DNA from: an uncultured Rubripirellula sp.
GTDB lineage: Bacteria; Planctomycetota; Planctomycetia; Pirellulales; Pirellulaceae
Length of the DNA: 64,000 bases
NCBI GenBank assembly: GCA_938045805.1
Contig: CALIBL010000006.1
Coordinates: 1-64,000 of the forward strand
Reading direction: 5' to 3'
Shown here: positions 1 through 64,000 of the stretch, piece after piece
Layout of the letters: each line of letters starts with the position of its first letter
Numbering within the stretch: the stretch's first letter is position 1
Notes under the pieces: generated by a model
The model's database searches: none
What the model saw: the letters and a program-made list of their open reading frames with translations, nothing else
What the model was told of the DNA's origin: nothing
Translations under genes and position numbers: made by a program

Positions 1-308
1 GACTCCAACAGTTTTCTCACCCCCGGTAGTAAAACTGCCCCTTGCTGACGCATCAAATCAGGAAAAAGCTCTAGGTAGCGATCACGCACCAGACCGAATT
101 GCGACTCAGACCACGTGATGCTGTTACGTAAAAACAGTTCCCTCACTATCGATCGATCGGTCCGTCCAGCGAAATCAACATCGCAGTCCGGACGGGCGAT
201 ACCGGTCGAATCTGCAATCGCCATTTCCAACGCAGTGCGTCCCGCTTTGGTGCTGAGTAACGTTCCATCGATATCAAAAAGAAGTACAACTTGACCCAAA
301 ACACACAC
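1..308 (-). CDS. HAD-family hydrolase, N-terminal part (runs off the left edge)
   Basis: The ORF track misses this gene because it is cut by the window edge. The reverse complement reads GQVVLLFDIDGTLL near the start, the DxDGT nucleophile motif I of haloacid-dehalogenase-superfamily phosphatases. A helical cap-like stretch follows (TALEMAIADSTG, then DRSIVRELF), and the visible part ends at LLPGVRKLLES, the usual PGV element before the second half of the core. I place the start at a GTG at 308; a TTG four codons further in is the alternative. About 102 residues are visible and motifs II-IV lie outside the window. The family dephosphorylates small metabolites such as phosphoglycolate or sugar phosphates; the substrate cannot be told from this part. 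It is transcribed away from menG. Confidence 0.8.
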   Translation of the reverse strand, partial: MCVLGQVVLLFDIDGTLLSTKAGRTALEMAIADSTGIARPDCDVDFAGRTDRSIVRELFLRNSITWSESQFGLVRDRYLELFPDLMRQQGAVLLPGVRKLLE

Positions 309-690
309 CTCAGCTTTGACCAAAATTGGAACAAACTACAGTAGGTAGCCAAACACCGATAACCACTCCCTGAAACAAACCGCATCATCGGGTACTGCCA
401 ATGCTCATTTTCATGTGACATTCGGATGGCACCTTTCGGGTAGCTTTCTCGGAAGGCAACTCGACGATCCAAGAAAATGCACGACACCCGTCCTCCCGAT
501 TCCCCTCTAGCCGTGGTAACCTTGCAGAGATCCGCTCAAACACGCTGGATCGCTCGCCAACGTTGCCGAGCAAGAATATTACACTAACTGAGTTAGGTGT
601 GAGCGGAACCATCGGTCTTAATTGGGTTACCGCACCTTCTAAGTCCGTACTCCTCGGAGAGAATCTCCTCCCAACCAACCACTGCAGAAC
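309..690. other. Intergenic region between divergent HAD and menG genes
   Basis: About 380 bases with no convincing gene. Two minus-strand ORFs in the track (113 and 97 codons) have no family features, and one runs through the HAD gene in another frame. As the only space between two divergently transcribed genes, it must hold both promoters, but I could not pick out clear -35/-10 boxes. Confidence 0.5.
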
Positions 691-1410
691 ATGTTAGATA
701 AGAGCGAAACTCGCGTCCGTGAGATGTTTCGTCAGATAGCACCTCGCTATGACCTGATGAATCATGTCTTGTCGCTCAATATCGATCGTTATTGGCGTTG
801 GCGTAGTGTCCGCAGGTTGAAAATCTCGGGAAACTCGCCGATTTTGGATACATGCACTGGGACCGGCGACCTCGCCCTAGCGATTAAGCGGCGTGCGCCG
901 GAATCGGTAAAGGTGATAGGTAGCGACTTTTGCAACGCAATGCTCCAGATCGCGAGACAGAAAAATCCTTCAGGTAACCGTGACTCTCAGTCCGCGACAT
1001 TCGTCGAGGCGGATTCGCAGGCTCTCCCTTTTGATTCGAATCAATTTCAGTGCGTGACGGTTGCCTTCGGATTGAGAAATGTAACGAGCACCGAGAAGGG
1101 ACTTTCAGAGATGTATCGTGTCTGCCGACCGGGCGGTCAGGTCATGATTTTGGAATTTTCGCGACCCTACATCATCGGACTGAGGCAACTCTATCAGTTC
1201 TATTTCACAAGCGTCCTACCTCGCATTGGCCAACTATTCGCAAAGAACGACAAATCGGCTTACCAATACTTACCCGAATCGGTTGGATTATTCCCAGACG
1301 GGGATGAGCTCGCAGGCATGATGAGGGACGCGGGGATGGTAAACGTCCGTTACACCCCACTGACATGTGGCGTCGCAACGATCTACGAAGGCTGGAAGGC
1401 GGCCGAGTAG
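691..1410 (+). CDS. menG: Demethylmenaquinone methyltransferase (MenG/UbiE)
   Basis: Class I SAM-dependent C-methyltransferase that carries out the last step of menaquinone synthesis, methylating the demethylmenaquinone ring at the inner face of the membrane. The 239 residues match the family length. [20 protein letters not shown] at the N-terminus is the classic UbiE signature. The SAM loop reads [11 protein letters not shown], with the usual DxGxGTG slightly altered, followed by [14 protein letters not shown] and [13 protein letters not shown] are the two further UbiE signatures. The C-terminus ends [12 protein letters not shown] as in typical family members. The start is the first ATG of the ORF and has no clear Shine-Dalgarno. 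No other menaquinone genes are nearby. A ubiquinone role is unlikely if this is a planctomycete, since these use menaquinone. Confidence 0.93.
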
Positions 1411-1795
1411 GATCTCACTGCTAGCAACCCGAGGACGCCACCGCAGGCCGCTCGTCTTGTTCGCTCGATCGGCCTTCAATCGCTACAACCGGAACAGGCA
1501 CCACAAGCGATACATTCGCTTCCTTCAACACGCAATGCCCAAAGAATCGCAATCTTTTACCTTGGCGATTTGCTTCGCGTAACCCACGCTAGATCCTGAG
1601 TCGATGTATTCAACGTATGTCGGATAGCTTGGATAACAAGACTGGTCAACCCGACCGGCAAACTCCCAACGAACGATCCGGCTGAAACGGAAGTTTTGGT
1701 TCAGTACAGATTTCAATCAAGGATAGTCGCTTAGCTAGCCACACACAAAACTACTAAGCATTTAAACGGTAAACCTTTACCGGAGATAGTGAGTC
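1411..1795. other. Intergenic region upstream of the YTV protein
   Basis: About 385 bases without a supported gene. The minus strand has short open stretches in all three frames around 1420-1716, one of 63 codons ending in Cys-TGA and another that would read a Cys-rich tail (CIACGACSGC), but none has a start, Shine-Dalgarno or length that supports a gene. They may be remnants of a decayed gene. The right end carries the palindrome listed separately. Confidence 0.45.
1767..1782. promoter_or_regulatory. 16-bp palindrome touching the YTV ribosome binding site
   Basis: CGGTAAA-CC-TTTACCG is a perfect inverted repeat with 7-base arms and a 2-base spacer, too tight to be an RNA hairpin loop and so more like a DNA operator. 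It ends within the GGAG of the YTV gene's ribosome binding site, 13 bases before the ATG. A bound protein would sit between the promoter and the start. No regulator gene is adjacent, so its binder is unknown. Confidence 0.45.
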
Positions 1796-3433
1796 ATGAA
1801 AAGTCTATGGATCCTACCTGCTCTCGCGCTCGGTCTAGCGATCACCGAGAATGCTGACGCCGCTTATTGCGGAGCTGTGAGCTACAAAGGCTGCAGTGAT
1901 TGCGGCACTCCGGTCATTGAAACCGTTGTGGATTCCTCGGACACCGTCGCCGTCGCCGGCGGTACATACACCTGCATGAAGACGGTCCGAGAGATCGTTT
2001 ACGATCGTGTCCAAGAAACACGTTATCGAACCAGAAGAGAGGTCTTCTACGAGGACAAGGAAGTTCAGCGTACTCGGATGGTTCCTGAGACGGTAACTCG
2101 CGATGTTGAATACACAGTAATGGTGCCTAAGTATGAAACACGTACTAAAACGACCGAATACACCGTAATGAAACCGGTTTACGAGACAAAAGAGCGAGTG
2201 ATCAATTACACGGTTCGAAAGCCCGTTTACGAAAACCACACCAAGGACGTGGAGTACACCGTCTGCAAACCCGTCTACGAAACCAAGCAACGCACCCTTG
2301 AGTACACCGTCAGAAAACCGGTCTACGAAACTCACACCAAGACCGTCAACTACACAGTTTGCAAGCCGGTGTATGAAACCAAACAACGTACGATTAAATA
2401 CACGGTTTGCGTCCCCAAATATGAAACACGTCAACGAACTGTCAACTACACGGTGTACAACACCGTACGTGAACAGCGAGTGAAGCAGGAGACCTATACG
2501 GTCTTAGTGCCTGAACACTACACCAAGACCATCCAGGTCAAAGGTGGACATTGGGAAACACGAAGCGTCTGTGTACCCGGCCCAACGATGAGAAAACTGG
2601 TTCGCCAACCAGGTTGCTGGAAGTATGACAAAGCACGCGGAAAGTGTGTCTACAAACCGGGTCGCTGCCGCATTGAGTGCATTCAATGCCCTCCCAAAAC
2701 AATCTGCAAGAAAGTTTGGGTTCCTACCTGCGAGACCAGAGAAATCTGCTGCAAGAGATATCGTCGAGAATGCCGGACCCGAGACGTAACCTACACGGTG
2801 TGCAAGCAGGTTCCCGAGTGCCGAACGAAAGTATGCGAGTACCAAGTTTGCAAGATGGTTCCAGAAACCCGTGAGAAGGTCTGCAACTACACCGTCCGCA
2901 AGATAGTACCTGAGACTAAATCAAAAGAGGTTCAGTACACCACGTGCAAAATGGTCTGCGAAAAACGAACCAAAACCCAAGATTACCAAGTCTGCAAAAT
3001 GGTCCGTGAAAATCGCACCAAACAAGTCAACTACACGACCTGCAAAATGGTCGAAGAACAACGCTCAAAGACCTGCCACTACCGTGTGTGCAAGATGGTT
3101 CCAGAAACACGAACCAAGACCTGCAACTACCGTGTCTGCTCCATGGTGCCGGAGACGCGCACAAAAACAGTCTGCGAAACCACGTGTCGAGAAGAGTGTT
3201 ACACGGATATCATTCGGGTGAAGAAGTGCAGACGAGTTTGCGAGCCCTACACGGTCGTCAAATGCGTTCCACGAGTAGTATGCAAGCAGATCCCTGTCGA
3301 GATTTGTTGCCCCACTCCTTGCTGCGACAAGCCTTGCCTACCTCGGCCAGTGAAGGGAGTCCTGAAGCATCTGCTTAATGGCTGTGCCGTCCTCGAGGAA
3401 AAGCTATCCTGCGAACCGACCTGTGGCGCGTAA
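1796..3433 (+). CDS. Secreted YTV-repeat cysteine-rich protein (planctomycete surface family)
   Basis: 545 residues with an N-terminal signal peptide (MKSLWILPALALGLAITENADA, cleavage near ADA-AYC). The mature protein has two blocks of 16-residue repeats. Block 1 (about residues 106-249) has nine units of the form YTVxKPVYETKxRTxx, rich in Tyr, Lys and Thr. A Cys-rich linker follows (about 255-332). Block 2 (about 333-460) has eight units of the form YTVCKMVPETRTKTCN with one to three Cys each. The tail ends in Cys clusters (CCPTPCCDKPC). YTV is a repeat family first described from Rhodopirellula genomes and thought to belong to the cell envelope. The two blocks suggest a covalently cross-linked, disulfide-rich structural fibre or layer; that role is inference. 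It stands alone between an upstream palindrome and a downstream terminator, with Shine-Dalgarno GGAG before the ATG. Confidence 0.9.
   Translation: MKSLWILPALALGLAITENADAAYCGAVSYKGCSDCGTPVIETVVDSSDTVAVAGGTYTCMKTVREIVYDRVQETRYRTRREVFYEDKEVQRTRMVPETVTRDVEYTVMVPKYETRTKTTEYTVMKPVYETKERVINYTVRKPVYENHTKDVEYTVCKPVYETKQRTLEYTVRKPVYETHTKTVNYTVCKPVYETKQRTIKYTVCVPKYETRQRTVNYTVYNTVREQRVKQETYTVLVPEHYTKTIQVKGGHWETRSVCVPGPTMRKLVRQPGCWKYDKARGKCVYKPGRCRIECIQCPPKTICKKVWVPTCETREICCKRYRRECRTRDVTYTVCKQVPECRTKVCEYQVCKMVPETREKVCNYTVRKIVPETKSKEVQYTTCKMVCEKRTKTQDYQVCKMVRENRTKQVNYTTCKMVEEQRSKTCHYRVCKMVPETRTKTCNYRVCSMVPETRTKTVCETTCREECYTDIIRVKKCRRVCEPYTVVKCVPRVVCKQIPVEICCPTPCCDKPCLPRPVKGVLKHLLNGCAVLEEKLSCEPTCGA
2111..2542 (+). 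repeat. Nine 48-bp tandem repeats, YTV block 1
   Basis: In-frame tandem units of 48 bases (16 codons), each beginning with a codon triplet for Tyr-Thr-Val and containing a (V/K)PxYE core. The last two units have drifted (YTVYNTVREQ, YTVLVPEHYT). The DNA copies differ at many third positions, so the array is old or kept diverse, not freshly duplicated. Confidence 0.85.
2792..3175 (+). repeat. Eight 48-bp tandem repeats, Cys-rich YTV block 2
   Basis: In-frame 48-base units of the form Y(T/Q/R)(V/T)CKMVxExRxKxxx. Cys is fixed at position 4 in most units and recurs at position 15 in several. It has the same period as block 1 but a different consensus, implying an early split followed by separate expansion of each block. 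Confidence 0.85.
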
Positions 3434-3514
3434 AAAGCCGTGCAGCGGAATCAAAAAGCAAGAACTCCACACAGTAGCGTGGCTAATCAACGATTCCACC
3501 GCCCAACAAATCAG

Positions 3515-3556
3515 AGCGGGCTTCGATCCATCTCGTGATCGGAGTCCGCTTTTTTT
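3515..3556 (+). terminator. Rho-independent terminator after the YTV gene
   Basis: AGCGGGCTTCGATC pairs with GATCGGAGTCCGCT over 14 positions (two G-T wobbles), with a short loop, followed directly by a run of T. It lies about 80 bases after the YTV stop codon and closes a single-gene transcript. Confidence 0.85.
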
Positions 3557-3693
3557 GTACAAGGGCCGCGTGTCACGCGTCAAACATAAGGATTTTCACT
3601 CTCGCATTCGATAACACCTCCTGTGCCGCACCGCACGCGATAGACTTACAATGTGGATTCGCCGTGCTTCACTTACGCCGTCACACCAGCATC

Positions 3694-4692
3694 ATGAAAT
3701 TCTGGATCCTTCTACTGCCTGCACTCATTGCTTCGATGCTGTGCCCTCGGCCCTGCTTCGGACAGAAGTGGGAAGAGAGAGCGTTCCCGATACAAAGCCT
3801 TGATCTAGGTGATGTAGCTAAAGGTTCGACTGTGGAGTTCTCTTTCCCCGTAGTCAATTCCTTTGATTCGGAACTCATCATTGACTCGATTGACAGCAAC
3901 TGTGGTTGCACCGCGGTTCACACAGGGCAGATGACGATAGCACCTGGTGAGACCAGTGAGATCCAAGGTGAAATCAACACGGAGGCTTACAGTGGCCGCA
4001 GAAAAGCAATTTTAACGGTGAGACTTCGCTCACCGGCCGCTCAGGAAATTCGCCTGAGGGTTGATTCATTCATTCGCACTGATCTTGTTCTTTATCCGGG
4101 CTCTATCCACTTCAGCGATGCATTCACTGGAAAGGCCTACACGAAAAAAACAACGCTGATGCACGCCGGGTCTCCACCGATTGGAATCAAATCAATCGAA
4201 CTCCCTCGAGCTTGGATTCGATGCATGCACCGAGAATCCTTTCGGGAAGGTGATAAGACGAATTTTGACCTTGAGGTAACCATTGCAGATGATGCACCAG
4301 CGGGGGACTTTCGTGAAATCATCAATCTGACTCTTGATGATGGAAAGAACACCGTCTTACCACTGATGGTTTCAGGAATCATTGCCCGCGAGCTCTCAAT
4401 CTCCCCGAGATCAATCTTCCTCTCATCAATCGCTACCACCGATCCCATCAAGATCAACCTCGTGGTCATTGGAAGAGAACCCATCAAGATCGACAGCATC
4501 ACCTCTGAAGATTGGACCGTTGAGTACGACGCAACAAAGTCTCAAAAACGCACTCACCTCCTCCCGATCAAAATCTCGCCGAATCAAAAACCGGCCGGTA
4601 AACTCTCATCAGCCCTCCGTATCCAAGCAACGGGAAGCAAAACGTGGATCATCGACACACCAATCACCGCCGTTTTTCAGCCTGCCGAGTAG
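3694..4692 (+). CDS. Exported DUF1573 domain protein
   Basis: 332 residues from the ATG at 3694, chosen over the longer ORF start because MKFWILLLPALIASMLCPRPCFG is a clear signal peptide. The DUF1573 domain is at about residues 30-115: LDLGDVAKGSTVEFSFPVVN, then IDSNCGCT and IAPGETSEI. This Ig-like, MSP/ASH-related fold usually ends up in the periplasm or on the surface and probably binds other proteins. The rest (about 120-332) looks like two further beta-sandwich repeats (ELSISPRSIFLSSI, VVIGREPIKIDSI). No catalytic residues are visible. It lies 73 bases before the next gene with no terminator between. Function unknown beyond fold. Confidence 0.8.
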   Translation: MKFWILLLPALIASMLCPRPCFGQKWEERAFPIQSLDLGDVAKGSTVEFSFPVVNSFDSELIIDSIDSNCGCTAVHTGQMTIAPGETSEIQGEINTEAYSGRRKAILTVRLRSPAAQEIRLRVDSFIRTDLVLYPGSIHFSDAFTGKAYTKKTTLMHAGSPPIGIKSIELPRAWIRCMHRESFREGDKTNFDLEVTIADDAPAGDFREIINLTLDDGKNTVLPLMVSGIIARELSISPRSIFLSSIATTDPIKINLVVIGREPIKIDSITSEDWTVEYDATKSQKRTHLLPIKISPNQKPAGKLSSALRIQATGSKTWIIDTPITAVFQPAE

Positions 4693-4765
4693 TTGTCTCC
4701 ATCACTAAATCGTAACCATAGCGAAAATCAAACACCGCAATCCCGGGCGAGTTCAAAGACACGCA

Positions 4766-6760
4766 ATGGAAGTATGTGATAAGCAAAATCAGCATCGCGA
4801 ATCTAAAGGGGACAACAGCGGATCGATGCAGCAGTCCGCTCCCAATACCGCGAGCTCCAGATCAGAGCGGGATAGACTTTACCTCGCCACACTGAATCTC
4901 TCATCTTTGGTCGTATCACTTGTTCTTCTCATTATTCCTTGGAATCATCCAACCGCGAGCCTAGGTGAATTGACGCTCTGGTTCCATCTGCCGTTGATCC
5001 TGCTGGAAGTGTCATTGCTCTTTCTCGCGTGCTACCTTGTTGGCGTCGTTGTTGAGCGTTATTCACGTAGAATGACCACTTCAATTAGCCTTGGCTTGCA
5101 CGGGTTCATTCTTCTAAGCATCCTCGTCAATGGCATGATGTATCGGTGGGCTGGTTTTGGCCTATGGAGTCCGGAGGGCTTCGCGGTTCTGAAGAGAGTT
5201 CCATCTCAGCTAATCTTCTTCGCAAAACAAGCAACTTTATCGCGATTACTGGGCCTTTGCGTGTGCGTTTTGCTATACCTGTGCGTTGCTCATGCAACTT
5301 GCTCGGTGCTACGCAAGCGTTCCTTTTTACCCAGGGGACATTCTTTCACGTTTCAGCCGGTTTCCGTCGCATGTGCGCTGATTCTCGTTAGCTGCACTCT
5401 CACCTTTCGACACGTACAGCCTCTAGTTTCCGAAGCACCCACGCGCCACCCACTAGCCGCCCTATTTGTATCTTCGACTTCAGAGCGAACTTTCGATAAA
5501 ACACAACGCGATCTCCGTCTTTCAGCTGATGCAAGTTTCCATCCCGCTGAAGACGAATTAGTTAAACGGATTCAGAGAAGATCAAACCAGCATCGATTAC
5601 TGCAGGTCATTCCAGATGATGAGCATCGAGACAGCGAAAAAAGGGTGCTTATCGTCATCCTTGAATCGCTTAGACCGGAACTCATCGATCCCACTATAAT
5701 GCCTTGGCTCGCTGGTAAATCCTCGCGAGGGCTCTTCTGCTCGAACCACTTTTCCAGCGGAAATGCATCGACACACGGTGTGTTCAGCATCGTCAATGGG
5801 CTTGATGCCTACTGGTACCATCACCCGGTAACCCACACACCACTACTGAACCGCTTTTTCAAGCAAGCCGGCTACGAAATTGGCTTCTTTGCAAGCCAGA
5901 ACGATTGGCGACGTTTTGAGATGGATGGCTTCATTGATTCCAAGCACTACGACGTCTTTCGATCTACACCATATCGCGGAATTAAGAGCGATCGTGAGAC
6001 GCTTTCGGCAGCCCAACAGTTTATTTCAAAACCAAGAACGGACTCGGGAACCCCACAAAAACGGTTAGCCGTTGTTTACCTCTACTCAACTCACGCGCCT
6101 TACGAGAGCTATCCGCAAGATCAAGAATCAAGACCATTCGCGGACGATCGCGTAAGCTATCCCTACTCGGAAACAGAACGTGATCTCGTCTGGAATCGTT
6201 ATTGCAATAGTGCGAGATCAATCGATCGTCTTCTTTCGACCCTCGACTTAAAGAACACGACTGTGGTGATCACAGGGGATCACGGAGAGGCCTTTCTTGA
6301 AGATGGGACCATCGGTCATGGCACAAAAATCAATCGATGGCAGAATCGAACCCCAGCGATCATTCTTGGCGAGGGTCTAGCGGGAAGTCACCCTAGGTCC
6401 AGAATTGACTTTCCTACCTCACACAGCGATCTTCTCCCCACCCTCCTTGGGGCCTGCAATATCATGATCACCAGCCCGAGCCACCTCGATGGCATTGACC
6501 TAAGAAGAGCAACGGATCAGGAACTTAGGGAACGCATTGTGGTTACTCGGGACTACCTAAGAAAACACTTGAGCCTCATCGCTTTCGGTAATCACAATCT
6601 AAAAAGACGCAGCGGAATCACCATCGAGTTTGATATGCGATCAGGGTCCTTCACCGTAATCGGGCAATACACTAATGACGCAACAGACGAGATGATGGAT
6701 GATGCAGTGTACGAAGACCTCATCCTCAACCAATGGCTTGAGCAAAGCTTTGTCCGCTGA
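4766..6760 (+). CDS. Inner-membrane sulfatase-superfamily hydrolase (YejM/LtaS-like)
   Basis: 664 residues. The N-terminal third has about five membrane segments (roughly residues 40-62, 66-92, 103-125, 150-175, 193-212). The C-terminal part (about 295-610) is an alkaline-phosphatase/sulfatase fold facing the periplasm. Signs are VLIVILESLRPELID (metal-ligand strand), NHFSSGNASTHGVFSIVNGL (equivalent to the region around the catalytic Thr/Ser, very like the YejM/PbgA family), TVVITGDHGEAF and GHGTKI near the end. It lacks a CxPSR formylglycine motif, so it is not a true sulfatase. Relatives synthesise lipoteichoic acid, add phosphoethanolamine, or sense lipopolysaccharide levels (YejM). A role in envelope lipid modification or sensing is likely; the substrate is unknown. 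Confidence 0.78.
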   Translation: MEVCDKQNQHRESKGDNSGSMQQSAPNTASSRSERDRLYLATLNLSSLVVSLVLLIIPWNHPTASLGELTLWFHLPLILLEVSLLFLACYLVGVVVERYSRRMTTSISLGLHGFILLSILVNGMMYRWAGFGLWSPEGFAVLKRVPSQLIFFAKQATLSRLLGLCVCVLLYLCVAHATCSVLRKRSFLPRGHSFTFQPVSVACALILVSCTLTFRHVQPLVSEAPTRHPLAALFVSSTSERTFDKTQRDLRLSADASFHPAEDELVKRIQRRSNQHRLLQVIPDDEHRDSEKRVLIVILESLRPELIDPTIMPWLAGKSSRGLFCSNHFSSGNASTHGVFSIVNGLDAYWYHHPVTHTPLLNRFFKQAGYEIGFFASQNDWRRFEMDGFIDSKHYDVFRSTPYRGIKSDRETLSAAQQFISKPRTDSGTPQKRLAVVYLYSTHAPYESYPQDQESRPFADDRVSYPYSETERDLVWNRYCNSARSIDRLLSTLDLKNTTVVITGDHGEAFLEDGTIGHGTKINRWQNRTPAIILGEGLAGSHPRSRIDFPTSHSDLLPTLLGACNIMITSPSHLDGIDLRRATDQELRERIVVTRDYLRKHLSLIAFGNHNLKRRSGITIEFDMRSGSFTVIGQYTNDATDEMMDDAVYEDLILNQWLEQSFVR

Positions 6761-6834
6761 AGGATTTTTTCGTGAGACGCTACCGGTCAGCACCGCATTC
6801 CACTCAGACCCGAAAATCATGATCGGAGGACGCC

Positions 6835-9420
6835 GTGAAACGTAATCGCTCAATCCTTGCGCTCCGATCACTCGCTGCGGTGATTGTACATCTGTTTCCT
6901 TTACTGAGCGTTGTCAATTCTGCAGGATCGGCTGCGGCCGATTCACCCGTCTTAGATTCTGCTGTTACCACCAGACACGCTGATCTTCTCGTGGTCGGCG
7001 GGACGGAGTCTGGATGTGCCGCTGCGGTACAGGCGGCCCGTCAAGGAGTGAGGCGGATCGTGTTGGTCAACGATATCGAGTGGCTGGGTGGTCAATTCTC
7101 GGCGGAGGGTCTCGGAGCGATCGATGAAAATCGGGGAGACGGTTATGACGGCAGTGTCCCCATCCCGCGTTCCGGGATCTTCTGTGATGTAATTGATTCG
7201 ATTGAGACGCGAAACGCTGCTCTCTATGGTGGCGTGAGGCGACCGGGCAACACTCGTGTGATTACCACCAGTCTACCGGTTGAATCAGAGCGAGTTTTCC
7301 GAAATCTTCTTAGGCCTTTCGAAGACAACGGAACCATTGAGCGTTTCTCCAACTTTCAAGTGCAATCGGTCACCCTACGGGGTAAACGCCTCACCGCTGT
7401 TCGGTTCAGTTCCACCGGTTCCTCAACCTGCCTCATTGTTCACGCGAAAATGACGATCGATGCCTCGGATTGGGGCGAAGTCATTCAGAAGTCGGGCGTT
7501 GACTGGGAGGCCGGAGTCGATCTTCGTTCTAAGTACCATGAGCCCAACGCACCGACCGAAGTGGACCACAAGCATGACATGAATCCCATCACATGGTGCA
7601 TGATCCTCGAGCAAACAGATCGCCCCCAAAGGATCCCCATGCCCAATGGCTATGACCCCAACTATTTCAATGGGCAGTGGGGATGGATCGACGAAGCATT
7701 TGCTTATCAGTCACGACGATTGGTAGACGGAAAGGGTAACGACCAGATCAATCATGCTGACATGATTCTTGTGAACTCACCACCGATCGATTACCCCGTC
7801 GACAGATACCCTGCATCAGTTGTGAAAGCGCTTGAAGCCAACCAACCGGGCTCATCTCAGAAGAGCCTCGTTGCGATGACACGGGAGCAACGTGAAATCG
7901 TGTTCAACGATGCGAAACAGCATTCACTGAAGTACCTCTATCATTTGCAGGAAAGATTTCCATCGTTCCGAACGATGGCATTGAGCGACGAATTTGGAAC
8001 CGATGATCGATTACCTCCCAAGCCCTATGTGCGTGAGAGCCTGCGCATGAAGGCTCAATACATGGTCCGCGAACAGGATGTTATTAGTTTTGGTAAACGA
8101 TCCAACTATTCCAGTCGCATGTTCCCCGATGCAGTCTTCTCCTGGCAATTTGAGTTGGACTTTCATCCAACCCACCGAAAATGGACGACTGATTTGCAAT
8201 CAGAAGGACCTTGGGAGGCGAGCTTCGTGGGGAATCGTCGTTTTGGACGAGGCGGTACCGGCCGCAGTGTTTTCCCTGTGCGGTCCCTCGTCCCACAACA
8301 GCACACCGGTTTACTTGCTGCGCAAAAAAACCTTGGCTACTCGAGCATCGTCAGCTCGTCATGTCGATTGCACGACCAATCGATGCATGTCGGTCAAGCA
8401 AGTGGAGCGGTCGCTGCGGTTAGCTTGAAGTACTCCGAGGATCCGAGCACGTTCTTCCTCCGACCGGATCGTATGTCGGAGATCTGGTCGGCACTGCTCG
8501 ATGATCAACATGGAACGCCGCTCGTGCTCTGGCCATTCGCCGACGTCGAACCAGAGCTGCCAGAATTTGAGGCAATCCAACAGCTTGCTTTGCGACGACT
8601 ACTCCCGCTCGCCCAATCCACTATCAACTTTGATCCAAAAGCATTGGCAACCGACGAGTGGATCAACAAAGTCAGAAAACGAGTAGAAGAGTTTGGATAC
8701 AGTGCACCACCAACACTTCGAACCGGAAGTCGTTCCAGAGGAAATGTTGCCAAGATCCTCTGGAGCCATCTCATTGACCAAGATATTCCCAAACACGTTC
8801 GCCTCGCTCCAAACGATGCAGACCTCGACGGGATTACTGATGAACTCGACCCATTACCGTTTAACCCTAAGTCTTATTCGTGGGAAAAAGATCCCAATCG
8901 CGATGGATTGCCCAACCCAACTGCAATAGGTAGCGAGACAAAAAGATTCAATTTTCGACAACGCGGCACAGCGGATCCAGAGGGTTTCTTCTCCGATATT
9001 GGGCAGAGGTACGACGCGAAGAAAGGTTATGGATGGCTGGGTGACATGACCAACAACACCCGTCATCGACACAGTGACCCTGAACCGCTACGCAACGGAT
9101 TTGTCTTCACGCGAAAACAGGATATTTGGCAGTGCAAGATAAAAAATGGCCACTGGACCGTAACCGCCTGTGTGGGTGACTCGAATTACCCGCAGCCCGG
9201 CCAACACCTATCAATCGAGGGCATAAAAGCTAGCAACGAAACAATCGATACAGGATCGGGCGACTTTTTCGAAATCACCAAGACCGTCCTCGTGATGGAT
9301 GGGCACCTCACGATTACCGTCGGGGAACCGAACGGAGGCAGCAATACCTGCCTGAATTGGGTAATGATTGAGCCGGCTGACTCCGGGGAAGTCGCTAGAA
9401 AGGTATTGCCGGTGGATTAG
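6835..9420 (+). CDS. Exported FAD-dependent oxidoreductase with carbohydrate-binding-like tail
   Basis: 861 residues, GTG start supported by GGAGG six bases upstream. A signal peptide spans about residues 1-35. The FAD_oxidored (PF12831-type) domain starts with the Rossmann loop DLLVVGGTESGCAAA (about 50-64), followed by WLGGQFSAEGLGAIDE, and has the family motif VRESLRMKAQYMV near 400. After about residue 665 there is a DxDxDG calcium-type loop (DADLDGITD, then DPNRDGLPN). The last 150 residues (RFNFRQRGTADPEGF ... YDAKKGYGW ... GHWTVTACVGD) match the galactose-binding-like module found in rhamnogalacturonan esterases and agarases. The enzyme probably oxidises a carbohydrate or related substrate outside the cytoplasm. 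The substrate is not determinable from the sequence. Confidence 0.8.
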   Translation: MKRNRSILALRSLAAVIVHLFPLLSVVNSAGSAAADSPVLDSAVTTRHADLLVVGGTESGCAAAVQAARQGVRRIVLVNDIEWLGGQFSAEGLGAIDENRGDGYDGSVPIPRSGIFCDVIDSIETRNAALYGGVRRPGNTRVITTSLPVESERVFRNLLRPFEDNGTIERFSNFQVQSVTLRGKRLTAVRFSSTGSSTCLIVHAKMTIDASDWGEVIQKSGVDWEAGVDLRSKYHEPNAPTEVDHKHDMNPITWCMILEQTDRPQRIPMPNGYDPNYFNGQWGWIDEAFAYQSRRLVDGKGNDQINHADMILVNSPPIDYPVDRYPASVVKALEANQPGSSQKSLVAMTREQREIVFNDAKQHSLKYLYHLQERFPSFRTMALSDEFGTDDRLPPKPYVRESLRMKAQYMVREQDVISFGKRSNYSSRMFPDAVFSWQFELDFHPTHRKWTTDLQSEGPWEASFVGNRRFGRGGTGRSVFPVRSLVPQQHTGLLAAQKNLGYSSIVSSSCRLHDQSMHVGQASGAVAAVSLKYSEDPSTFFLRPDRMSEIWSALLDDQHGTPLVLWPFADVEPELPEFEAIQQLALRRLLPLAQSTINFDPKALATDEWINKVRKRVEEFGYSAPPTLRTGSRSRGNVAKILWSHLIDQDIPKHVRLAPNDADLDGITDELDPLPFNPKSYSWEKDPNRDGLPNPTAIGSETKRFNFRQRGTADPEGFFSDIGQRYDAKKGYGWLGDMTNNTRHRHSDPEPLRNGFVFTRKQDIWQCKIKNGHWTVTACVGDSNYPQPGQHLSIEGIKASNETIDTGSGDFFEITKTVLVMDGHLTITVGEPNGGSNTCLNWVMIEPADSGEVARKVLPVD

Positions 9421-9533
9421 GGGAGAGAAGAACTGGGGATTGCGAGCCAATTGAACAAGCAACACAAGACTGAAATCGGATAAACTCACCAATCAGCTCT
9501 GATGACTCATCCATCTTATTCTCGCCGTGCGAA

Positions 9534-11984
9534 ATGAAATTCATTCTACTTTCAATTTCCCTCATCACACTTCTGGTTGCACCGAGTGTGTCCATCGGAA
9601 GTGAGCCTGAGAATTTTGAGAAGTTACTGAACGTGTACTGCGTGCGTTGTCACGGACCAGAGCTCAGCGAGCGTGACTTGAACCTCAACGACCTTTCGAG
9701 AAACTTCGCTCTGAGCACGGACGCACATCTTTGGGCAGAAGTCGTCGAACGGATCAACTCCGGCGAAATGCCTCCCGCAGATGAGCCTCAACCGACGATC
9801 TCGGAAATTGCAGCCACGGTCACCGAGTTGACAGATCGATTACGCGAGGGGAAAGCTGCAAGGCTCTCGGCCAGACCGCCCATTGCCCATTATCGGCTCA
9901 GTCGAACCGAATACGAAAACACCGTCTACGATCTACTCGGTGTGCGTTACGATCCGGCCAAACCTGGGGAGCTCAACGAAGACACACGTTGGTTAGGCTA
10001 TGACCGAATCGGATCACAACTGTCTCTCTCTTCGTCTCATATCGATCGCTACTACCGCGCTGCGGAGACAGTTCTCAATCGCGCCTTCCCTCTGAAAACC
10101 AGTGAGCCTCGTAAGGTTACTATGTCGGCGGCAGACCTGAGATACGGGGGAGGCAAGGAACAGATCGAAGCGCTGCAGAGGTTTGGAATCACTCGTCCGC
10201 TCCGATATCTGCTGTTTCCCGGACGTGTTCAAACCGCTTTGGCATCTAACTGGTTTGGACAAACGGGGCCGGAACATAGCGGACTCTACAAACTGCGTCT
10301 TCAAGCGAGCGGGATTCGCCCGATCGGTGGACAACCCGCACATCTCAGTATCGGGAAGCAGACCAGCGAAGAAACAGTCGATGGAATCATCGAGTTTGAC
10401 ATTACCGCGAGCGAAGATGAGCCACAGGTATTCGAGTTCGAGGTTTTCCTCGAAATGCCGGCCACGCTTCACTTCAGCGTGGTATCCACCGATGTAATCG
10501 ATCGCCGACAGGGCGCGGCGTTTCGCAATGCACTCACCAGTCGAGGGAGTTACCTTTTCACACACAGCAGCGAAACGAAACTACTCAACCCGAACGCACC
10601 TCAAATGTTTGACGACCAGGGCAACGGAATCTTCTCGACCGTGATCCTAGATTGGGTTGAGTGGGAAGGTCCAATCGTTAGCGACGAGGAACAACAGAGA
10701 CGTGAAGGAATCTTTCCTTCAGACGAGACCTTCGGTGATCTGAGTGTGGTTGAATCACACCTCAAAGCGTTTGCTAGTCGAGCGTGGAGACGGCCCGTTG
10801 AACCAACTGAAATGGCGTCTTACATGCAGTCTTATAAGGAGGAACTCGATGCGGGCGAATCACCTGAAAATGCTTACCGAATTGCATTACAGGGAATCCT
10901 GACGTCGAGACATTTCATCTACCTCATCGAGGGAGATGAGACCAAGAGAACGAAGTTGAGCGACTCAGAGTTGGCTTCCAGACTCTCTTATTTTCTCTGG
11001 AGTTCAATGCCTGATCCATCGCTTGCTCAAACAGTGCTCGATAACCGCCTGAGTGGGCCCGATGATTTAATGCGTGAAGTTGATCGAATGTTGGCTGATC
11101 CTAAGACCGAGCGGTTCGTTAACGATTTTACACAGCAGTGGCTTCAACTCCATCGCGTTGGCATGTTCCCACCAGACCGAAAACTCTATCCCAGATACGA
11201 CGAGTGGCTTGAGGCGAGTATGAAGGAGGAGCCGATCGAGTTTTTCCGCGAAGTCTTCAACAATAACCTCCCCATCGATCAACTGATCGATGCCGACTGG
11301 ACGATGGCCAATGCACGACTCTGTGATTTCTATCAGCTTCCTGAGCCGGAGAGTGGTGAATTCCAAAGGGTGAGCCTACGCCCAGAAGATCGCAGGGGCG
11401 GACTCTTGACCATGGGAGCAATTCTCGGACTCACATCAGATGGGACTCGTCACCGCCCAGTACACCGCGGCGTATGGGTTAGTGAGACGATCTTTAATCG
11501 GACGCCACCACCTCCTCCAGCCAATGTCGACCCGATCGAACCAGTCCCCCCCGAAGGTGACAAAATTACAGTTCGAAAACGGATCGAAGCCCATGCCACT
11601 AACGCAAGCTGTGCAGCCTGCCACCAAAGAATTGACCCGCTCGGTCTCGCATTTGATCACTACGATGCTATCGGACAGTGGCGCGAGCGAGAGTCGATGT
11701 CAACGGGACAAGGTGAGGATCCGCCGGTTGATGCATCGGGTAAGCTGCAAGATGGCCGATCATTTAATGACTCAGCCGAGTTCAAAGCACTGCTGCTCGA
11801 AGATCGCGAGCAGATGGCGAAAGCTTTCATTGAACACCTTAGTACCTACGCTTCACGCCGGGTGTTAAGTCTGGACGATCAAGATGATATCCAATTAATC
11901 CTAGACCAAGCAAAACAGAGCGGTTATCGAGTGAAGGACATTGTTCGAGCAGTGGCAACTTCCGACTTGATCCGAAAACGATAA
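9534..11984 (+). CDS. DUF1592-family planctomycete cytochrome-like protein (DUF1587/1592/1588/1585)
   Basis: 816 residues with a signal peptide ([23 protein letters not shown]). A cytochrome c-type heme site CVRCH (residues 36-40) is followed by the LSERDLNL stretch typical of planctomycete cytochromes. The DUF1587 region begins [17 protein letters not shown] (about 123). DUF1595/1592 follow ([33 protein letters not shown]), then DUF1588 with a second CAACH motif ([19 protein letters not shown]) and DUF1585 at the C-terminus ([11 protein letters not shown]). These multi-domain proteins are abundant in planctomycetes and nearly always travel with a DUF1552 gene, as here. Their biochemical role is not established; an exported electron-transfer function linked to polymer breakdown is suspected. 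Confidence 0.9.
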
Positions 11985-12017
11985 CTCACTCAATGGCATC
12001 CTTAGAAAGTGAACCCC

Positions 12018-13370
12018 ATGAATTTCCTATCACAATCTTGGCTGATTGATCGGCGACACGCTCTGCGAGCATTGGGAAGCTGTATTTCCCTGCCGATGCT
12101 TGAATGCATGATCCCGCTCCACGCCTCCGAAAGAGTTGAGACCCCACGTCGAAGCGCTTTTATCTATCTGGCCAACGGTGTTCACTCACTGAATTATCAA
12201 ATTACCGAACCTGGCACGGATTACAAATTTTCGCGATCGCTGATGCCACTGGAAGCCTTTCGCGACAGCATTACGCCAATCAGTGGTCTACATCATCCAG
12301 GAAGTCTCGGGCATCACCATAACTGCATCGACATCTGGCTCACTGGCGGGAAAATTGGCCCCTCGGAACGAAACACGATCTCGGTCGATCAACTGATGGC
12401 ACAGGTCACCGGCCAACAGACCCGATATCCATCGATGGAGATTGCACTGACCCAAGGCTCGCTTGCTTGGACCGCGGACGGAGTCCGACTGCCCGCAATG
12501 AGACGATGCAGTGAGATTTTCTCTTCTCTATTCGAAGAGCCCAAGGGTGGTATCGCGGCGCAGCGGCGCGCACTGCGACGCAAGGCGAGCGTCCTCGATG
12601 ACAATCTCGACGAGGTTCGAAAACTCGAGCAAAAGATGGGTGCGGCCGACAAGGGGAGGCTAGAGCAATACCTTAATTCGGTGCGCGAAGCAGAGATTCG
12701 CACGCGTCGAGCAGATGCTTGGCTCGACACACCGCTTCCTACGATTGCCGACGAGGATCGCCAACGCACCAATCGCGATATCCCTAAGACCCAAGCCGGC
12801 GATTACTTTCGCACCGTCTATGACCTGATGGTGCTCGCGTTCCAAACCGATGTCACCCGGGTTGCAACTTTCAGTTTGGGCGGCGAAGGGGACGCATTTG
12901 CGATTCCAGAAATTGGAATCACCGAATCGAGGCATCAACTCAGCCATCACGGCGGCGACGCGGGTTACATGGAAAAGTTGACGAACTACGACACATTTGC
13001 AATCGATCAGTACCGATACTTTCTGCAACGTCTTCAAGAGACACAGGATTTGAATGGGAAACCGCTTCTCGGTTCAACCATGTCTTTGTTTGGTAGCGGG
13101 ATGTGCTACGGACATAGCCACGGAAATGCAAACCTACCTCTTGTCCTCGCCGGTGGAAATGATCTGGGCGTCAGTCATGGTAGCCATATCGACTTCAATC
13201 AGGGTCATTTTGACGGCTACCAATTGAGTGATCCGGGGAAGCATTACAGTCTTTGTAGTCGCCCCGCAAATGCTGACGCACACATGAGCAACCTTCTCCT
13301 CATGATGGCTCAAAAAATGGGTGTGGAGATTGATCAGTTCGGAGACAGCAATAAAAGTGTTGACCTGTAA
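12018..13370 (+). CDS. DUF1552 domain protein, partner of the DUF1592 protein
   Basis: 450 residues from the ATG at 12018; the track starts three codons earlier at a GTG. The N-terminus has a twin-arginine-like export motif ([12 protein letters not shown]). The DUF1552 family is recognised by [59 protein letters not shown]-like helices and the late THHG-like segment [12 protein letters not shown]. It contains many His residues ([30 protein letters not shown]). Fold and phrases such as [14 protein letters not shown] resemble alkaline-phosphatase-like hydrolases, as in the related DUF1501 family. It starts 33 bases after the DUF1592 gene, so the two are almost certainly cotranscribed. Function is unknown. 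Confidence 0.88.
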
Positions 13371-13459
13371 ACCACACCAAACAGTACACGTTTTAGCCAA
13401 CATGACTCCGTGCGCTTCTTCTAAAACCTCCTCGCCTTTCCCCCACAGGTCGTTGCACG

Positions 13460-14785
13460 ATGAGCAAACCAGCATTGAAATACCTCATTCTCATAATCGT
13501 CGCCTTAACTGGTTTACTGTTGTCGCCCTCCTCGAGTCGGGCTGAATCGCCTAATGAGAAGGGAAGCAGCGGCGACTCAAGTCCGGAAGAACAAATCTTC
13601 CGCCCCCAACGTGGTCAGTTCCCTCCCGTGCACCTCGGACACACCTACCGTGGTGAACTGGTGTTCGTTGATCACGCAAACCGGCGAGGAAGTCTGCGAG
13701 TCGAGGGATCTGGCATGTTCTTCCGCAACGACCCTCACCCCTTCGCACTTCTTCCCTATGCCGAAGTGCGTTACCGAAATGCGCCCGCTGATTTAAAGGA
13801 TATCCCGCTTGGCACCGTCCTTCGTGTCACGGCTTATCTGCCACCTGATCCCAAGCTTTCCTCGGTACCTGTCCTACCGGTAGACAACCGAGAACGCGAC
13901 GCGAATCATAATCGCGGCGCCGGGATCTTTCCGGCCGAGAACCACGTTCTGCTTCTCGAAGACGAACCGAGTTACTGCCAACGCACCAACAGCAAATGGC
14001 AACTGAACAAGATTCAGGTAAAACAGGACCATGGAACTCTCCACGCCACCCACTTCTCAGAGACTCAGCCCAATTCCAACGCCGCTCCTGAAGCCTTAAC
14101 GTTTGATTCGGCAACTCGCATCTGGCGGGGACGCGAACGACTCACTTTCCGAGAATGGGTTGATGAGAATGAATGGGAAGAAAATCAAGAGATCGCTTTG
14201 GCCGATTTAAGCGTTCAGCTTGGTATCGCTTGGAAGCCAACCGCCAATGGAGTTTTTACTCGATTTCACCTTTCCGACATCTGGCTCGACGAAATCTCGA
14301 TGCAGCGTTCGAGTGATTTACAGCTTGAGACTCACAAGCAATTCATTCGTGCCCGCTGGATGCCAGCATGGGTGGATGCAGTGGAGTACGGAGAGTTCGG
14401 GCAGGCGACCGTGACGGCCACACTTTTCGGCGGCATGGCCCCTAGTCTGTATGAAGACTTCAAAGCCGAGGATGGAGCAATGATGAACCCCGTCGAGGCC
14501 ACACTGAAACACACCCATGGCGCATATGGGCCTGCACATATGGCTTGTCGGGGCCCAATCCTCGAGGTGATTCGGTCCGAGTCGGCGCCACCCAGGGGTA
14601 GCAGCGGCATCCAGATTCGATTCAAAACCGATCTCATTATCGAAGGAATTCGACCAGGGAATGTAGTCCGTGTGCGGCCTGCTGCTTGGCCGCTTGTGAA
14701 TCTTCCTCGCGAAGAGTACCTCAACGACGGATCGTCTATCTCCGAGGAAAGGTTCCCAACACCCGCAATCTTCCCGAAGTACTAA
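13460..14785 (+). CDS. Secreted protein of unknown function
   Basis: 441 residues. The N-terminal signal peptide (MSKPALKYLILIIVALTGLLLSPSSSRA) is followed by a low-complexity acidic linker to about residue 45. I do not recognise the rest. It contains beta-rich stretches (TYRGELVFVDHANRRGSLRVEG; GTVLRVTAYLPPDP) reminiscent of OB-fold segments, one repeated type of phrase (FTRFHLSDIWLDE; ARWMPAWVDAVEYGEFGQATVTATLFGGM), and a final strand with RPGNVVRVRPAAWPL. The combination suggests tandem small beta barrels. It sits on the same strand between DUF1552 and a sulfatase with short gaps (89 and 30 bases), so it may be part of that exported set. It is a real gene by length, signal peptide and codon use. 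Confidence 0.75.
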   Translation: MSKPALKYLILIIVALTGLLLSPSSSRAESPNEKGSSGDSSPEEQIFRPQRGQFPPVHLGHTYRGELVFVDHANRRGSLRVEGSGMFFRNDPHPFALLPYAEVRYRNAPADLKDIPLGTVLRVTAYLPPDPKLSSVPVLPVDNRERDANHNRGAGIFPAENHVLLLEDEPSYCQRTNSKWQLNKIQVKQDHGTLHATHFSETQPNSNAAPEALTFDSATRIWRGRERLTFREWVDENEWEENQEIALADLSVQLGIAWKPTANGVFTRFHLSDIWLDEISMQRSSDLQLETHKQFIRARWMPAWVDAVEYGEFGQATVTATLFGGMAPSLYEDFKAEDGAMMNPVEATLKHTHGAYGPAHMACRGPILEVIRSESAPPRGSSGIQIRFKTDLIIEGIRPGNVVRVRPAAWPLVNLPREEYLNDGSSISEERFPTPAIFPKY

Positions 14786-14815
14786 ACGTTTCTCTGTTTC
14801 TTTGGCTCAAAACTC

Positions 14816-16402
14816 ATGACCCGCTACCCGTCGATTCTCAATGCGTTCTTTCAGCATTTTGCGAGCTCGCTGATACGCATCACACAGGTAACGACTCATC
14901 AAAAGTGCATCTCATCTCTCTGGGTTGTACTCTTGGTTCTCATCCACCTCGTAGGGTCGGAGTGGGTGACCGAAGCGGCGACGGCCCAAGAGGCAAACGA
15001 GGATAACGGCCCAAAGAAACCTCATATCGTTCTGCTACTTGCAGATGATCTTGGCTACGGAGATGTCCAGGCTCTTCATTCCCGTTCCGCGATCCCAACG
15101 CCGAATTTCAATCGCCTCGCCAGAGAGGGAATTACTTTTACCGACGCACACACACCATCCTCGGTCTGCACACCAACACGTTACGGGTTACTCACGGGAA
15201 GGTACTGTTGGCGCACCGATCTTAAACGGGGAGTCTTAAATGGCTACAGCCAACCACTCATTGAGTCCGATCGCGCGACCCTCGCGTCGGTACTGAAGCA
15301 AGCTGGCTATGAGACACATATCGTCGGAAAATGGCACCTTGGTCTCGGCTTACAAGGTGATGCAAACGAACTTGATTTGAGTCAGGAATTAACTTTTCAT
15401 CCGGGGCATGTCGGATTCGACCATTCACTTGTGATCCCTGCCTCGCTCGACTTTCCCCCATACGTTTACTTCCGTGATGGGAAAGCAACCAGCGAAAACT
15501 GGAGCGAGCAGCAGGCGGTCAGCTTTCCGGGTTTCACGCGGAAAGGTCAACGAGCCGAAGATTTTTCGCTTCGCGACTGTCTTGATCGCCTCACCGATGA
15601 AACGCTCGGCGTGATCAAACGAATGCAATCCAATAGCAAACCAACTTTTCTGTACTTTCCGTTAACCGCTCCCCATAAACCAGTCCTACCCAATCAGCTT
15701 TTCACTGGCTCCACAGACTTTGGACCCTATGGTGATTTCCTCCGGCAGGTCGACCACAGCGTAGGACGAGTCATTGATGCACTCGAAGCATCCGGACAGC
15801 TCGAGAATACACTCTTGATCGTTACCAGTGACAACGGATCATTCATGAAGCGAATAAATCCAACGCTGAATGATCACCGCACGGACCCATCGGTTCAAGG
15901 ATTTCATACGGAACATCATCAGAGCAATGCGAACTGGCGAGGAACGAAAGCCGACATCTGGGAAGCCGGGCATCGAGTACCCTTCTTCGTGCGACTTCCC
16001 AATGCCAAGCATGCGGGGAAGCGAGTCACTCAAGTCGTTGGCCTGATTGACCTCATGGCAACACTCTCGGAACACTTAGCTATCCCGTTGCCCAAAACGG
16101 CAGGCCCTGATTCGTATAGCTTCGCGCCGCTGCTGGAAGACCCCAGCAACACGTGGAAACGACCACCCCTTATTTGCCATTCAGCGGGTGGAATGTTTGC
16201 GATCCGTGACGGCCAGTGGAAACTAATTGCCGGTAACGGAAGCGGTGGACGCGAGCAGCCGAAAGGAACACCGTTTGCTGAACCTTGGGTGCTCGTGAAT
16301 TTAGAACATGACCCCGCCGAAAGATCAAATCTTGCCGAGAATCACGCTGAGGTCATGAACCGACTAAAGAATCAACTCACCGAAATTAAAGGTAAAGACT
16401 AG
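14816..16402 (+). CDS. Secreted sulfatase with canonical formylglycine motif
   Basis: 528 residues, family S1 arylsulfatase type. The N-terminus is long, with a hydrophobic segment at about residues 33-50; cleavage is probably near TAQA. The metal site strand reads IVLLLADDLGYGDV (about 71-84). The formylglycine motif is VCTPTRYGLLTGRY, Cys at about 118, of the C-x-P-x-R type that needs a formylglycine-generating enzyme. KWHLGLG, APHKP and TSDNGS supply the other active-site and metal-binding elements. Planctomycetes carry dozens of such enzymes for removing sulfate from algal polysaccharides; the exact substrate cannot be read from the sequence. It starts 30 bases after the preceding secreted protein. 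Its stop codon is 19 bases from the convergent zinc-ribbon gene. Confidence 0.92.
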   Translation: MTRYPSILNAFFQHFASSLIRITQVTTHQKCISSLWVVLLVLIHLVGSEWVTEAATAQEANEDNGPKKPHIVLLLADDLGYGDVQALHSRSAIPTPNFNRLAREGITFTDAHTPSSVCTPTRYGLLTGRYCWRTDLKRGVLNGYSQPLIESDRATLASVLKQAGYETHIVGKWHLGLGLQGDANELDLSQELTFHPGHVGFDHSLVIPASLDFPPYVYFRDGKATSENWSEQQAVSFPGFTRKGQRAEDFSLRDCLDRLTDETLGVIKRMQSNSKPTFLYFPLTAPHKPVLPNQLFTGSTDFGPYGDFLRQVDHSVGRVIDALEASGQLENTLLIVTSDNGSFMKRINPTLNDHRTDPSVQGFHTEHHQSNANWRGTKADIWEAGHRVPFFVRLPNAKHAGKRVTQVVGLIDLMATLSEHLAIPLPKTAGPDSYSFAPLLEDPSNTWKRPPLICHSAGGMFAIRDGQWKLIAGNGSGGREQPKGTPFAEPWVLVNLEHDPAERSNLAENHAEVMNRLKNQLTEIKGKD

Positions 16403-16421
16403 CTCAGTCGCCACGACATTT

Positions 16422-16826
16422 TCATGAAGAGGAGATCTTGGATGAAGATGTATCAGTTGAGTCGCTACTGATGTTCACCACACCCAAGTAACAACTGCAA
16501 TGGTTGCAGATAGCGAGCGTTTTCGGTGTTGAACCACCGCAGCGACTGCAGGTGCGGAACCGATCCACTTGGCCACTGGCAGCATTCCCTCGATTGACAA
16601 TCGGGATCCCAACTTTGCTGGGGTCTCCTAGGATGCGCATGATGCTGGTATCACTGAAACCATCGTGATGCGATCCCGCATTGTGTGCTTGCTGCATTGC
16701 CGTGGGAAAGACAAACGACTCCCTACATTTCGGACAGCGAACTCGGGACCCCTGCAATTTAACATCCCCTCGAACACGATGCCCGTTGGGACAACTACAA
16801 GTCATTTTGGATGCGTTTTCACTCAT
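16422..16826 (-). CDS. Small zinc-ribbon protein
   Basis: 134 residues with a strong Shine-Dalgarno (GGAGG seven bases before the ATG). There are two likely zinc-binding sites. The N-terminal one is CSCPNGHRVRG ... VRCPKCRESFVFP, a CxxGH-CxxC treble-clef/ribbon of the type common in planctomycete small proteins. The C-terminal one is FRTCSRCGGSTPKTLAICNHCSCYLG (CxxC-CxxC). The middle 40 residues and the Ser/Thr-rich tail look disordered. No signal peptide or membrane segment is present, so it is cytoplasmic. Function unknown; such ribbons commonly bind nucleic acid or proteins. It is convergent with the sulfatase. Confidence 0.75.
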   Translation of the reverse strand: MSENASKMTCSCPNGHRVRGDVKLQGSRVRCPKCRESFVFPTAMQQAHNAGSHHDGFSDTSIMRILGDPSKVGIPIVNRGNAASGQVDRFRTCSRCGGSTPKTLAICNHCSCYLGVVNISSDSTDTSSSKISSS

Positions 16827-16954
16827 TGCATTTCCTCCAATCCATCCTATCGCATGCCAAGACCGAAAGTTGGCTGCTGGAATATGAACCTCTATTAGCT
16901 TAGTCGGTTCCGAACTAATTTCACGAATTCTCCCAACACGGCTAAGAATCCGCT

Positions 16955-16986
16955 GTAGCTGCCTCCGAAGGGTTAATCGCAGCTAC
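16955..16986. repeat. Inverted repeat between zinc-ribbon gene and aguA
   Basis: GTAGCTGC and GCAGCTAC form perfect 8-base arms around a 16-base loop, about 120 bases beyond the end of the agmatine deiminase-like gene. It has no T-run, so it is not an obvious intrinsic terminator. It may be an mRNA 3' hairpin or an operator for the zinc-ribbon gene. Confidence 0.35.
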
Positions 16987-17108
16987 CCTGCCCAAAGCCT
17001 CTTTAATCAAGGCTCGCAAATCCATTCGACAAGGCTTATTTACGGGTGATCATCTGCTGCCACTCCCTCAGTGTCAGATTATTGCGTCGCGGCAAGTACC
17101 CGAGTCGA

Positions 17109-18161
17109 TTAGGCTAGGGGTTGGTCTCGGCTGCCACAATGCAGTGCCCCCAATCCCCACACCATGTCACGGCAATCGATCATCTCGACTTTGAGTCCAG
17201 TCAAGTCACCTAAGATTCCAGAAGCCGTATCATCTGCTGGGTTCCCAAACGATGGAACGAGCAGTCGCTCCGGCCCAAGCCTCAAAAAATTGCAATAGCT
17301 CTCAGGAACCCTTGTTCCATCAATAAAACGTGCAGGCGGAATCGGCAATCGATGAACTTCAACCCCCGGAGAGGTTTGCCCACTCCACTCGATAAGGATC
17401 CGAAAGTTCTCTTCGAGCCCGAGGAAATTTTCATCCCCATGATCGTCACTTACCGCGACAACGATGTTATGAGCATCAACAAAACGAGCAAGTTGATCGA
17501 TATGCCCATCAGTATCGTCCCCTCGGAGTCCCCCGCCATCGACCCAACAGATTTCCTTGACGCCCAGACGACAAGCTAACTCCTCAACAATCTGCTCGCG
17601 TGTCCATGCAGGATTCCGAGTCGGAGTCACCAAGCACTCGCTGGTGGTAAGCAAACGTCCTTGGCCATCGAATTCCATGGCACCACCTTCAAGGCACAAA
17701 CTGCTACGCTCCGAAGGCAAGTCTAGATGTTGGCAAATTTGTTGTGCTACGCGATCATCAGCATCCCACGGCGGATACTTGCCACCCCATGCGTTGTAAG
17801 TCCAGTCAATCCCAAGTGAACTATTGGTCGCTTCGTCCACCACAAAGGTCGGACCGTAATCACGGATCCAACAATCATTGGTTTCAATCGCAATGACATT
17901 TGTGTTTGACCTCCCGGCGATGTGCTTTTCACATTCTCGGATTTGTCCTGGCCCAGCAAGCAGATTAACAATGGTCGTCTCGCGTAAAAGATCGATCCAA
18001 CGCAAAAAGAAATCAGGAATCCTGTCGAAGTGACCCGGCCAAGTCTCCCTTTGATGTGGCCACGACAACCAAACGGCTACCTGATCCTCCCACTCCGCTG
18101 GTACGCGTCTCGTCATTTCAAAAGCCCGATCTTTCAGGGTTTCCGATGGGAGAATAGCCAT
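17109..18161 (-). CDS. aguA: Agmatine deiminase family enzyme
   Basis: Up to 350 residues. The family hydrolyses agmatine to N-carbamoylputrescine or acts on related guanidines. Visible motifs are VWLSWPHQRETWPG near the start, NDCWIRDYGPTFVV (substrate-binding Asp/Arg), CLEGGAMEFDGQGRLLTT, GDDTDGHIDQLARFVD (catalytic Glu/His region) and the nucleophile Cys in GALHCGSRDQP near residue 342, equivalent to GGGNIHCITQQ in classic AguA. The track start overlaps the upstream esterase by 28 bases. A second ATG at 18116 (MTRRVPAEW) lies just after that gene's stop and is an equally good start; neither has a clear Shine-Dalgarno. The overlap implies cotranscription with the esterase. No carbamoylputrescine hydrolase gene is nearby. 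Confidence 0.85.
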   Translation of the reverse strand: MAILPSETLKDRAFEMTRRVPAEWEDQVAVWLSWPHQRETWPGHFDRIPDFFLRWIDLLRETTIVNLLAGPGQIRECEKHIAGRSNTNVIAIETNDCWIRDYGPTFVVDEATNSSLGIDWTYNAWGGKYPPWDADDRVAQQICQHLDLPSERSSLCLEGGAMEFDGQGRLLTTSECLVTPTRNPAWTREQIVEELACRLGVKEICWVDGGGLRGDDTDGHIDQLARFVDAHNIVVAVSDDHGDENFLGLEENFRILIEWSGQTSPGVEVHRLPIPPARFIDGTRVPESYCNFLRLGPERLLVPSFGNPADDTASGILGDLTGLKVEMIDCRDMVWGLGALHCGSRDQPLA

Positions 18162-19159
18162 TCATAAACATCATCTCTGGCGAAGGTTTGCGTCCAACTG
18201 TTGTGGCCGACGCCGGGGTACTCGCTGTATCGGAGCTCAGGCCAGTGGCCCGCTTCACCAAGAGCTTGAATCATCTCTCGACCGCGGATGACGGGCACTA
18301 CCGAATCAGCTTGGCCATGGAATGCCCAAATTGGGATCCCAGCGTAACGCTCAGCCCAAGTCGGATCCCCGCCACCACACACCTCGAGCATCGCTGCAAA
18401 TTTCTCCGGTCTTGTCGCAGCTGCATACCACGAACCCATTCCGCCCATCGACAACCCCGTCACGTAGACACGCTTGGGATCAACGGGCAGGGTGGTGACG
18501 AGTTCATCAATCAATCGTAGCGTCAAAGTCATGGCACCCGATGGCTCGGGAGGAAATTCACCTCTCCCGCTCTGAAGGTTCCAATCGGATTCAACCCAAC
18601 GCTCATCGGCCGGACACTGCGGAAACACCACGAAAGCCGGATGTTTTTCACGACGCGACGCTTTCGCAAATTCCTCTGCACCGTGAACCAACTGCTTCTC
18701 GTTGTCATCGCCGCGTTCACCCGCTCCGTGCAAAAAAAGCACCAACGGATAAAGTTGACCGTCCTTTCGACTTAGGTCATCTCCTGTTGCCGAGTTAGGA
18801 AAACCGTCTGGAACCAGCAGGCGGTAAGGTAGTGTCTTCCCTTCGGCTTGGCGAAACTGCTTGGCGGCAAAGAGATTTCGCCAATCTTCTTTATCGCTTT
18901 TTGCAGTTTTAGGTGAGGCATCAAGGGCAACAGAATCTTTCACCGTGTCACCCTGCGAAGTGGATGGAATTTCTTCAGCATTGCAGCACGCAATGGCCAT
19001 CGCACCGAATGCAAAGCTTTTCAAAAGGCGATACAGGCAAGAATCAAACAGTCTGAAGTGAAAAGTCGACAATCGTGTAATCACGTCAAACGTCCCCTCG
19101 AAACCAAGATGCGAATTCACATTGAACATGATGCGGACATTTGGTGGATTCATGAGCAA
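18134..19159 (-). CDS. Exported alpha/beta hydrolase (phospholipase/carboxylesterase type)
   Basis: Up to 341 residues; the true start is uncertain. The first 45 codons of the track ORF look non-native, and a TTG start giving (M)KSFAFGAMAIACCNAEE would form a short signal peptide. The catalytic domain (about 105-335) shows the oxyanion strand LVLFLHGAGERGDDN, the nucleophile elbow YVTGLSMGGMGS, an acid strand IWAFHGQADSVVP and the catalytic His in YPGVGHNSW. This is the PHB-depolymerase/esterase-like group often annotated as prolyl-oligopeptidase-family or phospholipase. It probably cleaves an ester bond outside the cytoplasm. It overlaps the start of the agmatine deiminase gene and so is likely first in a two-gene operon. 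Confidence 0.8.
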   Translation of the reverse strand: MLMNPPNVRIMFNVNSHLGFEGTFDVITRLSTFHFRLFDSCLYRLLKSFAFGAMAIACCNAEEIPSTSQGDTVKDSVALDASPKTAKSDKEDWRNLFAAKQFRQAEGKTLPYRLLVPDGFPNSATGDDLSRKDGQLYPLVLFLHGAGERGDDNEKQLVHGAEEFAKASRREKHPAFVVFPQCPADERWVESDWNLQSGRGEFPPEPSGAMTLTLRLIDELVTTLPVDPKRVYVTGLSMGGMGSWYAAATRPEKFAAMLEVCGGGDPTWAERYAGIPIWAFHGQADSVVPVIRGREMIQALGEAGHWPELRYSEYPGVGHNSWTQTFARDDVYEWLFSHRKP

Positions 19160-19549
19160 TAGAGCCTATCGCGTTGCATGGCACGAGCGAAAGAGATTCT
19201 TGTCACCCCACCTTGAGCGCAAGCTCTAGACACGTTGCTTCCGACTCGCTCCGATCAACTACGACGCATTATAGCGTTCGCCTCGTCTTACCTGACCACA
19301 GCGGTTAATCCTTTTACAAAACACCAACCGCGCCGACGATGCATTCTTTCTAACGTGTTCATCAATGAACCTTACAAACAACGGAGATCCACCGCCGGAT
19401 ACCATGAACGACGCAATCGTGTTGATCGCTCGCCCCAATCAGTCTGGGCAACAGATTCTAGATCGGAGGACGCAATCCGCTTTGATCGAAGTGTTTTGGA
19501 AACCGAAACGCGGCCCGTTGGTGGCAGCCAGTTCATCACTGAGCAGAGG
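19160..19549. other. Intergenic region upstream of the esterase
   Basis: About 390 bases. Plus-strand ORFs of 72-120 codons here overlap each other in different frames and show no family features. It must include the esterase promoter and the 3' end of the Lys-rich protein's transcript. No clear hairpin with a T-run was seen. Confidence 0.45.
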
Positions 19550-19849
19550 TTATTCAGGCTTGATCTCTTCTTTAACCTTCTGAACGAAGTGCGGTGATTT
19601 GCCGCCTTTGCTGAGTTCAGTGGCTCGCTTTTCCGCTTCGTCTTTCTGGTCGAACTCAAACACAGCGACTCGCTTGAGATTCTGGCTGAATACACCCCAG
19701 TACAGCTTCATGCGTACTTCGGCCGCAGCCTTCTTGGTCTTGCGCTTGGTCGCTTTTTTCTTAGCGGCTTTCTTCTTCGTAGCGACTTGCTTTTCTGCGG
19801 CTTCTGCTTCTTCTGCTTTTGCCTTTCGGCTGACGACCTTCCGGGCCAT
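19550..19849 (-). CDS. Small basic protein with histone-H1-like Lys/Ala tail
   Basis: 99 residues. The N-terminal half is Lys/Ala/Arg-rich (ATKKKAAKKKATKRKTKKAA), like the tails of histone H1 and of bacterial H1-like proteins. The C-terminal half is a compact predicted alpha/beta domain (MKLYWGVFSQNLKRVAVFEFDQ, then KDEAEKRATELSKGGKSPHFVQKVKEEI). The tail would bind DNA or RNA non-specifically; the folded part may be the specific module. There is no export signal. It is a monocistronic minus-strand gene with long untranslated flanks on both sides. Function is inferred only: a nucleoid-associated or ribosome-associated protein. Confidence 0.72.
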   Translation of the reverse strand: MARKVVSRKAKAEEAEAAEKQVATKKKAAKKKATKRKTKKAAAEVRMKLYWGVFSQNLKRVAVFEFDQKDEAEKRATELSKGGKSPHFVQKVKEEIKPE

Positions 19850-20413
19850 AGGAGCAAGAGGGGGTTATGAGGGAGACTGATTCAGGCTGGATTTCCGGAC
19901 AGCACGAGCTGCCCAACCGATCCCGATCGTGATCCGGTATTTTAACGTTCTGAGTGTTAGTTCGTTAGGGGTAAACGCGGAGAAGCTGTTCCCAAGCAAT
20001 CCAGGGTGCAACAGGGGCGTCGTGCGTTGAAAATCGCAACCAATCAGAACCAGGGCGACACCGGTTAGCCGAAAAAAAAAGAAGGGCCCGTGATTGAGGG
20101 GTCGACAGGGCACCGATAACCCGAGGGACCCGTTAAATAGTCATAAATGCCCTTATTGTGAGCTCAGGGCGTTTTCCTACGCCCAAGGCCACTTCCCCAG
20201 CCACTTTTCACAGAAGTGAGTCATCAAAAAAGAACGATAAAATCAACTTTCGATGCTGACTCCCCGTAAAGAATCGCTATCCGGAATTCGGTTTCTCGCG
20301 TATGATTCAACAGCACAGGGCAGTCGGGCTCGATCAATTGTTGAACAACTGGATTGATGTTGCCCAGATCGAGTGGATCACCGATTGCACGAATCAATGG
20401 ATGGAGAAAGATT
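19850..20413. other. Long intergenic region upstream of hpf
   Basis: About 560 bases between the divergent Lys-rich protein gene and hpf. It holds a small hairpin at 20167-20184 (GGGCGT-tttcct-ACGCCC), a nine-base A run near 20070, and AT-rich stretches just before hpf. The 66-82-codon ORFs are not convincing. A long leader or a small RNA is possible but not demonstrated. Confidence 0.4.
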
Positions 20414-20755
20414 ATGCAAGTCAACGTTTCGGCACGGCACGGGCATCTGCAACCCGGAGATCAGGAACTTATCGTCGAGAAGACTGAGAAACTTCGACGC
20501 CTTTTCGATCGCATCACGGCAATCGAGGTCACCGTGGACCTTCAGCAGCAGGACAACCCGTCCGTCGAAATCCAAGTTTCTGCCGAGCACGCTGATGAAC
20601 TCGTCGCCACGAGCGAATCGAGCACCGTTATCTCAGCTCTCGACTTGGTGATTCCCAAAGTTGAACAGCAACTTCGGCGGCTGAAGGAAAAGAAAACTGG
20701 CCATCGTGCAACGGGACATAAGCATATCGATCCGGCTGAAAACGAATTGAATTGA
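20414..20755 (+). CDS. hpf: Ribosome hibernation promoting factor (HPF/RaiA family)
   Basis: 113 residues from the ATG at 20414, which has GGAG nine bases upstream; the ORF track begins 20 codons too early. The sequence MQVNVSARHGHLQPGDQELIVEKTEKL and the later VEIQVSAEHADELVATSES show the beta-alpha-beta-beta-beta-alpha fold of the short HPF/YfiA family, ending in a basic helix (VEQQLRRLKEKKTGHR). It binds the decoding centre of idle 30S subunits and drives ribosome inactivation in starvation. It is the short form, without the C-terminal dimerisation domain of long HPF. It is followed by ptsN and ptsH, the order seen in the rpoN-hpf-ptsN clusters of proteobacteria. Confidence 0.88.
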   Translation: MQVNVSARHGHLQPGDQELIVEKTEKLRRLFDRITAIEVTVDLQQQDNPSVEIQVSAEHADELVATSESSTVISALDLVIPKVEQQLRRLKEKKTGHRATGHKHIDPAENELN

Positions 20756-21071
20756 CTCGTTCTCAGAATCATAAACCCCAACAAAGATCATCCACCGCTT
20801 CAACTCACTGAGGCAAATCTGAGTTGGTATAGAAAGACACAAAAGCTCGTGTATTCGGGCAAAACTTACAATTTATTAGCAGGTCTAGCAAAACAAGCTT
20901 TCCCAACCAACCGGCACCGAATCGGTTTGAATTCTGACCAAAATGGAGGCAACTTTTTGCCCCGCTGAGAGACAAATTCCAACCAAGTCGGCCAATACCC
21001 TTGGCTCAAGATCGCCTATTTTGCAACTTGCAGAAACACATACGACGATTCCCACAAGGAATATCACTGCA
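20756..21071. other. hpf-ptsN intergenic region
   Basis: About 315 bases. The longer ORF extending into ptsN from 20943 gives 43 residues that do not belong to the EIIA family. AAGGA at 21056-21060 is the likely ribosome binding site for ptsN. No terminator hairpin was recognised, so hpf and ptsN may be on one transcript or ptsN may have its own promoter here. Confidence 0.4.
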
Positions 21072-21548
21072 ATGAAATTTTCCGACTTCATCAACTCGGA
21101 CGCAATTTGCGCTGAACTCAAAGCACAGACAAAGCAAGAGGTCATCGAAGAACTGGTTCAGTCCCTGCTCGATGCTGGACAGATCCAAGCTGATCAACGC
21201 GACGATATCGTCAGTTCCATCATGAAACGCGAGGAACTAGGCAGTACCGGAATTGGCCGAGGCGTTGCTGTACCGCATACCAAGCACCCGAGTGTCGAAA
21301 ATCTTGTGGGCACAGTAGGTGTGAGCGAAACTGGAGTTGACTTCGATTCACTCGACGGTGAACGCGTTCAGTTGTTCTTCCTGCTGATCAGCCCCCCCGA
21401 GAGACCGGGTGACCACCTCAGAGCTCTGGAAAACATCTCTCGGCAACTGCGAGACGAAACCTTTTGCAGATTCCTCAAGCAGAGTCGATCCAGTGCAGAC
21501 ATCCAGCAACTTCTTCAGGAAGCTGATGACAGTCAGTTCGTATCTTGA
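21072..21548 (+). CDS. ptsN: PTS EIIA component, nitrogen-regulatory type
   Basis: 158 residues from the ATG at 21072, where family similarity begins (MKFSDFINSD). This is the mannitol/fructose-type EIIA fold. The phosphorylated His is in GIGRGVAVPHTKHP (about residue 69). QLFFLLISPPERPGDHLRALENISRQL matches EIIA-Ntr proteins. It receives phosphate from HPr but, with no EIIB/EIIC gene in the window, most likely acts as a regulator instead of feeding a sugar transporter. It ends in TGA immediately followed by the ptsH ATG, so the two are translationally coupled. Confidence 0.9.
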   Translation: MKFSDFINSDAICAELKAQTKQEVIEELVQSLLDAGQIQADQRDDIVSSIMKREELGSTGIGRGVAVPHTKHPSVENLVGTVGVSETGVDFDSLDGERVQLFFLLISPPERPGDHLRALENISRQLRDETFCRFLKQSRSSADIQQLLQEADDSQFVS

Positions 21549-21845
21549 ATGAGTACCGAATCGATCACCACAACCGTGACCGTACTTAACCCCCAAGGAC
21601 TCCACGCCCGACCCGCTGATCTGATTGTCAGACTTGCCAATCAATTTCAGTCGCAGGTCGAAATTGGGAAAGCGGGGGAATGGGTGGATGCCAAGAGCAT
21701 TCTATCGTTGCTGACCCTTGGGGCCGCGCAGGGCACCGAACTAGGACTTCAAGTAACGGGACCCGACGCCAGTGACGCGGTTGCGGCAATGAAAACCCTT
21801 TTTGCCGAGGGTTTCAATGAATTAGGCGAGCCGGTCGACGCGTGA
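21549..21845 (+). CDS. ptsH: Phosphocarrier protein HPr
   Basis: 98 residues. The phosphorylated His is in NPQGLHARPA (His19), and the regulatory-Ser region reads WVDAKSILSLLTLGA (Ser50, equivalent to Ser46). The C-terminus follows the family pattern (DAVAAMKTLFAEGF). It carries phosphate from enzyme I to EIIA. The retained Ser with flanking KSIL suggests it could also be a target of an HPr kinase, though none is in the window. The start ATG directly abuts the ptsN stop. Confidence 0.93.
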   Translation: MSTESITTTVTVLNPQGLHARPADLIVRLANQFQSQVEIGKAGEWVDAKSILSLLTLGAAQGTELGLQVTGPDASDAVAAMKTLFAEGFNELGEPVDA

Positions 21846-22238
21846 TGCATTGCTACCGGCGATCCTGTAGAATTTGCGGAAGGCCATGCTAGTGGCACCA
21901 ACGGGGGGTAATTGTCAGCTCGACGTCGAGGCGTAACTGACAAAGCAATCCCGTGCAGTCCGATACGCGAGTATCGAAAGAAACAACACAATATGGGAAT
22001 CGAATCAATCCTTTAGCGCCAAAATGCGTGGCCAAGAATCCAGATGATTCTCGGTGAAATTGAAAAGGTTCTCTCCAACAAAACAACTTATCAGCTCACT
22101 CATCGATTCCCGGGGACATCAGAGATGTCTCTCGGAAGCTTTTTCGGTTAGAGATAGCCGCAATGCTTCTGCAACGATGGTCGGATCCTTCATTGTATCC
22201 CTCCCGCATGCCGGAGCGATTCGATGCGTTAGCAACGC
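21846..22238. other. ptsH-ptsI intergenic region with two palindromes
   Basis: About 390 bases without a supported gene. Two perfect palindromes lie 30 bases apart: CTCGACGTCGAG at 21919-21930, framed by GTCAG and CTGAC, and CGATAC-GCGA-GTATCG at 21961-21976. In most bacteria ptsH and ptsI nearly touch, so this spacer may hold a promoter and control sites for ptsI. A 62-codon ORF overlapping the ptsI start has no family features. Confidence 0.45.
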
Positions 22239-23990
22239 ATGATGATGCTTGAACTTCAAGGTATCCCCGTATCGCCCGGAATCGCCATCGGACCAGCGCT
22301 CGTGCTGGATCTGGAAGGGTATCGTATTCCAAAGAAAATCATTTCAGCCGATGCGGTGGATGAGGAATTCTCGCGTCTTCGGAAAGCGGTCCTTAGCGTT
22401 GCGCAGCAACTCGAGACACAGCGAAAGGCAACGTCAGAAGTTGCCGGTGAGACAACTGCTGATATCTTCGCAGCACAACTCCAAATGCTGCATGATCCCC
22501 GGTTACAAGCCGAGCTTGGGCGACGCGTCAGACAGGAGCACCAATCAGCAGACTACGCAGTGAACCGCGTATTACGGCATTACTCGGACTCTCTACGCCG
22601 CTTGGACAACCCTATTTTGGCCGATCGTGCTGATGATGTCACGGATATCGAGAAACAGTTGTTGTTCGAACTGGGGGCGGTGAATGAACAACCACTGTCC
22701 GATATCAACGAACCCGTGATTCTGCTTTCGCGAACACTCACCCCATCGGAGACCGCAAATCTCGATCGTCGATTTGTGCGGGCGTTTTGCACTGAGATTG
22801 GCGGATCTGGAGGGCACACGGCGATTGTCGCAAAGGGGCTGGAACTGCCAGCGGTGGTTGGTATCGGACCGTTTCTCGACTCGGTTCCGCCAAATTGTCG
22901 TGTGATCGTGGACGGCGATCGAGGGGTTGTGGTTCTCGATCCGGACGATGCAACACTCGATCACTATCGACGTCGAATCAAGGATCGAGAGTCCCTCAGC
23001 CAGAGACTCTCAGAATTGCGTGATCTGCCAGCGGAAACAGCAGACGGGCATCAAGTACGCCTCAGCGCCAACATCGAATTCCCCCATGAGACCACCGCAT
23101 GTATTGAACGTGGCGCGGATGGAATCGGACTCTACCGTACTGAATTTCTCTACCTTTCAAGCTCTGACGAGCCCAGCGAAGAGGATCACTTCGAAGCCTA
23201 CAGGCAAGTGGTTCGCGAGATGAACGGCAGGCCCGTCGTGATCCGCACACTCGATCTAGGTGCGGATAAAATGGGCCGACGTCCGTTGGCAGAAAGGGAA
23301 CACAACCCGTTCCTCGGTTTACGCAGCATCCGGCTCTCTCTCAGAAACCTTGATCTTTTCCGTCCACAATTACGGGCCATCCTTCGCGCCGCGGTTGATG
23401 GTGATATTCGAGTCATGTTCCCGCTGATTACCACCATTGCCGAGCTTCGTCAGGCGAGAATGCTGCTCAAGGTGGTTGGGGAAGACCTCAAGGACGAGGG
23501 GATTCCCTACCGTGCTGATATTCCGGTAGGAATGATGGTCGAAGTTCCGGCGGCAGTCGTCATGCTTGAGCACTTTGTCAAAGAAGTCGATTTCCTAAGC
23601 ATCGGAACCAATGACCTCGCCCAGTACACCCTCGCGGTCGACCGGAGCAATGAGTACGTTTCGGATCTCTATCAATCCAGCGATCCAGCGGTCCTCCGTT
23701 TGATTCAGCGATGCGTCGCGGTTGCCGATGCCAATCAAATCCCTCTTTCGGTTTGCGGCGAAATGAGTAGCAATCCGGGTCGCGCCCTACTGCTCCTTGG
23801 CCTTGGCGTGCGACATTTGAGCGTCCCGCCGGCAGCACTCACGCGAGTCAAGAAAGCAATTCGCAGCGTGACTACCGAACAGTGTGAGCAAATTGCAATC
23901 CGCGCCATGAATCTGGAAGCCGCTCGTGATGTCGATATGTACCTACTCGATCGTCTTTCCAAGTACGTTCCAGAATTGATTGTCTCCTGA
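22239..23990 (+). CDS. ptsI: PTS enzyme I (phosphoenolpyruvate-protein phosphotransferase)
   Basis: 583 residues, the full family length. It transfers phosphate from phosphoenolpyruvate to HPr. The N-terminal HPr-binding and phospho-His domain contains GGSGGHTAIVAKGLELPAVVG with the active His at about 193; the usual GGxTSH is here GGSGGH. The PEP-binding barrel contains GIGLYRTEFLYL, RTLDLGADK, NPFLGLRSIRLSL, GMMVEVPAAVV, SIGTNDLAQYTLAVDR and the catalytic Cys in VCGEMSSNPG. The start is in a run of three ATGs; I used the first. With ptsH and ptsN upstream it completes a phosphorelay, and no sugar EIIC is visible. Confidence 0.93.
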   Translation: MMMLELQGIPVSPGIAIGPALVLDLEGYRIPKKIISADAVDEEFSRLRKAVLSVAQQLETQRKATSEVAGETTADIFAAQLQMLHDPRLQAELGRRVRQEHQSADYAVNRVLRHYSDSLRRLDNPILADRADDVTDIEKQLLFELGAVNEQPLSDINEPVILLSRTLTPSETANLDRRFVRAFCTEIGGSGGHTAIVAKGLELPAVVGIGPFLDSVPPNCRVIVDGDRGVVVLDPDDATLDHYRRRIKDRESLSQRLSELRDLPAETADGHQVRLSANIEFPHETTACIERGADGIGLYRTEFLYLSSSDEPSEEDHFEAYRQVVREMNGRPVVIRTLDLGADKMGRRPLAEREHNPFLGLRSIRLSLRNLDLFRPQLRAILRAAVDGDIRVMFPLITTIAELRQARMLLKVVGEDLKDEGIPYRADIPVGMMVEVPAAVVMLEHFVKEVDFLSIGTNDLAQYTLAVDRSNEYVSDLYQSSDPAVLRLIQRCVAVADANQIPLSVCGEMSSNPGRALLLLGLGVRHLSVPPAALTRVKKAIRSVTTEQCEQIAIRAMNLEAARDVDMYLLDRLSKYVPELIVS

Positions 23991-24022
23991 CCCAACCTCC
24001 TTTTTTAAGCACAGCAACGCAA

Positions 24023-24829
24023 GTGACCTCGCCAATCGACAATCGTTCAGACCATGAGCAATCGGAAGATGCTAGTTTGCCGATGGGGAACGTCCAATCA
24101 GAGTCGGCTGCTGCGGATTCCGAAACCGTTGAACCACTACGAATTCGGTATCGAATCCGATTTTCTAAGACAGGCCTGCTGCGTTGGATTAGTCATCGAG
24201 ACCTAGCAAGGCTCTGGGAGAGACTCTTACGCCGAGCAAATTTCAAACTCTCCATGACCCAAGGGTTTCATCCCAAACCAAGGATTGGCTTCCCCTCAGC
24301 ACTCGCCTTGGGTGTTGATGGCCTCGAGGAGGTTGTCGAGTTGGAATTTGCAGAAGACCTAGCGCCCCAAAATGTACTGCAGCGTCTTCAGGAAGATCGG
24401 CAACCAGGTTTGTCGATCACAAGTGTCTCGAAGGTTCCCGAGGGTTTTAAGAAACCTCAACTTGAGAAAAGCGACTATCAAATCACGCTGCCCGAAAATG
24501 CTGATCCGGTTGCGACGCAGCGTGCTGTCGAGAAGTTGCTTGGTCAACCAACCGTTTCGGTAGCCAGAAAAAAGAAAACGCTCACCGTCGAAACCGCAAA
24601 ACAGATTCTTTCCCTGCAGGTGAACCACGACCACCTCAGCCTCACACTCGCAGCAAGTGAGGCGGCAACGCTACGCCCCCAAGATGTTCTGGACCTGATG
24701 GACTGTGGGGACTGGATTGAAAACGGATCATTAATCACTCGCAATCGCGTCTATCTGCGACAAGACGTGACCGGCGAAGAAAGCGACATGATTGCCTTGG
24801 CAACTGAAACTCCGACAACGCACCCATAA
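24023..24829 (+). CDS. DUF2344 (TIGR03936) protein, radical-SAM-associated
   Basis: 268 residues from a GTG. The conserved part begins at about residue 42: RIRYRIRFSKTGLLRWISHRDLARLWERLLRRA, then MTQGFHPKPRIGFPSALALGVDGLEEVVELEF, the signature of the DUF2344/TIGR03936 family. Elsewhere this family is found fused to or beside a radical SAM protein (TIGR03960) and next to RNase E/G, as here; the radical SAM partner is not in the window. The first 40 residues are acidic and probably disordered, so an internal start cannot be excluded. The role is unknown; the linkage to rng and basic RNA-binding-like features suggest RNA or ribosome work. Confidence 0.85.
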   Translation: MTSPIDNRSDHEQSEDASLPMGNVQSESAAADSETVEPLRIRYRIRFSKTGLLRWISHRDLARLWERLLRRANFKLSMTQGFHPKPRIGFPSALALGVDGLEEVVELEFAEDLAPQNVLQRLQEDRQPGLSITSVSKVPEGFKKPQLEKSDYQITLPENADPVATQRAVEKLLGQPTVSVARKKKTLTVETAKQILSLQVNHDHLSLTLAASEAATLRPQDVLDLMDCGDWIENGSLITRNRVYLRQDVTGEESDMIALATETPTTHP

Positions 24830-25001
24830 CCGAACAAATACAGCGAGAGCACTCAATGACAGCATTCCTACATGATGCATGCAGGAGTCATTCGATACGA
24901 CCTCGCCAAATACAAACCATATCACCGCTGGCGTCCACACTTAGGCTTCTCGTAATTGCCAAGTGCTTAGCCAGCCTTACAAACCCGTGAGGGAATCGAC
25001 C

Positions 25002-26609
25002 ATGAAAAAAGAAATGCTCATCAATGTTCTTCAGCCCGAAGAATGCAGAATTGCCGTACTTGAAGACGGCCAACTCGAAGAACTTTACATGGAACGCAAG
25101 AGCGTTGAGGCTTTTGCTGGCAATATCTACCGCGGCAAGATTGTTAATCTTGAGCCAAGTATCCAAGCGGCATTCGTCGACTTCGGAGTTGGGCGAAACG
25201 GCTTCCTACACATCAGTGACGTCGAACCTCAATACTTCCGGCAGGGCGGCTATGACCCCGAAGAAATCATGCGGGAGTCGGACGAGATGGCGGAGGCCGC
25301 TGCGAAACGCGCCAGGGAGTCTGGGCGGGGTAGCAAGCACGCCTACAAAGGTGGTCGACCACGAGTGAAGCCGCCAATTCAAGAAATCTTCAAGCGTGGG
25401 GATGAAGTCCTTGTGCAGGTGATCAAAGAGGGCATTGGCACCAAGGGGCCGACTCTCAGCACCTACCTGTCCATCCCCGGACGCTACCTCGTTCTCATGC
25501 CTTCACTCTCGAGGATCGGTGTGAGTCGAAAAATTGAGGACGAAGATGACCGAAAGCGACTCAAGCGATGCCTACTCTCCTTGGATCCACCCAAGGGTGT
25601 GGGCTTCATCGTTCGGACGGCCGGCGCAGGCCGCAAGGAAAAAGAACTTCAACGCGACATGGAATACCTACTTCGTCTATGGAAGGCGATCGTTCGTCGA
25701 GTGAAAAGCAGCACTCAGCCGGGTGTCATCTATGAAGAAAGCGACCTGATCATTCGAACCATCCGCGACATTTTCTCGGATGACATCGATCAGATTCTCA
25801 TCGATGAGTCCGAGTCCTACGAGAAGGCGCGCGACTTCCTCAAAATGGTCATGCCGAGGGTAGTCGATCGCCTGAAACTCTACGACGAAACCGTCCCGCT
25901 CTACCACAAATACAAGCTTGAGCGTGAAATCATCAAAATCAACCAGCGTCAGGTTCACCTGAAAGAAGGTGGGTCGATCGTCATCGACCCCACCGAAGCT
26001 CTGGTCGCTATCGATGTCAATAGCGGGAACTTCCGAGGCAATGACTCGGCTGAAGAAAATGCGTTTCGCCTGAATCTGGCAGCAGCCAAAGAAATCGCGA
26101 GACAACTACGCCTACGTGACTTGGGCGGCGTGATCGTTAATGACTTTATCGATATGCGAAAGGAAAGCCATCGCCGGAAGGTGGAACGCTGCCTTCGTGA
26201 CGCAATGTCGGGCGACCGAGCGAGAACCAAAATCTTGCGAACCAGCCCCTTTGGGCTAATCGAGATGACCCGTCAGCGAGTCCGGCCGAGTCTCAAACGC
26301 AGCATCTACAACGACTGCCCCTGCTGCGACGGGCGTGGGCTTGTCAAAACAGCTGAAAGTATGTCGATCGAAGTGATTAGAACGCTCGCTCTAGCGATCA
26401 AAAATGAACACATTAAACGCGTGACCATACGCGTGAACGACCAAGTGGCCGCTCACTTGAACAACAAGAAACGCCGGGAAGTAATGGAAATGGAGGACGA
26501 AGGCAAGATGACAGTCCAAATCCTCGGTAGTGAGGCACTTTATCCTGAGCACCTCGAAATGGACTGCCGAGATCAGAACGGAGAGCGAGTGGAAATCGAT
26601 TCGCTCTAA
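25002..26609 (+). CDS. rng: Ribonuclease E/G
   Basis: 535 residues from the ATG at 25002 (GAGGG eight bases upstream); the track start is 13 codons too early. The S1-like RNA-binding region (GNIYRGKIVNLEPSIQAAFVDFGVGRNGFLH) is split by a charged, probably disordered insert of about 45 residues (EEIMRESDEMAEAAAKRARE ... RPRVKPP). The catalytic DNase-I-like domain carries ALVAIDVNSGNFRG and DLGGVIVNDFIDM, whose Asp residues bind Mg. The zinc-link is CPCCDGRG. It cleaves single-stranded RNA in rRNA maturation and mRNA decay. There is no long C-terminal degradosome scaffold, so it is RNase G-like in size. Confidence 0.92.
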   Translation: MKKEMLINVLQPEECRIAVLEDGQLEELYMERKSVEAFAGNIYRGKIVNLEPSIQAAFVDFGVGRNGFLHISDVEPQYFRQGGYDPEEIMRESDEMAEAAAKRARESGRGSKHAYKGGRPRVKPPIQEIFKRGDEVLVQVIKEGIGTKGPTLSTYLSIPGRYLVLMPSLSRIGVSRKIEDEDDRKRLKRCLLSLDPPKGVGFIVRTAGAGRKEKELQRDMEYLLRLWKAIVRRVKSSTQPGVIYEESDLIIRTIRDIFSDDIDQILIDESESYEKARDFLKMVMPRVVDRLKLYDETVPLYHKYKLEREIIKINQRQVHLKEGGSIVIDPTEALVAIDVNSGNFRGNDSAEENAFRLNLAAAKEIARQLRLRDLGGVIVNDFIDMRKESHRRKVERCLRDAMSGDRARTKILRTSPFGLIEMTRQRVRPSLKRSIYNDCPCCDGRGLVKTAESMSIEVIRTLALAIKNEHIKRVTIRVNDQVAAHLNNKKRREVMEMEDEGKMTVQILGSEALYPEHLEMDCRDQNGERVEIDSL

Positions 26610-26673
26610 ACCTTCACGATTTATCCCATAAGTTTCATGCGTCTCCCTTTGAACCCCTTCAGCACCTGCGCCC

Positions 26674-27396
26674 ATGATTGAACTCGGTGTTAACATTGAC
26701 CACGTCGCAACCGTTCGACAAGCGCGTCGGACCTATGAACCAGACCCAGTGGTTGCGGCCGCTCTAGCAGAGCAAGGTGGCGCTGATGGCATCACGTTCC
26801 ATCTCCGCGAAGATCGTCGCCACATTCAGGATCGCGATGTAGAGATCCTGAAGCAGACGGTTAGTGTCAAAACAAACCTCGAGATTGCGTGTGCCGACGA
26901 CGTCGTTGCAATCGCTTGCCGAATTCAACCCGACTGGGCCTTGCTTGTCCCGGAAAGTCGCGAGGAAGTCACAACCGAAGGGGGCCTTGATGTAGCCGCA
27001 GATTCTGGACGTATTCGGGATGCAATTCAAAAACTACAGTCAAGTGGGATTCTGGTAAGCCTGTTCGTGGACCCAGATCCCTTTCAAGTAGAAGCTGCAT
27101 CGAAACTGGGAGTCTCGGCGGTAGAACTGCACACTGGGCCATATGCTCTCGCAAAGGGGGCAGAGCAAGCTAAGGAACTCGAAAGATTAGAGACCGCTGG
27201 TAATCTTGCATCACAGTGCGGTCTACGTTTACATGCGGGACATGGCTTAAACTATCACAATGTCCGACCCGTTGCAGAAATCCAGAATATGGTTGAGCTC
27301 AACATCGGTCACTCCATCGTTTCACGAGCCGTAATGGTTGGCATGCGTGATGCGGTCGCTCAGATGCGACAAATACTCGATTTGGTTGCCCCCTGA
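26674..27396 (+). CDS. pdxJ: Pyridoxine 5'-phosphate synthase
   Basis: 240 residues, full length. It condenses 1-deoxy-xylulose 5-phosphate with 3-amino-2-oxopropyl phosphate to make pyridoxine phosphate (vitamin B6). Recognised by [42 protein letters not shown] (catalytic Glu and phosphate site), [16 protein letters not shown] and [12 protein letters not shown] followed by [12 protein letters not shown]. It is 64 bases after rng on the same strand and may be cotranscribed. No pdxA is seen in this window. Confidence 0.95.
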
Positions 27397-27454
27397 TTCT
27401 CGTTGGCACACGCGGACAAGCTTATTTCATCTCGGGCTCGTATCGAGTCACGTA

Positions 27455-28108
27455 TTAACGCCAGATCCAGTCACGAATCGCTGTAGCAACTTCATCGCCA
27501 GATTGGATCATCCGGTAAAGCAAGAAAACGGTGAGCATAGCCGTCGCGAAGCCGAGAAGAATCCCTCGCTTTTTTGAAGTACTTCGTCCGCTGAGCTTCT
27601 CTTCAAACGACTTTTTAAGCGTGGACCAAAACGCAACAGACAAATTGTCTTCAAAAGCGACGATATTCGCATAATCGCTTGAGCTTTGACCTGTAATCTT
27701 CAGGTGTACTCCATGTCGGGGCAAGAAAACTTGCAATTGTGATTCTACCGCGGTCGCCTCACCATCGACTGATTTTGCTGCCTCTAGCAGCGGCTCAAGC
27801 AACGCCGAAGGCTCGCCACCGTAGACCACTAACCGCGGCTTCGCCCCTAAAACAAGTAATGTCACACAAAGGGCATAGAAGAGTAACAGGACAGCCCAAA
27901 CTAGCGAGCCGAAGACAGCAGCTGCTGCCATCGGAAAAAAGAGCTCTACCGGCCCAATTGCAATCATCCCCGATACCGCAAAGGCGAGCGAGAATATCTC
28001 TCGACCGCCGGTTGTAACATGGTACCTGCCAGAGAGCCGAATCGCCGAAACCACCATCAAATGCATAAGCAATGGTGTCAGCGCTAGGATGAGTGAAAAT
28101 GATTCCAT
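27455..28108 (-). CDS. Membrane protein of unknown function
   Basis: About 217 residues from the ATG at 28108 (MESFSLILALTPLLMHLMV); the track uses a TTG nine codons earlier. There are three to four hydrophobic helices in the first 110 residues (ESFSLILALTPLLMHLM, IFSLAFAVSGMIAIGPVELFF, MAAAAVFGSLVWAVLLLFYALCVTLLVLG), then a soluble domain of about 90 residues (PRLVVYGGEPSALLEPLLEAAKSV ... IVAFEDNLSVAFWSTL), and a final C-terminal helix (GILLGFATAMLTVFLLYRM). I do not recognise the family. It follows accC on the same strand with about a 90-base gap. Confidence 0.7.
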   Translation of the reverse strand: MESFSLILALTPLLMHLMVVSAIRLSGRYHVTTGGREIFSLAFAVSGMIAIGPVELFFPMAAAAVFGSLVWAVLLLFYALCVTLLVLGAKPRLVVYGGEPSALLEPLLEAAKSVDGEATAVESQLQVFLPRHGVHLKITGQSSSDYANIVAFEDNLSVAFWSTLKKSFEEKLSGRSTSKKRGILLGFATAMLTVFLLYRMIQSGDEVATAIRDWIWR

Positions 28109-28198
28109 CAGGATCAACTCATGAGGTTCAGGCAAGGTGACGATCAGCGAGACGTAACGTTCCGATCATCCGAGAGAACTCTTGTAGCGGTCACACCG

Positions 28199-29551
28199 CT
28201 AATCCATTAACTCTCGCTCAACCCACTTGGTGTCGTGCTTACCTTGAACGAAATCTTCGTGCTGAAGAACAATATCGTGGAAACCAGCAGTCGTTTCGAT
28301 CCCTTCGACCTGCATCTCCTTGAGTGCGCGACGCATGGTGGCGATCGCTTCGTCACGAGTGGGTCGATGTACAATCAGCTTTGCAATCATCGAGTCATAG
28401 TACGGAGGAACGGTGTAACCACCATAAACATGGGAGTCGAACCGAACTCCGATCCCACCGGGAGCGAAGAACTTCTTGATATTCCCGGGATTAGGTCGAA
28501 ATCCTTTGCTGGGATCCTCTGCATTGATGCGGCACTCAATTGCGTGGCCGGTGCATTGAAGGTCTTCTTGTTGAAATGGTAGAGGTTCACCCGCGGCAAC
28601 AAGTATTTGCGACTTGATAAGATCCACACCACTGACCATTTCCGAAACAGGATGCTCTACCTGAATTCGAGCATTTACCTCAATAAAATAGAAGTCATTG
28701 TTTTCATCAACGATGAATTCCACCGTCCCGGCATTCGTGTAATCCGCTCCTCGAATCATCCGAACAGCCGCTGCACAGATTGCATCACGTCGCTCTTCGG
28801 GCAAGTTGGGACTCGGAGCTTCTTCAATCAATTTTTGATGACGACGCTGAACGCTGCAGTCTCTTTCAAAGAGATGGCAAACATTCCCGTGGTGGTCGGC
28901 AATCACTTGCACCTCAATATGCCGAGGATTCCCGACATACTTTTCTAGGTAGACACCGCCATTGCCAAACGCGGCTTCAGCTTCTGTTCTCGCCTGAGAT
29001 AGTGCCGTGAGTAGAGTATCTTCGTCGGGAGCTACTCTCATCCCTTTTCCGCCACCGCCTGCGGTTGCCTTGATCAAGACTGGGTAGCCAATTTCTTTTG
29101 CAACCTTCACAGCAACGTCATCGGATTCAATCAGTCCGTCACTGCCGGGCACAACAGGGACGTCTGAGGCGATCGCCATGGACCTCGCGGTATTCTTATC
29201 ACCGAGCTTTTCCATCGCTTGCGGGCTGGGGCCGATGAACTCGAATCCACTCGCACGACACACCTCATTGAAGTGGGCGTTCTCGGCCAAGAATCCATAA
29301 CCGGGATGGATGGCGTCTGCATCGGAAACTTCCGCAGCAGCAATAATTTGATCGATTTTGAGGTAGCTATCAGCACTGCGGGCCGATCCCACGCAATAGG
29401 ATTCGTCGGCCAACGCGACGTGCATCGAATCAGCATCCGCCTCGCTATAAACCGCTACGGATTGAATACCGAGCTCACGACAAGCTCGTATCACCCGTAA
29501 CGCAATTTCACCGCGATTTGCGATCAGAATCTTCTTAAACACTTGATTCAC
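28199..29551 (-). CDS. accC: Acetyl-CoA carboxylase, biotin carboxylase subunit
   Basis: 450 residues, standard length. It carboxylates biotin on AccB using ATP and bicarbonate, the first step of fatty-acid synthesis. The N-terminus is [25 protein letters not shown]. The ATP-grasp elements are [13 protein letters not shown] (glycine-rich loop), [39 protein letters not shown] and [36 protein letters not shown] completes the set. It lies 193 bases after accB on the same strand. Confidence 0.97.
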
Positions 29552-29744
29552 ATCTCTGAGAATGAGTCAGTAAACAAAACCATCACACGTCAGTAGGCTT
29601 TCCATCCGCATCAACTGCTCGCGATTTCATACTCTCATTGGATTACGCAACACAATCCATAGAAGTTGCTGTACGGTCTCACCAACTCGCAACAACTGCG
29701 GAGGAAGAGCAGGGAGACCGCGGTCAGACTGACTCCTCGAGCGA

Positions 29745-30218
29745 TCAGTCCGGCTGCACCCGAAACATCGGCTTGCCAAAATCAACCGGTTGTTGGTCAC
29801 CTACGAGTATCTCAACGATGGTCCCGCTGCATTCCGCTGGGATTTCATTGAAGACCTTCATCGCTTCCACGATACAAACAACCGTGTCTGGACTGACGCG
29901 ATCTCCTACCTTCACAAAAGTAGGAGATTCTGGGTTCGCCTTCGCGTAGAACGTCCCTACCATCGGGGCGTTGATGGTGACGGTGCCCGCAGTGTTATCA
30001 GCCGGAGTTGTTGCTGCAGTTTGAGGTGCCGCGGCTGCAACTGGTGCAGCGGCCGTCGGGGCACCGACCATCTGTACAGCTCCACCTCGCTTCAGCTTGA
30101 TCTTCTCTTCGCCTTCCTGAAGATCTACCTCAACTAGCTCGTGCTGCTCCATCAATTCAATGATCTGCCGGATGCGTGCGACATCGAACACATCCTTGGG
30201 CTTTGCGCCTTTGCTCAT
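29745..30218 (-). CDS. accB: Acetyl-CoA carboxylase, biotin carboxyl carrier protein
   Basis: 157 residues. The N-terminal region is helical and basic (FDVARIRQIIELMEQHELVEVDLQEGEEKIKLKRGG), then comes an Ala/Pro-rich linker (APTAAAPVAAAAPQTAAT). The biotinyl domain follows, with VCIVEAMKVFNEI, where the Lys of EAMK is biotinylated, and the protruding thumb region typical of AccB (VGTFYAKANPESPTFVKVGD). It is preceded by the Xaa-Pro peptidase gene and followed by accC, an order also known in Bacillus (peptidase, efp, accB, accC), here without efp. Confidence 0.95.
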   Translation of the reverse strand: MSKGAKPKDVFDVARIRQIIELMEQHELVEVDLQEGEEKIKLKRGGAVQMVGAPTAAAPVAAAAPQTAATTPADNTAGTVTINAPMVGTFYAKANPESPTFVKVGDRVSPDTVVCIVEAMKVFNEIPAECSGTIVEILVGDQQPVDFGKPMFRVQPD

Positions 30219-30458
30219 TCTTGACTCGCCGTCATTTGTAAAAAAAGAGGACTTTCTTGATGCATTAGGCCCTGAACAGGCCGCGTTGGGAAAGTTTACC
30301 TAACCTGCGGTAAAACGCCCATCCCGCCTTTGATTTCCGCATTCACTTTTCTTGCTTCAATAAAAAAGTATCGAACGGAGAAACCGACGTTTTTTCCGGC
30401 TGTATCCACAACGAAAAGCGGATTTTCAAACTCGATGCACCGCTTGAATTCCACAGTT

Positions 30459-31571
30459 TTACAACATCAGACAATGATCATCGAGTCCCTTAGGAAGGTC
30501 ACTGAGAACTTCGCATCCAGTTTCAGTGACCAGCACGTCATCTTCGATACGAATCCCAAACTCACCCTCGAAGTACACGCCCGGCTCAACCGTGATAATC
30601 ATACCGCTCTGCAGAGGGTCGTCGCCGACCGCTGACATCCTCGGTGACTCATGAATTTGCAAACCAACGCCATGCCCGAGCCCGTGCTTGAAAGCCTGCT
30701 CCATCCCCGCCGCTCTTAAAACTTCTCTCGCCGCGGTATCAACCACCCGAGTGGAAACTCCTGGTTTGATTGCGGCGATTGCCGCCAACTGCGCTTCTAA
30801 AACGACCGCGTGAGCATGCGCGAAATCGTCACCTGATGCGGCAAGTTTCAGCGTTCGGGTCAAATCACTCGCATAGCCTCCACACAAAGCGCCCCAATCA
30901 ATCAGCAGACAATTTGCGCCCCCTATCCTGCGATCGGACGGCTGATAATGAGGCAGAGCCGCGCCAGCACCTGCGCCAACAATCGGCGCGAAACTACACC
31001 CCTCAGCGCCACGCCGACGCATACTCGCCTCCAAGGCATAAACCACCTCCAATTCCGTCCAATTACCGCGGATTTGAGGCAATACCTCTGTAAAGGCTTC
31101 TTGTGCGACCTTCACGGCGAATCGTGTGGTGGCAATTTCAGTTTCGTCTTTGATCATCCGCAACGATTCAACCATTCCCAAGGTCTCGACAAATTCGACT
31201 TCAGAGAGCCCTGTCATCAAATTTCTGTAAGACGCGAGAGTAAGGTGCTGAGCCTCGATGCCGACGCGCGGTGTACGATTGATGCCCGATTCCAATGACT
31301 TCAGAGCATCACGTGTTAAGTCAGGCAGTAGATCACTGGGGGATCGAATCCTCGCTTCGAACCCCGGGCATTGACTCGCAATTTGGCTTTCGTATCGCCC
31401 ATCACTCAGGAGAATCGGGTTTCCATCTCCGATCACCAAGTAAGTACTATCGCCGGTGAACCCTGTGAGGTAGCGGACATTGACCTCGTTAGTAATCAGC
31501 GCAGCATCCAAGCCCTCCTGCTGCAGCTTGTCAGTTAATCGATTGATGCGATTCTCAATTTGCTGATTCAT
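30459..31571 (-). CDS. Xaa-Pro peptidase (M24 family)
   Basis: 370 residues with Shine-Dalgarno GAGG upstream of the ATG. The N-terminal creatinase-like domain (LQQEGLDAALITNEVNVRYLTGFTGDSTYL) is followed by the pita-bread metallopeptidase domain. Its metal ligands are visible: IDWGALCGGYASDLTRT (two Asp), FKHGLGHGVGLQIHESP (His), TVEPGVYF (Glu) and GIRIEDDVLV (Glu). It removes an N-terminal residue before Pro or cleaves Xaa-Pro dipeptides; the size fits the short PepQ/YqhT-like group, not PepP with an extended N-terminus. First gene of the accBC group. Confidence 0.92.
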   Translation of the reverse strand: MNQQIENRINRLTDKLQQEGLDAALITNEVNVRYLTGFTGDSTYLVIGDGNPILLSDGRYESQIASQCPGFEARIRSPSDLLPDLTRDALKSLESGINRTPRVGIEAQHLTLASYRNLMTGLSEVEFVETLGMVESLRMIKDETEIATTRFAVKVAQEAFTEVLPQIRGNWTELEVVYALEASMRRRGAEGCSFAPIVGAGAGAALPHYQPSDRRIGGANCLLIDWGALCGGYASDLTRTLKLAASGDDFAHAHAVVLEAQLAAIAAIKPGVSTRVVDTAAREVLRAAGMEQAFKHGLGHGVGLQIHESPRMSAVGDDPLQSGMIITVEPGVYFEGEFGIRIEDDVLVTETGCEVLSDLPKGLDDHCLML

Positions 31572-31620
31572 CCTATGAGCACCTCAATGATCTCGTTCTC
31601 TTAGCCATTCAACGCACTCT

Positions 31621-32400
31621 CTAAGCAAACCATGTTGCGATTTCTTGGAGGCCCTCGAGAGGATCGTCAACTGGCCAATATTCCAACCCAACATATCCGT
31701 CATAGTCGGTCTCTTGAATGGCCTGAAAAATCTGGCGATAGTTCAGTTCGCCCCGAGTCAGCTCATGCCGCCCAGGGTTTCCCGCCGCATGAAAGTGCCC
31801 GATTTTATCGATATTGTTAACAAGATTATGAATCACATTCCCCTCGCTCACCTGTTGGTGGTAGATATCAAACACTACCTTCACTCGCGCGGATCCCACC
31901 GCTTCAACAATTTCGAAAGCCTCGGAACTCTCGACCAAGTAATACCCAGGGTGATTCACTAATAGGTTTAACGGCTCGATCACAAGCGTAACGTTCGCCT
32001 CCTCAAGGAGCGGAGCCGCTGCTCGCAGGCCATCCACCAAACTGGTGTGCTGTGATGCACGAGATCGATCAGGCAATTCATCACCCACTTGGGAAATGAT
32101 CGTTTTACAGTCAATCCTCTCCGCCGCTTCGATTGACTGCTTGAGACCTTCGAGGTATTCCGCACGTCGAGACGCATCGGTCAGGCTCACAAAATGAGTA
32201 CAACAAGCAGAAACTTCGAGCCCCGCACTCTGCTTAGACTGCACGAGGTTCGCGAGATCACGATCCCACCATCCCCAAAACTCGAACGCTCCGATCCCGA
32301 CTTCCTTGACTGCCTTAATCGCTTGCGAATCATCCATTTTTTCAAGAACGGCATCGATACAGACCGACGGTCGAAGATTTCCCATGATGGCCTCGAACAT
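31621..32400 (-). CDS. Hydroxypyruvate isomerase-like TIM-barrel enzyme
   Basis: 259 residues with AAGG just before the ATG. This is the xylose-isomerase-like TIM barrel of the Hyi/OtnI group. Motifs are GAFEFWGWWDRD (substrate pocket Glu), TLVIEPLN (metal Glu), VVFDIYHQQVSEG (metal Asp and His), HFHAAGNPGRHEL and VGLEYWP (catalytic Glu). Members interconvert hydroxypyruvate with tartronate semialdehyde or epimerise 2-oxo-tetronates. It is 49 bases upstream of the Xaa-Pro peptidase gene on the same strand. The exact substrate cannot be assigned. Confidence 0.85.
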   Translation of the reverse strand: MFEAIMGNLRPSVCIDAVLEKMDDSQAIKAVKEVGIGAFEFWGWWDRDLANLVQSKQSAGLEVSACCTHFVSLTDASRRAEYLEGLKQSIEAAERIDCKTIISQVGDELPDRSRASQHTSLVDGLRAAAPLLEEANVTLVIEPLNLLVNHPGYYLVESSEAFEIVEAVGSARVKVVFDIYHQQVSEGNVIHNLVNNIDKIGHFHAAGNPGRHELTRGELNYRQIFQAIQETDYDGYVGLEYWPVDDPLEGLQEIATWFA

Positions 32401-32785
32401 TTACCTTCGTGTAAGACAGTGTTGAATCAGCCAATGACAACACCAGATCAATGACCAAATACAGGTACGTGCAGAGGATACCGGAAGAAAGCAGGGAGTA
32501 CGATGTCTCTGCGTGCGTCAAGACGTGGCGAGCATGAGAAAATCGAAGCTGAAGCGGGATGCGATGGGGTAAACTTCGTCGCAGTTGAACGCTGCACCCT
32601 CGCAAAACATACGACAAACCCACTAAAATCGTTGGGCGGTGCAGCCTCCAACATCCTTTCATCGCTAGAAAGTTCTAACAGATCTTAACCCGCAGAGATT
32701 CCTTCTCCGCCCCATCACTCACACATGACTCGCAACCATGATCTCAAGCCTCTTATACAAAAACCCAGTGATCAAAAACCCAGTG
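32401..32785. other. Intergenic region between divergent hyi-like and adaptor genes
   Basis: About 385 bases between divergent genes. Overlapping ORFs of 61-106 codons in both directions show no family features. The region must contain the two promoters. Its right end holds a 15-base tandem duplication, listed separately. Confidence 0.4.
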
Positions 32786-32787
32786 AT
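32758..32787 (+). repeat. Perfect 15-bp tandem duplication at the adaptor gene start
   Basis: CAAAAACCCAGTGAT occurs twice back to back (32758-32772, 32773-32787). The second copy runs into the ATG used as start for the next gene. If translation begins at the earlier ATG (32738) it encodes KNPVI-KNPVM in frame. Perfect identity points to a recent slippage event; varying copy number would alter the leader or the N-terminus in 5-codon steps. Confidence 0.8.
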
Positions 32788-34159
32788 GTCGATGCTCTGC
32801 AATCGATCCACACGACACCTTGCCATCGCACTGTTATTCCTTTCGCTAGGCCATGGCCTCAAAGCCCAAGAATCAGAATCACCAAGTGAGCCCCCGGTAG
32901 CGTTCAAGGTAACCGGGACCGTTGAAGGGGTGAAGCAAACGGAAATTAAAGCGGAAACCAAGCAGCAAACCTCACTAAAAATCGAAAGCATCGTGCCGCA
33001 TGGGGCAAGCGTTTCGGAAGGAGATGTTCTCGTTTCCTTCGAAAGAGATGAGCTAGAAAAAAAAATAAGGCTATCCGAGCAGGATCTTCGATTGGCCGAA
33101 ATCGCCTTTGAGGGTGATTTATTCAGTCATCGCCAAGCTGAAATCACTGCGGAACTCGATCGAAAGGTGGCAGAAAGAGACTGGCAAGCCGCCGAGCAGA
33201 CGTTTGCGAACTACATGGACGTCGACCGTGAGCGTTCCATCGAATCGGCCGACTTCAGCCTGAAACAGTCACTCGCGACTCTGATGAATGCCAAAGAGGA
33301 ATTAAAGCAATTGCAGCAAATGTACAGTGAGGATGACTTGACCGAGGAATCCGAAGAAATCGTTCTCAAACGTGCAAAACAAGCTGTAGAGTCAGCTGAA
33401 TTCCGACACACCTCGGCCGAGATTCAGGCGAAACGCTCAAAAGAACAAGAGATTCCTCGAACCACGGAAAAGCAAAAGGACACCTTTGAGCGCGCCAAGC
33501 TTACACACGAGAAAGCAATCAGAAATCTCAATGACGAAAAAGAAAAGCGTCGAATCGATCTGGATAAAAAAGAGGTAGCACTCAGAGAACAGAGGGAAAA
33601 GCACGAAGAACTTGTACAAGATCTTGAACGTCTTGAAATCAAAGCCAAACATTCGGGTCTGGTTGTCTACGGTGAACTCCAAAGAGGAAAACTAGCCGAT
33701 AAACCGCCGCAGCATCGCGCCGGCAGTTCCGTCAATGGCGACCAAACGATCCTAACGATAATCGACCCATCAGCTTTGCAGATTCGAACCACCATCCCCG
33801 AGGCTAACGTTCATCGCGTGAATGCAGAGGATCAATGCACAGCAATTTTCACCGCGATCCCGGATCAATCCATCGAAGCAATCGTCGCTTCAGTCGATAG
33901 CGTTCCGTTCGCGTCCACCCAATACGATTGTGTGATCACCATTCCTGCTGGTGCGTTAACGAAGTTACTCCGGCCGCTGATGACTGCAGAGGTAGAATTC
34001 ACCGAACAGCCCAAGCTGATCGCCATGCCTGCGAAAAAGAAATCGCAGCCGGTGAGACTGAAAAGAGAGATCGCGACTCCAAAAATCAAATCGGTTCCGC
34101 AGGTACCAGTAGCAGAGAACGTGAATCCAATTGAAGCGAAGCAGGCCGACTCAGAGTGA
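32786..34159 (+). CDS. Exported membrane-fusion (HlyD-like) adaptor protein
   Basis: 457 residues from the ATG at 32786; the track start is 16 codons earlier. The start was set by the signal peptide (RSTRHLAIALLFLSLGHGLKA). A lipoyl-like beta domain is split: KVTGTVEGVKQTEIKAET ... VPHGASVSEGDVLVSFERDELEKK (about 45-100), returning at LEIKAKHSGLVVYGE (about 290). Between them is a coiled-coil hairpin of about 190 residues, very rich in Glu, Lys and Gln. A beta-barrel domain follows (LQIRTTIPEANVHRVNAEDQ). The architecture is that of periplasmic adaptors for tripartite exporters. No ABC or RND transporter gene is next to it, which is unusual. It is followed closely by the QW-repeat protein gene. 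Confidence 0.82.
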   Translation: MSMLCNRSTRHLAIALLFLSLGHGLKAQESESPSEPPVAFKVTGTVEGVKQTEIKAETKQQTSLKIESIVPHGASVSEGDVLVSFERDELEKKIRLSEQDLRLAEIAFEGDLFSHRQAEITAELDRKVAERDWQAAEQTFANYMDVDRERSIESADFSLKQSLATLMNAKEELKQLQQMYSEDDLTEESEEIVLKRAKQAVESAEFRHTSAEIQAKRSKEQEIPRTTEKQKDTFERAKLTHEKAIRNLNDEKEKRRIDLDKKEVALREQREKHEELVQDLERLEIKAKHSGLVVYGELQRGKLADKPPQHRAGSSVNGDQTILTIIDPSALQIRTTIPEANVHRVNAEDQCTAIFTAIPDQSIEAIVASVDSVPFASTQYDCVITIPAGALTKLLRPLMTAEVEFTEQPKLIAMPAKKKSQPVRLKREIATPKIKSVPQVPVAENVNPIEAKQADSE

Positions 34160-34225
34160 TCTCGTATCGTTCAGATCTGTCTCTAGTAAGATTTGGAATT
34201 CCGAGGAATTGTTAAGCTCATCACC

Positions 34226-35677
34226 ATGAATGAATCCCCTAACCACTCTACGGATCGCGATGAATCTGCGAATCGCTGTGATGGTACTGCGATGATTGAT
34301 TGCACACTCCGCAGCCGTACTCGTATTACCCTTGAAGTTAGGATTCCAGAGTGTGGCTCCGCCCGTTTCATCGAACCAAAAGGGTTAAATACTGGACGTT
34401 TCTTGCTTCTCTGGCTGTGGGGCTTCTCGGTGGTTCTTGCACCGCTACTCGTTCCCTCGACCATTCATGCCGACGAGAACGATCCAAATCAGTCGGTTGA
34501 TCATTCTGCAGAAAAACAGTCCTCGATACTTGAAGATCCCATCGATTTCTCGAACCCTCCGACACTGCCAGATTTGGAACCTCTTGATCGAGACCGACTC
34601 GAGTCGGCTATCCAAAACGGAATTCTGTATCTCGTTGCCAAACAGAACAGTAACGGCTCTTGGGGCTCGCCGACCAGAACCAAAAGCCTAAACATCTACG
34701 CACCCGTCCCGGGGGCACATCATGCATTCCGAGCAGCCACGACGGCGTTGGCTATCTCGGCTCTGATCGAATCTGGGTCAGTACAGCCGTCGGTCACCGA
34801 GTCCATCGATAAAGCTGAGCAATGGTTGTTCGAGCATATCGAGCAGCTCCGCAGGGCTTCCGGTGATGCCATCTACAACGTGTGGGGGCATGGTTACGCA
34901 ATCCAAGCTCTGGTCAGAATGCACGGGAGGATCCCGAATGATGAGGCGAGGCAGGAACGAATTGCTGCGTTGATTCGTGGGCAATTTGAAAAGCTCGAGC
35001 GTTACGAATCGGTTGATGGTGGGTGGGGTTACTATGATTTTCGGTATCAGGCTAACCAACCGACTTCCAGTTCGATCAGTTTTGTCAACGGTGCGATCCT
35101 GGTCGCTTTGAAAGAGGCGGAGTCGATCGGCATCACACCGCCCAGTCGCATGACACAGCGTGCGATCGCTGCACTACAGAGGCAAAAAAAACCTGACTTC
35201 AGCTACCTTTATGGCGAATACCTACAGTACCGACCGATGCGGGGAATCAATCGTCCCGGCGGTAGCCTCGGTCGGTCACAATGCTGCAACATCGCGCTTC
35301 AACTTTGGGGAGATCAGAGCGTCACGCAAAACGTTTTAACCAATTGGCTTTATCGTCTTTATGTGCGAAATGGTTGGCTAGATATCGGTCGAAAACGCCC
35401 TGTCCCGCACGAAGCTTGGATGCAGGTCGCTGGTTACTTCTACTACTTTGGACATTACTACGCCGCTCTTTGTATTGACGCGATCCCTTCGCAAGATCGA
35501 CTTCCTTATCAAACCATGCTCAGTGAGCTGCTACTTGACCGTCAGGAGAAAGATGGCTCGTGGTGGGATTATCCGCTCTATGATTACCATCAACCCTACG
35601 GCACGTCCTTCGCTCTCATGACCCTTTATCGCTGCCGGCCAACCCGAGAAGATAGCCAAGAGACGCGTAACAATTGA
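34226..35677 (+). CDS. Membrane-anchored or exported terpenoid-cyclase-fold (QW-repeat) protein
   Basis: 483 residues from the ATG at 34226; an upstream TTG is used in the track. After about 45 residues comes one hydrophobic segment (FLLLWLWGFSVVLAPLLVPSTIHA), then an alpha/alpha-barrel domain. QW motifs QxxxGxW are visible as QNSNGSW (about residue 145) and QEKDGSW near the C-terminus, with GGWGYYDFR between. This is the squalene-cyclase/prenyltransferase repeat family. I see no DxDD acid motif, so protonation-driven cyclase activity is doubtful; planctomycetes have many such secreted relatives of unknown role. It lies 66 bases after the adaptor gene, probably cotranscribed. Confidence 0.78.
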   Translation: MNESPNHSTDRDESANRCDGTAMIDCTLRSRTRITLEVRIPECGSARFIEPKGLNTGRFLLLWLWGFSVVLAPLLVPSTIHADENDPNQSVDHSAEKQSSILEDPIDFSNPPTLPDLEPLDRDRLESAIQNGILYLVAKQNSNGSWGSPTRTKSLNIYAPVPGAHHAFRAATTALAISALIESGSVQPSVTESIDKAEQWLFEHIEQLRRASGDAIYNVWGHGYAIQALVRMHGRIPNDEARQERIAALIRGQFEKLERYESVDGGWGYYDFRYQANQPTSSSISFVNGAILVALKEAESIGITPPSRMTQRAIAALQRQKKPDFSYLYGEYLQYRPMRGINRPGGSLGRSQCCNIALQLWGDQSVTQNVLTNWLYRLYVRNGWLDIGRKRPVPHEAWMQVAGYFYYFGHYYAALCIDAIPSQDRLPYQTMLSELLLDRQEKDGSWWDYPLYDYHQPYGTSFALMTLYRCRPTREDSQETRNN

Positions 35678-35930
35678 TGTCTACGTCTCCATTCAGCTGA
35701 GTTGGACCTCGCCTGCGGTAATCTGATTACGTCCACGAACAAATCTATTCCCCATCATTCGCGTCACTTCTTCCCGACTCGCTTGATTCGACCCAGCCAG
35801 ACCTGCAATGATGAGGGCTGAGTCAAAGAGGACAAACTCGCACGACGGCGTTGACGAATACCCAACGGCATATCCGACAGCCATCGCGGCCTGATCATTT
35901 ATCAGAAAACAATCATTTCAGAGGAAAGCA

Positions 35931-36716
35931 ATGACCGACGAATCGACGAACCAAGCGGAATCAATCGACTCGGCACCATCCGAGGGAAGCGTTCCAAGAA
36001 ATGATCAGGGGAAAACGGTCAAGGCAGACCCATTACCCAAGCGTGTGCTGTTGGTTCCCTTTCCGAAATTCGTCTTCATGTACCCGACGCTAATCATCTC
36101 TTTCATCGCCGCGCTCGTCCTTCAGATTGCTGGGAGACAGAGTGTTTCGCCGGACGACACGCTGTCAGTGGTGATGACCGGCCTTTTCTTTATCGTACTC
36201 ATGATCAACACCTTCATCCTTGTGTTTGATTTTCCTCGCGCAACCTCCCTCACACTCATCGCTGTTTGCGTCTCACTGGTACTCGGTTCATGGATTGCCA
36301 TCCTTGCCAAGCCAAGCCTCCTTCCGGCAATTGGTAGCCTTCTCACCACGGTGCGACCGGTAGCCAACGCTTCCTTCTTCATTTGCATCACCCTTGGCAT
36401 GATGCTTCTTTATGGAGCCATCATGATCAAGGTTCGCTTTGATTATTGGGAGCTTTCCAACAACGAACTCCTTCATCACCATGGATTCCTGAGTGACCTA
36501 AAACGCTACCCCGCCCCAAATCTGCGTGTCGACAAGGAGATCAATGACGTGTTCGAGTACATGTTGCTCGGTGCAGGACGTCTGATCCTTCATCCTGCCA
36601 CCGAAAAACGCGCAATCGTTCTCGACAATATTTTGCACGTGAGCCAAAAAGAGAAGCAACTAACTCGTATGCTGGGCTCAATCAAAGTCCAGATCAATCC
36701 GAATTCATCCGAGTAA
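35931..36716 (+). CDS. Membrane protein with possible bacterial PH-like C-terminal domain
   Basis: 261 residues, Shine-Dalgarno GAGG six to seven bases before the ATG. The N-terminus is polar and disordered (to about 35). Four membrane helices follow (FPKFVFMYPTLIISFIAALVLQIAG; LSVVMTGLFFIVLMINTFILVF; SLTLIAVCVSLVLGSWIAIL; ASFFICITLGMMLLYGAIMI). The last 80 residues (YWELSNNELLHHHGFLSDLKRYPAPNLRVDKEINDVFEYMLLG) resemble the bPH_2/YdbS pattern, in which a short strand pair is followed by a rounded basic-acidic alternation. That resemblance is inference. Function unknown. About 250 bases without a gene precede it. Confidence 0.72.
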   Translation: MTDESTNQAESIDSAPSEGSVPRNDQGKTVKADPLPKRVLLVPFPKFVFMYPTLIISFIAALVLQIAGRQSVSPDDTLSVVMTGLFFIVLMINTFILVFDFPRATSLTLIAVCVSLVLGSWIAILAKPSLLPAIGSLLTTVRPVANASFFICITLGMMLLYGAIMIKVRFDYWELSNNELLHHHGFLSDLKRYPAPNLRVDKEINDVFEYMLLGAGRLILHPATEKRAIVLDNILHVSQKEKQLTRMLGSIKVQINPNSSE

Positions 36717-36812
36717 AATAAACACGCTCTTGTGATAACACCAAACCCGCAAACATTGAGTGCATCGATCGGATGGACTTTGGGAAGGTAAGGGGCCGGC
36801 TAGCTGTCCGGC

Positions 36813-38093
36813 TTAGACGTACGGTATCACGTACGGTCCTTCTGGGATGACGGCAAGCGATGGCTCGGGGTGTCTATGCAAACTCGCCTCAACCGCGGCC
36901 TGTAAATCAGTCACGCAGTGAATACCGGTAAGCCTCTTTTCAACTTCCGATAAACCTTCGGTAAAAAGTTGGACTTGGCCGTGCTTCATCGGAGCCAATT
37001 GCTTCTGCGTTTGCCACTCATCGATCGAAGCGAGGGGTTTCTCCAATAACTGTGAAAGAAACTGATCCGCCCCGAGATGAACGAGTCGCTCTTGGGCTTC
37101 GCGGAATGGAACCGATCCAAAGCCTTCGCTGCAAGCCGATGCGATAATTAAGTCTCCACCCGGCTCAAGGATCCCCATCGCTCCCACCATTCCTTTGATG
37201 GTCTGGTAGTACGTTCGATCAAGCGGATAGCCCGCAGCACTGGTCAGGACAGTGGAGAAACGCCGTCCTACACCCACTTCACACTCAGCTCTCACCTGCT
37301 CAACCATTACCTGGTGGCTCTCCAACACCTCTCCAAAATTAACCTTGGTTAGCCGTCGATTCTCATCGATAACGGTATTGAGGGCGAAGACCTCACCGAG
37401 CATCTTGATAATTTCAAGCTGCTCTTCATGGAGAGGATTGCCAACAAAATTGCAGTTGGCAGCATTGGGATCCGCCATGAACCTCGCACTGTGAAAGGTT
37501 CGTATGGTTTCACTATGAGCGACACCGGGAGCGATAACTTTTCGACCACCTGAGTAACCGGCCATAAAATGTGGTTCTACCAGCCCGGTGACAATCTTTA
37601 AGTCAGATTCGACTAACTGACGATTGAGCCGAACCGGCGTAGCGCGAGTCGGCGTGTGGCCTAGTGAGACATGATTTTGGTCATCCGTCGCATCGTGGTT
37701 TTCAATCCGAACGTTCTGAAGTACCCACGAATCGCCAATCAATTCCTCCAACTCTTCTCCAACATTCGGACGATGCAGGCCGGTGGCAACCAATATTCGG
37801 ATGTGCTCTAAGGCAATCCCACCCGAATTCAATGCTTCAATCAGCGGACGCAGGAAAAGTTGATTGGGCACGGGGCGTGTGATGTCGCATACGACAATGC
37901 ATGCACTAGAGGCCTCAGACACCGCTCTCTGAAACCGGCTCTCAGCCAATGCCCGCCGCAGACACTGATTAACGGCTCCCGAGGGATCCCTAATCGGAGT
38001 CACAACCGGCTTCCGAATCACCTCGAAGGGAACGTTCGCTGGCACCTCGACCGAGACAAACCCGCGACCGTAGAGGACCTTTACCGCGTTCAA
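36813..38093 (-). CDS. larA: LarA family nickel-pincer racemase/epimerase
   Basis: 426 residues, TTG start supported by AGGAG seven bases upstream. LarA uses a nickel-pincer nucleotide covalently attached to Lys. All key residues are present with near-canonical spacing: His107 in ATGLHRP, His175 in VEPHFMAGYSGGRK with Lys185 as the attachment site, and His201 in TIRTFHSARFM. The reference enzyme racemises lactate; other LarA homologs act on different 2-hydroxy acids. The larB, larC and larE genes for cofactor synthesis are not in the window and should be elsewhere in the genome. Confidence 0.9.
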   Translation of the reverse strand: MNAVKVLYGRGFVSVEVPANVPFEVIRKPVVTPIRDPSGAVNQCLRRALAESRFQRAVSEASSACIVVCDITRPVPNQLFLRPLIEALNSGGIALEHIRILVATGLHRPNVGEELEELIGDSWVLQNVRIENHDATDDQNHVSLGHTPTRATPVRLNRQLVESDLKIVTGLVEPHFMAGYSGGRKVIAPGVAHSETIRTFHSARFMADPNAANCNFVGNPLHEEQLEIIKMLGEVFALNTVIDENRRLTKVNFGEVLESHQVMVEQVRAECEVGVGRRFSTVLTSAAGYPLDRTYYQTIKGMVGAMGILEPGGDLIIASACSEGFGSVPFREAQERLVHLGADQFLSQLLEKPLASIDEWQTQKQLAPMKHGQVQLFTEGLSEVEKRLTGIHCVTDLQAAVEASLHRHPEPSLAVIPEGPYVIPYV

Positions 38094-38417
38094 TTAACAC
38101 TCCTGAAACAGACCGGTGGAAGCGGCAAAACCCCATTTTAACATATCCCCGACCCTGCACTTTGGATCGCCCACACGCTGTTCCTCGAAAGATGAATCTT
38201 GGGGATCCGACGCACTACACGAGCAGAATTCTGGTGACGGGCCTACCCTCTGGAGTACCTAAGGCAAATCGGACTCTACCAGTGTCACCCCCCCGAGAAA
38301 CGTTAAAAACGTTCAGCCGTTGTTTTCTCGGATGTAACTGTTGCCGTCACATCTGCCGTGCGTAATACTCTCACTTTCCAACATTAGCACTACTTACGCC
38401 TTTTCAGGTGAGAAAAG
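38094..38417. other. Intergenic region between divergent larA and DUF1080 genes
   Basis: About 320 bases. It holds an inverted repeat at 38293-38331 and two AACGTT palindromes between its arms. A 67-codon plus-strand ORF has no family features. It must contain the promoters of both divergent genes. Confidence 0.4.
38293..38331. repeat. Inverted repeat with internal AACGTT pair
   Basis: CCGAGAAA and TTTCTCGG form perfect 8-base arms 23 bases apart; the interval begins with CGTTAAAAACGTT, giving two AACGTT palindromes. It lies about 90 bases upstream of the DUF1080 fusion gene. No T-run follows, so it is not a typical terminator; it may be a leader hairpin or a regulator site. Confidence 0.4.
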
Positions 38418-40301
38418 ATGAAATACATATCTTTGGCTTTGGCACTCGCTCTAGCGGCAACGGCCTCGGCCGAGCCAGCAGTCAATACGTTAACTGAATC
38501 CGAGAAACGAAGTGGTTGGGAACTGTTGTTTGATGGTTCCTCAACGGATCAGTGGAGAAACTACCGCAAAGACAATCTTTCCGACGGATGGCAAGTCATC
38601 GACGGTGCGCTCACGAGAGTCGCTAAGGGTGCCGGGGATATTGTTACCAAAAAGCAATATGATGCCTTTGAATTGTCACTCGAGTACCAGATTAGTAAGG
38701 CTGGAAACAGCGGTGTGATGTTCCATGTGCAGGAAAACAGCAACGCGCCTTGGCACACGGGTCCTGAAATCCAAGTGCAAGACAATGTCGATGGGCATGA
38801 TCCGCAGAAAGCGGGCTGGCTATATCAACTCTATCAACCGGGTCGTGACCAACAGGGCGAAGTAATTGATGCGACTCGCCCCGCCGGTGAATGGAACCAA
38901 CTCTACATCCGAATCAATGGCGATGATTGTGAAGTGTGCATGAACGGAGTCCGGTACTACCACTTCAAGCTTGGCAATAATGATTGGAAACAAAAAGTTT
39001 CCGCAAGCAAGTTCACCAAATTTGAGAATTTCGGAAGCACAGGTTCCGGTCATATCTGCTTACAAGATCACGGTAACAAAGTCGCTTACCGAAATATCAA
39101 GGTCCGTGAATTCAACGACGATGGTTCTGTCCCGCAGCCGATTGATGGAAAACTCGACCTAACAGCCGATGTTGCTTTCCCCAGCCTCCAATGGGATCAG
39201 TGGGAACCGGTTAATGACGCCGGCCAACTCAGAGCGTTAAGGCTCATGGAACTGACTGCCGCACGCGATGGCACCAACCGGCTTTTCGCCGCTTCACAAT
39301 TTGGCGCGATCTGGTGCTTTGAGAACCGAGAGGATGTAAAGGATTCACATTTGGTCTTGGATCTTCGCGAACAAGTCAAAGATTGGAAAAGCCGCGGTGC
39401 AAATGAGCAGGGCTTGCTCGGTCTCGCATTGCATCCTGAATTTAAAAAGAACGGGCACCTGTTCGTCTACTACTCACACCCAACCGAGCCTAAATCGGTC
39501 GTGGCGAGATACACCATTTCTAAGGACAATCCCAATCAGGTCGACCCGACATCGGCCAAAGTCATCATGGAAATCGATCAGCCATTCCAAAATCACAATG
39601 GTGGCGTGATCGAGTTTGGCCCTGATGGTTACCTCTATATCGCTTTGGGAGATGGAGGATTCCGCAACGATCCCACCGCCAGCGGGCAGGATCTCAATAG
39701 TCTCTTGGGATCCATTTTACGAATCGACATCGATTTTTCTAACGATCATCACGCATACGGAATCCCCTCGGATAACCCCTTTGTCAATCACAAGGGAGCG
39801 AGACCGGAAATCTACGCCTTCGGACTTCGCAACCCTTGGAGAATGGCATTCGACTCACAGTCAGGTCGCCTTTGGGTCGGTGATGTCGGACAGGAACTAT
39901 GGGAAGAAGTTAACGTGATCACAAAAGGCGGGAACTATGGCTGGAGTACTCGTGAAGGTAGCCATCCATTCGGAAATCGACCGGTCGTTGAAGGACTCAG
40001 TGCACCGATTGAACCCGTTTTTGAATACGATCACCGAATCGGAAAGTCAATCACCGGTGGACGCGTTTATCAGAGTGACCGCGTCAGCGAGTTGACCGGT
40101 AAGTATCTCTACGCGGACTACGTGACGGGCAAGATCTGGGCTCTATCGTACGATGCCGATGCTGGCAAAGCGACTCGCAACGAACAGGTGATTCCGGACA
40201 GCATTCCTGTGGTGGCATTTGGCGAAGATCACAATGGCGAAGTGTTCTACCTCACCGAGAGCTCCAGAGGCCAGTGCATCTACCGATTCAACAACAAGTA
40301 G
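38418..40301 (+). CDS. Secreted DUF1080 + PQQ-type glucose/sorbosone dehydrogenase fusion
   Basis: 627 residues, AGGTGAG before the ATG, signal peptide MKYISLALALALAATASA. Residues about 30-235 form a DUF1080 (3-keto-disaccharide hydrolase/glucanase-like) beta-sandwich: WELLFDGSSTDQWRNYR, DAFELSLEYQISKAGNSGVMFHV, AGEWNQLYIRINGDDCEVCMNG. Residues about 255-627 form a six-bladed propeller of the soluble glucose dehydrogenase group: GLLGLALHPEFKKNGHLFVYYS, QNHNGGVIEFGPDGYLYIALGDGG, EIYAFGLRNPWRMAFDSQSGRLWVGDVGQ. The first domain would bind or cut carbohydrate and the second oxidise the sugar released, giving a two-step degradative enzyme. The domain pairing is known in planctomycetes. Confidence 0.88.
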   Translation: MKYISLALALALAATASAEPAVNTLTESEKRSGWELLFDGSSTDQWRNYRKDNLSDGWQVIDGALTRVAKGAGDIVTKKQYDAFELSLEYQISKAGNSGVMFHVQENSNAPWHTGPEIQVQDNVDGHDPQKAGWLYQLYQPGRDQQGEVIDATRPAGEWNQLYIRINGDDCEVCMNGVRYYHFKLGNNDWKQKVSASKFTKFENFGSTGSGHICLQDHGNKVAYRNIKVREFNDDGSVPQPIDGKLDLTADVAFPSLQWDQWEPVNDAGQLRALRLMELTAARDGTNRLFAASQFGAIWCFENREDVKDSHLVLDLREQVKDWKSRGANEQGLLGLALHPEFKKNGHLFVYYSHPTEPKSVVARYTISKDNPNQVDPTSAKVIMEIDQPFQNHNGGVIEFGPDGYLYIALGDGGFRNDPTASGQDLNSLLGSILRIDIDFSNDHHAYGIPSDNPFVNHKGARPEIYAFGLRNPWRMAFDSQSGRLWVGDVGQELWEEVNVITKGGNYGWSTREGSHPFGNRPVVEGLSAPIEPVFEYDHRIGKSITGGRVYQSDRVSELTGKYLYADYVTGKIWALSYDADAGKATRNEQVIPDSIPVVAFGEDHNGEVFYLTESSRGQCIYRFNNK

Positions 40302-40402
40302 CTGACTGAAGCCGAGTCGTGGCCCCAGACGTGTCAGTGCATTGCAACCGCTTTGACCCATCTATTGATTCACTCAGAAGATCGCGACCGTTAACCAGAT
40401 CA

Positions 40403-40444
40403 AGACGCTGGTGGCATGTAAAAGTGTCGCCGGCGTCTTTTTTT
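40403..40444 (+). terminator. Rho-independent terminator after the DUF1080 fusion gene
   Basis: AGACGCTGGTGGCA pairs with TGTCGCCGGCGTCT over 14 positions including wobbles, with an eight-base loop, followed by a T-run. It lies about 100 bases after the stop codon. Confidence 0.88.
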
Positions 40445-40521
40445 AGAAAGTATGTCTTGGCATTGACCATCCAGTCACTGGTAGCATTTTCCCGACGCCT
40501 AACCTACCTACCAAGCCGCAC

Positions 40522-41553
40522 ATGATGAAATCCGCAGGACTACCGTTCGTGTCGTACCTTCAAGCTTTCTTTATTCTTATCCTTTACCTATCAGTCACGG
40601 CAACGGCTGAAGACACACAAAGCGAAACGAGTATTCGTCCGCTCAGCAGTGTGGTCGCTCCGATCACTGAACCGCCATGTTCCTATTGTTCCACACAACA
40701 CTTGAAGGACCTCATTAACGGTCAAGACCGAGTGATTGCATGGTTGCGGGCCTCACACAACGGGGGTGCGTTTCCCATTCGTCATTTCTTGTCTGGGCCT
40801 CGAGTCGTTAATGACACGTACGGCCTGTTCTTTTACGACCCCGATGGCGGTTACGTCTCCGCCTACAGAAAAGACTATGGCTATCAATTTCACGGATGGC
40901 GAAACGGCGTCATGGTGGTTCGACACACCGACGGCACCCTATGGTCCGCACTGACGGGAACCGCCATCGAAGGACCTCGTAAGGGGCAATCACTACAGCG
41001 TATTCCAAGCCTCGTCACCAACTGGAATTATTGGTTGATGCTCCATCCAGAATCGACCACCTACGATCTGTTTGATGGCAAGACCTACAAAACGACTCCG
41101 CTGCCAACAACTAGCAGTAGTGAGTCTCTCGCGTCCAGATCGACGTCCGATCCGAGGTTGGACGCCGACACTTTAGTTTTAGGTCTCGAATCAGGAAAAA
41201 CAAAAGTCGCTGTAACGCTTCCCATCGAAAAACCACGCGCGTGCTACCAAGTTGAGTTGGATGGAGAAAAAACAGCCGTTTTCTGGTATGCCGCTACACA
41301 GTCGGCGGTCGCCTTCAATCGACGTGTGGGCGATCAGACTCTCAACTTCTATGCAGATGAAATCTCGCCTGAGTCCGCTCCATTCAAAGATCGTGAAACA
41401 GGTACTCGATGGTCACTAGCGGGTCGAGGAATTGACGGTCCCCTGCGTGGCATTGAATTAGATTGGACCCCAAGTATCCAATGCCGCTGGCACGCGTGGT
41501 CCAGTGAGTACCCAGGAACCACCATCTTCGATCCATCAGAATCATCCAACTAG
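40522..41553 (+). CDS. Secreted DUF3179 domain protein
   Basis: 343 residues with a signal peptide (about 1-28, FFILILYLSVTATA). Family features are VVNDTYGLFFYDPDGG, TLWSALTGTAIEGPRKGQSLQRIPSLVTNWNYW and, near the end, RETGTRWSLAGRGIDGPLRGIELDW ... WHAWSSEYPGTTIF. The last is the classic DUF3179 ending, and the same pattern appears twice, so the protein has an internal duplication. A PCSYCS CxxC pair is near residue 55. The function of DUF3179 proteins is unknown. The next gene starts eight bases after the stop, so they are one operon. Confidence 0.82.
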   Translation: MMKSAGLPFVSYLQAFFILILYLSVTATAEDTQSETSIRPLSSVVAPITEPPCSYCSTQHLKDLINGQDRVIAWLRASHNGGAFPIRHFLSGPRVVNDTYGLFFYDPDGGYVSAYRKDYGYQFHGWRNGVMVVRHTDGTLWSALTGTAIEGPRKGQSLQRIPSLVTNWNYWLMLHPESTTYDLFDGKTYKTTPLPTTSSSESLASRSTSDPRLDADTLVLGLESGKTKVAVTLPIEKPRACYQVELDGEKTAVFWYAATQSAVAFNRRVGDQTLNFYADEISPESAPFKDRETGTRWSLAGRGIDGPLRGIELDWTPSIQCRWHAWSSEYPGTTIFDPSESSN

Positions 41554-41561
41554 CTTCGGCA

Positions 41562-42839
41562 ATGACCAAACGCTTACGCCCACTCGCCCTTCTGACCATA
41601 TCGTGGTCAATCTTTCTCGGTCCATCTGTCGCTTACTCGCAACGGACCAACGGTCTCCGCAAGGTTTCTACATCGGCGAACCCCGTATCGGTAAACGCGA
41701 TATCACCGATAGATTCTTCAGAACAGGATGATCCAGAGGTTGCCGCTTCAACCACAGACGAAGTTCAACCACGCGGCAACTCACCCCAACCAAACTCCCT
41801 TGAGGAAAAGCGCCTCGCAGAACCACGAGCGGTTCTTGTCTCTCCAAACCATATAGACCCAAACCGTTTAATGCTTTTTGGAAAGCAAGGAATCAATACG
41901 GTTGTCCTGTTGATCGACCCCACAAAACCTGACTCACTGATCGATATCCGGAAACGGGTTCAATGGGTTCGTGAATCGAATCTTGCTGTCGGTTATTGGC
42001 TCGAAGTCGCACGCTCTCCGGAACTAGCCGAGCAGCATCCCGAATGGATGGCGAGCCTGCAAACCCATGACGAATGGAGACGTATGTTCCCCGAAACACT
42101 CACACCGAAACCAGATGAAGTCACCAAAACCTATCCATGGGTTCCAATTCTTTCCCGAGAAACCTTCGTGGCGCAGAAAGATCGCATCATTGCACTTGCT
42201 AAATCGCTTCCTCCCGGCCAGTTGATTTTCCTCAACGACCTTCAGGGCGCACCTTCCGCATGCGGGTGCGGTAATGACCTTTGCCGCTGGACAAGTGACT
42301 ATGGTGAACGACGCACCACGATTCCGCTGGACGATCATGCCGCCGCGAATTTTGTCCTTCGAATCAAACACGCGTTTCCGGATACACTAATCGTTCCTGT
42401 TTGGACCACCGAATGTGAAGAGCAAGACGGGCACCCAAATGGACAATGTGCGGGAGTCGGATGTTTCAAAGGTATTTGCTGGAAGGCGTACACCAAACAA
42501 CTCATGCCTGTAAGTGATGTATGCGACGTGATCGGATTGCTGGCCTTGGAAAATACGTTTAAGCGGCAACCACCAGAAAAGCAAAACCATTCATCTTGGC
42601 TGGCCTATGCGACAAACACCTTCCAAACCATGCCTGCTCTCAACAAAGGTTCTTCGATTCCGAAGGAACGTCTAATCACGGTGATCGAAGGATACCAAAC
42701 GCAAGACCAAGACCTCTCCCGAAAAGCTCAAATCTGCCAAGAACTCGGTGTGGCAGGTTACGTCATTGCACTGGATAAAATCGACCAGTCGTGGTCGCCA
42801 AAGATCGTTCGATGGAAAGAAAGCACGTCGATTCCCTAA
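41562..42839 (+). CDS. Secreted TIM-barrel-like protein of unknown function
   Basis: 425 residues with a signal peptide (LALLTISWSIFLGPSVAYS) and a disordered linker to about 80. The rest alternates strand-helix elements in the style of a glycosidase TIM barrel (AVLVSPNHIDPNRLMLFGKQGINTVVLLID; WVRESNLAVGYWLEVA; LIFLNDLQGAP; HAFPDTLIVPVWTTE; VCDVIGLLAL; LITVIEGYQ). Eight Cys lie in two clusters (ACGCGNDLC; ECEEQDGHPNGQCAGVGCFKGIC), which could form disulfides or bind metal. I do not recognise the family. It is translated from the same operon as the DUF3179 protein. Confidence 0.75.
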   Translation: MTKRLRPLALLTISWSIFLGPSVAYSQRTNGLRKVSTSANPVSVNAISPIDSSEQDDPEVAASTTDEVQPRGNSPQPNSLEEKRLAEPRAVLVSPNHIDPNRLMLFGKQGINTVVLLIDPTKPDSLIDIRKRVQWVRESNLAVGYWLEVARSPELAEQHPEWMASLQTHDEWRRMFPETLTPKPDEVTKTYPWVPILSRETFVAQKDRIIALAKSLPPGQLIFLNDLQGAPSACGCGNDLCRWTSDYGERRTTIPLDDHAAANFVLRIKHAFPDTLIVPVWTTECEEQDGHPNGQCAGVGCFKGICWKAYTKQLMPVSDVCDVIGLLALENTFKRQPPEKQNHSSWLAYATNTFQTMPALNKGSSIPKERLITVIEGYQTQDQDLSRKAQICQELGVAGYVIALDKIDQSWSPKIVRWKESTSIP

Positions 42840-42983
42840 ATGGTAAAACCTAGATGAAGCACCCCATTTGGTTGCATGAGAGTTGGACTCGATCTAGCGA
42901 CGTAATGAGACTCCCCGATCCTTCTGCCAGCAGAACTTTAATCTGCGGAACAGACTAACGCCGAGCATTCTCGAGCGAATAAG

Positions 42984-44222
42984 TTAGTGAATGCAGTAAA
43001 GTGTCGACCGACTCCTCAAGATCAGAGTGTTTCCGACCACAGCTGGCGAAGCCATGTAACCATCGCCAAGTTGAGTCGTGGAGACCGGGCGGAATTCATC
43101 GCCCGGAGTAAACACTGTGATCTCCCCATCCATCCCAAAGCAGTAAATCTTCCCACCAGCATAGATGGGAGACGCCGCGTACTTTCCATCGATGCGAGTC
43201 TGCCAGAACACCTCGCCCGACTTTGAGTCACGACAGGTAACAATTCCGTCGTCACTGTTCATGTAGAGTTTCCCGTCAATCACCAACGCTGATGACTTTT
43301 TGGCGACTGCCCGCTCAGCGCTCCACGCGACATGACTCTCAGTCACGTCTCCGGCCCCTTCCGGACTGACAGCCACCATCGCGCCCATGCCATTGCTGAT
43401 GAATACCAGCCCATCTCGAAAGATCGGACGAGCTGACGCATTCATCCCCTGATGATAGACGGTCCAAATCGGTTCACCTGAATCAATATCGTAAGCGACT
43501 GTCGCAATCGCACTGGGATACACAAGAATGGATTGCTGGTTGACGTCGATCACGCTGGCAGTCCCGTATGCCTTTTTGAGGTCACCATTGTCTGTACCGT
43601 ACTCAATTTCACGGTCGCGTTTCCAAACGGTTTTGCCGGTCGCCTTATCAAGGGCAACAACATACTGAACGTCGAATCCGTCATAGGCCACGAACAGTTT
43701 CCCATCACGTAGAATTGGCGAGGAAGCGGGCCCACGATGATGGTCGCAAACAAAATCACGCCGTTCCCAGATCACATCGAATGATCGAGTATCAAGGCAA
43801 GCGGTAAGGTAGCTTCCAAAATGCACATACACGCGTCCCTCTTCAATTACAGGAGTCGGTGAGGCGTAACTATTCATCGGATGGCAAAATGCCGGCTCAT
43901 CATTCTTGACGAGGACCCTGTCAAGCAGAACCTTTCCATCAGTCTTACGAACGCACAAAACGGACATCTCAGTTCCGTCTTCTTTGGCCGTGGTTAACCA
44001 GATTTGATCACCCCAAACGACCGGAGAGGACCAACCCTTGCCGTGAATTGGAACCTTCCAAGCAACTGATTCCTCTGTGATCTCAGACGGCAAAAGGGAC
44101 TCACTTGCCTGTCCATCACCCGTTGGCCCGCGAAACTCCGGCCAATTCTCCGCCGCTGCCACCTGCATCACAACGGGAAAAAAAATGGACGCGAGTGAAA
44201 GCAAAATCTGGTGGAACCGCAT
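42984..44222 (-). CDS. Exported PQQ-like beta-propeller protein
   Basis: 412 residues, signal peptide MRFHQILLSLASIFFPVVMQVAAA. ENWPEFRGPTGDG is the standard opening of planctomycete secreted propellers. Repeated blades end in motifs such as WKVPIHGKGWSSPVVWGDQIWLTT, VYVHFGSYLTACLDTRSFDVIWERRD, LFVAYDGFDVQYVVALDKATGKTVWKRD and VFWQTRIDGKYAASPIYAGGKIYCF, the PQQ-enzyme repeat pattern. No dehydrogenase active-site residues or heme motif are seen, so it is more likely a binding scaffold related to BamB than a quinoprotein enzyme. A Shine-Dalgarno (AAGGT) lies ten bases before the ATG. Confidence 0.86.
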   Translation of the reverse strand: MRFHQILLSLASIFFPVVMQVAAAENWPEFRGPTGDGQASESLLPSEITEESVAWKVPIHGKGWSSPVVWGDQIWLTTAKEDGTEMSVLCVRKTDGKVLLDRVLVKNDEPAFCHPMNSYASPTPVIEEGRVYVHFGSYLTACLDTRSFDVIWERRDFVCDHHRGPASSPILRDGKLFVAYDGFDVQYVVALDKATGKTVWKRDREIEYGTDNGDLKKAYGTASVIDVNQQSILVYPSAIATVAYDIDSGEPIWTVYHQGMNASARPIFRDGLVFISNGMGAMVAVSPEGAGDVTESHVAWSAERAVAKKSSALVIDGKLYMNSDDGIVTCRDSKSGEVFWQTRIDGKYAASPIYAGGKIYCFGMDGEITVFTPGDEFRPVSTTQLGDGYMASPAVVGNTLILRSRSTLYCIH

Positions 44223-44337
44223 GTCATTCGACCTTGAAAAACCTACAAACTAACCCGCCAAATGCAGTCCTTCGGCTTGACCTATTGGCCACAATTATCG
44301 CCGTAGGACAAATGATCACGCATGTTGATCAATCGCC

Positions 44338-44865
44338 TCACTTTTTCGCAATTCCCAGTGCGGCGAGTTTTGCCGCAATGTCCTTGCCGTGCGTTGTTGT
44401 TTTGACGGATCGGTCAATGAAAAGCACTTTTCCGTCTAAGCCAACATAATATGTCCAGCGATTCGTAAAGCCTCGATCGTTTAAAACGCCCAGCTTTCCC
44501 GATAGATCTTTCTTCGGATCGCTGAGGATCGGATAGTCCAAATCCAAGCTGGTGGCAAAATCGGTGTTTTTCCCAACCGGATCGACACTCGCTGTGAAGT
44601 ATGCAACGTCATACGCTCGCAATTCCCCACCGAACTCCCGCATCGATTTACATTCTTTTGTGCATCCACCAGTAAACGCCTTGGGAAACCATGCAATCAC
44701 ATAGGCTCGCTTTCCCTCAAGGTCTGCTGAACGATACGTCACACCGTCACTGCCAACCAATTCGAAGGCCGGCATCTTATCGCCCACCTTCACTTCGGCC
44801 TGCATCGCCGATGGCTGAGCGAAAAAGACAACGAATGTAGCAGCGATCAAAATCAAACGATTCAT
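44338..44865 (-). CDS. Exported peroxiredoxin (AhpC/TSA, PrxQ-like)
   Basis: 175 residues with AGGAG before the ATG and a signal peptide (MNRLILIAATFVVFFAQPSAMQA). The peroxidatic Cys is in WFPKAFTGGCTKEC (Cys68). A second Cys follows four positions later (Cys72), whereas classic PrxQ/Bcp proteins have it five positions later. DLDYPILSDPKKDLSGKLGVL and RWTYYVGLDGKVLFID match the Bcp group. It reduces peroxides, here probably in the periplasm, using an unidentified thiol partner. It is 115 bases upstream of the propeller gene on the same strand and may share its transcript. Confidence 0.88.
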   Translation of the reverse strand: MNRLILIAATFVVFFAQPSAMQAEVKVGDKMPAFELVGSDGVTYRSADLEGKRAYVIAWFPKAFTGGCTKECKSMREFGGELRAYDVAYFTASVDPVGKNTDFATSLDLDYPILSDPKKDLSGKLGVLNDRGFTNRWTYYVGLDGKVLFIDRSVKTTTHGKDIAAKLAALGIAKK

Positions 44866-44979
44866 CTAATTCAAGCTCCTGTGAAAGTTCAAATCATTGA
44901 CCACTGCAATCTCGTCGCCAAAGCCGGTCGCAGTGAGCTAAGTGTCCAAAACCATTGTTTCAACGGATGTTCCGATGAA

Positions 44980-45897
44980 TCAGCCCAACTGATCCAAATG
45001 TGCCTTGCTCTGCTGGATACTCTTGATCGGATGCGGTGAATGATCCTGTTCGACATGGCAGTGTTCCACTTCAGCGGCCAACGCGGCCTCGAGAATCGGA
45101 ACCATGGGAATCTTACCGTCTCCCAATTCCTCAAAAGCATCCTGAGGAACCGAGCCGAAGTTAGGCGTCTTCTCGGACTTACCGAGGTCTTTGAGGTGCA
45201 ACTGAGAAACTCGCCCTTTTAAACTCCGAACCAGACCAGCGGCGTCGCGACCGCCAACCTCGACCCAAAACACATCGACTTCAAACTTCATTTTTTCGGA
45301 GAAACGCTCGATCATGACGTCATATCCGCATTTCCCACCATCCTTAGGCTCAAATTCAAACGCATGATTATGATAAGCAAGTTGGATCCCATGCTTCGCA
45401 GCTTTCTCTGCAGCCTCATTGAACCGATCGGCGAGCATTCGGTAATCGTCCAAGGTCTCTCGAACTTCTCCCTGTAGGTAGGGAATCACAAGATGGGATA
45501 AACCGTGTGCCTTGGCCGAATCAAGAATGCTGTCAAAAGATGGAACGTCTTTGCGACTTGGATCAACCACTGAATCCCAGGCAAAATGACTGGAATTCAC
45601 CTGCATTCCGCACTTCTTTGCTTCAGCGATCATTTCATCGGCGTTGGGGAACCCGTACGGCTCTACCTGCTTATAACCTGCCTCGGCTACCGCTTGAATC
45701 GTTGACTTCACGTCCTTGCCGATTTCATTCCGGAGCGTATAGAGCTGAATTCCAATTTGCGAACGATAACGCTCCACTGCCGCGTGATTCACTGTACTCT
45801 CCGATGCCTTTTCGAGTGCTTGAAGGTAAGCTCCCTTCGATGCAGCTAAAGTGGCCGCAAGTCCAACACCAGCCCTTAAGCAATCACGTCTTTGCAT
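44980..45897 (-). CDS. Exported sugar phosphate isomerase/epimerase-like TIM-barrel protein
   Basis: 305 residues from the ATG at 45897, chosen because AAAGG lies seven bases upstream; the track's ATG five codons earlier has no room for a Shine-Dalgarno. The N-terminus MQRRDCLRAGVGLAATLAAS is a twin-arginine-like signal. The barrel belongs to the AP-endonuclease-2/xylose-isomerase-like family: IGIQLYTLRNEIGKD, GYKQVEPYGF, HGIQLAYHNHAFEFEP (metal His), FEVDVFWVEVGG and LHLKDLG (metal site), then a Glu/His-containing C-terminal (HCHVEQDHSPHP). Planctomycetes secrete many such proteins, presumably for sugar conversion; the substrate is unknown. Confidence 0.85.
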   Translation of the reverse strand: MQRRDCLRAGVGLAATLAASKGAYLQALEKASESTVNHAAVERYRSQIGIQLYTLRNEIGKDVKSTIQAVAEAGYKQVEPYGFPNADEMIAEAKKCGMQVNSSHFAWDSVVDPSRKDVPSFDSILDSAKAHGLSHLVIPYLQGEVRETLDDYRMLADRFNEAAEKAAKHGIQLAYHNHAFEFEPKDGGKCGYDVMIERFSEKMKFEVDVFWVEVGGRDAAGLVRSLKGRVSQLHLKDLGKSEKTPNFGSVPQDAFEELGDGKIPMVPILEAALAAEVEHCHVEQDHSPHPIKSIQQSKAHLDQLG

Positions 45898-46079
45898 CAC
45901 CAAACCTTTCATCCTTTTATCGAATTCGCTAAAAACTCCTAGGCTCCGAAGTATACCAGATGGAACCCACAGAACGTCAACAATCGAGTCACAAATGTCG
46001 GTCCACCCGTATCGTACAGTGCCGCTAGGGGACGCTTAAACGGACTCAATTTTTCACCTAACTCAACGGTCAGTTCGGC

Positions 46080-47300
46080 TTGCTCCAGAAGAAAACCTTA
46101 TCGTTCCCACACCACATCCTGAGCGGAACCGAACCCGCTGGCGTTGCGAGAATTCAATCACCCCAACTTTATCAAGCCTTGGCGAGTTCCTCCGCCGACG
46201 TCGTCGCGGGGCTACAGAAACGCGGCGTTGCCAAAATCCTGTATATCCATGGCACTTTTGCTGGGAACGATCTCACTGGTCTAGCTCGTAACCTAGGTCG
46301 CCTCTCACCGTCGCTGACACGGCAATTGCGAATCGACCAGACAATCAAAGAGTGGTCAAAACGGAGCGTTGACAGCCTCTCTGGATCACAGGGAAACTTT
46401 CCTGAAGCCTACGTAACTCAAGTCAACCAATTTCTCCAATCGGGTCAGTCCGACTCCAACATTGGCTCAATCGAAGCAAGTCGCTTTGCTTGGTCTGGGG
46501 AGAATCATCACCTGGGTCGGCTGCATGGATCGCTCAGCCTGCACCAAACCTTACGAGATTTAAAAAGCCAGTTGCAGGAGAATCAGCGAATTCTAATCTT
46601 CTCGCACAGTCATGGCGGTAACCTGTTGGCATTGCTAACGCTCCTCGCCGAATCCAACGCCAAGGTGAAACGCAAACTACTTCGGCATCTGTCGATCTCC
46701 ACACCGGTTGCCCCACCCACCGCAGTGAGTCCACATTTGGGCGATTCACAGAACCCAAACGCGGTGAACGATCTAGCAACCCTCCTCAACCATTGCTCAG
46801 ACCTTCCAAACCTTGACGTCATCACGCTAGGAACTCCACTTAGGTATCGCTGGTCATCGCATCCGCAAAGAAAGATCCTACACCTCATTAATCATCAGGT
46901 GGTCGACCCCAAACAACCGACACGAACTGCATTCCCTAGCCTGTTGAAGCCGCTCGACCTACGCACTCTTGGGGATTTGATCCAACAGCTGGGTATAGGC
47001 GGTTCCGATTTCATTCCGGCAATGCTGACCCCGACAGAGATCAAACAGGAGAAAAAACTCGCCAAGATTCTCGAGTCATCCGTTCGTCGCAAAGATTACT
47101 TTAAGAAGCTTTCGTTGGGTCGTCGGGAGTCGCGTGACGGCGAATCAATTTTGATGGACTACACGCAAATCGAACCACTCGAATCTCAGAAACTGCTCGG
47201 GCACGCCGTGTACACACTTGATCGACTCATTCCTTTCCACCTTGCTCTGGCGTCGCGAGAACTGAATCAAGATCAGCAAAGCGAATTCACCACCGACTAA
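46080..47300 (+). CDS. Alpha/beta-hydrolase (lipase-like) protein
   Basis: About 406 residues. The start is uncertain: the track uses a TTG and no ATG exists in the first 310 codons, so a TTG or GTG start is needed. Hydrolase features are ILYIHGTFAGNDLTGLARNLGRL (oxyanion strand-turn) and the nucleophile elbow ILIFSHSHGGNLLALLTLL (S-H-S-H-G, in place of GxSxG). A later ITLGTPLRYRW strand is typical of lipases of the class 3/DUF-like group. There is no signal peptide, so it is probably cytoplasmic. It is convergent with the OleC-type gene: the two stop codons directly abut (TAATTA at 47298-47303). Confidence 0.72.
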   Translation: MLQKKTLSFPHHILSGTEPAGVARIQSPQLYQALASSSADVVAGLQKRGVAKILYIHGTFAGNDLTGLARNLGRLSPSLTRQLRIDQTIKEWSKRSVDSLSGSQGNFPEAYVTQVNQFLQSGQSDSNIGSIEASRFAWSGENHHLGRLHGSLSLHQTLRDLKSQLQENQRILIFSHSHGGNLLALLTLLAESNAKVKRKLLRHLSISTPVAPPTAVSPHLGDSQNPNAVNDLATLLNHCSDLPNLDVITLGTPLRYRWSSHPQRKILHLINHQVVDPKQPTRTAFPSLLKPLDLRTLGDLIQQLGIGGSDFIPAMLTPTEIKQEKKLAKILESSVRRKDYFKKLSLGRRESRDGESILMDYTQIEPLESQKLLGHAVYTLDRLIPFHLALASRELNQDQQSEFTTD

Positions 47301-48977
47301 TTAGAGATCGTACTCCGCTGTGAGTTGCTCACGAAAGATCTTGCTGTTGTGACGAATGTCAACGGGCAGTGGTTCGGTACGGATCTCAACTCGCTTGATG
47401 CGGCGCGTGATCGGGTTCCGTTCAGCGAGCGCGAGCAGTTCATTGGCAAGCGACTCCCGATCTTCTGGGCTTGAATCAGCGAACTCGGGGTGCAATTCGA
47501 CGAGAATTACTGGTACCTGTTGTCCCTTTTGCCCAAGTCCAATCAGGGCCGATCGATAAACTTTTGGATGTGAATTAAAAATCGCCTCGCACGGAATGGT
47601 GTAGAGCGTGCGTTCGGGCGTCACCACACGATGAGCTTTTCGCCCACAAAACCAAAAACGATCTCTTGCATCCAAATAACCCACGTCACCCATCCGATGC
47701 CAAACTCGATCCCCATCGGACACTTTGTGTAGTTCATTCTGATCGGAACGAACCACATATTTCTTGGTGACCATAGGGCCGGTGACCATCAATTCTCCGA
47801 TCCTTCCCCTCGGTAATTCAGTGGTTTGTCGAATGTCGGTGATTGGCTCGTCCGAAATCTCGATCACTCGCCAATCGGCACCTTCGAATCGACTTCCGAC
47901 ACAGGTGCCTTTTCCCTTCGATGAGGCAGGTCCCGTTTCACTAATAATTTCACGCGACTCAATCGAGGCGATAGGCAACGCTTCCGTTGCACCATACGGA
48001 GTGACAATCTCAGCGTCTTCGTGTACCAATTTTCGCAGTCGCTCAAGTGTCTCGGCCGGAACAGGCGCTCCTGCAGAGAGAATTCTTTTCAAGGTCGGAA
48101 ACGGGCGTTCCGCATCAGTGGCTTCGGCCCAACGCACAACACGATTCCAGAGGGCAGGTGAACCAAAAGCCTGATCGATCTCCCATTGATTCACAGCTTC
48201 AATCAATCGCTGAGGGTTAACTTCGGCGGGACGGGTCGGATCCATATCAGGAATGATGGTCGTCACCCCCATCACCGCATCGAATAAACCAAATAGTGGA
48301 AAACACGCCAAATCTTTTGATCCGCGATGGATGTCATATCGTTCACGAATGCGATCGATTTGCGAATGGAAAGTCCCGTGGGTGTAGAGCACGCCTTTGG
48401 GAGGCCCCGTACTACCGGTGGTGAAAATCACCGCGGCGGGATCATCCATCTCGCGGTGGATCACCGCGTTTGCAGTACCCTCACCGCTGCCCATCGCGAG
48501 AATCTGGTTCAGTGTCCTGCCGCCCCAAAACCAACGGCGTCCCACCGTCACATTCCACCTAGCGGATGGAAAACGCTTTCGCAACAGCGTTCGAATCGCT
48601 TGAGCCTTGGGTATCCCAACGAACCCATCCGGCTCACTCTCGCTCAAACAACGAACAAGGTGTCGCCTCCCCATGCCGGGATCAATTAATACCACCACAA
48701 CACCAGCCTTCAGCAGCGCAAAAACCAGCTCAATAAATTGCCCACTGAACGGAACGAGCATCACTAGCCGCATCCCCGGCTTGATCCCCCAAGCGGCCAG
48801 CCCTCGTGCGATCTCATCACTTCGACGGTCAAGTGCATCGAACGTCGTTGCGCGATAACTTCTGGTTCCATCTATCTGAACTGCGCCGCAGGGTTCCGCA
48901 ATCGCTATTGCACTGGGCATTAGCGAAGCAACCGTTTTGAGCCTTGCAGCAACGTTTGGTTGGAAAGTCTTACTCAT
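47301..48977 (-). CDS. oleC: OleC-type AMP-dependent synthetase (beta-lactone synthetase family)
   Basis: 558 residues. Adenylation motifs are IFTTGSTGPPKGVLYTHGTF (P-loop, A3), TPYGATEALPIAS (A5), HRMGDVGYLDARDRFWFCGRK (A7-A8) and C-terminal DIRHNSKIFREQL with the catalytic Lys. CFPLFGLFDAVMGVTTIIPDMDPTRPAEVNP and HRVVTPERTLYTIPCEAIFNSHP are the hallmarks of OleC, which turns 2-alkyl-3-hydroxy acids into beta-lactones in head-to-head hydrocarbon synthesis. No oleA, oleB or oleD is seen here. Its ATG overlaps the stop of the upstream ATP-grasp gene by four bases, so it is the third gene of the mch operon. The reaction in this setting is unknown. Confidence 0.85.
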   Translation of the reverse strand: MSKTFQPNVAARLKTVASLMPSAIAIAEPCGAVQIDGTRSYRATTFDALDRRSDEIARGLAAWGIKPGMRLVMLVPFSGQFIELVFALLKAGVVVVLIDPGMGRRHLVRCLSESEPDGFVGIPKAQAIRTLLRKRFPSARWNVTVGRRWFWGGRTLNQILAMGSGEGTANAVIHREMDDPAAVIFTTGSTGPPKGVLYTHGTFHSQIDRIRERYDIHRGSKDLACFPLFGLFDAVMGVTTIIPDMDPTRPAEVNPQRLIEAVNQWEIDQAFGSPALWNRVVRWAEATDAERPFPTLKRILSAGAPVPAETLERLRKLVHEDAEIVTPYGATEALPIASIESREIISETGPASSKGKGTCVGSRFEGADWRVIEISDEPITDIRQTTELPRGRIGELMVTGPMVTKKYVVRSDQNELHKVSDGDRVWHRMGDVGYLDARDRFWFCGRKAHRVVTPERTLYTIPCEAIFNSHPKVYRSALIGLGQKGQQVPVILVELHPEFADSSPEDRESLANELLALAERNPITRRIKRVEIRTEPLPVDIRHNSKIFREQLTAEYDL

Positions 48978-49951
48978 CTGTGTGACCTCGACTCCGCTGC
49001 GGCTACAAGGGATGCAACAATTTTGTCCGCGATCGAGTACGGCACAACGCTCTGAGCGCCCTTCCAGCCGGGTATTGCATTGACCTCAATGACGCAAGGC
49101 GTACCAACACTAGTCTCCAGTACGTCAACGGCGGCATAGGTCAGGTTGAGGCTTTCGCAAATGCTGGCCGCCATAAGTCTCTCGTCTTCGCTGACGCTGA
49201 ACCGCTCCGAAACACCGCCGCCAGAAACATTGGTTCGAAAATCGCTCGGATTGTGTCGGCGCAACCCAATGATCTCATCTCCAATCACCAACAACCGCCG
49301 ATCGATTCCACCGGGTGGTTTGAACTGCTGGATATAAAATGCCGCTCCGACTTGATCCAATGACGCAAAAACATACCAAGCAAGTTCTGCATCGCGGATT
49401 CTCATCACACCACGCCCCTCACCCCCAAAAATCGGTTTCACGACACAATCACCACCCAGTGATTTGAACGCGTCGAGTGCTTCGGACCTCGACTGAACGA
49501 CGATCGTATCGGGAACGGGATAACCCAAGGCTGAAACCCGACTCAATGTGGCGAACTTATCGATTGCTAGTTCTAGTGAACGAGGTGGATTAAGTACCAA
49601 CGGATGCTGACAACTGACGGTCGATCCATCCGGTGTGATACCATCCCGCATCGCATCAGGCCTCAATTCCAAACTTCCACATGCCTGGTCGTGTATCTCA
49701 TGCAACATCGCGAGTCGAAACGTTACCTGCTCGAACGAACCAGCGGGCATGGTACGAGTCAGGATGACGTCATGGTCGTTGACCGGCCCCGTCTCACACT
49801 GAACCTCAAGTCTTCCGTCAACGATGAGCGACCTCATCGACTCGTAACTCGCACAATGAAAGACAACTGACAAGCGCTGACACGCCTTCTCAAGTTCCGT
49901 GGCGTGCCAACCACTTCCCGCGCCAAGACATAAAATACTCAGCTGATTCAT
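48974..49951 (-). CDS. ATP-grasp ligase of RimK/MptN type
   Basis: 325 residues, cytoplasmic. The N-terminal domain begins LSILCLGAGSGWHATEL. The ATP-grasp core shows DKFATLSRVSALGYPVPDTIV (the helix before the glycine-rich loop), CVVKPIFGGEGRGVMRI, FYIQQFKPPGGIDRRLLVIGDEIIGLRRH and the metal site VIEVNAIPGWKG. RimK-family ligases add glutamate to protein or cofactor tails. Homologs in tetrahydromethanopterin gene clusters (MptN in archaea, orf9 in methylotrophs) glutamylate the C1 carrier, and the adjacent mch gene makes that the best guess. It overlaps both neighbours by four bases (ATGA). Confidence 0.85.
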   Translation of the reverse strand: MNQLSILCLGAGSGWHATELEKACQRLSVVFHCASYESMRSLIVDGRLEVQCETGPVNDHDVILTRTMPAGSFEQVTFRLAMLHEIHDQACGSLELRPDAMRDGITPDGSTVSCQHPLVLNPPRSLELAIDKFATLSRVSALGYPVPDTIVVQSRSEALDAFKSLGGDCVVKPIFGGEGRGVMRIRDAELAWYVFASLDQVGAAFYIQQFKPPGGIDRRLLVIGDEIIGLRRHNPSDFRTNVSGGGVSERFSVSEDERLMAASICESLNLTYAAVDVLETSVGTPCVIEVNAIPGWKGAQSVVPYSIADKIVASLVAAAESRSHR

Positions 49952-50895
49952 ACCGAAAAAGACTCTGTGAGAACCCTTAAGTCCAATTGCCCTGAGTCAA
50001 ATGTTTTTCCGCTACGCAGGTTATGAACCGTAACTCTCGCAGGACTGAACAGCAACGGATCGACCTGATAGAAGTCGTAGTTGTAACCTTTGAAGATTTT
50101 CGCAAATGGCTGACCGTAATCTGGTGACGCGCCCGCTGGTACGCGGTCTATCACATCGTCAATCGCTTCGTCATCGTGATCGACCCATAGGGTGACTGTC
50201 GCCCCGTAAAGCATTGCGTCATTGGTCCGCCCGATCCCATCAACAAAATCACCTCGTTTTGCGGGGGGCGGCAACGGTGCAATCCCTGTCGCAGAGACAA
50301 TGGTACCCACATCAAAATGAAGTTCATGCAGTTTATGCATCGCCGTTTCCACACTGCGAGCGACCACCTGAACACTACCGGCAATCGAAGTCGCCGGGGC
50401 CACCGCAAGCTTGACACCACTTCGATCAACACGGCAATCGGTCGCAATCTTGTCGAGAGCAGATTCGTTGGGCAGCACCTCAGTCTCTAAAACTCCCACA
50501 ACCTTCGAAACACGCTCAGAGAGCTTTAACGCCTCAAGCACCTCCTCGCGACCGCGTGCGAGTCTCATCGGTCCCGAACCCATCGCAAAAAAATCTTCGC
50601 CCTTGATGGGCCAACCAGCGTACTGGCAACCGAGGCAACTCATGATGGGCTGGTCGGTCCTAACCCAAACCCCTTGGTTCACAGCGTATTGACCCGCATC
50701 AAGGGGAACGATCTGGACATCCGCCAGATCCCCCATACACAAACGAGCCAGTGCAAGTCCGGCTTCCAATCCACCGGGACACTCGATCCCAGCATCAAAG
50801 ATCTGCACTCCACTGTGCTCCGTCGATGCACACCCGAGGTACTCGGGGGATTCATAGAGTTGCCGGAACTTGAGATGGGATTGTTGGTTGATCAT
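49948..50895 (-). CDS. mch: Methenyltetrahydromethanopterin cyclohydrolase
   Basis: 315 residues, full family length. It converts methenyl- to formyl-tetrahydromethanopterin in the archaeal-type C1 pathway also found in methylotrophs and planctomycetes. Recognised by GIECPGGLEAGLALARLCMGDLADV, VWVRTDQPIMSCLGCQYAGWPI, FFAMGSGPMRLARGREEV, VGVLETEVLP and VVARSVETAMHKLHELHFDV with IVSATGIAPLPPPAK. In planctomycetes this pathway is thought to detoxify formaldehyde. First gene of a three-gene operon joined by ATGA overlaps. The other pathway genes (fae, mtdB, fhc) are not in the window. Confidence 0.94.
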   Translation of the reverse strand: MINQQSHLKFRQLYESPEYLGCASTEHSGVQIFDAGIECPGGLEAGLALARLCMGDLADVQIVPLDAGQYAVNQGVWVRTDQPIMSCLGCQYAGWPIKGEDFFAMGSGPMRLARGREEVLEALKLSERVSKVVGVLETEVLPNESALDKIATDCRVDRSGVKLAVAPATSIAGSVQVVARSVETAMHKLHELHFDVGTIVSATGIAPLPPPAKRGDFVDGIGRTNDAMLYGATVTLWVDHDDEAIDDVIDRVPAGASPDYGQPFAKIFKGYNYDFYQVDPLLFSPARVTVHNLRSGKTFDSGQLDLRVLTESFSV

Positions 50896-51235
50896 GTCTG
50901 AATCGTCTTGAATTCGTCGCTGGTTGTCTAGGCGGTATCGTCACCCCTCAGCCAGCATTCGATGCTGCAACTCACTGGATCACGTGCAAATGGGGAGCGA
51001 CTTAAAGCGAACACGCAAACGCTTTTTCAGCCTACAACCCTCGTCGAGCAATTCAGTGGACAGTGGAACATGATAAGCAATCTCGCGCACCGGCACGGAC
51101 TGGATCGGGACTCGCCTCTCATTTCCCCTCCATGATGTGGAGACAGACCGATGCATGCCCCCTGCCACTTTCAGCCAAAATCGTTCATTATTTTAGATCT
51201 CAGACGATCGTCTCCTGTAATTTCGTGACGTATTT
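50896..51235. other. Intergenic region between divergent mch and def
   Basis: About 340 bases holding both divergent promoters. A 62-codon minus-strand ORF (50980-51168, ending 84 bases before the mch start) has no recognisable family and no Shine-Dalgarno, so I do not call it. No strong hairpins were seen. Confidence 0.4.
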
Positions 51236-51820
51236 ATGTCTCTCAGCATTATCCCGCACCCACATCCGACACTCCGAGTTTGTAGTCGGCCCATCCGAAA
51301 AGTTGATGCACAGCTTCGCAATCTCGTCTCGGAGATGCTCGACCTAATGTACGAAGCTCAAGGCGTTGGGCTCGCTGCTAATCAGGTGAACCTTCCCCTA
51401 AGACTGTTCGTCGCCAACCCCGCTGGTGATCGGGGCGACGGCGAGGAACTCGTTCTAATTAACCCTGAGATCCAATTTCCGAAGGGCAATGAAACCGCGC
51501 AGGAGGGTTGCTTGAGCCTTCCTGGTATCTACGGAAACGTCAAACGACCCAAGAGCATTAAACTTAGTGCCTACGACATCAAGGGAAATTCAATCGAGCG
51601 TGATGTTGATGGTTTCCTCGCTCGCGTCCTCCAGCATGAGAACGATCACCTCAACGGAGTGATGTTTTTCGATCGCATGTCGGCTGAAGCGAAGCGAGAC
51701 ATCGACGACCGAATCACGGAGCTGGAAACTGATTTTCAGAGCAAGCAGGAGACCGGCGGCATCCCCTCCAATACCGAACTCCTCCAACAACTCGAGCCTT
51801 GGTATCAACGCTACTGTTGA
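51236..51820 (+). CDS. def: Peptide deformylase
   Basis: 194 residues. It removes the formyl group from new N-terminal methionines. All three metal motifs are present: GVGLAANQV, EGCLSLPGIYG (ligand Cys) and QHENDHLNGVMF (HExxH-type, HENDH). LINPEIQ is the usual pre-motif strand. The C-terminal extension of about 25 residues (ETGGIPSNTELLQQLEPWYQRYC) is longer than in the short bacterial enzymes. It is 75 bases upstream of fmt in the common def-fmt order. Confidence 0.96.
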   Translation: MSLSIIPHPHPTLRVCSRPIRKVDAQLRNLVSEMLDLMYEAQGVGLAANQVNLPLRLFVANPAGDRGDGEELVLINPEIQFPKGNETAQEGCLSLPGIYGNVKRPKSIKLSAYDIKGNSIERDVDGFLARVLQHENDHLNGVMFFDRMSAEAKRDIDDRITELETDFQSKQETGGIPSNTELLQQLEPWYQRYC

Positions 51821-51895
51821 CTCGAAGCCCTGATAAGCGACGGTGATGACTAAAGTTCAAAACGTACGAACATTGCTTGGCAAGGAGTTGTTGTG

Positions 51896-52903
51896 ATGCG
51901 AGTGGTACTCATGGGAACGGGACCTTTTGCGGTACCTGCTTTCGAAGCTATCCACAATCATGGTCATCATGTTGAGCGCGTCTTGGTGCGCCCGCTGCCG
52001 CCAGTCAAAAGCCGAAAGGGTCCGCCACCGCAACCGGTAAGAGAATGGGCAGAGTCAAAGCAACTACCCATCCTTTCTCCCGACTCGATCAATTCAGATG
52101 ATTCGGTGAGGACGCTGATGCAGATCCAGCCCGACCTCTTGGTGGTCTGTGACTACGGACAAATCCTCGGTGATGCGGCACTTGCCACCGCAACACTCGG
52201 CGGAATCAACCTCCACGGCTCACTACTACCTCGGTATCGAGGTGCTGCACCAGTCCAGCGTGCACTGCTCGCGGGTGATGAGATCACCGGAATTTCGGTG
52301 ATTCACATGACCCCAAAACTCGACGGTGGACCGATTCTCGCTTCTGCACAAACCCCGATCACCGAAAGTGAGACGTCAGGAGAGCTCGAAGATCGACTCT
52401 CTCATCTCGGCGTTGAGCCCACCCTTACAGCGATGACAATGCTCGACAATTGGGATCGAGTGTCAGAACTCGGAGTGCGGCAAGACCCTGAGGCGGTCAC
52501 CAAAGCTCCACGCCTGAACAAGAAGGAGGCTTTGATCAATTGGAACCAGACTTCCAAACAAATCCACTGCTTCATCCGAGGCATGCAGCCTTGGCCGATC
52601 GCATTCTGTTTCTTTCCCACAGCCAGCGGAAAAGCCCCGCTACGCATTGCAGTTAAAACCGCACGGGTCGTCGATCCTGTTTCCACCGGGAACCCGGAAT
52701 CGGTAGAGATCGCTGACACCCAAGGCGATTTCTCTGACGCCCCATCTGATCCTGGCACATTACTGCATCGAAATCGCATGCTGATCAAAACTGGCGATGG
52801 CGTACTCGAACTGCTAACCATCCAACCCGCCGGAAAACGCGAAATGACAGCCGAAGAGTTCCTTCGCGGCTACCAACCCGAAATCGGCACCCGTCTAAGT
52901 TAG
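51896..52903 (+). CDS. fmt: Methionyl-tRNA formyltransferase
   Basis: 335 residues from the ATG at 51896, which has AAGGAG eight bases upstream; the track's GTG just before it is too close. It formylates initiator Met-tRNA using 10-formyltetrahydrofolate. Motifs are VVLMGTGPFAVPAFEAI at the start, GGINLHGSLLPRYRGAAPVQ (formyl-folate site, catalytic Asn and His) and GISVIHMTPKLDGGPIL. The C-terminal OB-like domain (ALINWNQTSKQIHCFIRGMQPWPIAFCFF) is present. It forms a functional pair with def. Confidence 0.95.
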   Translation: MRVVLMGTGPFAVPAFEAIHNHGHHVERVLVRPLPPVKSRKGPPPQPVREWAESKQLPILSPDSINSDDSVRTLMQIQPDLLVVCDYGQILGDAALATATLGGINLHGSLLPRYRGAAPVQRALLAGDEITGISVIHMTPKLDGGPILASAQTPITESETSGELEDRLSHLGVEPTLTAMTMLDNWDRVSELGVRQDPEAVTKAPRLNKKEALINWNQTSKQIHCFIRGMQPWPIAFCFFPTASGKAPLRIAVKTARVVDPVSTGNPESVEIADTQGDFSDAPSDPGTLLHRNRMLIKTGDGVLELLTIQPAGKREMTAEEFLRGYQPEIGTRLS

Positions 52904-53173
52904 TTTTATGACGACATCACTCTTGTAGTAAAACTCGCTACCTCGAACTTGCACGGCAAAGCGTTTGAAAATCATCCACTGTGCTGAAAATTTCAATTCC
53001 AAGCAATACATGCTTCGACAGCGTGCATCGTGTATACTCGCCCGCCGACAAACTCCAACCGATGACCTCGTCTGTCGATCAGCTCCTGATTGACGACCTC
53101 CCAATCGGTGAACTTCGGGGTTATGAACTCCGAGACGATGACCGGTGCCTTACACTTGATCATGGTATTCAAC

Positions 53174-54547
53174 ATGCGTGCGACTCTTCTCATTCTCTTC
53201 ATCTTGTGTGTCTCGACCGTACGATGCGAGTTGCAGGCGAACGAACCTTCCTCGCCGCCAAACATTGTCCTGATTATCTCCGACGATCAAGCTTGGAATG
53301 ACTACGGCTTCATGGGGCATCCGGACATTGAAACGCCGAACCTTGACAAAATGGCGAAAGACTCGGTGCTGTTCCGACGTGGATACGTTCCCACCGCTTT
53401 GTGCCGCCCATCACTAGCAACCCTACTGACAGGCCACTACGCGTCAACACACGGAATCACGGGGAACGATCCATCACCAAAATATGCGAAACCCAACACA
53501 CCGGAAAATAATCAGCAGCGTGCACAACTAATCAAAAAAATTGACCAGTTCCCAACCCTGCCCGCCTTACTTGGCGACAGAGGATACTTGAGTCACCAAA
53601 GCGGCAAACTCTGGGAGGGTAGCTTTAAGAACTCAGGCTTCACACACGGGATGACTCGGGGTTTCCCGGAGCGCGGCGGTCGGCACGGTGATGACGGATT
53701 GAAAATTGGCCGAGAGGGTCTGGAGCCCATCGCAAACTTCTTGGATCTTGCCAAGGGTCAAAAAAAGCCATTCTTTCTGTGGTATGCGCCTTTCCTACCG
53801 CACACACCGCACAATCCACCTGAACGCCTCCTTAACAAGTACCGAACCAGTGTTCGCCCCATCTCAGTTGCAAAGTATTACGCAATGTGTGAATGGTTCG
53901 ATGAGACTTGCGGTGACTTGCACTCATTGGTCGATGAACGCGGGATGTCCGACAACACTCTGTTCATCTACGTAACCGATAACGGGTGGATCCAAGATCC
54001 TAAGTCGCAAAAGTATGCCCCTCGATCCAAACAGTCGCCGAACGAAGGTGGGATCCGAACTCCGATCTTCTTCCATTGGCCCAGTCAACTCGCTCCTCGT
54101 GACCGTGAAGAACTTGTTAGTAGCCTCGATCTCTTCCCTACGATTCTTTCCTTTGCCGGCATTGAACAGCCCGAAAACTTGCCCGGGCTTGATTTGAGGA
54201 AATCACTAACGGAAAACCAACCGCTCGAAAGAGACAGAATCTTCGGAGAAGGATTCGCTCACGACATTGCAGACCTCAATGACCCTGAAGCATCACTGCT
54301 ATATCGTTGGTGTATCGAAGGTCAGTGGAAACTGCTTCTTACTTACGACGGTGAGACGAACCGTTACGCTAGTTCGCACCCACGAACGATCAAAACACCC
54401 CAACTCTATAACCTACTCGAAGATCCAAATGAGCTTGAAAATGTCGCGTCTGAGAATTCCGAGATTGTTCAACACCTAAGTGATGCTTTATCGGACTGGT
54501 ACCCAGTCAAAACGCGAAAAACGTTGCCACTTCCCATCGCCAAATAA
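53174..54547 (+). CDS. Secreted sulfatase-like hydrolase with CxPSL motif
   Basis: 457 residues from the ATG at 53174, which gives the signal peptide MRATLLILFILCVSTVRC; the track ORF begins 28 codons too early. The metal strand NIVLIISDDQAWNDYGFMGHP (about 30-50) is clear. At the formylglycine position it reads TALCRPSLATLLTGHY: Cys77 and Pro are kept, but the Arg two after Pro in CxPxR is Leu. HTPHNPPERLL, YVTDNGW and KQSPNEGGIRTPIFFHWP complete the active site. Relatives with this motif are common in planctomycetes, so the gene is not broken; it may need a different maturation or use an unmodified Cys. Confidence 0.88.
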   Translation: MRATLLILFILCVSTVRCELQANEPSSPPNIVLIISDDQAWNDYGFMGHPDIETPNLDKMAKDSVLFRRGYVPTALCRPSLATLLTGHYASTHGITGNDPSPKYAKPNTPENNQQRAQLIKKIDQFPTLPALLGDRGYLSHQSGKLWEGSFKNSGFTHGMTRGFPERGGRHGDDGLKIGREGLEPIANFLDLAKGQKKPFFLWYAPFLPHTPHNPPERLLNKYRTSVRPISVAKYYAMCEWFDETCGDLHSLVDERGMSDNTLFIYVTDNGWIQDPKSQKYAPRSKQSPNEGGIRTPIFFHWPSQLAPRDREELVSSLDLFPTILSFAGIEQPENLPGLDLRKSLTENQPLERDRIFGEGFAHDIADLNDPEASLLYRWCIEGQWKLLLTYDGETNRYASSHPRTIKTPQLYNLLEDPNELENVASENSEIVQHLSDALSDWYPVKTRKTLPLPIAK

Positions 54548-54613
54548 TATGCCACCGGCGGGAATCCTCTAAACCAGTTAATAGATCAAGCCTTTACACA
54601 GGAACGCTTCCAA

Positions 54614-55750
54614 ATGACCGCCATGATCTGTGGGTTTGGAGGTGCGGTGCCGGCTGGTTCAATTAGCGTGCAGGAAGCAGCAAATTTTGCAATTCGCACT
54701 TCAGCAATGCCTGCTGAAATGAATCGCAAGGTGAAAGCCCTTTACAGAAAAACTGGGATCTCACAGCGTGGCAGTGTCCTCATCGACAGGCGTCTATCCG
54801 CGGAAGACGGATTTCAAAGCTTTTACCCCATCGCAAAGAATCCCAACGATCGAGGACCTTCCACATCCGACCGCTTAGCTCGATTTCAAACCGAAGCACC
54901 GAAACTCGCCTCCCAAGCAGCCTCGCAAGCGTTGGCCGCATGTGGTTTCCCACGAGCGTCCTTCACGCACCTGATCACCGTCACCTGCACCGGTTTTTAC
55001 GCGCCGGGCTTGGAAATTGACCTCATACAAAGCCTCAGCTTGCCCCCGCAAATCGAGAGGATCCAAGTAGGATTCATGGGCTGCCACGCGAGCATCAATG
55101 CATTCCGAGTCGCTCAAGCATTGTGCGAAAGTGATCCGAGTCGGAAAGTTTTGGTTTGCTGCGTCGAACTTTGCTCACTGCATTATCAGTATGGAACCGA
55201 CACGGACAGCATCGTCAGCAACGCCATTTTTGCAGACGGTGCAGCGGCAATTGCTGTGACGGGTGAGAATCATGACACAGATCGACTTGATCCAGACAAC
55301 CATAGAGAGAGAACCGATATACAGACACTCGGGGTTATCGCTGCAACTGGATCGACACTGGTCCCCCAATCAACGGATGCGATGACATGGCGAATTGGTG
55401 ATCATGGTTTTTCGATGACACTTTCCGCAGAGGTGCCAAGCCTGCTCCGATCTCAACTCAACGACTGCATCACGCCGTGGCTTCGCCAACATGGACTCTC
55501 AGTGTCACAGGTCAAGGGATGGGCGGTACATCCCGGTGGATCGCGAATCCTCGATGCGGTCGAACAATCTCTCGACCTCAGTCAGGCACAAATCTCATCT
55601 TCAAGGCTGGTGCTGAATGAGCATGGCAATATGTCCTCAGCAACGCTTCCCTTCATCCTTAACAAGCTATCGATCGAACGCGTTGCAAAACCATGGGTGA
55701 TGCTAGGATTCGGTCCCGGTCTGGAAATTGAGATGGCGTTAATTCGTTGA
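54614..55750 (+). CDS. Type III polyketide synthase (chalcone/stilbene synthase family)
   Basis: 378 residues, family length. It condenses acyl-CoA starters with malonyl-CoA. The catalytic triad is visible: Cys157 in VGFMGCHASINAFRVAQ, His in AVHPGGSRILDAV and Asn in NEHGNMSSATLPFIL. The N-terminus (ICGFGGAVPAGSISVQEAANFA) and VTCTGFYAPGLEIDLIQSL, then FADGAAAIAVTG and MLGFGPGLEIEMALI, fit the bacterial branch. The product may be an alkylresorcinol, alkylpyrone or naphthalene-type compound; it cannot be read from the sequence. No methyltransferase or oxygenase tailoring gene adjoins it. Confidence 0.92.
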   Translation: MTAMICGFGGAVPAGSISVQEAANFAIRTSAMPAEMNRKVKALYRKTGISQRGSVLIDRRLSAEDGFQSFYPIAKNPNDRGPSTSDRLARFQTEAPKLASQAASQALAACGFPRASFTHLITVTCTGFYAPGLEIDLIQSLSLPPQIERIQVGFMGCHASINAFRVAQALCESDPSRKVLVCCVELCSLHYQYGTDTDSIVSNAIFADGAAAIAVTGENHDTDRLDPDNHRERTDIQTLGVIAATGSTLVPQSTDAMTWRIGDHGFSMTLSAEVPSLLRSQLNDCITPWLRQHGLSVSQVKGWAVHPGGSRILDAVEQSLDLSQAQISSSRLVLNEHGNMSSATLPFILNKLSIERVAKPWVMLGFGPGLEIEMALIR

Positions 55751-55800
55751 AACGCCAAACACCCGCAACTCAAGCACCCCGCTTGCAAGAGTCCACCTCA

Positions 55801-57153
55801 TCAAGCATCCTCTTTTGGCAGTGACACTTCGACCACTGCTGCAGCAACGCCATCCCCCCAAACATTGACCGAAGTTCGGAAGCGATCCAGTAACCAGTCA
55901 ACGCTGAGGATGACTCCGACTAATTCAACAGGCAGACCAACAGAATTCAAAACGATCACCATCGTCACCAGTCCAGCTTCGGGAATCCCTGCGGCACCCA
56001 CCGCAGCTAGCGAAGAAGCGATCACCACAATGATTTGCTCTGTGAAACCTAGTTCGATTCCGGCTAATTGCGCGATAAACATTGCCGCAACCGCCTCGTA
56101 CAAAGCAGTACCGTCCATATTGATTGTGGAACCCAACGGAACAACAAATCCAGATGACTTCTTCGAGACGCCCAAATCATTGGTGCATTCAAGTGTTAGC
56201 GGCAGCGTCGCTGTAGAACTTGCGGTAGAAAATGCTGTCAAAAGAGCACGAGACAACCCGAGGAAATAGGTCAGTGGATTGCGCTTAGAAACCGCCCACA
56301 GAATCAAGGGGAGAACGATTACACCGTGTATCGCAAGTCCGATGCAAACACAAGCAAAATAGCCCCCAATCTGACGGAGCTCCGTACCAAGTTGACCCTC
56401 CTGAACCGCTTGGCCGAATCGCCCCGCAATCATGCAGAAGATACCCAACGGCGCAATCACCATGACAAGGTCCACTAACCGCATCAGAATCGCGTTCAAT
56501 TCAATAAAGACCTGCTTGATCGTCGCCGCTCGACTACCGAGCTGTGCCATGACGAGGCCAAACACCAGAGAAAAGACCACCAGCGGTAGAAGTTTCATTT
56601 CCACCGCCGAACCAAGCAGGTTCTCCGGAACGACCATGTAAAGAAGATTCTCAATGATCATGCCGAGTCCAGGTGTTGCCTCTTCGCCGGCACCGAGTTG
56701 TGGAAACACATCCACCACCTCAGCGTCAGAAAGTCCAGTCAACTCAGAAAATGACTCCAGTATTTGAGATGCAGATTCAGCTGAACCAGCTTCGCCACTT
56801 TCGGACGCCGTTATCTTGCTCGACTGATCGACCGACAAGAGGCTAACTCCTATCGTATTGATGACAATTAATCCAATTGCCGCAGCAAGCACCGTGGTCG
56901 AGAGATAATAGACCAGCGCGACGATGCCGGGTTTTCCGAGCTTACTCACATCGCCCATTGAAAGAACACCGCACGCCACCGACGTGCAAACAAGTGGAAC
57001 AACGAGCAGTTTGAGCATGCGCAGGAAGAGCTCACCACCGAACGAAAAATCGGCCGCTACCGCCGGCGCAATGAGGGCGAGAACCAACGCAGAAATGATC
57101 GAACCCAACATCAAGAGGGCTAAGCGTCGAGGGTTAGATGCAATTCCGCCCAT
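55801..57153 (-). CDS. Dicarboxylate/amino acid:cation symporter (DAACS family)
   Basis: 450 residues with GGAG before the ATG. There are about eight membrane helices plus two re-entrant loops. The family signatures are AFSTASSTATLPLTLECTNDLG (the Ser-rich loop, SSTATLP) and GSTINMDGTALYEAVAAMFIAQLAG (the NMDGT motif that binds Na and substrate). LKLLVVPLVCTSVACGVLSMGD is near the start. An acidic extracellular loop of about 45 residues (SSKITASESGEAGSAESASQILESF) is longer than usual. It takes up glutamate, aspartate or C4-dicarboxylates with Na or H. Confidence 0.93.
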   Translation of the reverse strand: MGGIASNPRRLALLMLGSIISALVLALIAPAVAADFSFGGELFLRMLKLLVVPLVCTSVACGVLSMGDVSKLGKPGIVALVYYLSTTVLAAAIGLIVINTIGVSLLSVDQSSKITASESGEAGSAESASQILESFSELTGLSDAEVVDVFPQLGAGEEATPGLGMIIENLLYMVVPENLLGSAVEMKLLPLVVFSLVFGLVMAQLGSRAATIKQVFIELNAILMRLVDLVMVIAPLGIFCMIAGRFGQAVQEGQLGTELRQIGGYFACVCIGLAIHGVIVLPLILWAVSKRNPLTYFLGLSRALLTAFSTASSTATLPLTLECTNDLGVSKKSSGFVVPLGSTINMDGTALYEAVAAMFIAQLAGIELGFTEQIIVVIASSLAAVGAAGIPEAGLVTMVIVLNSVGLPVELVGVILSVDWLLDRFRTSVNVWGDGVAAAVVEVSLPKEDA

Positions 57154-57414
57154 TGAGGACTCCGCGAGGTTGTAGTGATTTTTTCAAACGTTGAATCTGA
57201 TACGCGGCCCTCATCATAACGATCTACCGCACTCCGTGAGACCCGAACAGGGCGATGATTTCCTCTCATCGCTTCGTTCTGCCGGTATCACAAAGTTAGG
57301 GGTCGTATCTTTTCGGCTCGATCTCTACAGCTAACCCTTGGCGTGATATCCTTTATGCAATTCATCCTGCGAAAAGATTGCGGGCCAAGTTACAACGAGC
57401 GGTTCAGAAACGTC

Positions 57415-59370
57415 ATGAGCTACACGATCGTCGGAGTGATCGGGCACATCGACCACGGTAAGACGTCTTTGGTCGCGGCGCTCACCGGAGTGGATACTGA
57501 CACCGCACCCGAAGAAAGACGCCGGGGGATCACGATTGACCTTGGATTCGCTTCATTTACCAGCGGGGATGATCAATTCGCACTCATTGACGCCCCGGGT
57601 CATCAAAAATACATCGGTAACCTTCTCGCCGGCGTCGCGTCCCTCGACCTCGGACTTCTCGTGGTTGCCTCGGACCAAGGCGTTCAAGCTCAAACCATTG
57701 AGCACGCAGAAATCCTTCGGTCTTTGGGGGTTCAACGCATCCTGGTCGCCCTGTCCCGATGCGATCTCACCGATCCCAAACAACGGAAACAGATCCGAGA
57801 AGAGGTGGAATTCTTCCTCACCGACCTTGGCTTTGAAACCCTGCAAATAGTCGAAACATCAACAGTCAGTGGAGAAGGTGTCGAGGAATTGCGTGAGCAC
57901 CTAAAGTCCCAACGACGGCGCGAAGCAAGAAGAACTCATGGCCCTTTCCGAATGCCCATTGACCGAGTCTTCTCCAAGCCCGGTCGCGGCACCGTGGTAG
58001 CAGGGACACTTTGGGCGGGCAAGGTCTGCGTTGGTGATGAACTCATGATTCAACCCAGCGGTCAACGTGTTCGAGTTCGAGACATTGAGGCGCACGGCCA
58101 GCAGATTGATTCAACCCAGGCGGGAATGCGCACTGCAATGAATCTCGCCGGAGTTGACACCTCGCAACTACGACGCGGACACGAACTCGTGGCTCCCGCG
58201 AGCTACACCTTGACGCAACGTTTTTTAGCCGAGGTCACACCCTATCCGGATAGTCCAACGATTAAGTGTCCCGCAGCACTGCATTTTCACACGGCAACAA
58301 TGCACTGCGATGGCCGCCTACTCGGCCCCCACTCACTCGCACCAGACAAGAAACAAAAGGTGATTGTTCAGACCACCGAACCGATCGTCTTTTCCTTCAA
58401 TCAACCATTCCTTTTGCGGCGCCCTTACCCGCACGGTTCAATCGCAGCCGGACGCATCTTGATTCCACTTGAAGGTATCAACAAAAAGACTCGAGAGATT
58501 CTCGACTTCGGAAATAATCTGTCTCCTTCCGATGTGGTCGTCCACATCATCGCTCAAGTCAAACTCCGAGATGAGCTAAGTACCTCGGAACTCTTGCTAC
58601 CTCAAATCACATCTTCACTGACACACGACCAACAGAATTTAGCGGCATTGCTGAAACAAGTAGAAGATGCACCCGAAATCATCCGTATCGGTGATCAATT
58701 GATCTCTGCGTCATTCTTAAAGTCGACGAAGCGTGCAATCCTTAAACGCTTGCAGAGCCAATCAAACGCCGAAAATGCATGGATCGATGAACAATCGCTT
58801 CGGGATCAAATCACCAAGCGATCAACGCACACGATCGTGAAGCACGCCATCGCGTCACTGTTAGAGGATCAGCAGATCGTCCGCTCCAACCACCTTTTGG
58901 CGATAAAAACAGATCAAACCTCACTCTCCAAGAAACAAACCGCTGCACTCGCACAAATCATCCAACTCCTCGCAGACAACCGAACGCCCCCCAATCTCGC
59001 TGAACTCGCGAAAGCCACCAAGCAGAGTGACGAGGCACTAAAATCGCTTATTCGATTTGCCGTTCATCAGGGTACCGTCATCGGCATCGGGGATGACTTA
59101 TATTATGCGACTGGAGTCATCTCAGCATTTTGCCACGAACTGATCGCTCTGTTCAACGCCGACGCTAACCGAACGGTCGCCGAGATCCGTGACCACTTAC
59201 AGATAACTCGCAAATACGCGATTCCTTTACTCGAGCACTTTGATAGGGAACAAATCACTTGTCGCAAGGGAGATCACCGTACTGCCGGCCCTCGTCTTGA
59301 ATTACTCATTGCGGCGAACGCAGTGACTCAAGACATCTCCCAAGTTGCTCCCGGCAACTCAACAAATTGA
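57415..59370 (+). CDS. selB: Selenocysteine-specific translation factor SelB
   Basis: 651 residues from the ATG at 57415; the track start is 24 codons early. It delivers Sec-tRNA to the ribosome at UGA codons followed by a SECIS hairpin. The GTPase domain shows [10 protein letters not shown] (G1), [11 protein letters not shown] (G2, the SelB form), [15 protein letters not shown] (G3) and ALSRCDL (G4 variant). Beta-barrel domains follow ([17 protein letters not shown]) and then about 250 residues of winged-helix domains for SECIS binding ([49 protein letters not shown]). First gene of the selB-selA-selD operon. Confidence 0.95.
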
Positions 59371-59429
59371 CGCGGTTAATCTTGCTCAATTTTTGTCCTA
59401 CACCATTCATCCACTTTGCCTTTCATCTC

Positions 59430-60851
59430 ATGTCTCAACATTCGTTGTTACGCTTCATTCCCTCCTTTGATCGACTCTCACAGGACGATCGGATTGAGAT
59501 GCTCCAGAAGGCGTATCCTCACCCTATCGTGCTGAAGTGGATACGACGCGCAATTGAGGAGATGCGTGAGGAAATCGATGCAGAGAGAATCCAGCAACCA
59601 GCCGATATTTTCGAGAATATTGTTTCGTCGATCCTCGAACAGGAACAGCTCTACCGAGGTTCAAAAATCCGGCCCGTGATCAATGCGACTGGGATCATCT
59701 TGCACACGAATCTCGGCCGCGCTCCCCTAAGTGAGCGAGCCATCGAGCGGATGATTGGTGCAGCGAACGCCGCCAACGTCGAGCTCAATCTGCATACCGG
59801 AAAACGTAACCATCGTGGGCAACACTGCGTCGAGCAACTATGCCATCTGACCGGCTGCGAAGATGCTGTATTGGTCAATAACTGCGCCGCCGCAACGATA
59901 CTCGTGCTGCAGGCCGTCGCTGCCGGTAGAGAGGTGATCATCTCACGCGGTCAACTCGTCGAGATAGGTGGTGGTTTTCGATTACCGGATGTTTTCCGCT
60001 CCGCAGGTGTAACCATCCGTGAGGTTGGTACCACCAATCGAACTTATGTGCGTGACTACGAATCAGCACTCACCGAACAGACCGCAGCCGTGATGAGAGT
60101 TCATCACAGCAATTACCAATTGAGCGGATTTGTGACCGAACCAAGTATCGCTGAATTGGTTCAAATGCAACACACCGCTCAGATCCCAATTATCGATGAC
60201 TTGGGAAGTGGCTGGTTGGGAGATCATGGCAGGATTTCAGATCCAACGGAGTCTCTTTGCAGGCTATCAGATCCTTCAATCCCCGACAGCGTCTCGGCCG
60301 GTGCCGACCTCACCCTATTCAGTGGAGATAAGCTCTTGGGGGGACCACAGTGTGGGATTATCCTCGGCAAACGCAAATGGATCGATATCTTGAGACGGAA
60401 TCCACTTATGCGAGCCATGCGATTGGACAAACTTGTCCTTGCGGCCCTCGAAGGAACCCTAGAAATTCACCTCGAGCAGCTAGGTGATAGCGAACTGCCG
60501 ATCACGCAAATGCTTCTCGCGAGTGGTGAAGAGATTCGCGCGAGATGCGAAGAGATCACCGAACGGATCAAGCCCTTGGCCCATTGCGATGTGGTGCCCT
60601 GCGACTCGCAACTCGGTGGCGGCTCGATGCCGGGCCAAACACTCAATAGCTACGCAGTCCGAATTCATTGCAAATCGGCCCATCGTCTCGCCAAAATACT
60701 GCGGACAGGCCCCACACCGGTATTGGGCAGGATCGCCAATGACTCGATCATGTTCGACCTGAGAACCGTTCGAAGCTCGCAGACAGAGCCACTTGCCAAT
60801 GCAATCCGGCAAGCCATTTCGCTTGAAGCGGAACAGAGCAAGGCAGAATGA
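59430..60851 (+). CDS. selA: L-seryl-tRNA(Sec) selenium transferase SelA
   Basis: 473 residues from the ATG at 59430; a TTG at 59367 overlapping the selB stop is the alternative, but similarity begins at MSQHSLLRFIPSFDRL. SelA is a PLP enzyme that changes Ser-tRNA(Sec) to Sec-tRNA(Sec) using selenophosphate. Motifs are VINATGIILHTNLGRAPLS, CEDAVLVNNCAAATILVL, ISRGQLVEIGGGFRLPDV, REVGTTNRTYVRDYE and the PLP Lys in FSGDKLLGGPQCGII. It overlaps selD by four bases (ATGA). Confidence 0.96.
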   Translation: MSQHSLLRFIPSFDRLSQDDRIEMLQKAYPHPIVLKWIRRAIEEMREEIDAERIQQPADIFENIVSSILEQEQLYRGSKIRPVINATGIILHTNLGRAPLSERAIERMIGAANAANVELNLHTGKRNHRGQHCVEQLCHLTGCEDAVLVNNCAAATILVLQAVAAGREVIISRGQLVEIGGGFRLPDVFRSAGVTIREVGTTNRTYVRDYESALTEQTAAVMRVHHSNYQLSGFVTEPSIAELVQMQHTAQIPIIDDLGSGWLGDHGRISDPTESLCRLSDPSIPDSVSAGADLTLFSGDKLLGGPQCGIILGKRKWIDILRRNPLMRAMRLDKLVLAALEGTLEIHLEQLGDSELPITQMLLASGEEIRARCEEITERIKPLAHCDVVPCDSQLGGGSMPGQTLNSYAVRIHCKSAHRLAKILRTGPTPVLGRIANDSIMFDLRTVRSSQTEPLANAIRQAISLEAEQSKAE

Positions 60852-63043
60852 TCGACACGTTAAAGCAGAATCGGATCGTCCTGCTTGGTATCGGGCACAC
60901 CAACGCTCATGTCCTTAAGCAATGGATGATGCGTGCACCCGATGATGCAGAACTTGTCTGTGTCTCAGACCAACCCATCGCCACCTACTCTGGAATGTTA
61001 CCCGCTGTCTTGGCGGGGCAACGCTCAGAAGCCGCGATGACCATCGACTTGGTCAAACTCTGCGCAGCAGCCTCCGCTCGGTTAATCGTCGATGATGTGA
61101 CCGGAATCGACCAAATGAAACAGACGCTTCATTTCGTTGATCGGCCGCCGATTTCGTACGATTTTTTATCTATTGGAATAGGCTCAAGAACCGCGGACAT
61201 CCCCAGCGAGCCGCCACACGATGAGACATGTGCACTCAGCATTAAACCGATGCAGTCGTTTCTCGAACGGCTCACTCACCGCCTGCAACTCAATGCCGTT
61301 CAAGATCCTCATCGCGACCTGCAGGTGGTTGTGATCGGTGGTGGTGTTGCCAGTATTGAGCTTTGCCTCTGCCTTCCGGCATTCATCCAGTCCGTCGTTC
61401 CAAATCCTTTCCGCATCAAATTGGTTACAGCGAGCAACGAACCTGCCAACGAACTCAGTTACCGAGGATCGAGATTCCTCAGCGGTGAACTCAGCCGGCG
61501 CGGTGTCAAATTAATCACCCAAGAACGGGTTTCCTCAATCAGCAAGCATTCGGTCACACTTTCCAGCGGAACCGTGATCGAAGCTGACATCGCGATCACC
61601 GCCACCGGTGCGGCAGCTCCATCATTACTAAGGATGCTTCCGTTTGAAAAGGATGATCGAGATTTCTTGCTGGTGGACGATGCACTCCGAGTAAAGGGGA
61701 CGCAAAATGTTTTCGCGGTCGGAGATTGCAGCAGCCATCATGATCGACCGGTGCCCAAATCCGGGGTCTACGCGGTCAGACAGGGACCAACTCTATGGGA
61801 GAATCTAAAGCGATCCCTTCGCAATCAACCACTATCTCAATTCAAGCCCCAAACAAAATCTCTGAAACTGATAAACCTTGGTGACGGACGGGCGTTAGCA
61901 CAACGTGGGAATCTTACTGCCGCGGGTCATTGGGTTATGAATTGGAAGCATCGAATTGACGATCGATTTATCTCGATGTATTCCGATCCATCCGCTCAGA
62001 TGCCAGCTAACGCGGAGCGTTCACCACTCGCGGAGCAGTGCAAAGGCTGTGGGTGTAAGCTTGATAGCGATTCACTTGATTCCGCAATTAAAAGCCAAAA
62101 CCCCAGTGGGACCTCCACCTTTCAAGATTCCATCGTGATTCGCGATGACGGCATCTCGCAGCTCAACGCAACTACGGACTTTTTTACCGCTCCATTTACC
62201 GACGCCTACCTTTCAGGCAGGATTGCAGCGCTGCACAGCTTGAGTGACTTGGTGGCGAGTGGTTCGAAGCCCACCTCCGCACTGTCCACCCTCGTGCTAG
62301 CGCATGGTCCTAAAAGGCGGCAACAAGAGCAGTTTCTGGAACTGTCAGCTGGAATGAATCGTGAACTAAAACGCTTCGGTCTTCAAATCTCGGGTGGTCA
62401 CACCATTGTCGGTCCTCGCACTGAAATTGGCTTGACGGTTGTTGGAGAGCGACCCTCAGGAAGCGGATCCGGTAAGGACGGACTAAAAGTTGGTGATCGT
62501 CTTTTCCTTACCAAACCAATTGGCTCTGGGCTTCTTATGGCAGCCCACATGCAAGCAAAATGCAGCGCTCACGACTTCCAAGAACTTCTGACTCTGATGT
62601 TACATCCGATAGATCCCTATCTTGATCTAATTCAAAACTTGGACCTGCGAGCGGTCACGGATATCACAGGTTTTGGCTTGGTCGGTCACCTGCTGGAAAT
62701 GTTGGAATCAAGTGGAACCAATGCCGAAATTTCCCTCCGCTCGATACCCCTCATGTCGGGCGTTAAGGAAATACTTCAACAAGGCATCCAAAGTACCTTG
62801 GCGCCGGACAACCAGAAGAAACAACGACACGTCGATGTATCGCCTGAGCTTCTTGAACACGCAGCCTACCCAGCAATCTTTGACCCTCAGACCTGCGGTG
62901 GTTTTCTGTTGGGTGTCCCTGACGAAAAAGTATTACGTCTCACGCAGTTGGCGTCTGAGTTGAACCTGCCCTCACTCCATGAGATTGGGCGAGTCGTCGA
63001 CTTGAACACCAATCAGCAAACCACCTCACTGACCCTTTGCTGA
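60848..63043 (+). CDS. selD: NADH dehydrogenase-like flavoprotein fused to selenophosphate synthase
   Basis: 731 residues in two parts. Residues about 1-370 form a two-dinucleotide-fold flavoprotein (NDH-2 type): RIVLLGIGHTNAHVLKQW, VVVIGGGVASIELCLCL, IAITATGAAAPSLL, NVFAVGDCSSH. Residues about 395-731 are SelD: EQCKGCGCKLDSD, equivalent to the catalytic Cys/Sec and Lys loop, then TTDFFTAPFTDAYLSGRIAALHSLSDLVASG, ISGGHTIVGPRTEIGL and TDITGFGLVGHLLEM. SelD makes selenophosphate from selenide and ATP. The fused oxidoreductase may supply reduced selenium or electrons. The fusion is known in several bacterial groups. The ATG lies in the selA stop. Confidence 0.93.
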   Translation: MIDTLKQNRIVLLGIGHTNAHVLKQWMMRAPDDAELVCVSDQPIATYSGMLPAVLAGQRSEAAMTIDLVKLCAAASARLIVDDVTGIDQMKQTLHFVDRPPISYDFLSIGIGSRTADIPSEPPHDETCALSIKPMQSFLERLTHRLQLNAVQDPHRDLQVVVIGGGVASIELCLCLPAFIQSVVPNPFRIKLVTASNEPANELSYRGSRFLSGELSRRGVKLITQERVSSISKHSVTLSSGTVIEADIAITATGAAAPSLLRMLPFEKDDRDFLLVDDALRVKGTQNVFAVGDCSSHHDRPVPKSGVYAVRQGPTLWENLKRSLRNQPLSQFKPQTKSLKLINLGDGRALAQRGNLTAAGHWVMNWKHRIDDRFISMYSDPSAQMPANAERSPLAEQCKGCGCKLDSDSLDSAIKSQNPSGTSTFQDSIVIRDDGISQLNATTDFFTAPFTDAYLSGRIAALHSLSDLVASGSKPTSALSTLVLAHGPKRRQQEQFLELSAGMNRELKRFGLQISGGHTIVGPRTEIGLTVVGERPSGSGSGKDGLKVGDRLFLTKPIGSGLLMAAHMQAKCSAHDFQELLTLMLHPIDPYLDLIQNLDLRAVTDITGFGLVGHLLEMLESSGTNAEISLRSIPLMSGVKEILQQGIQSTLAPDNQKKQRHVDVSPELLEHAAYPAIFDPQTCGGFLLGVPDEKVLRLTQLASELNLPSLHEIGRVVDLNTNQQTTSLTLC

Positions 63044-63069
63044 GTAGGACTCATTCGAATTGTACAAAC

Positions 63070-63113
63070 AAAAAAAACCGCGACGGTCTTCATGCTTGAA
63101 TTCCGTCGCGGTT
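63070..63113 (-). terminator. Rho-independent terminator of the Gfo/Idh gene
   Basis: AACCGCGACGG and CCGTCGCGGTT form a perfect 11-base stem with a 16-base loop. On the plus strand it is preceded by eight A, so the U-run follows it on the minus-strand transcript. It lies 85-128 bases after the stop of the oxidoreductase gene and also separates that gene from the selD end. Confidence 0.85.
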
Positions 63114-63197
63114 CTATTCGGTCTAGCCTTGAATTCGTACTGACGGAAAAAACAGTCGCCAACAACAAACCTAGGCTATAGAGCGGTAGTCGAGAAA

Positions 63198-64000
63198 TTA
63201 AATCTCCCAGCCGCTGCGGTACTCGCGGGTGATGTATTGATTCACCTCTGGAACATTTGTACTGGTGAGAGTCTTTGCGTCCCATTCAATACGCTTTCCT
63301 TCTGCGGAACGCATCGCCAGATTACCGACAAGAATGGTCTCGGTCAGGCGGCCAGCGTAACCGAAGTTCGACATGGTGCCTGGCTCGTACTCTCCTTTGA
63401 CGGACGCAACGAATTCCCATTTTTGACGCTGGTCTCCACCGCCTTTGAATGGGATACGTGGCAGGGTCTGCTCAGGCTTTTTGTAGTCCTTGTAGCTGTC
63501 TTCAGGGAGCAAGAAGTACCGAGCACCGTAGTCATCCGGTGAAAACAGTAGGCCTTTTGTACCAACCAAGACAGCTCCACTGGTCTTTCTTCCGCCATCC
63601 CGCTGAGCTTGAACTCGCTTTTGGAATGATTCGGGCAATTGGCTGACAATTTCTGCAGGTGGAAGATTGCCGCCGTCGTACCAGTGGAACTTACAGGCGG
63701 GAAGTCCCTCACGTTCAGGAAACTCGAACATCAGTTCGGAGCTACCCGGGTAGGTTTCGCCTTCGAAGAGTCCAGGATTTTTAATCGCCGTGACCGCCAC
63801 GGGATCCCACAGTTTCAATGCCATTACTGGCATGTTGGTGGTGTGGCACGCCATATCACCGAGTGCACCGGTGCCGAAGTCAACCCAACCACGCCAGTTG
63901 AAGGAGTGGTACACACCTTTCTTGAATGGACGCATCGGTGCTGGGCCAATCCAAGCATCCCAGTTGAGTTCTTCTGGCACTGGGTCTTCACCCGCGGGAC
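63198..64000 (-). CDS. Gfo/Idh/MocA family oxidoreductase, C-terminal part (runs off the right edge)
   Basis: About 267 residues are visible; the reading frame stays open to the window end (PAGEDPVPEELNWDAWIG precedes the track's GTG start, which is internal). The substrate-binding alpha/beta domain is recognised by LNWDAWIGPAPMRPF, FNWRGWVDFGTGALGDMACHTTNMP (with the conserved DxGxGxxxDxxxH-type pattern), GSSELMFEFP and LVGTKGLLFSPDDYG. The NAD-binding N-terminal Rossmann domain is outside the window. Family members oxidise or epimerise sugars, and planctomycetes carry many exported versions; whether this one has a signal peptide cannot be seen. Confidence 0.88.
   Translation of the reverse strand, partial: PAGEDPVPEELNWDAWIGPAPMRPFKKGVYHSFNWRGWVDFGTGALGDMACHTTNMPVMALKLWDPVAVTAIKNPGLFEGETYPGSSELMFEFPEREGLPACKFHWYDGGNLPPAEIVSQLPESFQKRVQAQRDGGRKTSGAVLVGTKGLLFSPDDYGARYFLLPEDSYKDYKKPEQTLPRIPFKGGGDQRQKWEFVASVKGEYEPGTMSNFGYAGRLTETILVGNLAMRSAEGKRIEWDAKTLTSTNVPEVNQYITREYRSGWEI

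Follow-up and report, generated by a model that had tools for sequence, protein, structure and literature searches.

Among the described systems closest to the locus studied here are the archaeal-like tetrahydromethanopterin (H4MPT)/methylofuran cluster of methylotrophs, ordered mch-orf5-orf7, and the oleABCD olefin (head-to-head hydrocarbon) pathway, found in canonical oleA-oleB-oleC-oleD order in other planctomycete families. In the former, Orf5/MyfB lengthens the polyglutamate tail on methylofuran and not one on the pterin, and polyglutamate ligase activity on methylofuran is known for the M. extorquens Orf5 (PMC8141765). Two further systems concern the supply of unsaturated chains. A type II fatty acid synthesis (FASII) cluster with phytoene-desaturase-like enzymes, shared by anammox bacteria and Desulfotalea, was suggested in 2009 as a producer of polyunsaturated chains; Desulfotalea was found to contain C31:8 and C31:9 hydrocarbons, which have also been reported for Planctomycetes (PMC2649909). 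In Shewanella, the linked Pfa polyunsaturated-chain synthase feeds OleABCD, yielding a 31:9 hydrocarbon (PMC6463001). We found no published account of a link between C1-carrier genes and ole genes, in keeping with the earlier note on this DNA.

Pirellulaceae resemble each of these systems in part. All four ole components are core genes of the family, with OleC recognizable by motifs and phylogeny, but they are scattered, oleC and oleB each being embedded among genes of C1 cofactors. As in methylotrophs, mch is followed by orf5, and the CitG-like orf7 and a pterin gene are present; however, the Pirellulaceae version is interrupted by a hydrocarbon module, or split, between orf5 and orf7. This module shares FabF, FabZ, and CrtI-like enzymes with the anammox/Desulfotalea cluster, but is physically joined to ole genes, and we identified no radical SAM gene in its most complete run (genome G020). 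Chain-making genes are linked to ole genes as in Shewanella, although here they are of FASII type and those of Shewanella are a pfa polyketide synthase.

A three-gene locus kept in many Pirellulaceae

The window, a 64,000-nucleotide stretch from an uncultured Rubripirellula sp., carries three successive genes on the minus strand: mch, for methenyl-tetrahydromethanopterin cyclohydrolase (49948..50895, 315 aa); orf5, a myfB-like RimK-family ATP-grasp ligase and predicted methylofuran polyglutamate ligase (48974..49951, 325 aa; RimK, 75 bits); and oleC, for a predicted beta-lactone synthetase of the olefin pathway (47301..48977, 558 aa). They are joined by two 4-base ATGA overlaps on the same strand, at 49948..49951 (mch/orf5) and 48974..48977 (orf5/oleC), in each of which the stop of the upstream gene and the ATG of the downstream gene fall in the same four bases, as the earlier note had described. 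The three genes probably form a single mRNA with coupled translation. A possible 4-base overlap was present at 11 of the 37 mch/orf5 and 13 of the 35 orf5/oleC junctions that we examined, in a set where some loci overlap each other, and the overlap is thus ordinary operon packing, not peculiar to mch-orf5-oleC. The three genes are under purifying selection, measured as pN and pS without a dN/dS ratio since synonymous sites are saturated (oleC against locus L011, pN 0.07, pS 0.76).

The mch product, encoded once in the genome, scored 371.2 bits against TIGR03120 (cut-off 228.8) and 365 bits against PF02289, as expected of Mch, and would interconvert methenyl- and formyl-H4MPT. The ATP-grasp protein had been read as an MptN-like ligase that glutamylates the pterin carrier, an assignment that both sequence and position led us to correct. 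It reached only 164 bits against the MptN model NF040720, far under the cut-off of 350, and its match in the Aquabacterium olei H4MPT cluster was the gene that immediately follows mch (E 5e-35); the other ATP-grasp of that cluster was matched only at E 0.01. Being a RimK-type ATP-grasp right after mch and homologous to its positional counterpart, with Aquabacterium as the reference, the protein beside oleC matches Orf5/MyfB, a predicted methylofuran polyglutamate ligase, rather than MptN, and would add glutamates to methylofuran.

Comparison across Pirellulaceae genomes, a check of the kind that the earlier note had proposed, revealed that the adjacency is widely kept and not confined to the source genome. 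mch and oleC lay no more than 3.5 kb apart in 76 of the 138 Pirellulaceae genomes that had both, many of the compared genomes being fragmented drafts, and this proximity spanned 34 of 64 genera. In all but three of these pairs (73 of 76) the gene order was identical and the intervening distance about 1 kb, taken up by the ATP-grasp gene. By our estimate, chance would place two unrelated genes of a 6-7 Mb genome this close in about 0.1% of cases. The mch-orf5-oleC arrangement is real and old, beyond chance. Where oleC lay apart from mch (L042-L054), the loci read had no common ole or cofactor theme. An apparent co-loss of mch and oleC in G002 was set aside, since oleA, oleB, oleD, and orf7 are still there and an assembly gap is equally likely.

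Gene order in G020 and other Pirellulaceae

In G020, a single run on one strand reads mch-orf5-oleC-c30-oleD-fabF-acp-crtI-crtI-fabZ-fabI-oleB-orf7-ptpS. What the earlier note had taken for one adenylating enzyme recruited beside C1 genes is, in this genome, a whole ole-FASII module placed between orf5 and orf7. In outgroup planctomycete families (L200, L202-L205), mch-orf5-orf7 formed an unbroken row, followed by ptpS in three of the five loci and with no ole genes nearby, and Aquabacterium has the same mch-orf5-orf7 order; deleting the hydrocarbon module from the G020 run restores exactly the outgroup order mch-orf5-orf7-ptpS. In most relatives mch-orf5-oleC, oleB-orf7-ptpS, or both survive as end fragments, and oleB and orf7 were adjacent in 110 of 135 genomes, every pair on one strand. 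Longer pieces, from mch to fabI or fabF, were carried by L207 and by most of L087-L096; L210 reads mch-orf5-oleC-oleA, L211 has mch-orf5-oleA plus the FASII module, and in G135 the two halves share one contig with about 57 kb between them.

Gene orders, their conservation, and gene identities assigned by homology make it probable that the three genes of the window are one fragment of an ancestral merged Pirellulaceae operon, in which a hydrocarbon module was inserted in mch-orf5-orf7-ptpS and which later split. The module, comprising oleC, oleD, a FabF-type synthase, ACP, two CrtI-like FAD oxidoreductases, fabZ, fabI, and oleB, with oleA nearby in some lineages, would have entered the tetrahydromethanopterin/methylofuran cluster at its orf5-orf7 junction, and rearrangements would later have broken the merged operon apart.

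As an addition to this reading, the C1-carrier and polyunsaturated hydrocarbon pathways might be functionally coupled, such that they must be co-expressed in Pirellulaceae, which we consider rather doubtful. Cross-pathway junctions outlast those within the ole pathway, in that the oleB-orf7 and mch-oleC counts given above far exceed those for oleC-oleD (24/135) and oleB-oleC (1/136), and, over dozens of genera, each of two separate ole genes has remained beside a cofactor gene of its own. A functional tie is thus possible, though unproven; if true, selection would have held oleC beside mch-orf5 and oleB beside orf7-ptpS as the ole genes parted from each other. However, mch was absent from 62 of the 79 OleC-bearing genomes in a phylum-wide planctomycete sample, and G030 and G067, in which neither mch nor orf7 gave a match, retain oleA, oleB, oleC, and oleD, indicating that the ole pathway can do without the C1 pathway. 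The retention would also be explained if an operon of overlapping genes decays slowly. Speculative routes of coupling are shared regulation, NAD(P)H from H4MPT enzymes for the FASII/OleD steps, and removal of formaldehyde from oxidising highly unsaturated hydrocarbons.

The complete cluster was found in one sampled genome only, G020, so that secondary assembly from two modules, in place of an ancestral state, is possible. Such a derived, late fusion of two modules, each with one ole gene and a cofactor pair, is nevertheless unlikely given that removal of the module yields the outgroup order exactly, that the G135 halves still share a contig, and that several lineages hold long intermediate pieces. 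Counting against the preferred reading, an ancestral merged operon, and bearing on the timing of insertion, the sister family f3 also has mch-orf5 separated from orf7, with no ole genes nearby in the loci read.

OleC and its partners in the source genome

The window OleC, the sole OleC gene of its genome, scored 682.6 bits against NF006754/PRK09274, an OleC-containing family with a curated cut-off of 478. In the phylogenetic reconstruction, it grouped with OleC of canonical oleABCD operons and lipstatin-type LstC, apart from ordinary AMP ligases, with support of 98-99 on the branches that set other ligases apart; the Pirellulaceae OleC clade (98) was nested among the oleABCD-operon OleCs and LstC. 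The protein has the adenylation motifs and the C-terminal PVDxRHNxKI motif of OleC (here PVDIRHNSKI). Scores against the NCBI equivalogs OlefBLtnSynXan and OlefBLtnSynShew, which are specific to Xanthomonas- and Shewanella-type OleC, were 570.7 and 513.2 bits, below the cut-offs of 900 and 850, and the protein is consequently filed in the wider OleC family only. A PDB search returned no close solved relative. Tree, motifs, and family model together identify the AMP-binding protein as a true OleC at the sequence level, upholding the earlier note's call over a fatty acyl-CoA ligase. The lipstatin-type LstC is an OleC homologue (37-39% identity) encoded on actinobacterial plasmids, likewise with OleA-like and OleD-like genes as neighbours, but lipstatin-type clusters, which make secreted beta-lactones, have an NRPS and a formyltransferase added. 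Extra OleC-like copies in some relatives (L062-L066) formed a separate clade, and in L062 the genes clustered with the second copy are of UbiA, P450, MFS, and sulfotransferase type and do not make up an ole set.

The remaining ole genes, sought elsewhere in the genome as the earlier note had advised, were recovered on other contigs: oleD-fabF-acp on C12, oleB-orf7-ptpS on C111, and oleA on C32. With four ole genes on four separate contigs there is no oleABCD operon in the source genome, nor the second oleC in a full set that the note had named as counting against it, and ole genes are single-copy in most Pirellulaceae. Of the three outcomes that the note had listed as refuting its idea, not one was seen. 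The top PDB matches of OleA (NF006720, 446 bits) were near-identical KAS III chains (8e-51 to 6e-49), including 3fk5 and 3row, which we take to be Xanthomonas OleA; the next match reached only 2e-20. OleD scored 378 and 354 bits, below the NCBI equivalog cut-offs. The OleB candidate, a dehalogenase-family protein with an HDWGG motif and 35-42% identity to the neighbour of oleC in canonical ole operons, reached 154 bits against PRK03592 (cut-off 241), and is called by family, position, and homology without an equivalog match. Two other candidates for OleB were rejected: a hydrolase-like ORF in the window (46080-47300), with no Pfam or NCBIfam match and with the Asp-nucleophile candidate located elsewhere, and a gamma-Glu-GABA hydrolase beside oleA.

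From these genes we infer an output of membrane hydrocarbons. OleA and OleD would make a 2-alkyl-3-hydroxy acid, which OleC would adenylate and close to a beta-lactone, and OleB would decarboxylate the latter to a long-chain olefin, probably polyunsaturated. It is very improbable that OleC instead acts in carrier biosynthesis, equipping the pterin or furan with a side chain, even though its overlap with the cofactor gene orf5 is conserved and some known steps of the cofactor pathway are missing in planctomycetes (PMC5020050). In the phylum OleC mostly occurs without mch, then usually in oleA-oleB-oleC-oleD order, making a pterin enzyme unlikely; other planctomycetes and proteobacteria have mch-orf5-orf7 without oleC; and the OleA, OleD, and OleB-candidate partners are present, so that the pterin modification suggested previously does not stand. 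Hardly credible is an ordinary fatty acyl-CoA ligase beside mch by chance, which would suit the NCBI family name ('fatty acid CoA ligase family protein') and the scores under both equivalog cut-offs but conflicts with the placement by tree and motifs inside OleC, with long-chain ligase models at no more than 161 bits (683 for NF006754), and with an mch-oleC adjacency spanning 34 genera.

Significance for planctomycete biology

By its gene order, the merged cluster connects ole genes with a FASII module that includes CrtI-like enzymes, of the type previously proposed to make polyunsaturated chains (PMC2649909), providing a concrete candidate pathway. It also adds genomic support for the practice, followed in PMC10176705, of taking oleC to mark olefins in planctomycetes. 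Two questions become testable alongside each other: why the H4MPT/methylofuran pathway is retained by planctomycetes with no known methylotrophy, and how planctomycetes make polyunsaturated long-chain hydrocarbons.

Conserved adjacency of mch, orf5 and oleC

The three minus-strand genes described in the earlier note, mch (49948-50895), the ATP-grasp gene orf5 (48974-49951) and oleC, encoding an AMP-binding protein (47301-48977), and the two 4-base ATGA overlaps joining them (49948-49951 and 48974-48977) proved exactly right in their coordinates when checked against the sequence. Protein family models assigned the products to Mch (TIGR03120, 371 bits), the RimK-type ligases, and NF006754 (683 bits against a cut-off of 478), respectively. 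The last was the sole NF006754-family protein above cut-off in the genome, and is filed only in the wider OleC family because it fell below the cut-offs of both lineage-specific OleC equivalogs. In a tree of 63 sequences, it was placed within a Pirellulaceae clade (98) nested among OleCs and lipstatin-type LstC, with many of the surrounding OleCs encoded by other planctomycete families within canonical oleA-oleB-oleC-oleD operons. Other AMP ligases of the window genome branched outside the OleC group. With its OleC adenylation motifs and PVDIRHNSKIFRE end intact, the proposed OleC identity was upheld.

The genome, whose nearest contigs were Rubripirellula MAGs, behaved as a member of the Pirellulaceae, sampled here as one genome per species, many of them fragmented, such that contig breaks overcount gene separation; E-values were computed per genome. 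Among 149 Pirellulaceae genomes, mch was present in 139 and OleC above cut-off in 136. Their adjacency was not confined to the window genome, the two genes lying at most 2.5 kb apart in 76/138 genomes with both, from 34 genera, and having the same order and strand in 73 of those 76; four more genomes, all of one genus, had a gap of 3.7-3.8 kb. The mch-orf5-oleC order was also seen in another locus, L010. This synteny is old, because OleCs of other genera mostly shared ~50-59% identity with the window protein. The ATP-grasp gene stayed with mch in several loci where oleC is elsewhere (L070, L071, L078), as expected for a cofactor gene pair.

Several other features were observed. A plus-strand gene (46080-47300) convergent with oleC, their stop codons abutting, encodes a hydrolase-like protein with an SHSHGG motif and no Pfam or NCBIfam match; this type of gene adjoins oleC in L010, L011 and L055. 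A Type III polyketide synthase of the chalcone/stilbene synthase family (54614-55750, plus strand), also found near the mch cluster in L010, is flanked by sulfatase-like and transporter genes. These adjoin a selenocysteine operon (57343-63043, plus strand) in which two 4-base overlaps join selB, selA and a selD-like gene, the last carrying a fused pyridine-nucleotide oxidoreductase domain; ARAGORN found no tRNA in the 64-kb window. A second, distinct OleC-like lineage occurred in loci L062 (4228-14808), L063, L065 and L066, and in L062 its neighbours were genes for a PEP-synthase-like enzyme, a UbiA prenyltransferase, an MFS exporter, a P450 and a sulfotransferase, together forming a biosynthetic cluster as yet uncharacterised.

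The ATP-grasp ligase and the dispersed ole genes

The ATP-grasp protein had been read as an MptN-like enzyme glutamylating the pterin, which did not hold, as it scored 164 bits against the MptN cut-off of 350. Rather, it matched (5e-35) a RimK-family ligase encoded between mch and a CitG-like gene in the H4MPT/methylofuran cluster of an Aquabacterium olei plasmid, versus only 0.01 for that cluster's other ATP-grasp. We equate the Aquabacterium ligase with Orf5 by position and family, rather than by comparison with the Methylorubrum extorquens protein itself. The latter, Orf5 of the corresponding cluster and an ATP-grasp enzyme, is MyfB, which lengthens the polyglutamate tail of methylofuran (PMC8141765). 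Because it matches the ligase in the Orf5/MyfB position, the window protein probably serves the furan carrier and not the pterin.

The search for oleA, oleB and oleD elsewhere in the genome located oleA and oleD and a candidate for oleB. OleA, on contig C32 (NF006720 at 446 bits, cut-off 285), had KAS III chains as its best twelve PDB matches (8e-51 to 6e-49), including 3fk5 and 3row, which are Xanthomonas campestris OleA, after which matches fell to 2e-20. OleD (378 and 354 bits) is encoded on contig C12, with genes for a FabF-type synthase and an ACP after it. The OleB candidate, on contig C111, is a dehalogenase-type hydrolase with HDWGG and has 35-42% identity to the oleC-adjoining gene of canonical ole operons. 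Since OleA, the OleB family and OleD were found in 143, 142 and 143 of the 149 Pirellulaceae genomes, respectively, the family's ole set is complete, though mostly dispersed.

Origin of the nested arrangement

Closely spaced downstream of the OleB candidate on C111 are genes for a CitG-like protein (Orf7 in the cofactor cluster) and a 6-pyruvoyl-tetrahydropterin synthase. The oleB-orf7 pair was adjacent on one strand in 110/135 genomes and 52/64 genera, and thus, besides the mch/oleC link, a second ole gene is tied to a separate part of the cofactor cluster. Other planctomycete families with mch (L200, L202-L205) had mch-orf5-orf7, with ptpS next in 3/5, and no ole genes nearby. One Pirellulaceae genome, G020, carried on one strand mch-orf5-oleC-c30-oleD-fabF-acp-crtI-crtI-fabZ-fabI-oleB-orf7-ptpS, from which removal of the middle regains the outgroup order; the window and C111 correspond to its two ends. 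Longer pieces, from mch to fabI or fabF, were present in most of L087-L096 and in L207, L210 had mch-orf5-oleC-oleA, L211 had mch-orf5-oleA with the entire FASII module, and in G135 the two halves lay ~57 kb apart. As the entire run from mch to ptpS was present in G020 only, we infer the direction of change, insertion of a module into mch-orf5-orf7-ptpS.

In three genera (L210, L211 and L212, from G001, G015 and G004), oleA lay a few kb from mch-orf5, suggesting that it too was once part of the merged cluster, with oleA linkage counts resting on a partial oleA list. Between oleC and oleD, three loci encoded a protein of 310-326 aa without a Pfam match (L089:8612-9541, L090:9126-10097, L096:10284-11261), replaced by a GYF-domain protein in L091 and L094.

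Predicted roles and product

A real functional coupling of the C1-carrier and ole pathways appears unlikely. The pathway-crossing junctions do persist, mch-oleC and oleB-orf7 at the frequencies reported here, while ole-internal ones are mostly gone (oleC-oleD 24/135, oleB-oleC 1/136). However, of 196 genomes sampled across the phylum, 79 had OleC and 21 had mch, with 62 OleC genomes lacking mch, and two Pirellulaceae genomes (G030 and G067) kept all four ole genes with no mch or orf7 match. The C1 pathway is not needed by the ole pathway, and operon inertia with overlapping genes may suffice as explanation.

The recruitment of an OleC-type enzyme to modify the pterin, proposed from the adjacency, is replaced by separate roles, the observation itself being confirmed. 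In the simplest mechanism, every gene would perform its own task, Mch and Orf5 serving C1 carriers, and OleC with OleA, OleD and OleB making a predicted olefin. The FabF, FabZ, FabI and CrtI-like neighbours suggest that the chains are polyunsaturated. Synthesis of such chains has been proposed for a FASII cluster that includes phytoene-desaturase-like enzymes, and the hydrocarbons C31:8 and C31:9 were detected in Desulfotalea, with an earlier report for Planctomycetes (PMC2649909). In Shewanella, by comparison, a polyunsaturated-chain synthase supplies OleABCD, yielding 31:9 (PMC6463001). The component genes are all of known kinds, and their nested arrangement, undescribed in the open-access literature as far as we could find, is conserved across dozens of genera.
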